In this document: piece by piece, positions 1 to 35,724 of the stretch
Numbering within the stretch: position 1 is the stretch's first letter
How the letters are laid out: every line of letters begins with the position of its first letter
Virus record (IMG/VR): IMGVR_UViG_3300023174_000017
Span: 1-35,724 of that record
DNA length: 35,724 nt
Direction: 5' to 3' (one strand)
Origin: a virus
The notes under the pieces: model-generated
Seen by the model: the letters and a program-made list of their open reading frames with translations, nothing else
The model's database searches: none
Told to the model about the DNA's origin: nothing
Made by a program: the position numbers and the translations under genes

Positions 1-93
1 AGCCCATCTCGGCTTCGCCAGTTGTTGAAGCACCAGCGAAGGTTGAACCTAAAACTTTTGAAGCACTCGTGGCCGCCCACAGCGATTACGGAA
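1..93. repeat. Left copy of 93-bp terminal direct repeat
   Basis: Bases 1-93 are identical to 35632-35724. The repeat lies inside one continuous reading frame (prohead protease) that is intact only when the ends are joined. It is therefore the overlap of a circular or circularly permuted assembly, not a biological long terminal repeat. The unit genome is 35,631 bp. Confidence 0.95.
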
Positions 94-182
94 CTTCAAA
101 GCTCAAGGCTATGCAAGCCGTGATGCTATCTAACCCCACAGAATATGCCGAGGCCAAAAGCCGTGGCATCGTCAAAATCTAA
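1..182 (+). CDS. Prohead protease/scaffold, 3' end
   Basis: This is the C-terminal end of the gene starting at 34734. The codon frame starts at base 3 and the stop TAA is at 180-182. Bases 1-93 duplicate the window end, so only 94-182 is new sequence. The encoded tail (about 60 residues here) is scaffold-like and may be cleaved off during maturation. The next gene, for the decoration protein, starts 17 bases later. Confidence 0.85.
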   Translation, partial: PISASPVVEAPAKVEPKTFEALVAAHSDYGTSKLKAMQAVMLSNPTEYAEAKSRGIVKI

Positions 183-199
183 CAAAAGGATAAAAGAAA

Positions 200-562
200 A
201 TGTCTACTCAAGTTGATGGTAATTTTCGCACATTCGGCTCGGCTTCCGCTATCTCGGCGTTCCGATTCGTTCAGCCCGACACCACCACGGCTGGCTTCGT
301 TAATGTTGCGGTAACTGGTGCAACCAAGGCTATTGGCGTAACTCAAGAAGATGTTGCGGCTGGTGGTTTCGTTGCAGTTAAGTTGTTCCACCCCACCTTC
401 TTCGCAACCGTCTCTGGCGTTGCGGCAGTCGGTGATACTTTGAAATTTGATGCGTCTGGCTTGGTGACCACATTAGCCGCCAACCTCGTGACGGCTGGTG
501 TTGCACTCGAAGCGGCCACAAGTTCATCGGCTGTTATCGAACTCGCAATCCCGATGTTCTAA
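200..562 (+). CDS. Capsid decoration (cement) protein, DUF2190-like
   Basis: A 120-residue protein rich in Ala, Val, Gly and Thr, with alternating beta-strand-like segments and no transmembrane segment. Its length, composition and place directly between protease and major capsid gene fit the small cement or decoration proteins of HK97-fold heads (DUF2190 or gpD-like), which bind the outer capsid and stabilise it after DNA packaging. The ATG at 200 has an AAGGA sequence upstream and a CTAACA 15 nt before it. Family assignment rests on composition and synteny rather than on a unique motif. Confidence 0.7.
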   Translation: MSTQVDGNFRTFGSASAISAFRFVQPDTTTAGFVNVAVTGATKAIGVTQEDVAAGGFVAVKLFHPTFFATVSGVAAVGDTLKFDASGLVTTLAANLVTAGVALEAATSSSAVIELAIPMF

Positions 563-600
563 ACAACAACAACAACAAACAAAAGAAAGAATAATATAAA

Positions 601-1563
601 ATGAGCTTTATTTCTGGTGGCACGACCATTCGTGCAGACATCAACCAAGCGTTGATCGAAGCCCCCGCACAGATCGGTATGATCGGTGCAGACATTATGC
701 CTCTCCTGCCAGTATCGGCAAAGAGCGGTGTCTACCTAAAAGTGCAGACAGCCGATGCTGACCTCTTGAACGCTGATGCGGCCAAGCGGAACGCTGGTGC
801 TGAATACGCTCGTGCGATTCGGAAATTCACCTCCGATACCTACGACTGCCAAGAGACCGGCCTCGAGGAATTGCTTGACGATTCCTTCCGTTCGGATGCT
901 TCACGCTTCTTCGCAATCGAGGCAGAAACAGCAAAGTTCTTGCTCCGTCAAGTTAAGCTCTCCCACGAAAAGCGGGTGGCTGATTTGCTCTGGGCAACAA
1001 CGACTCCCTTCACCACGGCTGACTTAAGCCCTACGGCTTCATACATCGAAGGCAACTTGTCTAGCATCAACGCCCCAGCGGATGTTGCGGCTGGCAAATT
1101 GGCTCTCAATAAGCTGGGTTACGAGGCCAATGCGGTGATTATGTCTGCCAATGTGTACGAGAGAGTTCGTCGTACCACCCTATTGCAAAATCAATTCTAC
1201 GGAGTTGTTTCTAATACTGGTGGCCGTTTGCTCGACGAAGCACAGATCGCACAAGCGTTTGGTGTGGATAAAGTGTATGTTGGCCGTGCGGCTTACAACA
1301 CAGCGAACAAGAACAAAGCCTACTCTGGCTCGTTCATTGTTCCCGATACCAAGATTGTTGTTGCTAATGTTGCTGGCGGTCAGTTCACCGCTGGTGGATT
1401 AGGTCGCACCTTGGTCTGGTCGGAAGATGCCCCCGGTGGTTTCGTCTCCGAGAGCTATCGTGACGAAGCTCGTCGCTCCAATGTTCTCCGTGTTCGTATG
1501 AACACAGCGGAGAAAGTCATTGATGCGAACGCCGCCGTCCGTATCACCACGACCTACAGCTAA
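601..1563 (+). CDS. Major capsid protein (HK97 fold)
   Basis: A 320-residue protein directly after protease and decoration genes. Features typical of phage major capsid proteins: an N-terminal segment with ADIMPLLPV, an acidic helix region with EETGLEE-like spacing (QETGLEELLDD), a basic KLSHEKRVADLLW segment, a P-domain-like stretch with NAVIMSANVYERVRR, and a C-terminal part with GFVSESYRDEARRSNVLRVR. The length matches single-domain HK97-fold capsid proteins. It is followed at once by a strong terminator, as expected for an abundantly expressed gene. The spacer before it is a run of AAC repeats (563-600). Confidence 0.85.
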   Translation: MSFISGGTTIRADINQALIEAPAQIGMIGADIMPLLPVSAKSGVYLKVQTADADLLNADAAKRNAGAEYARAIRKFTSDTYDCQETGLEELLDDSFRSDASRFFAIEAETAKFLLRQVKLSHEKRVADLLWATTTPFTTADLSPTASYIEGNLSSINAPADVAAGKLALNKLGYEANAVIMSANVYERVRRTTLLQNQFYGVVSNTGGRLLDEAQIAQAFGVDKVYVGRAAYNTANKNKAYSGSFIVPDTKIVVANVAGGQFTAGGLGRTLVWSEDAPGGFVSESYRDEARRSNVLRVRMNTAEKVIDANAAVRITTTYS

Positions 1564-1588
1564 AGATTGGTTGGTTGTTTCCTCCGAA

Positions 1589-1630
1589 GAAGGGGGAGCA
1601 GGGGAAACCTTGCTCCTCCTTTTTCTTTTG
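1589..1630 (+). terminator. Rho-independent terminator after the major capsid gene
   Basis: A near-perfect 14-bp stem: 1590-1603 pairs with 1608-1621 with only two G-T wobbles. It is closed by a GAAA tetraloop (1604-1607) and followed by a T-rich run (TTTTTCTTTT). It begins 26 bases after the capsid stop codon. This is the clearest terminator in the genome. Confidence 0.93.
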
Positions 1631-1633
1631 ACA
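1628..1633 (+). promoter_or_regulatory. TTGACA motif, 16 nt before the ATG at 1650
   Basis: TTGACA directly follows the T-run of the capsid terminator. No TATAAT-like element lies 16-18 nt downstream, and no Shine-Dalgarno sequence precedes the ATG. It is one of a set of such motifs at similar distance from start codons; its function is unknown. Confidence 0.45.
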
Positions 1634-1649
1634 TTAAGACAATAAAACT

Positions 1650-1940
1650 ATGGCAGACCTTTCCAATTCCGAACCTTACTACGACCAGATTTCCCACGCC
1701 GCCAGACCCGGCACGCAGTATGTCACCACAACGGCAAGTTCTGTTACTGGCGTATTTGCTGGCCTAGTAGCCGTTACGGAAACCAAGTTCTACTCAATCA
1801 CTTCTACTGTTACTGGAATGAGTGCGATTGCAAGCGTGACCTTGGCTAACTCTGTCACTATCCCCGCTGGTGCTTATATTGCTGGTGATGTTTCTAATTT
1901 CCGTATCCATTCTGGCGTAGTCCTAGCAATCGGAGATTAG
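1650..1940 (+). CDS. Small virion-type protein, unknown
   Basis: A 96-residue protein, Thr/Ser/Val/Ala-rich with predicted beta strands and no signal peptide. Residues about 40-85 carry a hydrophobic beta pattern around a PAGAYIAGD segment, a style seen in small phage structural proteins. It lies right after the capsid terminator and one base before the next gene, so the two are probably co-translated. I do not recognise the family. A head-associated or accessory virion protein is inferred only from position and composition. Confidence 0.6.
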   Translation: MADLSNSEPYYDQISHAARPGTQYVTTTASSVTGVFAGLVAVTETKFYSITSTVTGMSAIASVTLANSVTIPAGAYIAGDVSNFRIHSGVVLAIGD

Positions 1941-1941
1941 T

Positions 1942-2436
1942 ATGGCTCGGTATGGCTACGGGATGTCCGTATGCGGTAGCAGAACATCCGTTGTTGCTTC
2001 TAGCACACCAGCCCCCAGCGGGATTGTCGTGGCCACAACAAACGCAGTTAATATATCTGGAGCCAATAGTATTGTTCCAGATGGAACATATACAAAAGTT
2101 ACTTCAATAGTGACAAGAGTCGCTGGCTCTCTTATTAGCGATAAAATGTTTATTGCTACTGGCTTGGTTTATTTGAAAGAAGCTGGCTATGGAGATGTAG
2201 ATTTTCCGACCTCGCCATACGGATATATTCTTATTCCACCAAACACAACATTCACAGCAACATTTTTTAATCCACTTCCATCTGAAACATTTTGGCGGGC
2301 TGGCAAAGTTTATGGGATTGATGGAGATGAAAGCGATGATTTTGCATTTAATCTTGCAAATAACAACTCATCCACAGACGCAACAATTATTCCGACATCT
2401 GGTTGGGATTACGCCATCACCATCACCGCCGCTTGA
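1942..2436 (+). CDS. Hypothetical protein, possible virion surface protein
   Basis: A 164-residue protein starting one base after the previous stop codon. It is rich in Ser, Thr, Val and aromatics with no membrane segment or signal peptide, and looks all-beta. The middle holds a run of prolines and aromatics (PTSPYGYILIPPNTTF), the kind of loop found in jelly-roll-like surface proteins. I do not recognise a family. It is the last gene before the glycosyltransferase cassette and could be a substrate for it, but that is speculation. Confidence 0.6.
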   Translation: MARYGYGMSVCGSRTSVVASSTPAPSGIVVATTNAVNISGANSIVPDGTYTKVTSIVTRVAGSLISDKMFIATGLVYLKEAGYGDVDFPTSPYGYILIPPNTTFTATFFNPLPSETFWRAGKVYGIDGDESDDFAFNLANNNSSTDATIIPTSGWDYAITITAA

Positions 2437-2457
2437 TGAATAACTAAATAGACTTAA

Positions 2458-2463
2458 TTGACA
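2458..2463 (+). promoter_or_regulatory. TTGACA motif upstream of the glycosyltransferase cassette
   Basis: TTGACA in the 55-base gap before the GTG at 2492, at 28 nt, twice the usual 14-nt spacing. It is the only sizeable gap before an approximately 4-kb run of overlapping genes, so an expression signal is plausible here. Confidence 0.35.
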
Positions 2464-2491
2464 TCCTCTAGCAGTTAGAAATCCTATTGAA

Positions 2492-4144
2492 GTGAATCAT
2501 CCTATTTCAGTCTATCTCATCGCTGGTAATGAAGAAGAATACATTGAGCGTTGCCTCAAGTCGTTTGCCCCTATCGCAAAAGAAATTGTTGTATGTATTT
2601 CTAGGGGGTCAGCTACGCCAGACAAGACCGAGGAAATTGCTAGTGGGCTTGGAGCGAAAATCGTTCATTACCAGAATAAAAGAACTGACTGGAATCACAT
2701 AGACGATTTTGCCACGGCAAGGAACACGGCTCTTGAGGCTTGCTCAAGTGAGTGGTGTTTATGGGTCGATGCTGACGATGTGATGGCCGAGGATGGGGCG
2801 AAGGTTGTCGAGGAGGCTATTGACCTTGCCATTCAAAAAGACGCTCACCTAGTGGCGTTGAAATACAATGTGGACAATGCCGGACTTATTCCCCTCCGAG
2901 AAGAAATCTCGAAGCGAGGCACTTGTAGCTGGAAGAACCGAGTTCACGAAATGCTTGTTTGCAAAGAGCCAAACAAGACGATTGGGGTGGACAAGATTTT
3001 CCGAATCCATAAGCCCCACGGATACAAGCCAAGGAGTGCAGAGAGGAACTTAAACATCTTGGCCGATACGCTTGCCCCAGCCGCCAACTCCCTTTACTAC
3101 CAAGCCCAAGAGTATTTTCTTTCTGGGCAAATCGAAAAGTGCATCGATTCAAGTATGCGAGCCTTGGCATTCCCAGAGCTAGAGGACACGCTTCGCTACG
3201 ATGTGCTTTGCAATTTGGGCAGATCAGTTCCAGAAAATGATAGGCTTTCTTATCTTGGACAAGCCGTAGCTCTGCAACCAGACCGACGAGAGGCTTATTT
3301 CTATATTGCAAATCATTGGTCTGGCAAGGGAAACTGGATTAAGACTTATGGAGCTATTAGGTCTTGTATGACTTTGCATAGGCCAAAGTCTCACTACTGG
3401 AATCTTGTTGAGGCAATTTATAATTGGCAAGCGATGGACTTATACGAGACGGCTTCGGTGTGTGTGGGAGAAGCTGGTGAAGTGGAAAAGATTAAGAAGA
3501 TGCGACCAGCCCCTAGAATCTCAATCGTTCACGCCACAAGAGGCAGACCGCAAGTAGCTTGGCAGAGGCGATGGATGTGGCTTTCTTTAGCCCAGAAGCC
3601 CCTAGAAATTGAATGGTTATTTATGGTAGATCACGACGACCCCACCGACTACACCCCCCACCAAGCTATTAGGTGCAATCCGGGTGGGATAATTAACGCT
3701 TGGAACGCTGGGGCAAAAATAGCCAAAGGGGACATTGTTATTCAAATGAGCGATGATTGGACACCTCCCCGCCATTGGGATGCCCTAATTTCGACCGCGA
3801 TTGGGGATACAACGCAAGAGAAAGTGCTGGCAGTATCAGATGGCCTCCGAACCGACAAACTGCTTTGTATGGCGATTCTGACGCAATCTAGGCTCAAGAA
3901 GCAGGGGCATCTATTCCACCCCGACTATCAAGAGTCAGACGGCATCTATTCGGACAATGAGTTCACGGATAGAGCCTATGCAGAACAAGCCGTAATTGAG
4001 GCTAGACATATCCAGTTTAAGCACGATAACCCCTTATTCAATGGTGGGCAACCAGACGAGCAACTAAAGAACCACAACAAGCCAGAGTTTTATGAGAAAG
4101 GAAAAGCAATCTATGAAAAACGCAAAACAAATAATTGGATGTAG
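2492..4144 (+). CDS. Two-domain glycosyltransferase (GT-A/GT2-type plus second GT-like domain)
   Basis: A 550-residue cytoplasmic protein with a GTG start, the first start after an in-frame TGA. Residues 1-110 form a GT2-like domain: the opening ISVYLIAGNEEEYIERCL is the classic nucleotide-sugar-binding start, and WVDADD (about 91-96) is the DxD metal-binding motif. Residues about 190-330 look helical and repeat-like (TPR style: ALAFPELEDTLRYDVLCNLG and following). A second GT-A-like domain begins near 345 with ISIVHATRGRP and has VDHDD (about 373) and MSDDW. It probably transfers two sugars or acts on a glycan chain. The acceptor (virion protein, phage DNA or host glycan) is unknown. It opens the accessory cassette. 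Confidence 0.8.
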   Translation: MNHPISVYLIAGNEEEYIERCLKSFAPIAKEIVVCISRGSATPDKTEEIASGLGAKIVHYQNKRTDWNHIDDFATARNTALEACSSEWCLWVDADDVMAEDGAKVVEEAIDLAIQKDAHLVALKYNVDNAGLIPLREEISKRGTCSWKNRVHEMLVCKEPNKTIGVDKIFRIHKPHGYKPRSAERNLNILADTLAPAANSLYYQAQEYFLSGQIEKCIDSSMRALAFPELEDTLRYDVLCNLGRSVPENDRLSYLGQAVALQPDRREAYFYIANHWSGKGNWIKTYGAIRSCMTLHRPKSHYWNLVEAIYNWQAMDLYETASVCVGEAGEVEKIKKMRPAPRISIVHATRGRPQVAWQRRWMWLSLAQKPLEIEWLFMVDHDDPTDYTPHQAIRCNPGGIINAWNAGAKIAKGDIVIQMSDDWTPPRHWDALISTAIGDTTQEKVLAVSDGLRTDKLLCMAILTQSRLKKQGHLFHPDYQESDGIYSDNEFTDRAYAEQAVIEARHIQFKHDNPLFNGGQPDEQLKNHNKPEFYEKGKAIYEKRKTNNWM

Positions 4145-4367
4145 GAAGTCGAAAAGGGGAGAGAGTACCAAGGGAATTGGTATAATTAAATTTGGCAAGT
4201 CTCGCATCGACAAAACAAGGTATGTGCTAGTGGATATTACCTATGATGAGAAGGCGGGGAAGGGATTGTATGAGGCTGGAATGATTGCCTTAAGGCACGA
4301 CCCAGAAGCCGTTATTGAGTACGCAATCAAAAAAGCATTAGCAGGGATGGCAAAATGCAAGAGATAA
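4113..4367 (+). CDS. Small basic hypothetical protein
   Basis: An 84-residue protein if it starts at the ATG at 4113, which has an AAAGGA sequence upstream inside the preceding gene; an ATG at 4092 is also in frame. It is Lys/Arg/Gly-rich in the first 40 residues, then has a helical acidic-basic part ending in MAKCKR. It overlaps both neighbours, which argues for a real, translationally coupled gene. No family recognised. Confidence 0.5.
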   Translation: MKNAKQIIGCRKSKRGESTKGIGIIKFGKSRIDKTRYVLVDITYDEKAGKGLYEAGMIALRHDPEAVIEYAIKKALAGMAKCKR

Positions 4368-4963
4368 CCATTAACGATTCATTTGGAAAAGCCCTTGCAA
4401 AATATAGCGAGGGGCTTGATGTTGGCCTAGAGATCGGTGGAGGAACTGGGGATGGCTCAACTCAATGTATTAGGACAAAAAGGCTATTCAGCATAGAGAA
4501 CCACCCAGACCGCATCGATAGGCACTCAATGAATCTATTGGCAAGAGGTGGCGTTTCGGTCAAGGGAACGGCAACCCTACCGAAACTATGGATGAACCAG
4601 TTGGATGTAGCGGAATTTTATGGCACGAACAAAACTGCACTTAATCAGTATCCCCTAGATCAAGTTCTTGGTTGGTATCACGAATGTGTAGAATTTGCTC
4701 AACCATATAGCACCAACGCAATCGAGGACATTCACTTTGAGCATAATGTGGATTTTAACTTTGTTTTGATTGATGGCTCGCCTTTTTCTGGTGAGGCCGA
4801 GTTGCGTTGCGTCCGTCCCTTCCTAGCGGAGAAGGCAATTATAGCCCTAGACGATATTAACGACATCAAGAACTTGGCGAACTATAACAAGCTAAAGGGA
4901 TTTTCTAAACTACTCTGGGAGGATTGGTCTGTTCGGAATGGTGCGGCCATCTTTCAATTATGA
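4355..4963 (+). CDS. Class I SAM-dependent methyltransferase-like protein
   Basis: A 202-residue protein with a Rossmann-type start: VGLEIGGGTGDGSTQC (about 26-41) is a glycine-rich SAM-binding motif I. It is followed by an acidic strand end (FSIENHPDR) and, near residue 139, FVLIDGSPFSGEAELR, the motif IV strand with an aspartate as in TylF-type or Methyltransf_24 sugar and small-molecule methyltransferases. Then comes IIALDDIND. It overlaps the previous gene and shares ATGA with the next. The substrate is probably a sugar or glycan, judged from its glycosyltransferase neighbours. Confidence 0.65.
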   Translation: MQEITINDSFGKALAKYSEGLDVGLEIGGGTGDGSTQCIRTKRLFSIENHPDRIDRHSMNLLARGGVSVKGTATLPKLWMNQLDVAEFYGTNKTALNQYPLDQVLGWYHECVEFAQPYSTNAIEDIHFEHNVDFNFVLIDGSPFSGEAELRCVRPFLAEKAIIALDDINDIKNLANYNKLKGFSKLLWEDWSVRNGAAIFQL

Positions 4964-5115
4964 CCATTGTTCAAATTGGGTGCAACGATGGGAAAGATCA
5001 TATCCTAGACTTTTGCCAAAAGAATAGGGACAGCATCGAGGCGATACATCTTGTAGAGCCAAACATAGAAGCCCTTGAAGATTGCAAGCATAACGAAGCG
5101 TACAAATTATGCTAA
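4960..5115 (+). pseudogene. FkbM-type methyltransferase, N-terminal remnant
   Basis: A 51-residue open frame starting with the ATG that overlaps the previous TGA. It reads VQIGCNDGKDHILDF and then AIHLVEPNIEALEDCK, the first two conserved blocks (SAM-binding glycine loop and the acidic end of strand 2, VEP) of FkbM-family methyltransferases. These are normally over 200 residues long. The frame stops after these blocks and the rest of the domain is absent; the next gene begins seven bases before its stop. It looks like a deletion product left between two glycosyltransferase genes. It may still be translated. Confidence 0.6.
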
Positions 5116-5876
5116 CCATCTTTACCATCGTCCTCAATGGGATGCCCTACATCCAGAGGCATCTAGCAGAGTTTCAGAAATTGAAGATTCCGTGGGAGTG
5201 GAGGATTGTCGAGGGAGTGGCCGAGCCTCTTGGATGCACCCGCTGGTGCAAGCAAGTTCCAGAGAAGTACCACAAGAACTTTGTGAGCGTGGACGGAACG
5301 CACGAATACCTTAAGAGCATTAGGGGCGAGAATGTTTCTGTCTATTGGCAAGCAAAGCCCTTCCCCGGTAAGCTGGCGATGATTGACGAAGCGTTGCGAG
5401 GGGTGGAGAAGGGGGTTGTAATGGAGATTGATTCTGATGAGATATGGAGAGCCGATCAGCTAGACGCAATCTTTGGGCATCTCAAGGGTTGCGAGGAGGG
5501 GCAAGCGATGCAGTTCCATTGTAACTACTATGTGGGGCAGAATAAAAAAGTTGTGACTAGGGAAGGGTTCGGCTCGAATTGGTACGAGTGGTTTAGGGCT
5601 TGGAAGTGGGGCAAGGGAGTTGAGTTTGTTAGCCACGAACCACCCAAGCTCAATGTCCAGTCGATGATGATTCCGAGGGGAGTGACTGAAACTTGGGGGC
5701 TAACCTTTGACCACTTCGCCTACGCTACAAAGGAACAAGCACAATTCAAAGAAGATTTCTATGGGTATAGTGGCCTAGTCGAAGGATGGGAGAAGCTACA
5801 ACAAACCACAAGCCCGGTTAGGTTGAGGGATTACTTCCCATTCATAACAGACAAGAGCATTGTCGATGAGTGTTAA
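5109..5876 (+). CDS. Glycosyltransferase family 2-like protein
   Basis: A 255-residue protein opening with LTIFTIVLNGMPYIQRHL, the usual GT2 nucleotide-sugar-binding start. MEIDSDEIW near residue 109 is the DxD-type metal-binding motif. The second half is rich in Trp, Phe and Lys (WYEWFRAWKWGKGVEF). Similar proteins are found in glycan clusters of bacteria and phages. It overlaps the FkbM remnant by seven bases and the next gene by eleven, so the cassette is translated as a coupled unit. The donor and acceptor sugars cannot be told from sequence. Confidence 0.75.
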   Translation: MLTIFTIVLNGMPYIQRHLAEFQKLKIPWEWRIVEGVAEPLGCTRWCKQVPEKYHKNFVSVDGTHEYLKSIRGENVSVYWQAKPFPGKLAMIDEALRGVEKGVVMEIDSDEIWRADQLDAIFGHLKGCEEGQAMQFHCNYYVGQNKKVVTREGFGSNWYEWFRAWKWGKGVEFVSHEPPKLNVQSMMIPRGVTETWGLTFDHFAYATKEQAQFKEDFYGYSGLVEGWEKLQQTTSPVRLRDYFPFITDKSIVDEC

Positions 5877-6537
5877 AACCATCAAATACTCGCAGAGGTT
5901 GGGGGATGTGCTTCGTTGCCTACCAGCCGCCAAGCATCTAGCCGACCAAGGCCACGAGGTTTTCTTTGATTGCTTCGAGCAGTATCACGGAGTCTTTGAT
6001 TTGGTTAGTTATGCGAAGGCTGGGAGCAAGGGGGATGTTTTAGATTTGGAGATATGGCCGAGCAGATATAACGACTTCATCAAAAGCAGAAAGACTTGGC
6101 ACGACTTTGTTTATAGCCATCCAGAGATTAAGGAAGCAGACAAGACCAACATCATCCTCGACAAGCTAGACGACAAACCAGCCGAGGGACTCCCAGAGAC
6201 TTACAACCTAGTTGCCCCTTTTGGCATATCTCAAACATTCTACCGCAACCCACTAACCCTAATCCAAGACGCAGTTAAAGAGCTTGGGAAAGAAAGCGTA
6301 TTTGTTTTATGTCCACCCGACATAAAGATTCAAGGATTGAACACATATACAGCCAAATCAGTTGAGCAAATGGTGAAGGCTATTAGGGGGGCAGATCAGT
6401 TCTGGGCAGTCAATTCTAGCCCCATCATCATAGCCTCTGCGGTTAGGAGGGGCAAGGAAAGTAGGTTTTGGGGCGAGAAAAACGAGGCAGAAGTTCAGAA
6501 TGTTTTTCACTTTGAGGGGCTAACAAGGATGGATTGA
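5866..6537 (+). CDS. GT9-like (heptosyltransferase-type) glycosyltransferase
   Basis: A 223-residue protein from the ATG at 5866, which overlaps the upstream stop; a TTG at 5860 is a less likely start. The opening YSQRLGDVLRCLPAAKHLADQGHEVFF resembles the N-terminal nucleotide-binding region of ADP-heptose:LPS heptosyltransferases (GT-B fold). Near the C-terminus, VKAIRGADQFWAVNSSPIIIASA matches the donor-site loop (usually D/N-S-G/S-P-x-H-x-A) of this family. At 223 residues it is shorter than bacterial GT9 enzymes (over 300), so it may be a compact phage form. It closes the cassette. Confidence 0.6.
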   Translation: MSVKTIKYSQRLGDVLRCLPAAKHLADQGHEVFFDCFEQYHGVFDLVSYAKAGSKGDVLDLEIWPSRYNDFIKSRKTWHDFVYSHPEIKEADKTNIILDKLDDKPAEGLPETYNLVAPFGISQTFYRNPLTLIQDAVKELGKESVFVLCPPDIKIQGLNTYTAKSVEQMVKAIRGADQFWAVNSSPIIIASAVRRGKESRFWGEKNEAEVQNVFHFEGLTRMD

Positions 6538-6539
6538 CA
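6534..6539 (+). promoter_or_regulatory. TTGACA motif, 14 nt before the ATG at 6554
   Basis: TTGACA overlaps the stop codon of the preceding gene and lies exactly 14 nt before the next ATG. An AGAGG possible ribosome site lies between them. No -10 element is found at standard spacing. Confidence 0.4.
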
Positions 6540-6553
6540 CAAGAGGTTGTTTT

Positions 6554-6871
6554 ATGGCTGGCAGTATCCCCACCTCCTATTTCGCAATGGACTTGTCTAA
6601 TATGATTCAAGACCTATATCAATCCGTCACCGGGCTTGGCTCTACCTCTGTTTCTGCCTCTGTAACCGACCTAACAACGGCAAGCGAGTTAGAGATAGGC
6701 GGGGAGGTGTTTAGGGTGACGCAAAGCCTAGTTGTTTTAGCTTCTGGAATCTCTGCCCCAGTCATCGGCTCTCTTTGCACAGTTAGCGGGGTGGAGCGTA
6801 TGATCGGAGGATTTTCGCAAAGCACAGATGGCCTTTCATTTACCATCGAACTTGCGGAGATTACGACCTAA
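6554..6871 (+). CDS. Head completion / head-tail joining protein, gpFII-like (putative)
   Basis: A 105-residue beta-rich protein. A conserved-looking C-terminal block, VERMIGGFSQSTDGLSFTIE, resembles the end of lambda gpFII-type stoppers, in which a short hairpin precedes the last strands. Position supports the call: it directly precedes tail-terminator-like genes, as FII precedes Z/U/V in lambda. It would close the portal channel and provide the docking surface for the tail. Its stop overlaps the next ATG. The call rests on position, length and a faint motif. Confidence 0.5.
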   Translation: MAGSIPTSYFAMDLSNMIQDLYQSVTGLGSTSVSASVTDLTTASELEIGGEVFRVTQSLVVLASGISAPVIGSLCTVSGVERMIGGFSQSTDGLSFTIELAEITT

Positions 6872-7287
6872 TGGCCTCGATAGAGAGGGAGGTAGAGAAC
6901 GCCCTCCTTAATGTAGTTTCTGGTGTTACTGGGGTGAACTTCTTTACGAGTGAAAGAGGCACGGCTAGGACGATGCCAAGCGTAACGGTTCAAGCCCAGA
7001 TTGGGTCAGAGGAGCTTGTGCCTTTCTCTGGTGTGTTCAAAACCCCTACCTCGATAACCTATGTGGCAAGGGCAGACACAACCGCACGAACCGCCTTTGA
7101 TGCAAAATTTTACGACATCCTAGAACAACTCTATCGTGACCCAGACTTGGCGAGCTACCTTACAACCAATTCAAACATCACCTTCTATGTGGCAAAGGTG
7201 ACTGGGGATAGCCCCGCCGTGATAAGCCAAAATCGCACTTGGTCAAGGGCTATGACCCTAGACATAACGGCAACAGCAAAAAAATGA
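6871..7287 (+). CDS. Tail terminator-like protein, copy 1 (gpU-like, putative)
   Basis: A 138-residue alpha/beta protein. It opens with an amphipathic helix (VENALLNVVSGV), then strands VTVQAQIG and SITYVARAD, a helix TAFDAKFYDILEQLYRD and a final strand pair ending in MTLDITAT. This helix-strand order and its position suit the lambda gpU/tail-terminator fold that caps the tail tube at the head-proximal end. It is clearly related to the next gene (see that entry). Its last codons are AAA AAA followed by TGA, and the A run could act as a slippery site. Confidence 0.55.
   Translation: MASIEREVENALLNVVSGVTGVNFFTSERGTARTMPSVTVQAQIGSEELVPFSGVFKTPTSITYVARADTTARTAFDAKFYDILEQLYRDPDLASYLTTNSNITFYVAKVTGDSPAVISQNRTWSRAMTLDITATAKK
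7278..7284 (+). other. Possible -1 slippery run (A7) between the two tail-terminator paralogs
   Basis: Seven A residues in zero-frame phase A AAA AAA stand directly before the UGA stop of the upstream gene. A -1 slip reads ATG next and continues in frame through the paralog starting at 7284, giving an approximately 300-residue fusion. The same sequence also explains simple ATGA coupling, so this is only a possibility. Confidence 0.3.
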
Positions 7288-7775
7288 CAAACAGCGTTCA
7301 AATCAATGTTGAGGATGCGTTAGACAATCTTCTAGCGAACATCCCCAATCTCAATGTGTATAAGACTAATAGGGTAGGGGCAAAGCTATTCCCATCGGCC
7401 ACAATCTCGGCATCGGTTGGGGGGCAGTTGCTTGGGAACTATACCGGGGTCTATGAAGTGGCCGTCACAATCGACTACTCCGACACTGCGGCCAAGATTA
7501 GCCAAGCTGATTTTGACGCTGAATACTGCTCAATCTTTGAGGCGTTCTATTCTGAAACTCCACCCCTTTTTACCAAGATTCAAAATAACATAGTCGATAC
7601 AAAGGTCTATACTGCACGAATTACTGGTCAAACCCCAACGATTAGAACAGCTAAAAGGGCTTGGCAGAGAGGCTTGAATATGAGCCTTATTTGCACGCCA
7701 TCAGAAACAAGCGATGGCTTGCGGTCTTTGAACTTCTTTCAAACGCAAAACTCGATGTATGTGGCACTCATTTAA
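7284..7775 (+). CDS. Tail terminator-like protein, copy 2 (paralog of upstream gene)
   Basis: A 163-residue protein from the ATG overlapping the upstream TGA. It aligns along its length with the preceding protein: VEDALDNLL with VENALLNVV, FPSATISASVGG with MPSVTVQAQIGS, FDAEYCSIFEAFY with FDAKFYDILEQLY, VYTARITGQTP with FYVAKVTGDSP, and RAWQRGLNMSL with RTWSRAMTLDI. It has an extra C-terminal tail of about 25 residues. A tandem duplication is thus visible. One copy may be the tail terminator and the other a neck or tail completion protein. Confidence 0.6.
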   Translation: MTNSVQINVEDALDNLLANIPNLNVYKTNRVGAKLFPSATISASVGGQLLGNYTGVYEVAVTIDYSDTAAKISQADFDAEYCSIFEAFYSETPPLFTKIQNNIVDTKVYTARITGQTPTIRTAKRAWQRGLNMSLICTPSETSDGLRSLNFFQTQNSMYVALI

Positions 7776-7791
7776 CAAGGGATAAGGCTAT

Positions 7792-8316
7792 ATGGCACTA
7801 CCTATTTTAGACGGCAACCAGACAGCAGTTACTCTAGCAACAACGGTATCTGGTGGGCAACATTTCCCAAACCATATTATTGCCTCTGGCACGGTGACGG
7901 CGAATTTAGATTCAACTTCATTTATAAATGCAGTAATCGCAAACAACGCTAATGGTGATCTGCTTGCTGTTGAAATTGGTAGTGTTAATTCACTCTTAAC
8001 TTTGCCCATCTCTGGCACAGTCACCGTCGGCTCTATTCCAAATGGAGCATTAACAACTAGATTTGGTTCTGTTGCAACAGCCAATACGGCATTTGCAACT
8101 ACGGCCGTAACAAACACATCAAGAAAGTATTTAATGATTCAGAATATAGCATCAACGGTTATTACTGCTGGAATAGGGTTCACACCCACAACTACACAAG
8201 GCATTCAGATTGTTTCTGGTGCTACAATAACTTTTGATGGTAATTACATTCCAACTGGTGCGGTTCGTATTTTGTCCTCTGTTACTGCGTCAAACTTTAC
8301 TGTTTTAGAGGCATAA
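7792..8316 (+). CDS. Beta-rich virion-type protein, unknown
   Basis: A 174-residue protein dominated by Thr, Ala, Ile, Val and Asn with repeated short strands (IASGTVTANL, LPISGTVTVGS, KYLMIQNIAS). No signal peptide or membrane segment. The last 60 residues (RKYLMIQNIASTVITAGIGFTPT then TITFDG) look like the small beta-sandwich seen in many phage surface proteins. TTAACA lies 14 nt before the ATG and AAGG is nearer to it. No family recognised; structural role inferred from position in the tail operon. Confidence 0.55.
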   Translation: MALPILDGNQTAVTLATTVSGGQHFPNHIIASGTVTANLDSTSFINAVIANNANGDLLAVEIGSVNSLLTLPISGTVTVGSIPNGALTTRFGSVATANTAFATTAVTNTSRKYLMIQNIASTVITAGIGFTPTTTQGIQIVSGATITFDGNYIPTGAVRILSSVTASNFTVLEA

Positions 8317-8325
8317 TTGGGCTTT

Positions 8326-8445
8326 ATGCCAATTCTCTTGTTTGCAGTTTTATTGTGTTCTTGTTCTCCAAGGCACACAGACAACAACGCCTTGCCACGG
8401 TATAGCGATATGGGTGCGGCTGAAGATGCGGGGAAGGCAAAGTGA
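8326..8445 (+). CDS. Very small predicted lipoprotein
   Basis: A 39-residue frame: hydrophobic start (PILLFAVLLCSC) with a lipobox-like LCSC, cysteine 13 being the probable lipidation site, then a short charged soluble part ending DAGKAK. A TTG at 8317 would lengthen the signal by three residues. The stop is immediately followed by the next ATG. Such phage mini-lipoproteins can be outer-membrane spanin subunits or superinfection-exclusion proteins. Since a separate spanin-like pair exists at 16012-16384, exclusion or adsorption blocking is an alternative. Confidence 0.5.
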   Translation: MPILLFAVLLCSCSPRHTDNNALPRYSDMGAAEDAGKAK

Positions 8446-8601
8446 ATGAGTGCCACGGAAGATCAAGAGACACCAAGCTGGAAGGATTTTATGGCAAGCC
8501 TCAAGTTCTTGGAGGCCGAGGGCTATATAGAGATATTCTATAACGACAAGGGCGAGCAGATGGTTAGGATTGCCCCCGGTGCAGAGCGAGCCACGCTATG
8601 A
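8446..8601 (+). CDS. Small acidic hypothetical protein
   Basis: A 51-residue frame starting directly after the previous stop, with its TGA overlapping the next ATG. It contains Trp-Lys-Asp-Phe then a helix (MASLKFLEAEG) and a strand-turn-strand (YIEIFYNDKGEQMVRI). No known family. It is supported mainly by tight coupling with both neighbours. Confidence 0.45.
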   Translation: MSATEDQETPSWKDFMASLKFLEAEGYIEIFYNDKGEQMVRIAPGAERATL

Positions 8602-8852
8602 GTGCAGACCAAGTTGCTGACCTCCGAGAGAGACTCGCAAGAATCGAAGAGAGGCAGGTAGGTCTGATTTCGATTTTAGAGCGTCACACTAGCGAAATAG
8701 CCGAATGGACTAGCAGAATGAACGGCAAGGTGGACACCCTAGAAAGGGATGCTCATACTATCAAAACTAAGCTATGGCTAGTCGCCTTAGTGTCGGGGGC
8801 GGTATTCTCTACAATCTGGGAACTGATTAAAGTGCGAGTGTTCCCTAGATAA
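8598..8852 (+). CDS. XhlA/BhlA-like small membrane protein (coiled coil plus C-terminal TM)
   Basis: An 84-residue protein. Residues 1-58 are a charged coiled-coil-like helix (LRERLARIEERQVGLISILERH and on to a second heptad stretch). Residues about 59-76 form one transmembrane segment (LWLVALVSGAVFSTIWEL), followed by a short basic end. This layout matches haemolysin XhlA/BhlA holin-associated proteins. It lies among tail genes with a mini-lipoprotein, away from the main lysis cassette, so it may be an accessory holin or a membrane-docking tail factor. Confidence 0.55.
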   Translation: MSADQVADLRERLARIEERQVGLISILERHTSEIAEWTSRMNGKVDTLERDAHTIKTKLWLVALVSGAVFSTIWELIKVRVFPR

Positions 8853-8853
8853 T

Positions 8854-8859
8854 TTGACA
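8854..8859 (+). promoter_or_regulatory. TTGACA motif before the 8910 gene
   Basis: TTGACA just after the 8598 gene's stop codon, 15 nt before an ATG that opens only an 11-codon frame (8875-8910), which ends where the 8910 gene starts. It could be a leader peptide or chance. An AAGGGG sequence lies between the motif and that ATG. Confidence 0.35.
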
Positions 8860-8909
8860 TAAACTAAGGGGATTATGGGAAATACACTTTCTAACGAGGT
8901 TTCAATCTA

Positions 8910-9263
8910 ATGGCCGCTACCACGGTGGGGACTACGGGGCTTGTGTTCGGATTAAGCTCAGAAGCAGGGATTGGTCTTGTCCAGAGCTTCACAGAAGCAA
9001 GAAGCATAGAGCGTAATGAAGTTCGCAATCAGACTGGTGAAATTGTTGGAATGTCATTCTTCAATCCAGTAACCAACTATTCGTTGAGCGTAACGATTAC
9101 TGGGCCGTACAATGCAATTCCATCAACAGCGTTAGCGGCACTAGCAAACGCCACGACCTTTGCATCTAACAAAATATATATTGATTCTGTAACGATTAAC
9201 AAGACTAATGACGCATTTGTTACCGTTGATATTGCGGCTATTGGATTCCCGAATTTACCTTAA
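8910..9263 (+). CDS. Small beta-rich tail protein (possible tail tube)
   Basis: A 117-residue protein. Segments VQSFTEARSIERNEVRN, GEIVGMSFFNPVTNYSLSVTITG and a final DAFVTVDIAAIG pattern give a small beta barrel with one helix, compatible with a tail-tube-like or tail-spike-base fold. It lies upstream of the G/GT chaperone pair, where lambda-like phages encode the major tail protein (V). No larger tube candidate is present nearby, so this is my best candidate. Confidence is limited because it is shorter than typical tube proteins. Confidence 0.45.
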   Translation: MAATTVGTTGLVFGLSSEAGIGLVQSFTEARSIERNEVRNQTGEIVGMSFFNPVTNYSLSVTITGPYNAIPSTALAALANATTFASNKIYIDSVTINKTNDAFVTVDIAAIGFPNLP

Positions 9264-9290
9264 AATAACTCAACAAATTGAAATCCTAAT

Positions 9291-9668
9291 ATGCAAGGCG
9301 AGAGTTTTTGGGGAACGACAAATCTCAAAGTTGCGGCTGGTGCTTCCGCATTCGGGGCAAAACTCCGACAAGTTGATCCGGTAACAAGATGTCAGCGAGA
9401 TGATGGTAGCGAGCAAGTAACATTCTGGTTTTCTTCTGGGGATGGGGATACAGCAAAATTAGACCTAGAAAGAAACTGGGCAGATATGAAGTCTGATGCT
9501 GAAAGCCCAGTAAGATATGTTAGGGCGGCACTTGAAAATAGAGAAACTCTTTTGGGGCTGGTCAAAAGATCACAGCCGGTGAAGATTGTGAAGAATGGCT
9601 CTCAAACACTTGTTATATCTGCAAACGCAACAGAGGCACAAAAGAGGGCTATATTGCGACATATATGA
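9291..9668 (+). CDS. Hypothetical protein in tail module
   Basis: A 125-residue protein whose TGA overlaps the next ATG. The N-terminal half (TTNLKVAAGASAFGAKLRQVDPV) is Ala/Gly-rich. The middle has VTFWFSSGDGDTAKLDLERNW and the C-terminus is helical and basic. No family recognised. It lies between the possible tube gene and the tail chaperone pair, suggesting a tail assembly role. Confidence 0.5.
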   Translation: MQGESFWGTTNLKVAAGASAFGAKLRQVDPVTRCQRDDGSEQVTFWFSSGDGDTAKLDLERNWADMKSDAESPVRYVRAALENRETLLGLVKRSQPVKIVKNGSQTLVISANATEAQKRAILRHI

Positions 9669-10042
9669 TGAATGAGATAATGGATTCAGAGTTGAACTCT
9701 CTCTTTGTTAGTCCAGAGAAAAGTTTTATGGGCGAGCCACTTGCCCCATATACAGAGGGTTCAAAACTTCTTTTAATGCAAGTTAGGAATGATGATGACT
9801 CAGCACTTTTCTTTGTATGGTCTTTTGTGTTTATTCATATCGGCCTAAAGAAAAGCAGAAAAGAGGCCATAAATCTTTGTTGGAATAAGAGCTTGTTTAG
9901 GGAAAAATTATTTGAATGGATTTTAGAAAAGACAGAAAAGGATAAAGACGAGGCCACAAAACTTGTTTCTCTTATTGTCGAGGAGTCGAATAAGGGTGCA
10001 GTAGAGATTGTTGGTTCTGGTAGTCCACCGGGAAAGGAATAA
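9665..10042 (+). CDS. Tail assembly chaperone, short form (gpG-like)
   Basis: A 125-residue protein, acidic and helical (SRKEAINLCWNKSLFREKLFEWILE and KDKDEATKLVSLIVEE), matching the helical N-domain of G-type tail assembly chaperones, which coat the tape measure before tube polymerisation. The zero-frame end is a glycine/proline stretch with the slippery heptamer G GGA AAG (10030-10036) two codons before the UAA. Position before the tape measure candidate is the standard one. Confidence 0.8.
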   Translation: MMNEIMDSELNSLFVSPEKSFMGEPLAPYTEGSKLLLMQVRNDDDSALFFVWSFVFIHIGLKKSRKEAINLCWNKSLFREKLFEWILEKTEKDKDEATKLVSLIVEESNKGAVEIVGSGSPPGKE

Positions 10043-10239
10043 CGCCAGCGGGAGTAGCCGCTATGGTATTCACGCTGGCAGAAAAGACTGGGTGGACAAT
10101 AGACTATATAATGTGGGAAATACCAATCTGTATAATCAACCAAGCCAACAATGTTTATTTATGGACATCCAACGCAAGCACAAGATTAGCAAGTGACAAA
10201 ACATCATCCAATCCAATAGCCAAGCAGTTATTATCTTAA
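9665..10239 (+). CDS. Tail assembly chaperone, -1 frameshifted long form (gpGT-like)
   Basis: If ribosomes slip -1 at GGGAAAG, the protein continues from ...PPGK into GITPAGVAAMVFTLAEKTGW and onward to the TAA at 10237-10239, giving 191 residues. The T-extension has the helical pattern (LAEKTGWTIDYIMWEIP, then INQANNVYLW) typical of GT C-terminal domains that bind tail tube protein. The -1 frame is open over all 66 codons and codes nothing else. The long form should be a minor product needed in a set ratio with G. Confidence 0.8.
10030..10079 (+). promoter_or_regulatory. Programmed -1 ribosomal frameshift signal
   Basis: The slippery heptamer GGGAAAG at 10030-10036 is the one used by lambda G-T and is in the correct phase. 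After a 7-nt spacer, GCCAGCG (10044-10050) pairs perfectly with CGCTGGC (10073-10079) around a 22-nt loop. A competing hairpin, AGCGG (10047-10051) with CCGCT (10058-10062), shares part of the first arm. Confidence 0.85.
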
Positions 10240-10254
10240 CAAATATAAAGTATT

Positions 10255-11103
10255 ATGACCTCTGGAATTGCAACCAACATAGACGAGCTAAAGGACGCTT
10301 TGCTTGTATATCAGAATGTGGTTCGAGTAGAGGCAACAAAAGCACTTTATAATAAGATGGGAGATGTTGCTTTTGCGGCGGCTGAAAATACATATTTCAC
10401 TACGCCAGATAAAATTAGAAAATCAATTTCTGGCCTACCAATTAAGAATGATTCTGGCATTAGGCGTTATGGGGATACTAAATATGTCGGTCAATATAAG
10501 CTAATAAATTGGATTAGAAAGCAAAGGGGGCAGATTCCCTTGGGTGGTAGCAAATTCAGAAAAGTCTCTACATATAAAGTTCAGCCAGAGAGCCTAGTTG
10601 TTCAAGAAAGAATTACTAGGAGAAGAAACCAAGTGCGGTCAAAGGGGCCGTCGATGTCCTCTGGATATTTTATGGATGGCAAATACAAGGCGTTTATTGC
10701 TAGGAGAATACGATCTGCAAAATTCTTGAGAATAGGCTGGGCCGCCGCCGCCAATGCGTTTGGCAAAAGTTTCACTAGAGGCGACTTTGGAACGGCAACT
10801 CTAGCAAGGATTACATCGACTGGCATAGCTGGTGGAGATGTAAAGCAAATGGGCAAAGACCTAACAGAATTTACTATTTTCAACGGGGCTGGTCAATATG
10901 ACGCTAGGAAAAACAAGCCATACCCACAACGCCCCGCATCAGATAAAAAGAGGGCTTATGACATCTTGCAGGAAGGACTGCAAAAGGGAATTAACACGGT
11001 TCTATATGACTCAAAAAGAGGCATCATCCCCTATCTATCCGAAAGATATGATAGAACCCAAAAGGCGATTAAGGTTCTTGGAAGCAAGCTGAAGGTGATT
11101 TGA
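10255..11103 (+). CDS. Tail completion/neck-type protein (putative)
   Basis: A 282-residue very basic protein (many Lys and Arg, e.g. TRRRNQVRSKGPSMSSGYF and IARRIRSAKFLRIGWAAAANAFG). The opening helix (NIDELKDALLVYQNVVRVEATKAL) and the basic middle recall HK97 gp10-type tail completion or neck proteins, though these are usually shorter and lie before the tube gene. TTAACA lies 13 nt before its ATG. It sits between the GT chaperone and the tape measure candidate. Function is inferred from position. Confidence 0.4.
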   Translation: MTSGIATNIDELKDALLVYQNVVRVEATKALYNKMGDVAFAAAENTYFTTPDKIRKSISGLPIKNDSGIRRYGDTKYVGQYKLINWIRKQRGQIPLGGSKFRKVSTYKVQPESLVVQERITRRRNQVRSKGPSMSSGYFMDGKYKAFIARRIRSAKFLRIGWAAAANAFGKSFTRGDFGTATLARITSTGIAGGDVKQMGKDLTEFTIFNGAGQYDARKNKPYPQRPASDKKRAYDILQEGLQKGINTVLYDSKRGIIPYLSERYDRTQKAIKVLGSKLKVI

Positions 11104-11118
11104 TAAGGCAATAGGTAT

Positions 11119-12081
11119 ATGCTCCCGCTAATTCTCAAGGTTATAGCTGACACAAAAGACGCAAAGTTCACCCCAGTTACAAGGGAAATGGACGGATTGC
11201 GTATGTCCTCACAAAAGACCGGGCAAGCAGTTAGGCAGTTGGCAAATATATTTAGTGATTCTCGTGACCCCGTAGTTGCCTTGGCTGGCTCTGTGGATGG
11301 CCTAACTAGAGCCTTTAGGCTTGGGCTTGGTGCTACTGTGGCAGTTGTTGGAATTACTGAGGCAATTAAGGTTTTTGTCTCTAATTCCGAGAAGATGAAC
11401 GCTATCACGGAAATGATAAATGCAAGCATCAAAGACTTTCAATCATCAGTTGGATTAGTCAATTTTGAGGGGGCAACAAGTCAAGTTATAAAACTTTCGG
11501 ATGCTTTACAAAAGGCTAGAGAACAAATGCCCGCCTCTGGTGGTGGTGGCTTTTTAGATGAGATTTTGACTAGGACTGGAAAGAGCATATCTGATATTGC
11601 ACTATCAAAAGAAAAGGCAAATCTAGCCATAACAGAAGCACAAACAGCACAACAACAAGCCAAATATGCGGCTGAAACTGCTCTTAAAAAAGAGAATGAA
11701 CTTTCTGCACTTCGCCTAATCAATGCAGAAGAAGCAAAGCGGGTCGAGATACAACAGAAATACGATAAAGAGGTTGAATCAGCTAGGAGACAAGGATTGT
11801 TGACTCCGGGTATAGAGGCTGGATTAGCCAGAAGAAGGGACATCGCATTGGCTGGAATAGATGCCCCAGCACAACAACAAGCAAAAGAGCAAAGGATACA
11901 GAATTACCAAGCCGCACTATCTGGTGCTGGCGTTCCACCGGTATCTATGCCTCAGTCCCCATCGGCGGGGATATTCTCTGGCATTGTCGATGAAGTTAGG
12001 GTGATTAAACAATATGTTGCAACTATGACAGACTTAATGGAAAAACGCCTTGGCGTGCCAATCTTGAGGTCAGCATCGTGA
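11119..12081 (+). CDS. Tape measure protein candidate (short)
   Basis: A 320-residue helical protein. Near residues 72-92 there is one strong hydrophobic segment (FRLGLGATVAVVGITEAIKVFV), as in tape measure proteins, and residues about 150-230 are coiled-coil-like and Ala/Gln/Glu-rich (EAQTAQQQAKYAAETALKKE). It immediately follows the G/GT region as H does in lambda. It is very short compared with lambda H (853 residues), implying a tail of roughly one third of lambda's length if length scaling holds. TTGATA lies 13 nt before the ATG. Confidence 0.6.
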   Translation: MLPLILKVIADTKDAKFTPVTREMDGLRMSSQKTGQAVRQLANIFSDSRDPVVALAGSVDGLTRAFRLGLGATVAVVGITEAIKVFVSNSEKMNAITEMINASIKDFQSSVGLVNFEGATSQVIKLSDALQKAREQMPASGGGGFLDEILTRTGKSISDIALSKEKANLAITEAQTAQQQAKYAAETALKKENELSALRLINAEEAKRVEIQQKYDKEVESARRQGLLTPGIEAGLARRRDIALAGIDAPAQQQAKEQRIQNYQAALSGAGVPPVSMPQSPSAGIFSGIVDEVRVIKQYVATMTDLMEKRLGVPILRSAS

Positions 12082-12905
12082 GTGCAACCTTAGTCGGGAA
12101 GCCAGCCAGCGGTCAGAAGGTTTTGCGAAAAACCAATATGACTACCGAGATCGACGGCCTTACACTTCTTTCTGAGACTTACACAATCCGCACGGCTGAT
12201 GTGGCGACACTTGAGCCAGACCGCAACACCCTCCACAGCGTCTTTGTCGATTCATCCTACACGCCAAAATACACACGGATGGCCGTGGAGACGACAAGGG
12301 TAGAGCCTTTAGACGGCGACCTATCTTCTTTAGTAGTGAACTATGTAGGGATGACTACCGCCAGCGGGCTACCAGCCGCTTATGTGACGGCGGTTGGGCA
12401 AGCAGGGGCGGGCGTGTTTGGGGCAGACGCATCCATCGTCGCTAAGTATATCACAACAGACAGCTATTTTGACCTACTGAAAGGCGGGGTGTTGGCGTTA
12501 GACTTTACCAACAGCCAAATCATCATACCCACAAAACGCCTAATGCCCGCTTCAATCAATGGGACGATAATGCCTCCTAACCCAAGACAACGGGAATATC
12601 GCAGAAACTCAACACGATCCGAGATTGAGGCCGCACAAGGTGCCGCTATATCGGAAGCAAATGCAAGGGCTGGCAGATATGGTAATATCACGATTGGATC
12701 GATTGTGCCGTACCCCGTAACGATTGAATGGATTTATGCGGGATATGTCCAAAGCTCAATTTCATTCACTCGCCGTGGATTATTCAATCAGATCGAGGAG
12801 CAGTTCACAGAATACTTCCGTGGTACAGATGCCTTCTATACTGGCGACGGCATTCCTAATGTTAAAAAGATCGAGGCTTACTCTGCTGTGAATTTCGTAT
12901 TCTAA
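12078..12905 (+). CDS. Distal tail or tail-tip protein (putative)
   Basis: A 275-residue protein with a GTG start overlapping the tape measure stop by GTGA. Mostly beta with Thr, Val and Ile strands (YTIRTADVATL, SLVVNYVGMTT). A helical insertion (RSEIEAAQGAAISEANARAG) precedes a strand pattern TITIEW-like (YPVTIEWIYAGYVQSSISF). Its position after the tape measure suits distal tail or baseplate hub components. No family recognised. Confidence 0.5.
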   Translation: MSATLVGKPASGQKVLRKTNMTTEIDGLTLLSETYTIRTADVATLEPDRNTLHSVFVDSSYTPKYTRMAVETTRVEPLDGDLSSLVVNYVGMTTASGLPAAYVTAVGQAGAGVFGADASIVAKYITTDSYFDLLKGGVLALDFTNSQIIIPTKRLMPASINGTIMPPNPRQREYRRNSTRSEIEAAQGAAISEANARAGRYGNITIGSIVPYPVTIEWIYAGYVQSSISFTRRGLFNQIEEQFTEYFRGTDAFYTGDGIPNVKKIEAYSAVNFVF

Positions 12906-13096
12906 TGAAAACTAAACCGCTTCGCCCTATTCAAGCCACCGCTGACGGCATCGGAATCAGCGTGGAATATATGAATGAGATTATCAATCGAATTGAGGAC
13001 TTGGTCGAAACGGCCAACGCACAAAAGCCAGTAGCGGGGAATAATGTGAAAATATCTTATCTCAATACGGGGGCTGTGATTAACGCTGTGCAGTAA
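12905..13096 (+). CDS. Small tail-tip adaptor, paralogous to next protein's N-terminus
   Basis: A 63-residue protein whose ATG overlaps the upstream stop and whose stop overlaps the next ATG. The arrangement LRPIQATADGIGISVEYMNEIINRIE then KPVAGNNVKISYLNTG matches the first 60 residues of the next protein (IRPIRDGKILDVNLINHIIQRTE, then KMVAGLNIFVEQAGNG). A small domain was thus duplicated: once free-standing and once at the head of the repeat protein. It could be an assembly adaptor. Confidence 0.55.
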   Translation: MKTKPLRPIQATADGIGISVEYMNEIINRIEDLVETANAQKPVAGNNVKISYLNTGAVINAVQ

Positions 13097-14163
13097 TGCG
13101 AATCGTCCCGCCCATCCGTCCGATCCGTGACGGCAAGATCCTCGATGTTAATTTAATCAATCACATAATCCAACGCACCGAGTACGGTGCAGAACTGCTT
13201 GCGAGATATAAGATGGTCGCTGGCTTGAATATATTTGTGGAGCAAGCGGGTAACGGACTAGGCGTATCATATTTAACCGCACTTGCTGGCGGGGCTGGCA
13301 ATCCAGTTCAATCGGGAAGTGCGGGCACGGGTAACGGCGGAGCTGGAACTGGAACGGGTGGGGCGGGGACGGGAACGGGTGGAGCTGGAACGCCAAAGCC
13401 GGCTACTCAGCCGTACAGAATTGCTGGAACTTATGGATTAGGCGGGAGAAATAGAATTTTTATTTATGACGGGTCAACATATACAGATATATATTTTGGA
13501 AATGATAAGCAGATTTTGGGTGTAGGATGGAAAATTGGCATCAGTGGCCTAAATCTTGTCGGGAGTTATCTTTTCAATGGGGATGTGACATCCTTTTTTT
13601 ATAATGGTTTAATAGAGACAGAATTTCGCGTGCCTAATTCCAGGAGAACTGACGCTTTCGACATTGATGGTTCAAATATTTGTGGAAGTTATAATCCGCA
13701 AACTGGGCGTGGGGAAGGCTTTTTTTATAATGGCTCAACATATACGGACTTAATTTTTCCCCCTAATTTTTCCACACTTGCTTATGGAGTTGACGGCTCA
13801 AATGTTGTTGGATCGTATTTAAGTGGGAGTTTCAGAGGTTTTCTTTATAATGGCTCAACATTTACAGATATATTTGTACCCGGATCTTCCTCTACACTGG
13901 CTCATGGCATTGATGGTTCAAATATTGTTGGAAGGTATGCTCTAAACGGAGTCACTAGAGGTTTTCTTTATAACGGCTCAACATTCGTAGATATATTTGT
14001 ACCCGGCTCTTCTTTAACATCTGCTTACGGGATTATTGGTTCAAATATTGTTGGATATTATACTCTAAATGGAGTCAATAGAGGTTTTCTTTATAATGGT
14101 ACAACATATACCGATATATTTGTGCCCGGCTCTTCTAATACGGTAGCCTTTGGCATCGACTAA
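13096..14163 (+). CDS. Tail-tip/receptor-binding protein with HAF-like repeat propeller
   Basis: A 355-residue protein. Residues 1-62 are the adaptor domain shared with the preceding protein. Residues about 64-100 are a Gly/Thr/Ala linker (GTGNGGAGTGTGGAG and so on). From residue 107 there are six units of about 41 residues with the pattern GFLYNGSTFTDIFVPGSS, then a variable stretch, then GIDGSNIVGxYxLNGVxR. This is the HAF extracellular repeat style, expected to build a beta-propeller. The last unit lacks its final strand, but residues 107-120 (RIAGTYGLGGRNR) supply one, as in velcro closure. Probably the host-recognition tip. Confidence 0.65.
   Translation: MRIVPPIRPIRDGKILDVNLINHIIQRTEYGAELLARYKMVAGLNIFVEQAGNGLGVSYLTALAGGAGNPVQSGSAGTGNGGAGTGTGGAGTGTGGAGTPKPATQPYRIAGTYGLGGRNRIFIYDGSTYTDIYFGNDKQILGVGWKIGISGLNLVGSYLFNGDVTSFFYNGLIETEFRVPNSRRTDAFDIDGSNICGSYNPQTGRGEGFFYNGSTYTDLIFPPNFSTLAYGVDGSNVVGSYLSGSFRGFLYNGSTFTDIFVPGSSSTLAHGIDGSNIVGRYALNGVTRGFLYNGSTFVDIFVPGSSLTSAYGIIGSNIVGYYTLNGVNRGFLYNGTTYTDIFVPGSSNTVAFGID
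13285..13395 (+). repeat. Gly/Thr-rich short tandem repeat linker
   Basis: Low-complexity G-rich DNA with repeated GGAACGGG/GGAGCTGG-like blocks encoding a Gly-Thr-Gly-Gly-Ala linker. It is a candidate for length variation by slippage. Confidence 0.7.
13414..14160 (+). repeat. Six HAF-like repeats of about 123 bp each
   Basis: Near-identical DNA blocks recur at about 123-base steps in the second half, e.g. GAGGTTTTCTTTATAATGG in the units near 13835, 13957 and 14080, each followed by CAACATnTAnnGATATATTTGT. Early units are more diverged than late ones. High DNA identity among the last three suggests recent duplication or gene conversion. Confidence 0.75.
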
Positions 14164-14165
14164 AA

Positions 14166-14171
14166 TTGACA
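14166..14171 (+). promoter_or_regulatory. TTGACA motif, 14 nt before the ATG at 14186
   Basis: TTGACA in the 22-base gap after the 13096 gene. The 14 bases to the ATG (CCCACTCACCCTAA) contain no Shine-Dalgarno sequence, so this motif is the only visible start signal. Confidence 0.45.
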
Positions 14172-14185
14172 CCCACTCACCCTAA

Positions 14186-15814
14186 ATGGCCTCTACGCTA
14201 GACCTATATATCGACACATCCACGGGTGCTTTGCTCGATGGCGGGAGCGTGGCTGGCGGCTCGTTGCCTACGCTTACCCGTAATGATTCCTATACCTTGC
14301 GGCTACGGCTATTAGAGAAAAGTGCGTCGGGTGCATTTACGGATATTGATACCAGCGGGGCAAGCCTAAAGGTTGGTATTGGCAACATTGAGGAGTTGCC
14401 TACTGACGGTGCGTTTAAGCTGATTTGCAACGGCACTACATCTGGCTCTATCGCCTACAACGCCACGGCAATTTCAGTTTATAACGCTATCTCAAACAAT
14501 GTTTCCACGGTCTCCTTGTACGGCTCTGGCTCTTATGGCTCGTACCTTCTCACCGCCACCCAGCCAAACACGGCGATGTCTTTCGGGTCGGATTCTTTCA
14601 CGCTATTTCCAGCCAGTTCCGTCATCGTCAATACTCGTCGTAACCCCGCTATAGACATAAACGCACAGCAAGTTGTGAAGCTAGTTCGTGATCCGATTGT
14701 CTATGCTGATACATTCATTAACACATCTACGGCTGGGCAGATTGTTTTATCCAAAATATCAGACGGAGGCACGGGTCAAAACGAAACCTACGATCTTTCG
14801 TTTGGGCAAGAGATTGTAGGAGGCTTGTATTCATTGAATTGGGGTGGAACTTCCACGACTGGCATCGCTCCGTTTGCTTCCGCCATAACCGTACAAACAG
14901 CCATATCTTCCGGCATTAACACCATTACCAGCAATATCTCCGTACAAGATAATGGCAAAGGCGGTTACACAATTCAATTTACTGGCCGCTTGGCACAAAC
15001 CAACATTACAACGGCACTTCAGCTAGACGCTTCTGGCATTAACTTTTTACCGCTAAAACAAACCACTCTTACAATCAACACTTCTGGCGTGGAGGATGCG
15101 TTTGCCGTATCTGGCGAGGACACAATCACGCCAACGATTGAAATTGAAATTACGCAAAATGGAACGCCAAAAACTATTTACCAAGGAAATGTCACAATCC
15201 GCAAAGACCTTATCACGGCAGGGTCAGTAGTGCCCGGTAATCAAGCTACATACTATACAAAGGCCGAGGCTGACGCTTTGTTTGTTGAGGATTCGGTTAG
15301 TAATGTAAATGCGGCAGGCCGCGCTTTGGTCGATTCCACTTCGATCACAGCCTTTAATTATGGCACTCGCAACTTAATTAATAGTGCTGGCTCAACCGTA
15401 ATTAGCTACGGTGCTGGTCTTGCTCTTTCTGGTGTAATGGGGTTCTATGGGGCAACGGTCACGGCTCAACCTGCCAACATCAATGTTGTTTCTGGGCTTA
15501 TCAATGTTGGGCTAATTGCAAATGGTGCAACCTACGGAGTCCTCCCGCAATCGACAGAAACAGTCACAACATTAACTTCGCTAAACTTCGGTTCAGTCGG
15601 AGCTAATTCTAGCACATCTATTACCGTTGCTATGACAGGAGTGGCCATAAATGATATTGTATTGCTTGGAATCCCAACCGCAATCTCGGAGGGATTAACA
15701 TTTTTTGGCCATGTGGTTGCCGCCGATCAAGTTCATGTGGATGCAGTCAATGCAACCGGCTCAAGCAAAACTCAGTCTGCCGCAACTTTTCGAGTCACCG
15801 TCATCGGCTACTAG
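14186..15814 (+). CDS. Tail fibre / baseplate upper protein-like
   Basis: A 542-residue beta-rich protein. The N-terminal 200 residues (SYTLRLRLLEKSASG and following) resemble the dimerising N-domain of fibre or BppU-type baseplate proteins, with a repeated strand module (IPxxASAITVQTAISSG-like) present twice. Residues about 358-367 read YYTKAEADALF, a motif common in phage tail fibres just before a trimeric shaft. The C-terminal domain is a compact Thr/Val-rich beta head. It is the last structural gene, directly before lysis. Probably part of the adsorption apparatus. Confidence 0.7.
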   Translation: MASTLDLYIDTSTGALLDGGSVAGGSLPTLTRNDSYTLRLRLLEKSASGAFTDIDTSGASLKVGIGNIEELPTDGAFKLICNGTTSGSIAYNATAISVYNAISNNVSTVSLYGSGSYGSYLLTATQPNTAMSFGSDSFTLFPASSVIVNTRRNPAIDINAQQVVKLVRDPIVYADTFINTSTAGQIVLSKISDGGTGQNETYDLSFGQEIVGGLYSLNWGGTSTTGIAPFASAITVQTAISSGINTITSNISVQDNGKGGYTIQFTGRLAQTNITTALQLDASGINFLPLKQTTLTINTSGVEDAFAVSGEDTITPTIEIEITQNGTPKTIYQGNVTIRKDLITAGSVVPGNQATYYTKAEADALFVEDSVSNVNAAGRALVDSTSITAFNYGTRNLINSAGSTVISYGAGLALSGVMGFYGATVTAQPANINVVSGLINVGLIANGATYGVLPQSTETVTTLTSLNFGSVGANSSTSITVAMTGVAINDIVLLGIPTAISEGLTFFGHVVAADQVHVDAVNATGSSKTQSAATFRVTVIGY

Positions 15815-15817
15815 CCC

Positions 15818-15823
15818 TTGACA
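15818..15823 (+). promoter_or_regulatory. TTGACA motif, 14 nt before the holin ATG at 15838
   Basis: TTGACA lies three bases after the fibre stop codon and exactly 14 nt before the holin start. The intervening CTCACCCCCTTCTT has no Shine-Dalgarno sequence. Confidence 0.45.
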
Positions 15824-15837
15824 CTCACCCCCTTCTT

Positions 15838-16008
15838 ATGAGCCAAATCTTAACCTTCATTCAGTCACAAGATGTGTTTGCTTGGGTTGGTGCTTTGGTT
15901 GCCCTCCTCTCTGCCGTGATAGCAGTTGCCTCTCTTATCCCCGGTGACGAGCCAGAGAACACGCTCCAAAAGATTGTCGATTTCCTCTCGAAGTTCTCAC
16001 GGAAATAA
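15838..16008 (+). CDS. Holin-like small membrane protein
   Basis: A 56-residue protein with one strong transmembrane segment (residues about 14-34, FAWVGALVALLSAVIAVASLI) followed by an acidic loop and an amphipathic C-terminal helix ending in KFSRK. It is the first gene of a compact lysis cluster that continues with spanin-like genes and an endolysin. The small size, single TM and position support a holin or pinholin that times lysis. Confidence 0.6.
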   Translation: MSQILTFIQSQDVFAWVGALVALLSAVIAVASLIPGDEPENTLQKIVDFLSKFSRK

Positions 16009-16011
16009 AAG

Positions 16012-16173
16012 ATGTGGGAGGCCATTCTCGCCTCGCTTGCTGGTGTCATCGGAATCATAGCTTGGTGGACAAAGAACAGAGCCAAGACCCGCAGGGAAAG
16101 AGACGATGAAGAAATTGCTTACAACCGCCGCTTGCGTGATTCGGAAGTGGATTCTTGGATTCATCGCAGGTAG
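16012..16173 (+). CDS. Inner-membrane spanin-like small protein (Rz-like, putative)
   Basis: A 53-residue protein: N-terminal transmembrane segment (AILASLAGVIGIIAWW) then a highly charged helix (KNRAKTRRERDDEEIAYNRRLR). The last third overlaps the start of the next gene in another frame, the hallmark of Rz/Rz1 pairs. The soluble part (about 35 residues) is much shorter than usual for Rz, whereas its partner is longer than usual for Rz1. A second holin is the main alternative. Confidence 0.5.
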   Translation: MWEAILASLAGVIGIIAWWTKNRAKTRRERDDEEIAYNRRLRDSEVDSWIHRR

Positions 16174-16384
16174 TTTAATTTGCGGGTGTGCAACCACCCG
16201 CCCCTACGACATTGGGCAAACGCCGCACCAAGACTCAATCTCGGACTTCATTATGCGATGGGACAAACTCGACCGAGCAAAAGCCAGCCCCCAAGAATAC
16301 CGAGAATTGTATGCCCAGACGCTCAAGGCGTTATCTCGATCAATGGAGGAAACAGAACGATGCAAGTCGAGGCTTGACCAGTAA
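16106..16384 (+). CDS. Outer-membrane lipoprotein, o-spanin-like (Rz1-like, putative)
   Basis: A 92-residue protein with a signal sequence (MKKLLTTAACVIRKWILGFI) and a lipobox LICGC, cysteine 28 being the expected lipidated residue. The mature part (about 64 residues) is charged and helical (ISDFIMRWDKLDRAKASPQE and YRELYAQTLKALSRSMEETE). It begins inside the upstream membrane protein gene and its TAA overlaps the endolysin ATG. With its partner it would bridge inner and outer membranes and fuse them after peptidoglycan is cut. Confidence 0.6.
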   Translation: MKKLLTTAACVIRKWILGFIAGSLICGCATTRPYDIGQTPHQDSISDFIMRWDKLDRAKASPQEYRELYAQTLKALSRSMEETERCKSRLDQ

Positions 16385-16890
16385 TGACGATTCGAGAGGC
16401 GGTGGAGAGATCAAGAAGCCACATCGAAAAGTGTGAGCCTAGTTTCGGGAAGAGGGTAGGGGCTTGGTACTCGGAGTTGATGTCCAAAAAGATTCCAGTT
16501 TTAATTTACTGTTCAACCAGAACGCCCCAAGAACAAGAGGAGCTATACGCCCAAGGACGGACAAAGGCAGGGAGGAAAGTTACAAACGCTCGTGGAATAC
16601 CCCCGCAATCGCTCCACATTGACCAAGGTAAAGGCTCTCACGCAATAGACTATGTACCCCTATCCCGCACCCCGACTGGCGATCTATTGGCCTCGTGGGA
16701 CGATGACCAAACCTATTCTATCTGCCAGAAGATTGCACAGAAGCACCAGCTACGGCATTTGGATTGGGAGCAACCCCATCTTGAGGATGCAACAATCTCT
16801 GGGTGGAGGGAATTAGTATCCCCACAAAAACAAGAGGTGAATAATCAAAAAGTTTCGCTAGTAAGCAAGAGGCCGTGGTCTAGTCGTTAA
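16384..16890 (+). CDS. Endolysin, peptidase M15 family
   Basis: A 168-residue protein. The block RTPQEQEELYAQGRTKAGRKVTNARG followed by SLH (His78), GSHAIDY (His86, Asp89) and PHLE (His132) matches the zinc-site layout of M15 (VanY/L-Ala-D-Glu or D-Ala-D-Ala) endolysins. The usual SxHxxGxAxD motif is stretched here by an insertion (QGK), a small oddity. It would cleave the peptide part of peptidoglycan. No signal peptide, so it needs the holin for release. The last 25 residues are a basic, poorly conserved tail. Confidence 0.8.
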   Translation: MTIREAVERSRSHIEKCEPSFGKRVGAWYSELMSKKIPVLIYCSTRTPQEQEELYAQGRTKAGRKVTNARGIPPQSLHIDQGKGSHAIDYVPLSRTPTGDLLASWDDDQTYSICQKIAQKHQLRHLDWEQPHLEDATISGWRELVSPQKQEVNNQKVSLVSKRPWSSR

Positions 16891-16893
16891 TGG

Positions 16894-17253
16894 ATGACAT
16901 TAGAGCAAGGCGTGGAGAAAACTCAAAAGCATTTTACTAAAAAGCACGAACTCCATTTAACGACTTTGCAAGTTGCGGCGGTTGAGTCAATGGAGAAGAA
17001 ATACAAGCGGGGAGTTGAGGAACACGGCGGGACAAAACTTTGGGAGATGCCATCGGTGAAACTTGTTGAGAACGCAATCGAAGAGGCAACCGACCAGCTA
17101 ACCTATCTGCTCACACTTCGTTCTCAAATGCATATAGTTTTGGAATTAGCTAGGGATGGATGCACAGACGAGACATTGACAAATCCTAGAGCTAGAGAGT
17201 GTTGTAATTTAATTTACACAACTTTAACTGGACAAACCAAACCCCCATTATGA
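16894..17253 (+). CDS. MazG-like all-alpha NTP pyrophosphohydrolase (putative)
   Basis: A 119-residue helical protein. The segment KKYKRGVEEHGGTKLWEMPS then LVENAIEEATDQLTYLLTL resembles phage MazG-like proteins, in which the EExxD-type helix binds metal and nucleotide. Such enzymes hydrolyse (d)NTPs or alarmones and can shift the host stress state. Its stop overlaps the start of the next gene. The motif is present (E-E-A-T-D), but the protein is not a full MazG. Confidence 0.55.
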   Translation: MTLEQGVEKTQKHFTKKHELHLTTLQVAAVESMEKKYKRGVEEHGGTKLWEMPSVKLVENAIEEATDQLTYLLTLRSQMHIVLELARDGCTDETLTNPRARECCNLIYTTLTGQTKPPL

Positions 17254-17999
17254 AGCCAATTAAGTTCGTTGCTTGTGGCGACATCCACGGTGACGAGCAA
17301 GATGCCCAGTCAGTAAAAGCCCTATTGGCCTTTACGAAAGAATATCTGGGACACGATGGTGGGCTGGTCGTTTGCATTGGTGACCTCTGGGACTTCCGAG
17401 CAATACGAAGGGGTGCAGGGGACGAGGAGCAAGCGTCCAGCTTGCAGAAGGATTGGGATTGTGGGGAGGAGTTCATTCGAGAGTTCTTCAAGTTCGGGGA
17501 TGAAAGAATCTTTCTGCGAGGCAACCACGACGAACGCATATATGACTTGAGCCGCAACTCTCGAAGCGGGATAGCAAGGGACTACGCCAACGATGGGATT
17601 GAAAACATCGAGGCGATTATGAAAGAGACAAGGGGAAGAATGTTCCCCTATGATTCCGTTGCTGGAATCTACAAATGCGGGACGCTCTCATTCGCACACG
17701 GCTACGGCCACGCTATGCACTCGGCAAAGCAACACAGCGATGCTTATGGCGATGTTATCTTTGGGCATACCCACGCTATTGACTATTTTAGAAGCGTCTC
17801 CATCGACCCTCGCACCGGGTATAATATCGGATGCCTCTGCAACAAAACCCCAGAATATAACCGAGGCCAGTTGCGTAGATTGAGATGGCAACACGGCTGG
17901 GCTTACGGAATGATTCATCCCGACAAAACGCACGATGTATTTCAAGCAAGACAACGAGGCAACAAGTTCCACCTACCTACAAACATAAAATCCTTCTAA
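17250..17999 (+). CDS. Calcineurin-like metallophosphoesterase
   Basis: A 249-residue protein with the full dimetal motif set in order: GDIHGD (10-15), GDLWDF (44-49), GNHDE (91-95), a conserved AHGYGH, and GHTH near residue 171. These motifs bind two metal ions in phosphodiesterases and phosphatases. The target may be nucleic acid ends, cyclic nucleotides or protein phosphate; the sequence does not tell. It starts by overlapping the MazG-like gene and its TAA overlaps the next ATG. Confidence 0.85.
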   Translation: MKPIKFVACGDIHGDEQDAQSVKALLAFTKEYLGHDGGLVVCIGDLWDFRAIRRGAGDEEQASSLQKDWDCGEEFIREFFKFGDERIFLRGNHDERIYDLSRNSRSGIARDYANDGIENIEAIMKETRGRMFPYDSVAGIYKCGTLSFAHGYGHAMHSAKQHSDAYGDVIFGHTHAIDYFRSVSIDPRTGYNIGCLCNKTPEYNRGQLRRLRWQHGWAYGMIHPDKTHDVFQARQRGNKFHLPTNIKSF

Positions 18000-18265
18000 T
18001 GAAATCCCAACGAAATCCTTGGCAGAAACTTCTACAAGAACACATCCAAAATAAAGAATGCCCTCCACGCCCAGAGGGATTCAAGACTCGTGAAGAAATA
18101 ATGGAATTGATGAACAAGAAATCCAGTTCGATTGACCGCATTCTTCGTGAGCTACTCGATAAAAAGAAATTGGAGGTTAGGAAAATTCAAGTGATTATTA
18201 CAAGCAAAAAGGGCTTGAGAATCTTTAGATGGATAAAAGCCTACAAAATCCTCCCTAGTAAGTAG
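17999..18265 (+). CDS. Small winged-helix-like DNA-binding protein (putative)
   Basis: An 88-residue basic protein from the ATG overlapping the upstream stop. GFKTREEIMELMNKKSSSIDRILRELLDKKKLEVRKIQV has the helix-helix-helix-strand order of a winged helix, with the second helix as the recognition helix and a basic wing. Probably a transcription regulator of the early/middle block. It precedes an 84-base gap that is one of few spaces in this block. Confidence 0.5.
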   Translation: MKSQRNPWQKLLQEHIQNKECPPRPEGFKTREEIMELMNKKSSSIDRILRELLDKKKLEVRKIQVIITSKKGLRIFRWIKAYKILPSK

Positions 18266-18349
18266 CTTGTTTATAGGGACTTACAAATAATCGTTAAAGT
18301 AGCATAAAAAAAGAGTAGACAAGTTGGGGAAGTGTGTTAGGGTTGGAGT

Positions 18350-18559
18350 ATGCAAATCCAAAACGAGTTCATAGTAATCAAAGGCAACAACGCAGTTGTC
18401 CACTCCGACAAATGCAAATGCACCAAAAGAAGCGGCACTCAACTTTGTGTGTACGGCTACACGAAAGAAGAGATTTTGGAAGGTTGCTTTGGAATGAATA
18501 AAGATGCAGTTCAGTTTGCCAAATGTGCCGAAGCAAAACTTCAACTACTAAACAAATAA
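18350..18559 (+). CDS. Small cysteine-containing protein (possible zinc binding)
   Basis: A 69-residue protein with His-Ser-Asp-Lys-Cys-Lys-Cys (residues 18-24), Cys33, Cys46 and Cys58, arranged so that a small zinc site is possible. The gap upstream (18266-18349) holds TAGACA 28 nt before the ATG and AT-rich DNA, but no clear promoter. No known family. Confidence 0.45.
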   Translation: MQIQNEFIVIKGNNAVVHSDKCKCTKRSGTQLCVYGYTKEEILEGCFGMNKDAVQFAKCAEAKLQLLNK

Positions 18560-18575
18560 AGAAAGGAAAACAAAT

Positions 18576-18668
18576 ATGAAATACATCAAAGCCTATACGC
18601 TCCTAATGTTCGGCATCCTCATCGGAATTGGAGTATGCCAATGGATTGAATTGCTCTTGACCAAGTAA
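18576..18668 (+). CDS. 30-residue membrane microprotein
   Basis: A very short frame preceded by a good Shine-Dalgarno sequence (AAAGGAAAA, 8-10 nt upstream). The product is Lys-start then one hydrophobic helix (YTLLMFGILIGIGVCQWIELLL). It may be a single-pass inner-membrane peptide. Function unknown; support comes from the ribosome site and composition. Confidence 0.45.
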   Translation: MKYIKAYTLLMFGILIGIGVCQWIELLLTK

Positions 18669-18691
18669 ATTCAACGAGCATAAATCCCACA

Positions 18692-19261
18692 ATGACATCC
18701 TCCCCACTCCCAGCAAGGCCAGTAGCTTCAGCAGTTCCAGCCTCCCATAAAGAGTTTGCTAAACGCACATCCATCGAGGGCAAGTTGAACGGATGGTGTG
18801 GCTGGTTCGACCAAGAAACCAAACAAGGCTACAATCGCCACGGCAAGTTTGCCTCAAATCATAATCTGATGGCCGAACGAATCCTTGGTGCTGGAATCAA
18901 GTCTAGGTTTGTTCATTGTGAAATTATGGGACAGAGAACCAAGACTGGCAAAGGAACGATAGTGGTGATGGATGCCTTCGACCCCGCCAACCCTAAGCCT
19001 TACGCCGAGAGGATGAAGGAGATTGAACATCTCGAAGCCGTGACCTTTGATGTGCCACAGAACAAGCTCCTCCGATTTGTTCAGCTTGCCCACCACAAGA
19101 TCAACGCAATCTGGGAGGAGATGAACTTTCAAAATAACAGGGCGGGTGAGGTGATCTGGGAAGGCTTTGTTATGAAGGCCACGGATGACGGCAAGTATCC
19201 CTTCATTACCAACCCATCATACTGCTCACCCGCTTGGCAGAAACAGAGGATTCGCTGGTGA
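18692..19261 (+). CDS. ATP-dependent DNA/RNA ligase adenylation-domain protein
   Basis: A 189-residue protein carrying nucleotidyltransferase motifs in order: I GKLNG (Lys31 as expected adenylated lysine), Ia NRHGKFASN, III VHCEIMG (the E-x-x-G signature), IIIa TIVVMDAF, IV WEGFVMKA and V WQKQRIRW. These define the covalent nucleotidyltransferase superfamily of ATP-dependent ligases. The OB-fold domain is absent, so the protein is a minimal adenylation domain. It may seal nicks during repair or recombination together with the neighbouring nuclease. Only a short, proline-rich segment precedes motif I. Confidence 0.75.
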   Translation: MTSSPLPARPVASAVPASHKEFAKRTSIEGKLNGWCGWFDQETKQGYNRHGKFASNHNLMAERILGAGIKSRFVHCEIMGQRTKTGKGTIVVMDAFDPANPKPYAERMKEIEHLEAVTFDVPQNKLLRFVQLAHHKINAIWEEMNFQNNRAGEVIWEGFVMKATDDGKYPFITNPSYCSPAWQKQRIRW

Positions 19262-19473
19262 TCTTTGGCCTCATCATCTTTGTGGGACTGGTGATTGTCC
19301 GAGGGCTTTATATGATCGCCCAGCACATCGACCAGCAGAACTACGAGAGACGCAGATTCTATTTGTCCGTGGCCGCCGACCTCGACCGCTTGGACAAGAT
19401 CGTGGCCGAGGGCAACCAGTCCAAACAGTCAGAGCCAATGTTGCCTAGCAATAACTGGGTGGGGCGTAACTAG
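19258..19473 (+). CDS. Small single-pass membrane protein
   Basis: A 71-residue protein from a GTG overlapping the upstream TGA (GTGA). It opens with a transmembrane helix (IFGLIIFVGLVIVRGLYMI) and continues with a charged helical tail (VAADLDRLDKIVAEGNQ). A TTG at 19234 is also in frame. No family recognised. Confidence 0.5.
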   Translation: MIFGLIIFVGLVIVRGLYMIAQHIDQQNYERRRFYLSVAADLDRLDKIVAEGNQSKQSEPMLPSNNWVGRN

Positions 19474-19474
19474 A

Positions 19475-19804
19475 ATGAAGCTCAACCCATCAGCCAAGTT
19501 TGAGATTCTTTGGAAGAGTCTTGGTGGTGGGGAGCTAAAGAAAGAGCATAAGTTTGCGGAGGGCAGAAAGTTTAGGTTTGATTATTATGTGGACTTCTTA
19601 ATCTATGGCATCGCTATCGAACTCGAAGGTGGGGTGTGGAGCAGGGGCAGACACACGAGGCCAACCGGGTTCTTGAATGATATGGAAAAATACAATCTCG
19701 CCGCCTCGATGGGCATCCTAGTTTTCCGAGTGCCGTCCCACGACATCAGTGCCAAGTGGCTTTCCCCGATAATCAAAACCATAAACGAAAGGACAACCAA
19801 ATGA
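19475..19804 (+). CDS. PD-(D/E)XK-type endonuclease (VRR-NUC/DUF559-like)
   Basis: A 109-residue protein. FRFDYYVDFL then IAIELEGGVWSRGRHTRPTG, NDMEKYNLAASMGILVFRV is the pattern of small phage nucleases with an Asp, then ExE, then a conserved His-containing GGVW..GRH loop and a strand ending in RV. These may act in recombination, junction cleavage or repair. Its stop overlaps the next ATG (ATGA). It lies next to the ligase domain and the recombination-type protein. Confidence 0.7.
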   Translation: MKLNPSAKFEILWKSLGGGELKKEHKFAEGRKFRFDYYVDFLIYGIAIELEGGVWSRGRHTRPTGFLNDMEKYNLAASMGILVFRVPSHDISAKWLSPIIKTINERTTK

Positions 19805-20016
19805 GTGAAGAACTGCCTACATTCTGGTATGAAGAACCAGCCAATAAAAAATTACCAAATGAAACTACGGATGAATGGGTAGTAAGATTGTTTGGAGCTT
19901 TCCCAGATACCGAGTTCGACCAGCGTAATGACTTTAGGTGTTTGAACTTACCCACAACCGCAAAAGAAAATGCTGAAGGTTTTGGCATATTCGATTACGG
20001 ACAAGATAAACAATAA
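19801..20016 (+). CDS. Small acidic hypothetical protein
   Basis: A 71-residue protein from the ATG overlapping the nuclease stop. Acidic, with Trp/Phe/Tyr (PTFWYEEPANK, FGAFPDTEFDQRND). The composition would suit a DNA-mimic or accessory factor, but no family is recognised. Confidence 0.4.
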   Translation: MSEELPTFWYEEPANKKLPNETTDEWVVRLFGAFPDTEFDQRNDFRCLNLPTTAKENAEGFGIFDYGQDKQ

Positions 20017-20035
20017 ACAATAGGAGAAACAACCA

Positions 20036-20863
20036 ATGAATGAACTAGCAGTAACCAACGGCAACGGAGTCTCAACCCACATTCGGCAAGCGACTGATGT
20101 GGCTGGGGCTTGTCGTGCCATCGTAAAAGAAACTTGCCAACGCATAGGCCAAAAGGACTATGTGCGAGTTGAGGGCTGGCAAGCAATCGCAGTAGCTCAC
20201 GGATGCGTAGCAAGTGCAAGAGATGTCGAGCGTCTCGAAGATGGCTATCGGTGCATCGGTGAGGTGAAGCGAATGGACAACGGCCAAGTAATCTCAAGTG
20301 CCGAGGGGTTCTTGGGTGATGACGAAAAGATGTGGTTTGAGCGTCCGACCTATGCGAAAAGGGCTATGGTTCAGACCAGAGCAATTAGCAGGGCTTGTCG
20401 TTCAGCATTCGCACATATCGTCGTGCTGATAGATTCTAAATTAAGTACGACCCCGGCAGAGGAGATTCCTGTCGGCGGGTTCGAGGACTTAAACACGGAC
20501 AAGTATGAGCAAGCACCCAAACCAGTTAAGCTCGACAAGGTTAAGTCTGACTCGATTAGTAAGGCCGACCTAGCAGACATCACGGCCAAGCTCAACGGAG
20601 TTGCTGTTAAGGCTAATGGCGGTGAGCCTAGAGATATGGAGTTGAAGTTTGGCAAGCACAAAGGCTCAACGCTTCGCCAGATCGCCGCCTTCGGAAACAA
20701 GGGATTGGACTACTTGGAGTGGTTATCCAAGCAAGACCTCAAGCCCGGTGCAGATGGCAAGCCCTACAAGAACGACATCATACGAAACGAAATCATCTCA
20801 GAGATTCTTGCGGAAGCTGATGCGATAGCGAAAGGAAATCCCAACGATGAAATCCCATTCTGA
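20036..20863 (+). CDS. Recombination-type protein with exoX-like C-terminal domain and SSB-like tail
   Basis: A 275-residue protein with a good AGGAG ribosome site. The N-terminal domain (residues about 25-140) has the pattern YVRVEGWQAIAVAHG, then edGYRCIGEVKRMDNGQVIS and RAMVQTRAISRACRSAF, a family common in actinophages and other phages whose beta-beta-alpha layout recalls Rad52-like annealing proteins (inference only). Residues about 200-240 (LKFGKHKGSTLRQIA, YLEWLSKQ) match the exodeoxyribonuclease X-like C-terminal/DUF3820 module. The protein ends in NDEIPF, close to the SSB tail DDDIPF. Confidence 0.6.
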   Translation: MNELAVTNGNGVSTHIRQATDVAGACRAIVKETCQRIGQKDYVRVEGWQAIAVAHGCVASARDVERLEDGYRCIGEVKRMDNGQVISSAEGFLGDDEKMWFERPTYAKRAMVQTRAISRACRSAFAHIVVLIDSKLSTTPAEEIPVGGFEDLNTDKYEQAPKPVKLDKVKSDSISKADLADITAKLNGVAVKANGGEPRDMELKFGKHKGSTLRQIAAFGNKGLDYLEWLSKQDLKPGADGKPYKNDIIRNEIISEILAEADAIAKGNPNDEIPF

Positions 20864-21032
20864 ACTATTGCAAGACATCATCAACGATGCGATGCGTAAG
20901 GCCGCCGTCCTCGAAAGAGAACGGTGTGCCGAACTCGTCCAACGACTAGCCGATGGGACTGAAGATCAAGTCATCCAAGACATTCTCAACGAGGTTGTCG
21001 TAGCCCTACGGAGGCTATCGGATGAGCGTTGA
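20847..21032 (+). CDS. Small helical hypothetical protein
   Basis: A 61-residue protein overlapping both neighbours. It is one long helical, acidic-basic pattern (DIINDAMRKAAVLERERCAELVQRLADG). No family recognised; the overlap with the flanking genes supports expression. Confidence 0.45.
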   Translation: MKSHSELLQDIINDAMRKAAVLERERCAELVQRLADGTEDQVIQDILNEVVVALRRLSDER

Positions 21033-21240
21033 TGTAGATGTTCCAAGGGTCAAGTGGTCAATGCTTGAATGGAAAACAATGGAGGAGAAACCCAAGAACG
21101 ATGAAAAAGTGCTTATGGATATTGGCGGTGAGGTTTGTGTCGGTCGTTATGTCGATGGCTCGTTTGTGTCTCGAAGCTGGGGGCATTCTGAAAATGATGT
21201 TCGGCTTTGGGCAAGCTGGCCGAAAGCACCCAAATGGTAA
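21022..21240 (+). CDS. DUF551-like small protein
   Basis: A 72-residue protein with the DUF551 pattern: W-x(2)-M-E-E-K-P, then EKVLMDIGGEV, a GRYVDGSFVSRSWGH part and a terminal VRLWASWPKAP. DUF551 proteins are common in phages and of unknown function. It overlaps both neighbours. Confidence 0.55.
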   Translation: MSVDVDVPRVKWSMLEWKTMEEKPKNDEKVLMDIGGEVCVGRYVDGSFVSRSWGHSENDVRLWASWPKAPKW

Positions 21241-21386
21241 CTTTCCTTTTGTCCATTGTGAAAGCTTTGTGGGACTTGTTCGTCATCGGTTTGGGATGTT
21301 TGTCTCTCTATCTAACCATTCTGTTTGTGAGCGGCGTATTGTGGGATTTAGCAAAAGATATTCTAGAAAGGATTAAAAAGAAATGA
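21234..21386 (+). CDS. 50-residue membrane microprotein
   Basis: Starts at an ATG overlapping the end of the DUF551-like gene and ends with TGA overlapping the next ATG. The product is largely hydrophobic (LLSIVKALWDLFVIGLGCLSL and LYLTILFVSGVLW), probably with two adjacent membrane helices, and a basic tail (ERIKKK). Function unknown. Confidence 0.5.
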   Translation: MVTFLLSIVKALWDLFVIGLGCLSLYLTILFVSGVLWDLAKDILERIKKK

Positions 21387-21592
21387 GCGTTAAAAGACTG
21401 AAACTTGTGGACGAGTTCCACGCAATCGTGTCGAAAAGGTTGAAGGATTTGTTTAAGGACTTCGACCACGCAAAGCGGGAGAACTATAAGGACATCATTA
21501 GTCACCTAGATTATAGCCATCGCATCACTAAAGAGCTATTAGAGCGAGCCAAGAAATATCAAAAGATAGATATGGAAAAGGCCAAGAAATGA
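21383..21592 (+). CDS. Small basic coiled-coil protein
   Basis: A 69-residue helical protein (FHAIVSKRLKDLFKDFDHAKR and KELLERAKKYQKIDMEKAKK) coupled by ATGA on both sides. No family recognised. Confidence 0.45.
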   Translation: MSVKRLKLVDEFHAIVSKRLKDLFKDFDHAKRENYKDIISHLDYSHRITKELLERAKKYQKIDMEKAKK

Positions 21593-22350
21593 GGCGGGAT
21601 TCCTTCTGGTTTCCATTTGAGCCTAATCGTTGGCTGGCTAACGAGAAGCTGGCATTGGTAAGCCTTGAGGCCAAGGGGCTATGGATTCACCTATTGTGCC
21701 TTATGTATAAGGCCAACGCCGGCGGCAAGCTGACCATCAACGGACACATACCAACCCCCGAACAGATCAGCAGAATGGTTGGGCAAGATGCCAAGCCTTT
21801 ACTGCAAGAGCTTGAGGTTGCTGGGGTTTATGAGCTAAAGGATGGGGCAATCTATCACGGAGGAGTGGCATCTGGACTGGCAAAGATGGAGGAAAGATCG
21901 GCTGGATATGCACGAAGGATGAACCATAGATCGGCCATCTATGTACCATCTATGAACCATCTATGTACCAAAGATGAGCCATCTATTGTATATAATAATA
22001 GTAATAGTAACAATAATAGTAAGATAGATAACAAGAAAGAGAGAGAGGGCTTACGCCCCACGCTCGCTGAATGGATTGCCTTTGCTAAAGAGATTGGATG
22101 GAGGCAGACGGACGCAGAGTCGGCCTTTGATTACTATCAGAGCAACGGATGGAAGGTCGGGGGCAGGGCATCAGTTAAGGACTGGCGAGCGTGTGCTAGA
22201 AATTGTCAGCGTAGGAGCAACCAACAACCAATGAAAGGAAACAACCAACCAATGAAGAAACCAATCAAATCGGGGTGCGAATCCCCACCAACCTATAAAT
22301 TAGCTGGCTTTAACACTTATAGCGACTGGGTAGAAGCGGGGTGTCCGTGA
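21589..22350 (+). CDS. Replication initiator-like protein (winged helix, DnaD/O-type)
   Basis: A 253-residue protein. Residues 1-95 form a winged-helix-like domain (FPFEPNRWLANEKLALVSLEAKG and EQISRMVGQDAKPLLQELEVAGVY). A polar low-complexity Ser/Asn linker follows (about 130-150). The C-terminal part (EWIAFAKEIGW, then AFDYYQSNGWKVGGRASVKDWRACARN) is the helical motif seen at the end of phage replication and DnaD/DUF1376-like proteins. It probably recruits the host helicase to the phage origin. It is the only replication-type gene visible. Confidence 0.6.
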   Translation: MRRDSFWFPFEPNRWLANEKLALVSLEAKGLWIHLLCLMYKANAGGKLTINGHIPTPEQISRMVGQDAKPLLQELEVAGVYELKDGAIYHGGVASGLAKMEERSAGYARRMNHRSAIYVPSMNHLCTKDEPSIVYNNSNSNNNSKIDNKKEREGLRPTLAEWIAFAKEIGWRQTDAESAFDYYQSNGWKVGGRASVKDWRACARNCQRRSNQQPMKGNNQPMKKPIKSGCESPPTYKLAGFNTYSDWVEAGCP

Positions 22351-22751
22351 TTGCTCATCCTCAAGAGCTAGTCCTAGCGGCAACCATCCACCGGGTGAAG
22401 ATGTGCGAGGACAAATTGCGTGAGTTTGAGCAAATGGTGACCACACTAACCGCTACAATGGCTCAAAATCGAGCAGAATTGGCCTCAAAAGGGCTTGAAA
22501 GGTTCGTGATGGGGGTAATTACCCCCCTAGACATCCCAAAAGAGCTTATTCCGACTCGTGGAAAGGGTGGAGCAAGGCGAAATCGTGAGTATTCAACCGT
22601 GAAGAAGCGATGGACGCTCTGGAAGCACCAACTCGATAGCGGAATGTCGATGAGCGAGCTTGCAAGAGCTTGGGGAGTCCACAGAACAACCATAATGAAC
22701 GCAAAGAGCCGTAACTTTGCCGTTCGCAAGGCCAAAGGAGGTTCACAATGA
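22347..22751 (+). CDS. HTH protein with N-terminal coiled coil
   Basis: A 134-residue protein from the GTG overlapping the previous TGA; a GTG at 22341 is the in-frame alternative. An N-terminal helix (VKMCEDKLREFEQMVTTLTATMAQ) precedes a basic region and a clear helix-turn-helix, MSMSELARAWGVHRTTIMNAKSRN. Probably a transcription regulator or replication accessory protein. The gene contains a 16-bp perfect palindrome (22511-22526) that it might bind. Confidence 0.55.
   Translation: MIAHPQELVLAATIHRVKMCEDKLREFEQMVTTLTATMAQNRAELASKGLERFVMGVITPLDIPKELIPTRGKGGARRNREYSTVKKRWTLWKHQLDSGMSMSELARAWGVHRTTIMNAKSRNFAVRKAKGGSQ
22511..22526. repeat. 16-bp perfect palindrome inside HTH gene
   Basis: GGGGGTAATTACCCCC reads the same on both strands. 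It is the kind of site bound by dimeric HTH proteins and lies within the coding sequence of one. Confidence 0.5.
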
Positions 22752-23020
22752 TCGCCATAGTTGAGGCAGAGCAGTTCGAGTTGCCCTTTATGAGGACAAC
22801 GCATCCAGTAAAGACGGAAGGCCACGACCAGAACGCTCGCATCCTAGCTCATTTGCAATCTGGACGAACGCTCACGGCTTTGGAGGCACTCGATTGGTTC
22901 AAGTGTTTCAGATTGGCGAGCCGGGTGTGTGATTTGCGAAAGGCTGGTTACGATGTGCAGAAGCGAACAGTCAAAACCAACAGCGGCAAAAACATCGCCC
23001 AGTATTATTTGTCTTGCTGA
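22748..23020 (+). CDS. Phage HTH protein (HTH_39-like)
   Basis: A 90-residue protein. The block RILAHLQSGRTLTALEALDWF, then RLASRVCDLRKAGYDVQ and GKNIAQYYL is the well-known small phage winged-helix family in which the recognition helix ends in a L-R-x-x-G-Y/W loop. It overlaps the previous gene by four bases. A regulator or DNA-binding accessory protein. Confidence 0.65.
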   Translation: MIAIVEAEQFELPFMRTTHPVKTEGHDQNARILAHLQSGRTLTALEALDWFKCFRLASRVCDLRKAGYDVQKRTVKTNSGKNIAQYYLSC

Positions 23021-23075
23021 ACAACCCAAAACCATCCCTTGCCTCAACCTAAACTCAAAGTAGCTTGAAAACTCA

Positions 23076-23369
23076 ATGAACGAATCTTATGTAACCGCAG
23101 AGGCCAAGGCCAACGGCATACTTTCCGACCGCTACCCCGGCAAGGAACTAGAAAAACTCTACGCAACGACTCGCAACCAAGCCACTATTGATATGTTGAG
23201 GGATGCCGTGTTCACCCTAATCACCAACGAGATTCCGACTTGCACGATTGCGGAAGTGCTAAAGAAAACCCACGGAGCAATCCAGTACCACCTTCGATAT
23301 TTGGAAGGCAGGGGCAAGATCAAGAGGCCAAACAAGCGATGCCATTGGACGGAGGTAAAGTGTGAATGA
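23076..23369 (+). CDS. Small winged-helix-like protein
   Basis: A 97-residue protein. TCTIAEVLKKTHGAIQYHLRYLEGRGKIKR (about residues 52-82) reads as a winged helix with a YHL recognition segment and basic wing. It overlaps the methyltransferase start by eight bases, so it might regulate or accompany that gene. Confidence 0.55.
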   Translation: MNESYVTAEAKANGILSDRYPGKELEKLYATTRNQATIDMLRDAVFTLITNEIPTCTIAEVLKKTHGAIQYHLRYLEGRGKIKRPNKRCHWTEVKCE

Positions 23370-24092
23370 AAAGCCAACCCACCTCGACTTGTTCAGCGGA
23401 ATCGGAGGATTCGCTCTTGCCGCTGGATGGGCTGGATTTGAAACCATTGGATTCTGTGAAATCGAACCATACTGCCAAGCCGTTCTTAAAAAGCATTGGC
23501 CGCAAGTCCCAATTCACACGGACATCAGAGAACTGCGGGGGGGGGGGGGCAAAGAATCGATTTACTTAAAGGGGGTTTTCCTTGTCAGCCATTCAGTTTT
23601 GCCGGGAAGCGAAGAGGCAAGGATGATGACCGTTACCTCTGGCAAGAAATGTTTAGGATTATCAAAGAAACAAACCCGGCTTGGATTATTGGAGAAAATG
23701 TTGCTGGAATCATCAATTTGGGATTGCAAGAAACGATTACTAATTTGGAAGCCTTTGATTATGAAGTCAGGGTATTTGATATATCAGCTTTATCCATCGA
23801 TGCCGTCCATAAGAGAGAACGGATTTGGATTGTTGCCAACTCCAACGGCAAGCGACAAAACCTATGGCAGAAAACCATCGACAAAAAGGAAAAACAACGA
23901 ACCCAAAACATCGTTGAGGGATGTTCTTTCAGAGAAATTCTCAAAGAATGGCAAGGGTGGAAGTCCACACCCTACATTTGTAGAAGCGATGATGGGATAC
24001 CCAATAGGATGGACAGAATTAAAGGACTCGGTAACGCCATCGTGCCACAAGTCGCATACCAAATCATAAAAGGCATAAGAGAGCTTCTATGA
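23362..24092 (+). CDS. Cytosine-C5 DNA methyltransferase, frame broken at a G13 tract
   Basis: The N-terminal frame (from ATG 23362) carries motif I LDLFSGIGGFALA and EIEPYCQAVL. After the G13 tract (23537-23549) the remaining motifs are in the frame one base back: PCQ motif IV (23580-23588), GENVAGI (VI), RERIW (VIII, from 23814) and GLGNAIVPQ (X, 24024-24050), ending at TGA 24090-24092. One extra G or two fewer would give an intact 243-residue enzyme; so would a -1 slip. As sequenced, the gene is off unless recoded. It probably modifies phage DNA against host restriction. Sequencing error in the G run cannot be excluded. Confidence 0.75.
23537..23549 (+). repeat. 13-G homopolymer tract in methyltransferase gene
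   Basis: Thirteen consecutive G in a genome with few other long homopolymers. It encodes a short glycine run just before the catalytic PCQ motif. Such tracts change length by slipped-strand mispairing and are typical contingency loci. Confidence 0.85.
23817..24069 (+). other. Alternative frame with a second methyltransferase-like C-terminus
   Basis: The N-terminal frame as sequenced (G13) stays open to the TAG/TGA after 24066. In this frame the DNA reads ENGFGLLPTPTASD (about 23815-23856) and HPTFVEAMMGYPIGWTEL (23968-24021), the C-terminal signature of another class of phage cytosine methyltransferases. These stretches overlap motifs VIII and X of the other frame. Confidence 0.5.
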
Positions 24093-24643
24093 AAATCAAT
24101 AAGATGCAATTGAAGAAGATTGAGGCCGAGATCGATAGGCTCAAGACCCCGGTTGACAGGGGCGATGGTAAGATAATCAAGGGGGATGAATCCCCATCGA
24201 GACGCTACCGTCATTTGTGCGAGCGACTCTACTTCTTAACGATGAAAAAAGCCATCATCATCCTAGCCATAACGCTCTTATGCTCAAGCCAAGCGGCGAA
24301 CATAATGATCGAAACACCAAAGCCACCAGCCAAGAAAACAATCAAGGCTCGCATCACGGCATACTGGTTGGGTGAGGACGAGTTTGGGTGGAAAAGCTCA
24401 ACTGGAAAACGGTTGGTCTCTGGTAAATCTTGTGCGGTAGACCCTAAAATTATCCCCTACGGAACGACCCTATTAATTGAGGGCAAGGCATACCACGCTC
24501 ACGATACTGGCACGGCGGTAATCTCACGGAAGGCATCGGGCAAAACCAAGCTCCCAGTCGTTGATCTTTTCTATGCCACAGAACGGCAAGCAAAGCGGGA
24601 ATTGGCAAGGGTTGGACGGACAGCGTTAGTGGAAATCCAATGA
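24089..24643 (+). CDS. Exported or anchored 3D-domain protein
   Basis: A 184-residue protein from an ATG overlapping the methyltransferase stop. Residues 52-72 (MKKAIIILAITLLCSSQAAN) look exactly like a signal peptide, so the ATG at 24242 may be the true start (133 residues); otherwise this is a signal anchor. The mature part has VDPKIIPYGTTLLIEG and AYHAHDTGTAV, the 3D-domain pattern (Asp-rich, RlpA/MltA-related fold) found in cell-wall-acting proteins. A peptidoglycan-related role in the periplasm is likely. Confidence 0.65.
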   Translation: MKINKMQLKKIEAEIDRLKTPVDRGDGKIIKGDESPSRRYRHLCERLYFLTMKKAIIILAITLLCSSQAANIMIETPKPPAKKTIKARITAYWLGEDEFGWKSSTGKRLVSGKSCAVDPKIIPYGTTLLIEGKAYHAHDTGTAVISRKASGKTKLPVVDLFYATERQAKRELARVGRTALVEIQ

Positions 24644-25176
24644 ACCACCACCAAGGCCAAGACCCAGCGGATTCAATCTTGGCAAGCTACACGCCGAATA
24701 TGGCCGACCATATCGACACCCTAGAAGATCGGGTCAAGGAACGGCTCGCCCAAATGAAGGCGATGAACCCGGCGATTGACCTAGACCAGTTAGCCAAGCT
24801 CACAGCAGAGGTGGTGGAGCAGACGATTAAGCACGAAGGCGATAGCCAAATGTTGAGGCATAGGCGGGATGATACCTTGGATGAGGCACTACTAGCCCTA
24901 GCCAGCAACCGAAGCCCAGATAGCCTAACCTCAATAGCAAAGCGTTACATCAACCCAAGCACGGGCAAGCCTTATACCAGAGCGGCCATTTCTGCGAGGC
25001 TCACGGAGTTGAGCCAACGCACCGGCCTAGTTTTACGCATCCAACGGAGCGAAAGGGTACGCCAGATTTACAAGGAACGAGCCTTGAGGGTTCACAAAAA
25101 GAGGCGGGAGGAATGCCCAAAATGGAACAAGGAAGCGTGGGAAAAGGGCATAAAAAAGCGAGGAAAAAAACGGTGA
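24640..25176 (+). CDS. HTH-type DNA-binding protein (putative)
   Basis: A 178-residue protein overlapping the upstream stop (ATGA). It is helical, with an acidic N-terminus and a middle stretch SLTSIAKRYINPSTGKPYTRAAISARLTELSQ that looks like a DNA-binding HTH with a loop; the C-terminus is very basic (KKRREECPKWNKEAWEKGIKKRGKKR). A regulator or a non-canonical small terminase-like protein; a better small terminase candidate is at 27473. Confidence 0.5.
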   Translation: MNHHQGQDPADSILASYTPNMADHIDTLEDRVKERLAQMKAMNPAIDLDQLAKLTAEVVEQTIKHEGDSQMLRHRRDDTLDEALLALASNRSPDSLTSIAKRYINPSTGKPYTRAAISARLTELSQRTGLVLRIQRSERVRQIYKERALRVHKKRREECPKWNKEAWEKGIKKRGKKR

Positions 25177-25469
25177 CAACTGGGTCAAAAGTAGTGTGCG
25201 TGGAGGACAGATTCCCGCCCGACATCCTAGCCTTTTACAACGCCCTACCCATCAAGGATAGGCACTACACAATAAGGGGCATAGGGATAGGGGTAGCTTT
25301 GAACGGAGAGGCAGGGGAAGTGGTGGTCTATTTGGAGGGCATCAACAACCCCTTAAGCACGACACCGCCCCACCCGGAACGAGGCTTTGCCCAGCATAGG
25401 TTCAGAGAGATCGAGCCAGCCCCAGCAGAGGAGGCAGAAATTGAGGAGCTTGAGGAGGCTCTAGTCTAG
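25113..25469 (+). CDS. Hypothetical protein, basic N-terminus and acidic C-terminus
   Basis: A 118-residue protein starting inside the previous gene; ATG 25113 and 25119 are both possible starts. The first 20 residues are basic, the middle (HYTIRGIGIGVALNGEAGEVVVYLEG) is beta-like, and the end is acidic (AEEAEIEELEEALV). No family recognised. The following 66-base gap has an AT-rich weak hairpin (AGGCT with AGCCT, then T6), which could be a poor terminator. Confidence 0.45.
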   Translation: MPKMEQGSVGKGHKKARKKTVTTGSKVVCVEDRFPPDILAFYNALPIKDRHYTIRGIGIGVALNGEAGEVVVYLEGINNPLSTTPPHPERGFAQHRFREIEPAPAEEAEIEELEEALV

Positions 25470-25535
25470 CCCAAAAAACCAAGCCTTTTTTAACCCACGA
25501 AACCACAACCACAACCACAGAAAGACATCCCTAAA

Positions 25536-26009
25536 ATGAGCGAAAAACAGATCGGAATGGAGCTACAAAAAACGGTGAGGCTTTTAGACAAGGCCAAGCA
25601 AAACGCAATCGAGCAGATGGGGGAAGCCATCGGACTGGCGGCAGACGCTGGCGATCTGCTCCTATCGGCAAGGGTGGAGGGGCTAGACCTAGAGGCCATC
25701 CAAGAATATGCACAAATAAACGGTGAGCAAGCGAGGCGGTATGAGCGTGTAGCCAAGGCAAGGCCATCCCTGCAAGCCCCTAGCCCTAGTGGCCTCAAGC
25801 AGTTGGCACTATGGACTGGGCTACTACCCGACCCCATTGAGACCTCCAACCCCAAGGCCGAGCAAGCGTGGCATAGCTACATCATTAAGGCTCGTCAATG
25901 GCTTGCACGCAAGACCCCTAGCCAATGGACACAAGCCCAGCGTACCCAGTTCCTTGAAGAGGCACGCCCTATCGTAGAGGCTTATAGGGAGGCAGGGGGC
26001 GAGCTATGA
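25536..26009 (+). CDS. Helical hypothetical protein (DUF3102-like)
   Basis: A 157-residue helical protein. AIGLAADAGDLLLSARVEGL followed by IQEYAQINGEQARRYERVAKAR resembles the DUF3102-type pattern (L-L-x(3)-K-x(2)-V, then a HTH-like helix with a R-x-Y-x-x-I/V-A block) found in phage and plasmid DNA-binding proteins. The upstream gap repeats ACAACC. It overlaps the ATG of a doubtful short frame at 26006 and lies directly before the repeat cluster, so it may bind there. Confidence 0.5.
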   Translation: MSEKQIGMELQKTVRLLDKAKQNAIEQMGEAIGLAADAGDLLLSARVEGLDLEAIQEYAQINGEQARRYERVAKARPSLQAPSPSGLKQLALWTGLLPDPIETSNPKAEQAWHSYIIKARQWLARKTPSQWTQAQRTQFLEEARPIVEAYREAGGEL

Positions 26010-26200
26010 CAAAAGGCATATGCGACTTACGCAAGTTTTTACACAAGGCACAAGTGCGACTTACAGAAGCAGGGTCGTTGATTATAGGGTACTTACGCAA
26101 GATAAGGCGTATAGTGCGTGGTATCAACAAGTTAGGAGACTCCTATAACGCAAAATGCACCCAAAACAGGTTCCGACCGCGACTATTTTGTGAGAGTTGA
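26006..26200 (+). CDS. Doubtful 64-residue frame across the repeat cluster
   Basis: A basic frame whose ATG overlaps the 25536 gene's stop. The DNA is dominated by repeated motifs that recur in different frames, and the product has no recognisable fold. It is more likely non-coding repeat DNA than a gene, but the ATGA coupling means it cannot be dismissed. Confidence 0.25.
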   Translation: MTKGICDLRKFLHKAQVRLTEAGSLIIGYLRKIRRIVRGINKLGDSYNAKCTQNRFRPRLFCES

Positions 26201-26250
26201 CCCAAGAACCTTTATGTCAAACACTTACACCACAAATCTTGCGTAACTTT
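26011..26250. repeat. Iteron-like repeat cluster, possible origin or operator
   Basis: ACTTACGCAAG occurs at 26025-26035 and 26091-26101, with ACTTACAGAAG at 26059-26069 and a near inverted copy CTTGCGTAACT at 26238-26248. AAGGCA/G lies upstream of units at 26013, 26045 and 26104, and GTGCG/TGCG precedes several. The direct copies are 34 and 32 bases apart, about three helical turns. The 60 bases between the doubtful 26006 frame and the next gene are otherwise non-coding. Confidence 0.6.
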
Positions 26251-26260
26251 TTCTAACCCT

Positions 26261-27439
26261 ATGAAATATCCTTGTCTATTAACCAAAAAAATCTCCGAGA
26301 TATCGGGGGCAAAATATAATCCTAGAAAAATATCCGATGAGGCGATGGGTCGATTGACCAAGAGCCTAGCGGAGTTCGGGAACATCCAACCTATAACTTG
26401 GAATGTGCGAACTGGGAATGTTGTCGGAGGCCACCAGAGGCTCAAGGTCTACAAGGCTATGGGCAAAACCGAGGTCGAGGTGTGGGCGGTCGATTTAGAT
26501 GAGCAGAAGGAGAAGGCGGCCAACATAGCCCTCAACAAGTTGAGCGGGGAGTTCGATATGCCGATGCTCAAAGACATCCTAGAGGAAATCGATACTGGCG
26601 ATCTGGATATGGAAATTACTGGGTTCGGGATGGATGAGATTGCTTTGATGATGGAGGACGCACACCCAGAAGTAACCGAGGACGAAGTACCAGAAGTTCC
26701 AGTTGATGCGATTACCAAGCTGGGCGACTTGTGGCTTCTTGGGGAACACAGATTGCTTTGCGGTGATTCTGCGAGCATAAAAGACGCAGAAAAGCTAATG
26801 AATGGGGAACTTGCTGATATGGTTCTTACCGACCCGCCCTATGGCGTAAGCTATACTGGCAAAACCAAGGACGCATTAAAAATTGAGAATGATGACCTAT
26901 CAGAATCAGACCTAATTGAAAAATGCAAGAGCTGGTTCGATGTGGCCGAGTCTATGTCTAGGGATGGGGCATACTGGATCGCAACCGTCCCGTCGGGACG
27001 GTTGCATAGTGTGTTCTTGAACGATTGGAAAGGCCGAGAAATATTAAGACAAATACTGGTATGGAATAAAGATTCTATGGTTATGGGTCATAGTGAATAC
27101 CACTACAAACACGAACCCATACTTTTTGGATGGAAACCCGGAGAAAGATTAAAAAACAAAGATAGAACAAAAACAACCGTGTGGGACTTTAAAAGACCAA
27201 AGGCATCAAGAGAACACCCGACAATGAAGCCAATCGAGATGTGGTGTTATGCGATGGGCAATCACACGAAGAATGGAGACCTCCTTTACGAACCATTCTG
27301 CGGTTCTGGAACAACTATAATCGCCGCCGAGCAATTAGGTCGCAAATGCTACGGAATGGAAATCAGCCCCAACTACTGCGATGTGATTGTGAAGCGATGG
27401 GAAAACCTTACCGGCAAAAAGGCCACGCTTGCCAAATGA
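26261..27439 (+). CDS. ParB-like/DNA adenine (or N4-cytosine) methyltransferase fusion
   Basis: A 392-residue protein. Residues 1-120 form a ParB/Srx-like domain (KYNPRKISDEAMGRLTKS, IQPITW, and VVGGHQRLKVY at 55-65). Residues about 150-392 form a beta-class amino-methyltransferase: DPPYGVSY at 191 (motif IV) precedes EPFCGSGTT at 344 (motif I), and GMEIS follows. The same fusion is common in phages and prophages and protects phage DNA from restriction or marks it. The gene holds a perfect inverted repeat at 26981-27005. Confidence 0.85.
   Translation: MKYPCLLTKKISEISGAKYNPRKISDEAMGRLTKSLAEFGNIQPITWNVRTGNVVGGHQRLKVYKAMGKTEVEVWAVDLDEQKEKAANIALNKLSGEFDMPMLKDILEEIDTGDLDMEITGFGMDEIALMMEDAHPEVTEDEVPEVPVDAITKLGDLWLLGEHRLLCGDSASIKDAEKLMNGELADMVLTDPPYGVSYTGKTKDALKIENDDLSESDLIEKCKSWFDVAESMSRDGAYWIATVPSGRLHSVFLNDWKGREILRQILVWNKDSMVMGHSEYHYKHEPILFGWKPGERLKNKDRTKTTVWDFKRPKASREHPTMKPIEMWCYAMGNHTKNGDLLYEPFCGSGTTIIAAEQLGRKCYGMEISPNYCDVIVKRWENLTGKKATLAK
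26981..27005. repeat. Perfect 12-bp inverted repeat with 1-bp centre
   Basis: GCAACCGTCCCG and its exact reverse complement flank a single T, inside the ParB-methyltransferase coding sequence. No T-run follows, so it is not a standard terminator. Confidence 0.8.
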
Positions 27440-27472
27440 ATGAGGACTATCCCTCCGCAGTTACCCTAGCCA

Positions 27473-28072
27473 ATGATTACCCAAAAAGAACTCCGAGAAA
27501 AGTGGGGCATCGATGCGGGGCAGTTGTCTCGAATGGTAAAGCGAGGAATGCCGCTCACTTCCGAGTCAGACGCTCAAAGATGGAGGCTCGCAAACCAGAA
27601 GCGAGTGAGCAAATCACAGATAGCCCGGACACCATCCCCGACCTCATCAGAGCCATTAAAAGACTCGGATGCCGAGTCATACAAATCGAAAACCTCGCTT
27701 GGCAGATTGAATCGAGCGAAGCAAGCCGAGGTAGTTGCTTACTCATTGGTAGCTACGGCGGCAAACAATCAAAACCCAGTCGCTATGAGGGCGGCAGTTC
27801 AAGGATGGGGCGAAGCAAAAAAGCGAGTCGCAGAAGCAGAAATGGAACACGCCCGATTCGAGGAAGTAACCAGAGTGCTAGTGAGAATGGACGAAGTACG
27901 AGAAGTGTTCGGCAAATGGTTGGGAGCAATTAGAAATTTAATGGATGCTATGCCTTCGAGCTTGGCCACAAGAGCAAACCCCAGCGACCCAGAGTGTGCC
28001 AAGAGAGCCATTCAAGAAGGCGTCGATCAAATCTTTGTGACCATTCAGAAAGCAGATGGGGCATTCAAATGA
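27473..28072 (+). CDS. Terminase small subunit-like protein (Nu1/TerS, putative)
   Basis: A 199-residue helical protein. The N-terminus (ITQKELREKWGIDAGQLSRMVKRGMPL) is a Nu1-type winged HTH that would bind the packaging site; the 'K/R-G-M-P' turn after the recognition helix is typical. The middle is a long helix (QAEVVAYSLVATAANNQNPVAMRAAVQGWGEAKKRV), and the C-terminus ends in a helix likely to bind the large subunit. It precedes HNH and large terminase genes, as expected. Confidence 0.7.
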   Translation: MITQKELREKWGIDAGQLSRMVKRGMPLTSESDAQRWRLANQKRVSKSQIARTPSPTSSEPLKDSDAESYKSKTSLGRLNRAKQAEVVAYSLVATAANNQNPVAMRAAVQGWGEAKKRVAEAEMEHARFEEVTRVLVRMDEVREVFGKWLGAIRNLMDAMPSSLATRANPSDPECAKRAIQEGVDQIFVTIQKADGAFK

Positions 28073-28197
28073 TCGATACAATCCTATGGGGAGCAAAAAT
28101 TGGAATTGGCCTTATGGCTGGAATCATATTGGTTAAACTAATATGCGTATTTCTATTTTGCGTATTTGTTTGGTTGGCCTCATACTTCGACAAATGA
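28069..28197 (+). CDS. 42-residue membrane microprotein
   Basis: Begins with ATGA overlapping the small terminase stop. Almost entirely hydrophobic (WGAKIGIGLMAGIILVKLICV and VFLFCVFVWLASYF), with space for two short or one long membrane segment. First of three such frames in a row. Confidence 0.45.
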   Translation: MIDTILWGAKIGIGLMAGIILVKLICVFLFCVFVWLASYFDK

Positions 28198-28268
28198 ACG
28201 AGTGCTTCATTGTTTTGCTAGTAGCAATCGCAATCCTTGGGATAGTGCTTCCATTCTTTGACCGATGA
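28194..28268 (+). CDS. 24-residue membrane microprotein
   Basis: Overlaps the preceding stop and the next ATG. The product is a single hydrophobic helix (CFIVLLVAIAILGIVLPFF) with a terminal DR. The tight coupling on both sides is the main support. Confidence 0.35.
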   Translation: MNECFIVLLVAIAILGIVLPFFDR

Positions 28269-28438
28269 AAAACATATTTAATTTTATAGATATGCTCGTT
28301 GAAAAAATAGCGTGGTTTATACATTTCACCTTTATTTGGATTATCATTTCAAGAAGTCTTGGATGGCACAATTTTCGATGGGATAATGGACTATTTTGTC
28401 TCCTATATACTTATTATTTTTTATTAAGACAAAAATGA
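28265..28438 (+). CDS. 57-residue membrane microprotein
   Basis: Overlaps the previous stop (ATGA) and the HNH start. AT-rich DNA unlike its neighbours. Two hydrophobic stretches (IAWFIHFTFIWIIISRSLGW and NGLFCLLYTYYFLLRQ) suggest two membrane helices. No family recognised. Confidence 0.4.
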   Translation: MKNIFNFIDMLVEKIAWFIHFTFIWIIISRSLGWHNFRWDNGLFCLLYTYYFLLRQK

Positions 28439-28740
28439 AACGCTCTCCACTTAAACGCAAAACCCCACTCAAACGAGGCGGGAAACTACGCCGAGTATCT
28501 GCAAAGAGAAAAGGCCAGAACGAAGTCTATAAAGATGTTCGAGAGAAGTTCCTAACAAACAATCCAGTCTGCCAAGTGTGCCGATGCAAGATGGCGAGTC
28601 AAGTTCACCATAGGCGAGGAAGGTTTGGGGATAGGCTCAATGAGGTAGAGTTTTTCTTGGCGGTGTGCTTTGAGTGCCATCATCAAATTCATATGAACCC
28701 AGCTTGGGCATACGCAAAAGATTATCTGGTTAAGAGATGA
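28435..28740 (+). CDS. HNH endonuclease next to the terminase
   Basis: A 101-residue protein from an ATG overlapping the upstream TGA. A basic N-terminus (KRSPLKRKTPLKRGGKLRR) precedes an HNH domain: CQVCRCK, VHHRRGRFGD, then CFECHHQIH. The cysteine pairs form the structural zinc site and the histidines the catalytic centre. HNH proteins directly upstream of TerL assist DNA packaging/cos cleavage in many lambda- and HK97-like phages. Its stop overlaps the TerL ATG. Confidence 0.85.
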   Translation: MKRSPLKRKTPLKRGGKLRRVSAKRKGQNEVYKDVREKFLTNNPVCQVCRCKMASQVHHRRGRFGDRLNEVEFFLAVCFECHHQIHMNPAWAYAKDYLVKR

Positions 28741-30527
28741 ACCAGATTGATGAGGCCAAGAACTTCGCTCGCCTTTTGTTTGAGCCAAGAGAACAACTCT
28801 CGATTCCAGAATGGGCAGAGAAAAACCTCACCCTTTCAGCTAGGGTAACAAACATACCCGGAGCGTACTCAACAACCCTCACGCCCTATGTCCGTGAACC
28901 CCTAGAGGCTTTTGGCGATGATTCAATTCGTAGGGTGGTGCTGGTATGGGGGGCACAAACAAGCAAGACCACAACGATTCTAGCTGGCCTAGCGTATCGA
29001 ATAGCAGAGCGACCTTGCCCCGCCTTGTGGGTGATGCCGAGCGAACATTTAGCCAGATCATTCACGGAAACTAGGTGGTTGCCGATGATTGACGATTGCC
29101 CAGCACTCGCTAAGGAAAAGCCCGACAATACAGATAAAATAAAGATACTCGAACAGCACTTCAAACGATGCTCGGTCTGGTGGGCTGGTACTAGCCCCTC
29201 TGCTCTTTCTAGTCGCTCGATTGCGTTGTTGTGTATGGATGAGGTAGACAAGTTCCCAGAGCAAGCGGGTTCGGGTCGAGAGGCAAACCCAGTTCAATTA
29301 GCAGAGGCCAGAGTAAGCACCTACCCAAACCATCTCATCATAGCAACCAGCACACCGACAACTGCCGACTCAATTATTTGGTCTGAATGGCAGAAGGGCG
29401 ATATGCGTTTCTACTTCGTTCCTTGTCCTCATTGTGGGCATAAGCAGAAGCTGGTTTGGGGGCAAGTGAAGTGGGATGAGTCAGCAAAGATTGAGGATGG
29501 CGTTTATGATTTTAAGCTGGTGAAATCCTCAACCTACTACGAGTGCGAGGGGTGCAAAGAAAAGATTACAGACGGACAGAAAACCAAGATGTTGAGAGAG
29601 GGCGAGTGGAGGGCAACCAATCTAAAGGGCGAACCAGCCAGACGCTCCTATCATCTCAACGGCCTATATGCCCCTTGGGTATCCTTCGGAAGTCTAGCGG
29701 TGAAGTTTCTGCAAGATAAGCACAATGGAATTATAGGGCTACAAGACTTTGTGAACCGAGTTCTAGCCGAGCCTTGGATGGAACACGAATCAGAGAAGAT
29801 GGAAATCGTGGCGGGTGACTACAAGATGGGTGAAGTTAGGGTAAATGAGAAGCTGATTATGGCTTGTGATATTCAAGAGGCGGGGGGCTTCCACGCTTGG
29901 TGCGTTGTTAGGGCTTGGGATATTGAGGGCAGATCACGGCTAGTATGGGCTGGAAGGCTTGAGACTTGGGGAGACATTAAGGCCAAGGCAGAGGAGTTTG
30001 GAGTTGAGTCAAAGTGCGTTTTCTGCGATTCGGGCGATCAAACCAGAGATGTTTATTATAATTGCTGTAAAAATGGCTGGATGGCATTGGTGGGTTCAGA
30101 CCGCACCAGCTTCTCCGAGATTGTGGGCGAGCAAAAACTACAACGCCCCTATGCTAGAATTGCCAATGGTGACCCCTTCAGCGGTAAGGCGGTTCAATCG
30201 AAGGCAGGGTGGAAGTGGAAGTTCTGCCCAGTTTGGAGGTGGTCGAACCCATCCATCAAAGACATCCTCTCCAATCTAATCAAAGAACCCGGTTACATAG
30301 CTTTGGATACCCCAGATGTGTGGCGAGTTCATATCGAGGCAGAGGTGAAGGTGCGAGTGAAAAACCCTATGACTGGAAGGGAAAGGCTTGTGTGGAAGCA
30401 AGTCGGGAAGCATAATCACTTAATGGATTGCGAGTGTATGAACATCGTGGGTGCGGCCTTGTATGGGCGATTGAAAGTCTCGCCCGCAAGTTTGACAGAA
30501 AGTGAGTTTGATAATGGCGAAGGGTGA
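28737..30527 (+). CDS. Terminase large subunit (GpA-like packaging ATPase/nuclease)
   Basis: A 596-residue protein, typical length for the lambda gpA family. ATPase domain: degenerate Walker A WGAQTSKTT (71-79) and Walker B LLCMDEVD (164-171). Zinc-ribbon-like CPHC (230-233) and CEGC (270-273) cysteine pairs follow. Nuclease acidic residues: ACDIQ (Asp378), FCDSGD (Asp431) and HLMDCE (Asp564). It powers DNA translocation into the prohead and cuts concatemers. Gene order HNH-TerL-gpW-portal is classic. Its GTG/ATG neighbour begins inside its 3' end. Confidence 0.93.
   Translation: MNQIDEAKNFARLLFEPREQLSIPEWAEKNLTLSARVTNIPGAYSTTLTPYVREPLEAFGDDSIRRVVLVWGAQTSKTTTILAGLAYRIAERPCPALWVMPSEHLARSFTETRWLPMIDDCPALAKEKPDNTDKIKILEQHFKRCSVWWAGTSPSALSSRSIALLCMDEVDKFPEQAGSGREANPVQLAEARVSTYPNHLIIATSTPTTADSIIWSEWQKGDMRFYFVPCPHCGHKQKLVWGQVKWDESAKIEDGVYDFKLVKSSTYYECEGCKEKITDGQKTKMLREGEWRATNLKGEPARRSYHLNGLYAPWVSFGSLAVKFLQDKHNGIIGLQDFVNRVLAEPWMEHESEKMEIVAGDYKMGEVRVNEKLIMACDIQEAGGFHAWCVVRAWDIEGRSRLVWAGRLETWGDIKAKAEEFGVESKCVFCDSGDQTRDVYYNCCKNGWMALVGSDRTSFSEIVGEQKLQRPYARIANGDPFSGKAVQSKAGWKWKFCPVWRWSNPSIKDILSNLIKEPGYIALDTPDVWRVHIEAEVKVRVKNPMTGRERLVWKQVGKHNHLMDCECMNIVGAALYGRLKVSPASLTESEFDNGEG
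30492..30497 (+). promoter_or_regulatory. TTGACA motif, 16 nt before the ATG at 30514
   Basis: TTGACA within the last codons of TerL, 16 nt before the ATG of the gpW-like gene. It could be a chance occurrence of Leu-Thr codons, but it fits the spacing of the other copies. Confidence 0.3.
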
Positions 30528-30750
30528 TTTCATCGGGCTACCCCTCACCACCCTAACTTCTCTGCGTGATAAATATATCACTTGCCTCGAAGCAATAGCG
30601 GTGGCGGGTTCAAGCTATTCGATAGCTGGACGCTCTTTCTCAAGGGCGAATCTGGGTGAGGTGAGAGATACGATTGCGGAACTTACACTAGCCATTCAGC
30701 AAGCGACTGGTACTAGGGTTCGCACAACCTACGCAAACTTTGGCTCGTGA
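30514..30750 (+). CDS. Head-tail joining protein, gpW-like
   Basis: A 78-residue protein from ATG 30514 (in-frame GTG 30502 is an alternative). SIAGRSFSRANLGEVRDTIAELTLAIQ resembles the central strand-helix part of gpW, and its length and place between TerL and portal are exactly those of gpW. It would extend the portal channel. Its stop overlaps the GTG/TG of the portal start region (30747). Confidence 0.7.
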   Translation: MAKGDFIGLPLTTLTSLRDKYITCLEAIAVAGSSYSIAGRSFSRANLGEVRDTIAELTLAIQQATGTRVRTTYANFGS

Positions 30751-33700
30751 AAAAAGCCTCTCTCAATCTGATCGACAAGGCGATTGCCTTTGTAAATCCT
30801 CAAGGTGCAGTTGATAGGCTTGTTGCTCGTCAAAAGATTAAGAACTTCGAGTATGATGCGGTAAAGTATTCAAGGCAACGCAAGGGGCCGAGTTCGCTTT
30901 CTGGTGCGGAAGATTATCGTTCTAACTATGACCGAGTGGAGCTGATGAAAAGGGCGAGGGATTTGGCAGAGAATGTTGGCCTAGTTCGCTCCATTCTAAT
31001 GAAGTTCGCCAGTCACACCGCCGCAAACATTTCCTACCAAGCCCGAACCGAGAATCCAGAAGTCAATACAGATGTTGAGATGTATTGGGCAGAGTGGTTC
31101 GACAAATGCGACATCACCACAAGGCATACTGGCTCAACACTTATGCAAGTAGCGATGATGTCGATGTTGCGAGATGGAGATTTTCTTTTTGTTCTCGTGC
31201 GAGATTCTGATGGCAACTTAAAGATACAAGGCATTGAGGGTGATAGACTTGGCGACCCATACAAAGTTTATACAAGCTCGGAGTTAATTGGTGGAATCCA
31301 TATCGATCAAAAGACTGGCTCGCCCACGGCTTATGATGTTTATAGCCGAACGATTGGCGATATGTATTCGTTCCAAGCAACGATTCCATCAAGCCAAGCC
31401 TTTCACCTATTCGACCCACTTCGCATTGACCAATACCGAGGAATCTCTGCTTTTCATACTGCCATCAATGATGCAACGGATATTTATGAGATAGTTAATT
31501 TTGAGAAGATGTCGGCCAAGGTTGCTTCTAGCCAAAGTGCAATTATAAAGAGGAATAACAACAATGCCTCCGATCTCTCCTCGCTCACAAACGACCAAGA
31601 CATTAACGGAAGTCCAATCAAACTAGAAGCGATTGAGTCTGGTAAAATCTCTTACCTAGAGCCGGGCGAGGACATTGTGTTCCCAGATGGGCCGAGCCGT
31701 CCCTCTGGTGCGTTCGCAGAGTTCCACAAGATTCTTTTGAGGAACATTTGCTTGGGTGTGGGCATCCCTTACAGCTTCGCCGTAGACCCTTCCGCTATGA
31801 GTGGCCCGACAGCCCGACTAGAGATGCAACAAGCGGGGCGCACCTTCCGCAGATACCAAAAGCTCCTAGATGATAAAGTTCTTCGACCAATTAAGAACAT
31901 CGTTATTGCCGATGGCGTAGCAAGAGGATTGATTGAAAAGAATGTTGGGAGCAGAACGACTAGAGGCATTTTCAATTTTGGGGCTAATGTCTCTATTGAT
32001 TTAGGCAGAGAATCCGCTTCAGCAATCTCCGAGTTTAAGACTGGTCTCCGAACCGCCGCCGACATCTACGCCGAGCGCGGACAAGACTTTGAAAGTGCTA
32101 TGAGGCAGAGGGCTATTGAGGCCAAGCTGGTGAAGGATTTGGCTGGGGAATACGAAGTTTCGGCAGATACAATTTCCGACATCGCCGCAGAGGGATTGAC
32201 CAGAGATTCACAAAAAGCACAAGCAACCACACCAGAAGGCGAACAGAAGCCCGCTGGACAACCTTCGGACGAGGATATGCTTGGCGGTGCTTCGCTCAAT
32301 GGGGCACAAGTGGCTTCGCTCATCAATGTTATCAATGCGGTTGCTATGGGTGCGGTTTCCAAGGAGGGTGCAGTATCTATCATCACCGCCGCCTTCCCGA
32401 CCATCAGCCCAGACCAAGCAAGGGCAATCATCGCTGGGGTCAATGTTGGCACAACCATCCCGACCACCAAAGAAGAGAAACAGCAGATTGCAAAAGACCA
32501 AGGCGAGGATACTTCAGGAGGCTCAACACCCCCAGCCCCGGAACCTACCACGCCCCCGACCGCCCCCGCTGGCACTTCTCAAAAAAAAAGTAATTTAGAG
32601 ATTTTGGAAAGCCTCGACCCCGCATCTATCAAGATGCTGATTGAGGGGATGATGGGCGGGATTGAGCTGGCAAAATACGATGGGATTGATTTTACCCCAC
32701 CACAAGGGGCTAGGGATGCCGCTAAACGAGCATTGGATGTGCGGGAAGGCAAACCAGCAAGCCAACGAGGGATGACCCAAGTAGGCATCGCTAGGGCGAG
32801 GGATTTAATCAATGGCGTTAAGCTATCCCCAGATACAGCCAGACGAATGAAAGCCTTTTTTGATCGGCACGAAGTCGATAAGAAGGGAAGCACTTGGGAC
32901 GAGCAAGGCAAGGGCTGGCAAGCGTGGAATGGATGGGGTGGCGATGCTGGTTACGCTTGGGCAAGGAAAGTAGTTGGACAGATGGAAGCAAAGGACAAGA
33001 AAACAGAGTTCGTTGCTGGCAGAGATTGTGGACAAGATGAGGGTGGAACTTTTGGGCCAGATAATAAATGTGCAGTAGGCTACGGCAGACCCCCACTCAA
33101 GGGAGGCTACACGCCAACCCGACCCGGTGGGAAATTCCCCAAGGATTACAAAAGGCCAACATCTCAAGACGAAAGGGGCAAAAGGCCATCTCCACCAGTT
33201 GCAAAACCCGGATTGCCGCCTCCACCACCGCCAACTGGGAAAGCTAAAAAACAAACAGAATCCGAAAAAAGGGTTTCAAAAATAAATGATAAATTTAGAA
33301 AAGATGGCATTCAAGCATTGCTTCCAGAAAATCCTAGAAGAGCAGAAGAAATAGAAAAGTCGTATAATAATCTAAAATCAAGGGGTTACGAAATCCCGCC
33401 GCCAGATCAAGTATTTACTATGGATTTGAAAAAAAGTTATGGCGGAGATTATGAGGGCGTATATGCAGTTGCCACAAGAAGCAAGGCTGGGCAAGAGCAA
33501 ATGATTTTTAATTCAGCTAAATTCAATAGAGGAGATGATAGTGTTGTTTTGGATTTAGAGTCAGATGTAAGAAGAAATTGGCTTTCAACAACAGATGTAT
33601 TTGCTCACGAATATGCACATAATGCTCACATAAAGTCGATTGGAGAGAAAGACGCAGATATTTATAGGGTTTGGAAATTTGGTAAAATAACCTCTGTAAC

Positions 33701-33842
33701 AGCATCCAAGGTTAGTAAATATGCTGGTAAAAACGCATTAGAGTTTGTTGCTGAAACTTTTGCTGGGCACGCAAATGGAAAGAAGTATGATAAGGATGTA
33801 TATAAACTATATGAGTATTTCAAAGGGCCGAAACTAAAATGA
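30747..33842 (+). CDS. Portal protein fused to C-terminal HEXXH metalloprotease-like domain
   Basis: A 1031-residue protein from a GTG overlapping the gpW stop. Residues 1 to about 490 are a lambda-type portal (ARDLAENVGLVRSILMKFASH, SMLRDGDFLFVL, AGRTFRRYQKLLDDKVLRPI). A Pro/Thr-rich linker (about 590-611) leads to an A9 run. Residues about 630-760 hold a phage module with RHEVDKKG and WNGWGGDAGYAW. A proline-rich linker (about 800-840) precedes the last domain, with HEYAH (954-958) and EFVAETFAG (Glu999, Glu1003), a gluzincin-type zinc site. From about 33240 the DNA becomes AT-rich, as if recently acquired. Portals are normally 500-600 residues long. Confidence 0.8.
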   Translation: MKKASLNLIDKAIAFVNPQGAVDRLVARQKIKNFEYDAVKYSRQRKGPSSLSGAEDYRSNYDRVELMKRARDLAENVGLVRSILMKFASHTAANISYQARTENPEVNTDVEMYWAEWFDKCDITTRHTGSTLMQVAMMSMLRDGDFLFVLVRDSDGNLKIQGIEGDRLGDPYKVYTSSELIGGIHIDQKTGSPTAYDVYSRTIGDMYSFQATIPSSQAFHLFDPLRIDQYRGISAFHTAINDATDIYEIVNFEKMSAKVASSQSAIIKRNNNNASDLSSLTNDQDINGSPIKLEAIESGKISYLEPGEDIVFPDGPSRPSGAFAEFHKILLRNICLGVGIPYSFAVDPSAMSGPTARLEMQQAGRTFRRYQKLLDDKVLRPIKNIVIADGVARGLIEKNVGSRTTRGIFNFGANVSIDLGRESASAISEFKTGLRTAADIYAERGQDFESAMRQRAIEAKLVKDLAGEYEVSADTISDIAAEGLTRDSQKAQATTPEGEQKPAGQPSDEDMLGGASLNGAQVASLINVINAVAMGAVSKEGAVSIITAAFPTISPDQARAIIAGVNVGTTIPTTKEEKQQIAKDQGEDTSGGSTPPAPEPTTPPTAPAGTSQKKSNLEILESLDPASIKMLIEGMMGGIELAKYDGIDFTPPQGARDAAKRALDVREGKPASQRGMTQVGIARARDLINGVKLSPDTARRMKAFFDRHEVDKKGSTWDEQGKGWQAWNGWGGDAGYAWARKVVGQMEAKDKKTEFVAGRDCGQDEGGTFGPDNKCAVGYGRPPLKGGYTPTRPGGKFPKDYKRPTSQDERGKRPSPPVAKPGLPPPPPPTGKAKKQTESEKRVSKINDKFRKDGIQALLPENPRRAEEIEKSYNNLKSRGYEIPPPDQVFTMDLKKSYGGDYEGVYAVATRSKAGQEQMIFNSAKFNRGDDSVVLDLESDVRRNWLSTTDVFAHEYAHNAHIKSIGEKDADIYRVWKFGKITSVTASKVSKYAGKNALEFVAETFAGHANGKKYDKDVYKLYEYFKGPKLK
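32581..32589 (+). other. A9 slippery run in the portal linker with an immediate -1 stop
   Basis: Codons here are CAA AAA AAA AGT. A -1 slip reads AAG then UAA (32591-32593) and yields a 615-residue portal without the downstream module and protease domain. The phase A AAA AAA is a valid slippery heptamer. No strong stimulator is evident. Confidence 0.45.
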
Positions 33843-34717
33843 TATTTTCAGAAAAAGATTTTAATCAAGATAAGTATGATCGGGCTATGGATATATACAT
33901 TAAGAGTTTATTTAATGGCAAAACCGAGGATATTTCAAAAGTAGAAAAAGAAGAACTAGCAGAACCAGCTTCTTGCCCAATCGCAACCCAAGACATCAAA
34001 ACCAACCTAGCCAATAGGCAGACAGCCGTGGACGATGCAAACTACGGCCCAGCTAACCCGAACGAACCCAACGAGGATTATTGGAAAGCCAAGGCAGACG
34101 AGTTCCAAGGCGATGTAGCCACGGCCAAGAAGATGCTTTGTGGTAATTGTGCGGCCTTTAACCAAACCAGCAAACTTCTAAATTGCATAAAAGGCGGGAT
34201 AGGGATTGATGCTGATGAGGTCGCGGTGGCTGGCGACCTTGGATATTGCGAGATTTTTGACTTTAAGTGTGCGGCTAAAAGGACTTGTGACGCTTGGATT
34301 GTGGGCGGGCCGATTACAGATAAGAAAGAAGAACTTGCCAGACCAGTAAGCCAAACCCCAGCCCCTCCTAAAGAGCGAATCAAAGGCTCAAAGGAGAATC
34401 CCGAAGGCACAGCATCCACAAGAAGCAAAGCTGGTGACATTGAGATTTCAGCCGAGAACGAGGAGGCTTTGAAGAACAAGATTTCCGAGTTCAAGGACAA
34501 GCACCCCTCAAGGAAAGCTCCCACCCTTGGAGCATTGAAGAAAGTGTTTCGCAGGGGGGCGGGTGCGTTCTCGACTAGCTTTAGGCCAACGATTACCGGG
34601 GGGAAGCCAAACTCACGCAACGCTTGGGCGATGGCTAGAGTGAATAAGTTTCTAAAGATGGCTGGTGGGGGTGAGGTTAAAGACTCCTATCGCAAGGCAG
34701 ACGGCGATCTCCTTTGA
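33839..34717 (+). CDS. Cysteine-rich head module protein with basic C-terminal domain
   Basis: A 292-residue protein overlapping the portal stop. Residues 1-42 are AT-rich acidic sequence, unlike the rest. Residues about 98-155 have a cysteine cluster (CGNCAAF, LNCIKGG, GYCEIFDFKCAAKRTCDAW), probably a metal or Fe-S site, in a module found in phages next to portal/protease genes. The C-terminal part has KKVFRRGAGAFSTS and NAWAMARVNKFL (DUF5824-like), again common in this neighbourhood. It may be a minor head or scaffold-associated protein; function unknown. Confidence 0.55.
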   Translation: MIFSEKDFNQDKYDRAMDIYIKSLFNGKTEDISKVEKEELAEPASCPIATQDIKTNLANRQTAVDDANYGPANPNEPNEDYWKAKADEFQGDVATAKKMLCGNCAAFNQTSKLLNCIKGGIGIDADEVAVAGDLGYCEIFDFKCAAKRTCDAWIVGGPITDKKEELARPVSQTPAPPKERIKGSKENPEGTASTRSKAGDIEISAENEEALKNKISEFKDKHPSRKAPTLGALKKVFRRGAGAFSTSFRPTITGGKPNSRNAWAMARVNKFLKMAGGGEVKDSYRKADGDLL

Positions 34718-34719
34718 CA
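34714..34719 (+). promoter_or_regulatory. TTGACA motif, 14 nt before the protease ATG at 34734
   Basis: TTGACA overlaps the stop of the preceding gene (TGA at 34715-34717) and stands exactly 14 nt before the next ATG. No -10 element is seen at 16-18 nt. Confidence 0.45.
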
Positions 34720-34733
34720 TAATCTAGGCATTT

Positions 34734-35724
34734 ATGCCTTTACCCCTACCTTCCGCAGACGAATCAGAGCAAGACTTTGTATCCCGCTTTATGGGTGACG
34801 AAGAAGCAATATCCAAGTTTCCAGACGAAACGCAGAGGGCGGCGGTTGCCTATTCAACCTATCGGGACGAGGAGATGGAGGAAATGGAACTAGGCGGTGT
34901 GAGCATTTTGGAGGTGGGAGAGGCTAAAGGACACGACCTTTTCGTGGATAAAACAAGCCTAGAGACTGCTCTCAAACTTATGGGTAAGGCAAAGAATGGT
35001 GTGAAGGTTAAGATGAACCACGGAAGCGGATTAGATGCAGTAGTAGGCTTCGCAAGAAACCCCCGCATTGAAGGGGATAGGCTGGTGGCCGACCTTCGCT
35101 TGCTCCGCAATTCGCCCCACTACGGCCTAATCAAAGAGATGGCATCCGAAGCCCCCGATCAGTTCGGAGTTTCATTGGCCTTTGTGAACGAGTCCGAGAC
35201 CATCAATGGAAAGGATTACATTCGCCCCCAGAGCATCGCCTCTGCTGATTTAGTTTCCAGCCCAGCCGCCACGAATGGATTATTCGAGGAGATGGTGAAG
35301 TTTATGGAAAAACTCGGTTATGTGCAGGGAGGGAAATCAATTCCGGCAGTAACTAAAGAAGCCGTGGAGGAAGCTCCACTTGACAAAAAGGACAAAACAA
35401 ATATGGAAAACAATTATTCTAAAGATATCGAGGATATCAAGGTTCGCTTGGCGGCCATTGAAGATTCGATGAAACCCAAAGAAGAAGTAAAAAAAGAGGA
35501 GATGGCCTCCGAGAAGCCCTCCGAGACTCCCGCCCCTGCTCCCGAAATCTCAGTTGAGGTTGAACCCTCCGAAGATAAAAAGGAAGAGATGAGCGAAGTT
35601 GTGAAGAAAGTTCTAACCGAGTTCGGCATTAAGCCCATCTCGGCTTCGCCAGTTGTTGAAGCACCAGCGAAGGTTGAACCTAAAACTTTTGAAGCACTCG
35701 TGGCCGCCCACAGCGATTACGGAA
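34734..35724 (+). CDS. Prohead protease with scaffold-like C-terminus (5' part; continues at base 94)
   Basis: Across the circular join this is a 359-residue protein whose last codons are at 94-182. Residues about 90-200 look like a U35/S78-type prohead maturation protease: a histidine in MNHGSG, then a stretch reading VVGFARNP, a serine in FGVSLAF, and the typical ADLVSSPAAT end of the domain. The C-terminal third is highly charged (many E and K) with Pro/Ala, as expected of a scaffold tail fused to the protease. This protease would trim the capsid precursor and itself during head maturation. It sits between the portal and capsid genes, as in lambda- and HK97-like phages. A TTGACA motif lies 14 nt before the ATG, with only a weak AGG as ribosome site. 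Confidence 0.85.
   Translation, partial: MPLPLPSADESEQDFVSRFMGDEEAISKFPDETQRAAVAYSTYRDEEMEEMELGGVSILEVGEAKGHDLFVDKTSLETALKLMGKAKNGVKVKMNHGSGLDAVVGFARNPRIEGDRLVADLRLLRNSPHYGLIKEMASEAPDQFGVSLAFVNESETINGKDYIRPQSIASADLVSSPAATNGLFEEMVKFMEKLGYVQGGKSIPAVTKEAVEEAPLDKKDKTNMENNYSKDIEDIKVRLAAIEDSMKPKEEVKKEEMASEKPSETPAPAPEISVEVEPSEDKKEEMSEVVKKVLTEFGIKPISASPVVEAPAKVEPKTFEALVAAHSDYG
35632..35724. repeat. Right copy of 93-bp terminal direct repeat
   Basis: Exact copy of bases 1-93. It marks the circular join within the prohead protease/scaffold gene. Confidence 0.95.

Follow-up and report, generated by a model that had tools for sequence, protein, structure and literature searches.

A putative exchangeable receptor-binding tip built on a predicted six-bladed HAF-like propeller in an IMG/VR phage

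We analyzed a stretch of 35,724 bases from the virus record IMGVR_UViG_3300023174_000017 (hereafter the window), in which one gene likely encodes an exchangeable adhesin or receptor-binding protein of a phage whose tail is probably short: an anchored, closed ring of six HAF-like blades, whose specificity would change both by cassette exchange and by copying of blades. In the arrangement that we propose, a conserved domain of about 66 residues would fix the protein in the tail, and a Gly-rich linker would display a closed six-bladed HAF-like propeller. The ring would be closed by three N-terminal strands (residues 109-132) together with one C-terminal strand (residues 348-354), which is probably the innermost of its blade, and loops on one face of the propeller would probably bind a glycan or protein of the cell surface. 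Specificity could then be altered along two routes, namely by swapping the whole tip as a cassette at the border of the anchor, or by copying blades and rapidly changing amino acids within the ring, the blade number staying at six presumably because the ring must close. Given that related viruses reshape or swap the tip, recognition of the host cell is most likely its task. The features on which this reading builds are listed in Table 1.

Table 1. Coordinates of the propeller gene, its parts, and other genes of the window
Feature	Position	Strand	Details
Propeller gene	13096-14163	+	ATG start, 355 aa
N-terminal anchor domain, residues 1-66	13096..13293	+	Predicted helices, then beta-hairpin (low confidence)
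Flexible linker, residues 67-108	13294..13419	+	Gly/Ala/Thr-rich hexapeptide repeats
Six-bladed beta-propeller (predicted), residues 109-355, 24 strands	13420..14163	+	Profile, AlphaFold2, Foldseek/VIA
Closing blade (predicted), N-terminal part: strands 109-115, 118-124, 129-132	13420..13491	+	DSSP on model; v31Pizza6 alignment
Closing blade (predicted), C-terminal part: strand 348-354 (NTVAFGI)	14137..14157	+	DSSP on model; just before chain end
275-aa upstream gene	12078..12905	+	Conserved; source of the reference tree for tip exchange
63-aa gene, free-standing paralogue of the anchor domain	12905..13096	+	1-base overlap with start of propeller gene
Tail-fiber-like protein, 542 aa	14186..15814	+	Downstream neighbor; C-terminal domain like tailspike C-terminal domains and H-type lectin
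Major head protein	601-1563		
Endolysin-like gene	16384-16890		
GpA-type terminase	28737-30527		
Lambda-family portal, 1031 aa	30747-33842		

The repeats were delimited with a unit profile of 41 positions that was built solely from the units of other phages. This profile recognized exactly six units in the window protein, at residues 109-153, 154-194, 195-236, 237-276, 277-317 and 318-355 (45, 41, 42, 40, 41 and 38 aa), with i-Evalues of 1e-10 to 1e-22, compared with an E-value of 1.5e-3 for the best of 200 shuffles; residues 1-108 are non-repeat. The first unit opens at profile position 1 with IAGTYGLGGRNR, which aligns to the start of all other units. The last unit covers positions 1-38 of the 41 and stops at GID, without the hairpin and the IVG strand that would follow. 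The profile thereby bears out what the preliminary description had read from the DNA, i.e., six repeats of about 41 residues, the final one ending at GID and missing the strand that opens the repeat region. No significant hit to the window protein was obtained from Pfam, PHROGs or NCBIfam, and sequence searches of solved structures, with the single sequence as well as with a profile, gave no match.

The N-terminus of the protein is the anchor domain itself, and no hydrophobic signal stretch was seen in it by eye. This domain is common to 23 loci and is kept among phages with differing tips; among 50,697 annotated phage records it found only chance-level matches, and no relative was recognized outside this phage group. 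The free-standing 63-aa paralogue (hhalign probability 95.4, E 1.9e-8 against the anchor) is found 5' of every tip type. The linker that follows the anchor has a GC content of 65% and a pLDDT below 50; in the alignment it is long only in the window and two relatives (L002 and L003), and short in the others.

Beta-propellers consist of four-stranded blades, with 4 to 12 blades per ring. Using 14 aligned phage proteins as input, AlphaFold2 predicted strands in six sets of four within residues 109-354, with pLDDT values mostly of 83-97 in the propeller, 60-69 around residues 131-150, and below 50 for nearly all of residues 1-104. The best match among solved structures by VIA was TolB (Z 24.7, 247 aligned residues, 2.8 A), and in Foldseek the fucose lectins RSL and AAL were leading, with E-values of about 2e-7. 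TolB, Ralstonia RSL and Aleuria AAL are six-bladed, as is the predicted ring of the window, and share no significant sequence similarity with it. The fold matches also bear on the idea that the propeller is an enzyme, such as a lyase or hydrolase that acts on a glycan of the host surface polysaccharide: many propellers are glycosidases, and sialidases are among the VIA matches, albeit with Z-scores below that of TolB. However, no Pfam enzyme family was matched, and the blades are partly homogenized, without positional identity (see below), which is easier to reconcile with a binding site that recurs around the ring than with one active site. We therefore consider a catalytic role very improbable.

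The same model indicates how the predicted ring would be closed. Each unit contributes strands A (IVGYYTL), B (RGFLYN), C (TDIF) and D (TVAFGI); according to DSSP on the model, the D-A, A-B and B-C turns comprise two to four residues, whereas the C-D link comprises about six, so that the blades most likely run D-A-B-C from the center outwards. This is also the order of TolB-type blades. Within the Pizza6 family (VIA Z-scores of 16-19), the designed 3-1 permutant v31Pizza6 is collinear with the protein over residues 107-355 (Z 19.0), whereas ordinary Pizza6 (3ww9) could be aligned over residues 126-355 only (Z 16.5). With strands A, B and C at the start of the chain and D at its end, the predicted arrangement corresponds to what PMC8458387 calls a "velcro 3-1" closure, the contact being deduced from the order of the strands and the alignment of the folds. 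The closed ring with velcro that had been anticipated in the preliminary description is supported by the predicted structure, by its comparison with known folds and by the conservation of the cut point.

To find further proteins of this build, IMG/VR was scanned with the protein, the alignment and a repeat-only alignment. This yielded 13 further distinct proteins, all from uncultured phages. Although some pairs of rings are only about 30% identical, every one of the 14 proteins has six units, starts at strand A and stops after strand D. Two of the loci (L005 and L006), which come from different samples, are identical over 10 kb. Such repeats were also seen on another viral contig, L070, in a protein that begins with a signal-peptide-like stretch and is cut where the cellular proteins described below are cut; a terminase-like gene lies next to it on the opposite strand, and it looks like a host-type gene beside a prophage. 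None of the papers searched dealt with HAF repeats in phages.

The window carries a 93-bp direct terminal repeat (1-93 and 35632-35724), and the ORF at 34734 runs across the joint of the two ends, from which we conclude that it is probably complete (about 35.6 kb), and circularized or terminally redundant, while the record is classed as one without end repeats. In the 50,697 annotated phage records, no relatives were found of the whole propeller protein, the upstream gene, the downstream fiber or the major head protein, and those of the terminase are distant only. None of the genes between 4 and 16 kb received a clear tail annotation by sequence. The location of the propeller protein in the tail is instead suggested by gene order and by the predicted fold of the downstream protein, of which the C-terminal domain was modeled confidently and the remainder poorly. 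In VIA, residues 457-542 of this protein matched Kp32gp38 (Z 8.3), LKA1 gp49 (7.1), Pam1 (5.9) and Helix aspersa agglutinin (6.3); the best rows are all phage tailspikes or a lectin, with modest Z-scores. The C-terminal half of this protein is variable as well, and its relatives repeatedly carry one or the other of no fewer than two types of last domain, a GEGLTFFGHVVAADQVHVDA type and a NDQHYRDVVVTGAAVNDL type.

This neighborhood could also be read in another way, with the propeller protein serving as a decoration of the virion or as a general adhesion protein (for example one that is bound to the head and sticks to surface glycans) rather than as a specific receptor binder. No surrounding tail gene could be identified by sequence, lectin and propeller folds are found in non-specific adhesins as well, and the adjoining fiber may itself be the main receptor binder. 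Nevertheless, the tailspike-like fiber gene directly adjoins the propeller or tip gene in all loci, and the turnover of cassettes at this gene is typical of host-range determinants, which makes such a role unlikely.

The exchange of cassettes was apparent from ten further phage loci, which have the same anchor and neighboring genes, but other C-terminal modules. In one of these (L035, 4998-5795), the anchor is followed by an L-type (legume-like) lectin tip, which matched PF18483 with an E-value of 1.4e-13 while remaining below the gathering score. The upstream protein, which was present with 50-98% identity in all 24 loci tested, served as the reference. Phages with differing tips can be nearly identical in this protein (L028/L005, 99%; L032/L025, 97%; L029/L008, 95%), and in such close pairs the DNA is about 88-92% similar up to nucleotides 196-217 of the gene, at the border between anchor and tip, loses its similarity beyond that point, and regains it at the stop codon. 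When the tips were labeled as propeller or other, the tree of the upstream protein required seven changes of label, at least three of which are forced by well supported branches, and the labels were no more clustered than shuffled ones. The build of the gene is the one expected of receptor-binding proteins, with a conserved part for attachment joined to a variable or exchangeable part for binding.

These exchanges also weigh on a further alternative, in which the propeller has a structural role or acts as a gate in the tail, comparable to the T7 gp12 nozzle with its seven-bladed propeller. Short-tailed phages do have velcro-closed propellers at this place (PMC6702177), the window genome contains no gene of the size of a tape measure, which suggests a short tail, and among viral proteins the fold weakly matches one that is annotated as P22 Gp10. 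The T7 protein resembles the one proposed here in carrying a velcro propeller in a short phage tail (PMC6702177), but its propeller is central, acts as a structural gate and shares a large nozzle protein with three further domains, whereas the propeller of the window is terminal, variable and swapped. A nozzle of the T7 type is a conserved structural channel protein; here, nothing else in the neighborhood is as poorly conserved as the propeller, and near-identical phages carry unrelated modules in place of the entire domain. Such free swapping is hard to reconcile with an essential gate, and the natural swaps already imply that phages with swapped tips are viable. We regard the chance of a nozzle function as very small. 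The receptor-binding tip proposed in the preliminary description, in turn, is well supported as a putative assignment by the cassette exchange, the tail-fiber-like neighbor and the hypervariability of the propeller.

This hypervariability is most evident from a comparison of the window with its relative L002, in which the two preceding proteins are 97-100% identical, the anchor 92% and the first part of the following protein 97%, and the propeller only 57%. Fourfold sites show 65-81% agreement throughout. The amino acids of the propeller have thus changed much faster, rather than merely being older. In the same vein, three loci (L009, L011 and L023) have anchors that are 100% identical, with rings that are 40-50% alike. 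Within the rings, the units retain almost no memory of their position: between proteins, units at the same position are 46% alike and those at other positions 45%, compared with 51% for units within one protein, with the pair L024 and L025 as an exception. In three proteins, blades were found that are recent copies of one another, with nucleotide identities ranging over 89-96% (up to 96% for units 1 and 6 of L009, 94% for units 2 and 3 of L005, and 93% for units 2 and 4 of L004). Copied blades are about as alike as the sister phages L004 and L005 are across the region (91.6%). This copying is in line with published work in which single blades are regarded as the source of a continual re-amplification of propellers (PMC9218822).

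A diversity-generating retroelement was considered as a source of the variation and rejected, as no RVT_1 match, and hence no reverse transcriptase, was found in the whole, probably complete, record. Diversification that is specific to one face of the ring was likewise dropped as phage-specific evidence: the contrast between top and bottom was the same for phage and cellular units (2.57/1.15 versus 2.60/1.25 bits), and as the cellular relatives vary just as much on the variable face, the pattern is not specific to the conflict between phage and host. We tentatively suggest, at somewhat less than an even chance, that the phages diversify independently of a reverse transcriptase, through a permuted 3-1 adhesin ring in which blades are copied within the gene (units 1 and 6 included), closure keeps the number at six, and whole rings are exchanged.

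With the repeats alone as query, bacterial genomes yielded 24 loci, from Verrucomicrobiota, Planctomycetota, Syntrophaceae, Acidobacteria, Deltaproteobacteria and others. The complete cellular proteins have a signal-peptide-like start, and many have a PEP-CTERM end; most contain six units, and one (L040) contains seven. One deltaproteobacterial protein (L048, 4716-7544) combines a HAF-like propeller of six units with RHS-type repeats in a fusion. According to the unit profile, the cellular rings start at about position 20 (strand C), continue through five full units, and end at about position 15 (strand B). They are thus cut two strands away from the phage ring (1-3 versus 3-1), which amounts to a circular permutation.

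The preliminary description had called the repeats HAF-like. The HAF family (NCBIfam TIGR02913, with a curated cut-off of 22.65 bits) overlaps with Pfam DUF3466 (PF11949). TIGR02913 found no match in the window protein up to an E-value of 10, and scored 15.6 bits, under the cut-off, against one phage relative (L005). Conversely, the profile of phage units matched HAF-positive proteins (L042, L049, L052, L057 and L058) with E-values of 2e-54 to 3e-26. Several of the cellular relatives score as HAF, whereas the closest ones (L036 and L037), like the phage proteins, do not; all of these have a shorter D-A hairpin. HAF/PEP-CTERM proteins of Verrucomicrobiota, Planctomycetota and other groups have the same repeat of about 41 residues, mostly six of them each, with a hairpin of NDSGQ where phage units have DGSN. 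They are, however, cellular and extracellular proteins with a signal-peptide-like start, in place of which the phage protein has its anchor domain. Judging from sequence comparison, the phage repeats are most accurately named a HAF-like subgroup: homology to HAF-positive secreted bacterial proteins holds, with the qualification that the phage proteins fall below the HAF cut-off and belong to a subgroup with a shorter hairpin.

The relatives being secreted bacterial proteins, the earlier suggestion of a borrowed host surface module is plausible as far as the borrowing is concerned, although the phage ring is circularly permuted relative to the cellular examples, beyond what a simple graft from host to phage would give. 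In the most direct form of this suggestion, the phage would have acquired the propeller from the very bacterium that it infects, in which it was a secreted PEP-CTERM protein. Relatives of the secreted type that are up to 53% identical occur in Syntrophaceae, planctomycete and verrucomicrobial genomes, and the GC content of the propeller DNA is 37.6%, compared with 47.2% for the genome, which places it in the lowest 0.7% of segments of the same size; this drop is present in most relatives and absent in L004. Against direct acquisition, the cut point differs in the cellular examples, and the phage could equally have amplified a single acquired blade. The lack of a match to the upstream gene in 387 genomes of the phylum of L044 lacks a positive control and shows nothing. 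Taken together, we find direct acquisition from the host rather doubtful.

Propellers that bind receptors are already known from the phages phi11, PRD1 and phiKZ and from eCIS fibers. The propellers of Staphylococcus phage phi11 gp45 (five-bladed), PRD1 P2 (a distorted five-bladed ring) and phiKZ gp131C (seven-bladed) are likewise known or likely host-recognition domains (PMC4901313). Their blade numbers differ from that of the window ring, no sequence similarity to the window was found, and for none of the three did we find a description of such cassette exchange. What is new here is the circular permutation, the constant number of six, the border of exchange and the lectin alternative. Receptor-binding propellers of phages have so far been few and unrelated cases; that a family of secreted bacterial repeats with a seemingly little-described function turns up here as a modular phage tip suggests a binding role for this family as well. 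The natural permutation and the fixed blade count also offer a clean test of how repeats can diversify fast without loss of the ring, and the exact borders of the cassette make the exchange of tips directly testable.

Several other genes of the window deserve mention. Directly 3' of the head genes, 2492-4144 encodes a protein of 550 aa with two glycosyltransferase-like parts (phrog_13126 and phrog_14945). At 26261-27439, a ParB-like nuclease domain is apparently fused to a DNA methyltransferase (phrog_498), and the C-terminal end of the portal protein (30747-33842) weakly matches a peptidase family, so that it may be a portal-protease fusion. Finally, the cluster to which the propeller gene belongs includes two partially conserved ORFs at 10255-12081 (282 and 320 aa), possibly a second locus of exchange: only the last 14-16% of the ORF at 11119-12081 is matched in L002 and L008, and L011 has both ORFs (282 and 320 aa).

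Follow-up and report, generated by a model that had tools for sequence, protein, structure and literature searches.

A guanine tract and a nested second gene in a phage cytosine-5 methyltransferase: a candidate phase-variable, two-subunit enzyme

Results

Organization of the methyltransferase locus

The window, i.e. the whole 35,724-nucleotide stretch of viral DNA analyzed here, contains a gene for a cytosine-5 (C5) methyltransferase in which a second reading frame is nested. Since their layout matches that of two-subunit C5 methyltransferases (see Discussion), the two frames were named alpha and beta. Table 1 lists the features of the locus; related loci are given L numbers where they have to be told apart.

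Table 1. Features of the methyltransferase locus in the window.
Feature	Position	Strand	Evidence
Shine-Dalgarno-like GGAGG (23351-23355) and GTG start codon (23362-23364) of alpha	23351..23364	+	sequence; the same codon is ATG in L027
Alpha, N-terminal part with motif I (LFSGIGG), outside the beta overlap	23362..23536	+	PF00145 E=1.7e-8, PHROG 363
Open reading frame of 235 aa in the G13 state, running from the alpha N-terminus (~60 aa) into the beta frame	23362..24069	+	sequence
G13 tract, poly-Gly spacer ahead of motif IV	23537..23549	+	G11 in L003, G10 in L027
Alpha, catalytic and C-terminal part (PCQ, ENV, RERIW, GNAIVPQ), without motif IX; in the window not in frame with the N-terminal part	23550..24092	+	PF00145 E=3.4e-28, PHROG 363
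Proposed internal beta start: ribosome-binding site AAGAGG (23612-23617), followed by in-frame ATGs at 23623 and 23626	23612..23628	+	ATG +16 to +18 codons past PCQ in 89 loci, SD-like stretch in 87
Beta open reading frame, 148 aa, +1 frame within alpha; LLPTPTASD and motif-IX-like HPTFVEAMMGYPIGWTEL	23623..24069	+	phrog_1008 match; phage conservation; shuffle, wobble and similarity tests

An earlier sequence-only reading had described a phage C5 methyltransferase split by a run of 13 G, with motif I and EIEPYCQAVL in the frame of 23362 and with PCQ, ENV, RERIW and GLGNAIVPQ in that of 23550. Both the frame assignment and the exact position of the run are confirmed, and the PF00145 matches of the two parts support the identity of the enzyme. 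Alpha carries motifs I, IV (PCQ), VI (ENV), VIII and X of the C5 enzymes, with the invariant columns of alignment A2. An uninterrupted copy in a relative, L003 (IMG/VR 3300032325_000284), matches PF00145 with E=1.2e-41; its predicted structure aligns with the 327-residue M.HhaI over 163 columns, which cover the large domain only. The gap between motifs VIII and X is about 60 residues long and motif IX is absent, which is the layout of a large chain of the M.EcoHK31I type.

The G13 run is the sole run of more than six G in the window, which has 20 runs of 5 G and 6 runs of 6 G. The Gly stretch that it encodes uses CGG and GGG solely, up to a final GGC, while codons are mixed in the remaining Gly runs of the window. 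GGG makes up 23% of the Gly codons and CGG 7% of the Arg codons of this phage; from this usage, CGG followed by four GGG has a probability of ~2e-4. A homopolymer of this length inside a coding region is hence beyond chance, as is typical of phase-variable genes.

The nested +1 frame is a conserved second gene

The frame that starts at 23362 stays open across the whole gene (235 codons), which the sequence-only reading had overlooked. When synonymous codons in the 3' part of the gene were shuffled 500 times, the +1 frame never stayed open that long. In the non-random sample of loci described below, 122 of 127 loci have an opening of at least 100 codons in the +1 frame of the catalytic part, so that nearly all sampled phage C5 methyltransferases have a conserved second frame. 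The opening is 150-340 codons in most loci, compared with a median of mostly 30-50 codons in synonymous shuffles in which the methyltransferase protein was held fixed.

The beta-frame protein matches phrog_1008 with E=1.5e-20 and is 37-46% identical to the matching +1 frame in Lacticaseibacillus and Paenibacillus phages. In all of the nine phages compared, the similarity of the +1 frame to that of the window exceeds 200 of 200 shuffles, and in R23.9 the beta frame is conserved at 46% versus 38% for the methyltransferase frame. Furthermore, third bases at identical four-fold-degenerate residues agree in 49% of cases in the overlap versus 30% before it, with amino acid identity being equal (0.42) in the two regions. 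By openness, shuffles, third-base agreement and similarity, the +1 frame is a coding frame that overlaps alpha, as expected of the second chain of an M.EcoHK31I-type pair; in EcoHK31I the small chain is reportedly encoded in another frame inside the large chain, a finding attributed to Lee et al. in 1995.

Taken together, the +1 frame is a conserved second gene, usually with its own ATG and ribosome-binding site. In the window the AAGAGG lies 5 nt from the ATG at 23623. A stop just upstream in the +1 frame excludes a beta start farther up in L012, L015, L019 and KM23. The ATG is missing from its usual place in L028, L034, L011 and L041, so beta may need another start or the upstream frame in these loci.

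The end of beta contains a conserved block, (L)NPxFVExMMGFPxGWT, which by eye resembles motif IX. Searches of Pfam, NCBIfam and PDB with beta gave zero matches, a profile search against solved structures found nothing real, and the structure predicted for beta alone is of such low quality (pLDDT 56) that it does not lend itself to a structure search. The assignment to motif IX is therefore drawn from the sequence.

Existing annotations treat the frame in different ways. PHROG 1008 and the 'internal genes' of Paenibacillus phages (e.g. Lily gp63) contain or overlap the beta frame; these entries are labelled 'DNA methyltransferase' or 'internal gene', and a nested motif-IX subunit is not recognized in them. 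Annotators chose the beta frame ('hypothetical protein') over an intact methyltransferase frame in Vibrio phage 1.291.O (L069, 689-1387) and in Pseudomonas phage phPA-G (L066, 689-1417). The methyltransferase frame is the annotated one in the sister phage 1.091.O (L065).

Near-identical genes have tracts of different length

A protein search identified L003, in which the same gene has 11 G and encodes an uninterrupted enzyme of 242 residues. This agrees with the earlier calculation that 11 or 14 G would restore the frame, and it supplies the G11 relative that had been proposed as a check. A pattern search with the flanks retrieved a further copy, L027 (IMG/VR 3300032249_000754), with 10 G. Over 655 bp (23374-24028) the window and L003 differ by one substitution plus the tract, and the 124 nt ahead of the tract are identical in the window, L003 and L027. 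With almost no point changes in the flanks and tracts of 13, 11 and 10 G, it is the tract length that varies in an otherwise near-constant stretch. Close relatives with in-frame and out-of-frame lengths, as expected of a phase-variable gene, were thus found among metagenome assemblies, in line with the earlier proposal that near-identical copies differ in tract length and include an in-frame state. The comparison of G13 with G11 is one between two different phages and between assembled contigs, not raw reads, and the long form (at least 10 G) occurs in three genomes only. Elsewhere the genomes of the window phage and L003 are mostly 86-91% identical where aligned; the near-identity of the 655 bp suggests a recent exchange of the gene between the two.

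These same data raise the question of whether the true tract is in frame and the gene always on, with the 13 G being an error of assembly or amplification. The data are metagenome contigs, and amplified short-read libraries are error-prone at long G runs. However, shorter runs in separate samples, G9 in L028 and G7 in L034, are also out of frame, while G8 in L074, G10 in L110 and G11 in L003 were all assembled in frame. We consider an error of this kind quite unlikely.

The 13 G could also be a fixed loss of function of alpha, with beta alone, or neither gene, still being of importance. Just ahead of motif IV the window has a K (at 23569) in place of a conserved T, which is retained in L003 and L027, and a second 1-nt deletion downstream in L027 breaks both frames, so that this copy may be decaying or misassembled. 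Against such decay stand the alpha frame of the window, which is free of stops past the tract and differs from L003 by the single substitution mentioned above, and the selection on alpha in another pair of phages described below. We judge decay to be improbable.

Out-of-frame genes concentrate at G tracts

A frame-blind pattern, at least 7 G ahead of motif IV, retrieved further phages with a tract at the same site. In two of them, L028 (G9) and L034 (G7), the tract breaks the frame, which is kept in L011, L041, L035, L037, L042 and L043. L033 keeps the frame through motif IV and leaves it farther on, and L040 begins at the edge of its contig, which leaves its upstream frame unsure. In the set of 127 loci, a non-random sample with 14 loci fetched for having a tract irrespective of frame, 12 loci have a tract of at least 7 G, and in 4 of these the N-terminus and PCQ are out of frame, as compared with 1 of ~102 loci that lack such a tract (Fisher p=3.5e-4; p=0.01 with sister lineages collapsed). 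Among 72 loci picked by the N-terminus alone, 71 are in frame and the sole exception is the G10 locus; all except one of these 71 have no long tract.

Two G runs lie inside the overlap, in L074 (G8) and L110 (G10, at 2667-2676), and are in frame for both genes. Their in-frame assembly indicates that G runs are not invariably misassembled. After motif IV, L033 as well as L036 and L044 continue in a beta-like frame, unlike L042, as if another frameshift had fused the N-terminus and PCQ to beta. The 'split' methyltransferases of Paenibacillus phages, considered as precedents for the tract, were rejected, since they have an intact alpha and an internal beta and no tract break. The pattern G>=8 ahead of motif IV had no bacterial hit in the genome collection; the 12 bacterial relatives read (L166-L169 were left out) have at most G6 at the site, in Pelotomaculum (L154).

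Alpha appears to be selected in two out-of-frame phages

Within the overlap, 94 sites distinguish L028 from L034, in each of which the frame is broken at the tract. With constraint on beta alone, 72.4+/-3.3 amino acid changes and 5 stops would be expected in alpha; we found 54 changes and 0 stops. The converse test gave 37 changes in beta versus 66 expected. Judging from these substitutions, alpha appears to be under selection in this pair now, or to have been so for much of the time since the split. Some alpha would therefore have to be produced, at least at times, through either a switch back to the in-frame state or decoding with a frameshift. A dead gene, the outcome named earlier as speaking against a switch, is not what these two phages show.

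Frameshift decoding would mean that a -1 shift of the ribosome, or slippage of RNA polymerase, on the G run yields full alpha and the alpha-N/beta protein from one message, in which case 13 or 10 G would not be an OFF state. Consistent with this, the four out-of-frame tracts (window, L027, L028 and L034) share one phase, which a -1 shift would correct. Moreover, alpha seems to have stayed under selection in L028 and L034, and these two phages are without the usual internal ATG, so that their beta may rely on the upstream frame. On the other hand, alpha is read directly, without a shift, in L003, L011, L041, L035 and L037, and the window has a beta start of its own. A programmed -1 frameshift with a stem-loop was rejected: the slippery run is present, but the folds downstream of it are no more stable than those of shuffled sequences (z=+0.6; pseudoknots are outside the model). 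The -1 slip offered as an alternative in the sequence-only reading thus finds no structural support. Nor are site and phase conserved in relatives, as a programmed shift would demand, given the in-frame L003 and the 71 of 72 loci selected by the N-terminus, all but one of these 71 without a long tract. Overall, we regard decoding as an unlikely explanation, though it stays a candidate for the lineage of L028 and L034 (and L011 and L041), where the internal beta ATG has been lost.

Discussion

Relation to known two-subunit and phase-variable methyltransferases

Phase-variable methyltransferases of bacteria and two-subunit C5 methyltransferases are each well known. The former are switched by simple repeats, as in modA, modM and the G tracts of Helicobacter and Campylobacter. 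Like them, the locus in the window has a long tract in a coding region, differences in tract length among relatives, and in-frame and out-of-frame states. It differs from them in being a phage gene, of C5 type, and in that the alternative frame is itself a conserved gene.

Among the two-polypeptide C5 enzymes, M.EcoHK31I has motifs I-VIII and X on its large chain and IX on its small chain, while M.AquI has I-VIII on one chain and IX-X on the other (PMC3404938). Judged by this published anatomy, alpha shares the large-chain layout of M.EcoHK31I (and M.EaeI). Unlike these two, the enzyme described here is borne by a phage, apparently without a restriction enzyme, and its large chain is interrupted by a G tract. 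M.AquI is likewise divided over two chains, but motif X is on its small chain and here on alpha.

The Corndogvirus pair gp6/gp5 is nearer to M.AquI than the enzyme of the window is. In the Corndogviruses Catdawg and Ryadel the methyltransferase frame stops past motif VIII; the overlapping frame, to which a 'DNA methyltransferase' annotation was also given, has the motif-IX-like block followed by IGNGVCPQQ, a motif-X-like end. The overlapping 'DNA methylase' genes of these Mycobacterium phages (L063, gp6/gp5; L070, gp8/gp7) look like alpha (I-VIII) and beta (IX and the X-like end) of one split enzyme.

In a literature search that left most subscription journals outside its scope, we found no phase-variable methyltransferase of a phage and no nested two-subunit phage methyltransferase. 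Nor did the literature searched describe a phage C5 enzyme in which one subunit is nested in the other and a tract affects only one of them.

A proposed switch

We propose that the locus encodes a two-subunit phage C5 methyltransferase with a nested beta subunit and that the G tract is a slipped-strand phase-variation switch on the modification of phage DNA. Slippage at the DNA level is in our judgement the most likely explanation, with decoding slippage and assembly error next and decay last; we put the probability of the proposal at roughly 0.55. The source phage would be a tailed phage in which alpha carries motifs I-VIII and X. Beta, translated from its internal start, would supply the motif-IX part of the small DNA-recognizing domain, so that the two chains probably form one enzyme.

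The hypermutable tract would occupy the last alpha-only stretch ahead of the overlap, where a poly-Gly spacer may tolerate changes in length. At 11 G, the state of L003, alpha is read in frame, which would allow production of both subunits. With 13 G, as in the window, or with 10 G, alpha would be cut before the catalytic Cys and its N-terminus would continue into the beta frame; in the 13-G state the beta gene would be left intact. Because the tract lies just upstream of the overlap, slippage by 1-2 bases would remove the catalytic half of alpha, spare beta and join the first 63 residues of alpha to the beta frame. Slippage within the overlap would instead break both genes. We presume that slippage occurs in vivo and is reversible, and that modification may protect the phage against host restriction.

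The sequence-only reading had suggested that the phage population may hold ON and OFF states of methylation. Its account of a variable tract is supported by the tract lengths, which include an in-frame state, and by the concentration of out-of-frame genes at tracts. Its plain OFF state leaves out that the frame entered there is that of a conserved gene; the switch would hit alpha only and join its N-terminus to the beta frame.

In a bolder version, to which we give less credence than to its failure, the tract toggles between two useful outcomes, such that progeny are in alternative states of modification: at 11 G alpha would be made along with free beta, whereas at 13 or 10 G alpha would be lost and an alpha-N/beta fusion made instead. 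In this version, moreover, nearly every member of this large group of phage C5 enzymes would have a nested beta as its second subunit, in most cases without annotation.

If the proposal is true, the progeny of the phage may be divided between a modified and an unmodified state, a form of bet-hedging past host restriction. Furthermore, should motif IX come from beta, inactivity would be expected of many phage methyltransferases that were cloned as alpha alone. Current annotation misses the second frame or picks one of the two at random, under names such as 'hypothetical protein', 'internal gene' or a duplicate 'DNA methylase'.

Other features of the window

The relatives of the window's terminase are distant (at most ~34% identity) and occur in Paenibacillus, Akkermansia, Roseobacter and other phages. 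The product of a second methyltransferase gene (26261-27439) has a ParB-like domain at its N-terminus and a DNA methylase domain of the N6/N4 type. Within a long ORF (13096-14163), a 123-bp unit is repeated in tandem about 2.5 times (13834-14136). The longest homopolymer besides the G13 tract is an A9 run (32581-32589), across which a 1031-codon ORF (30747-33842) stays open.
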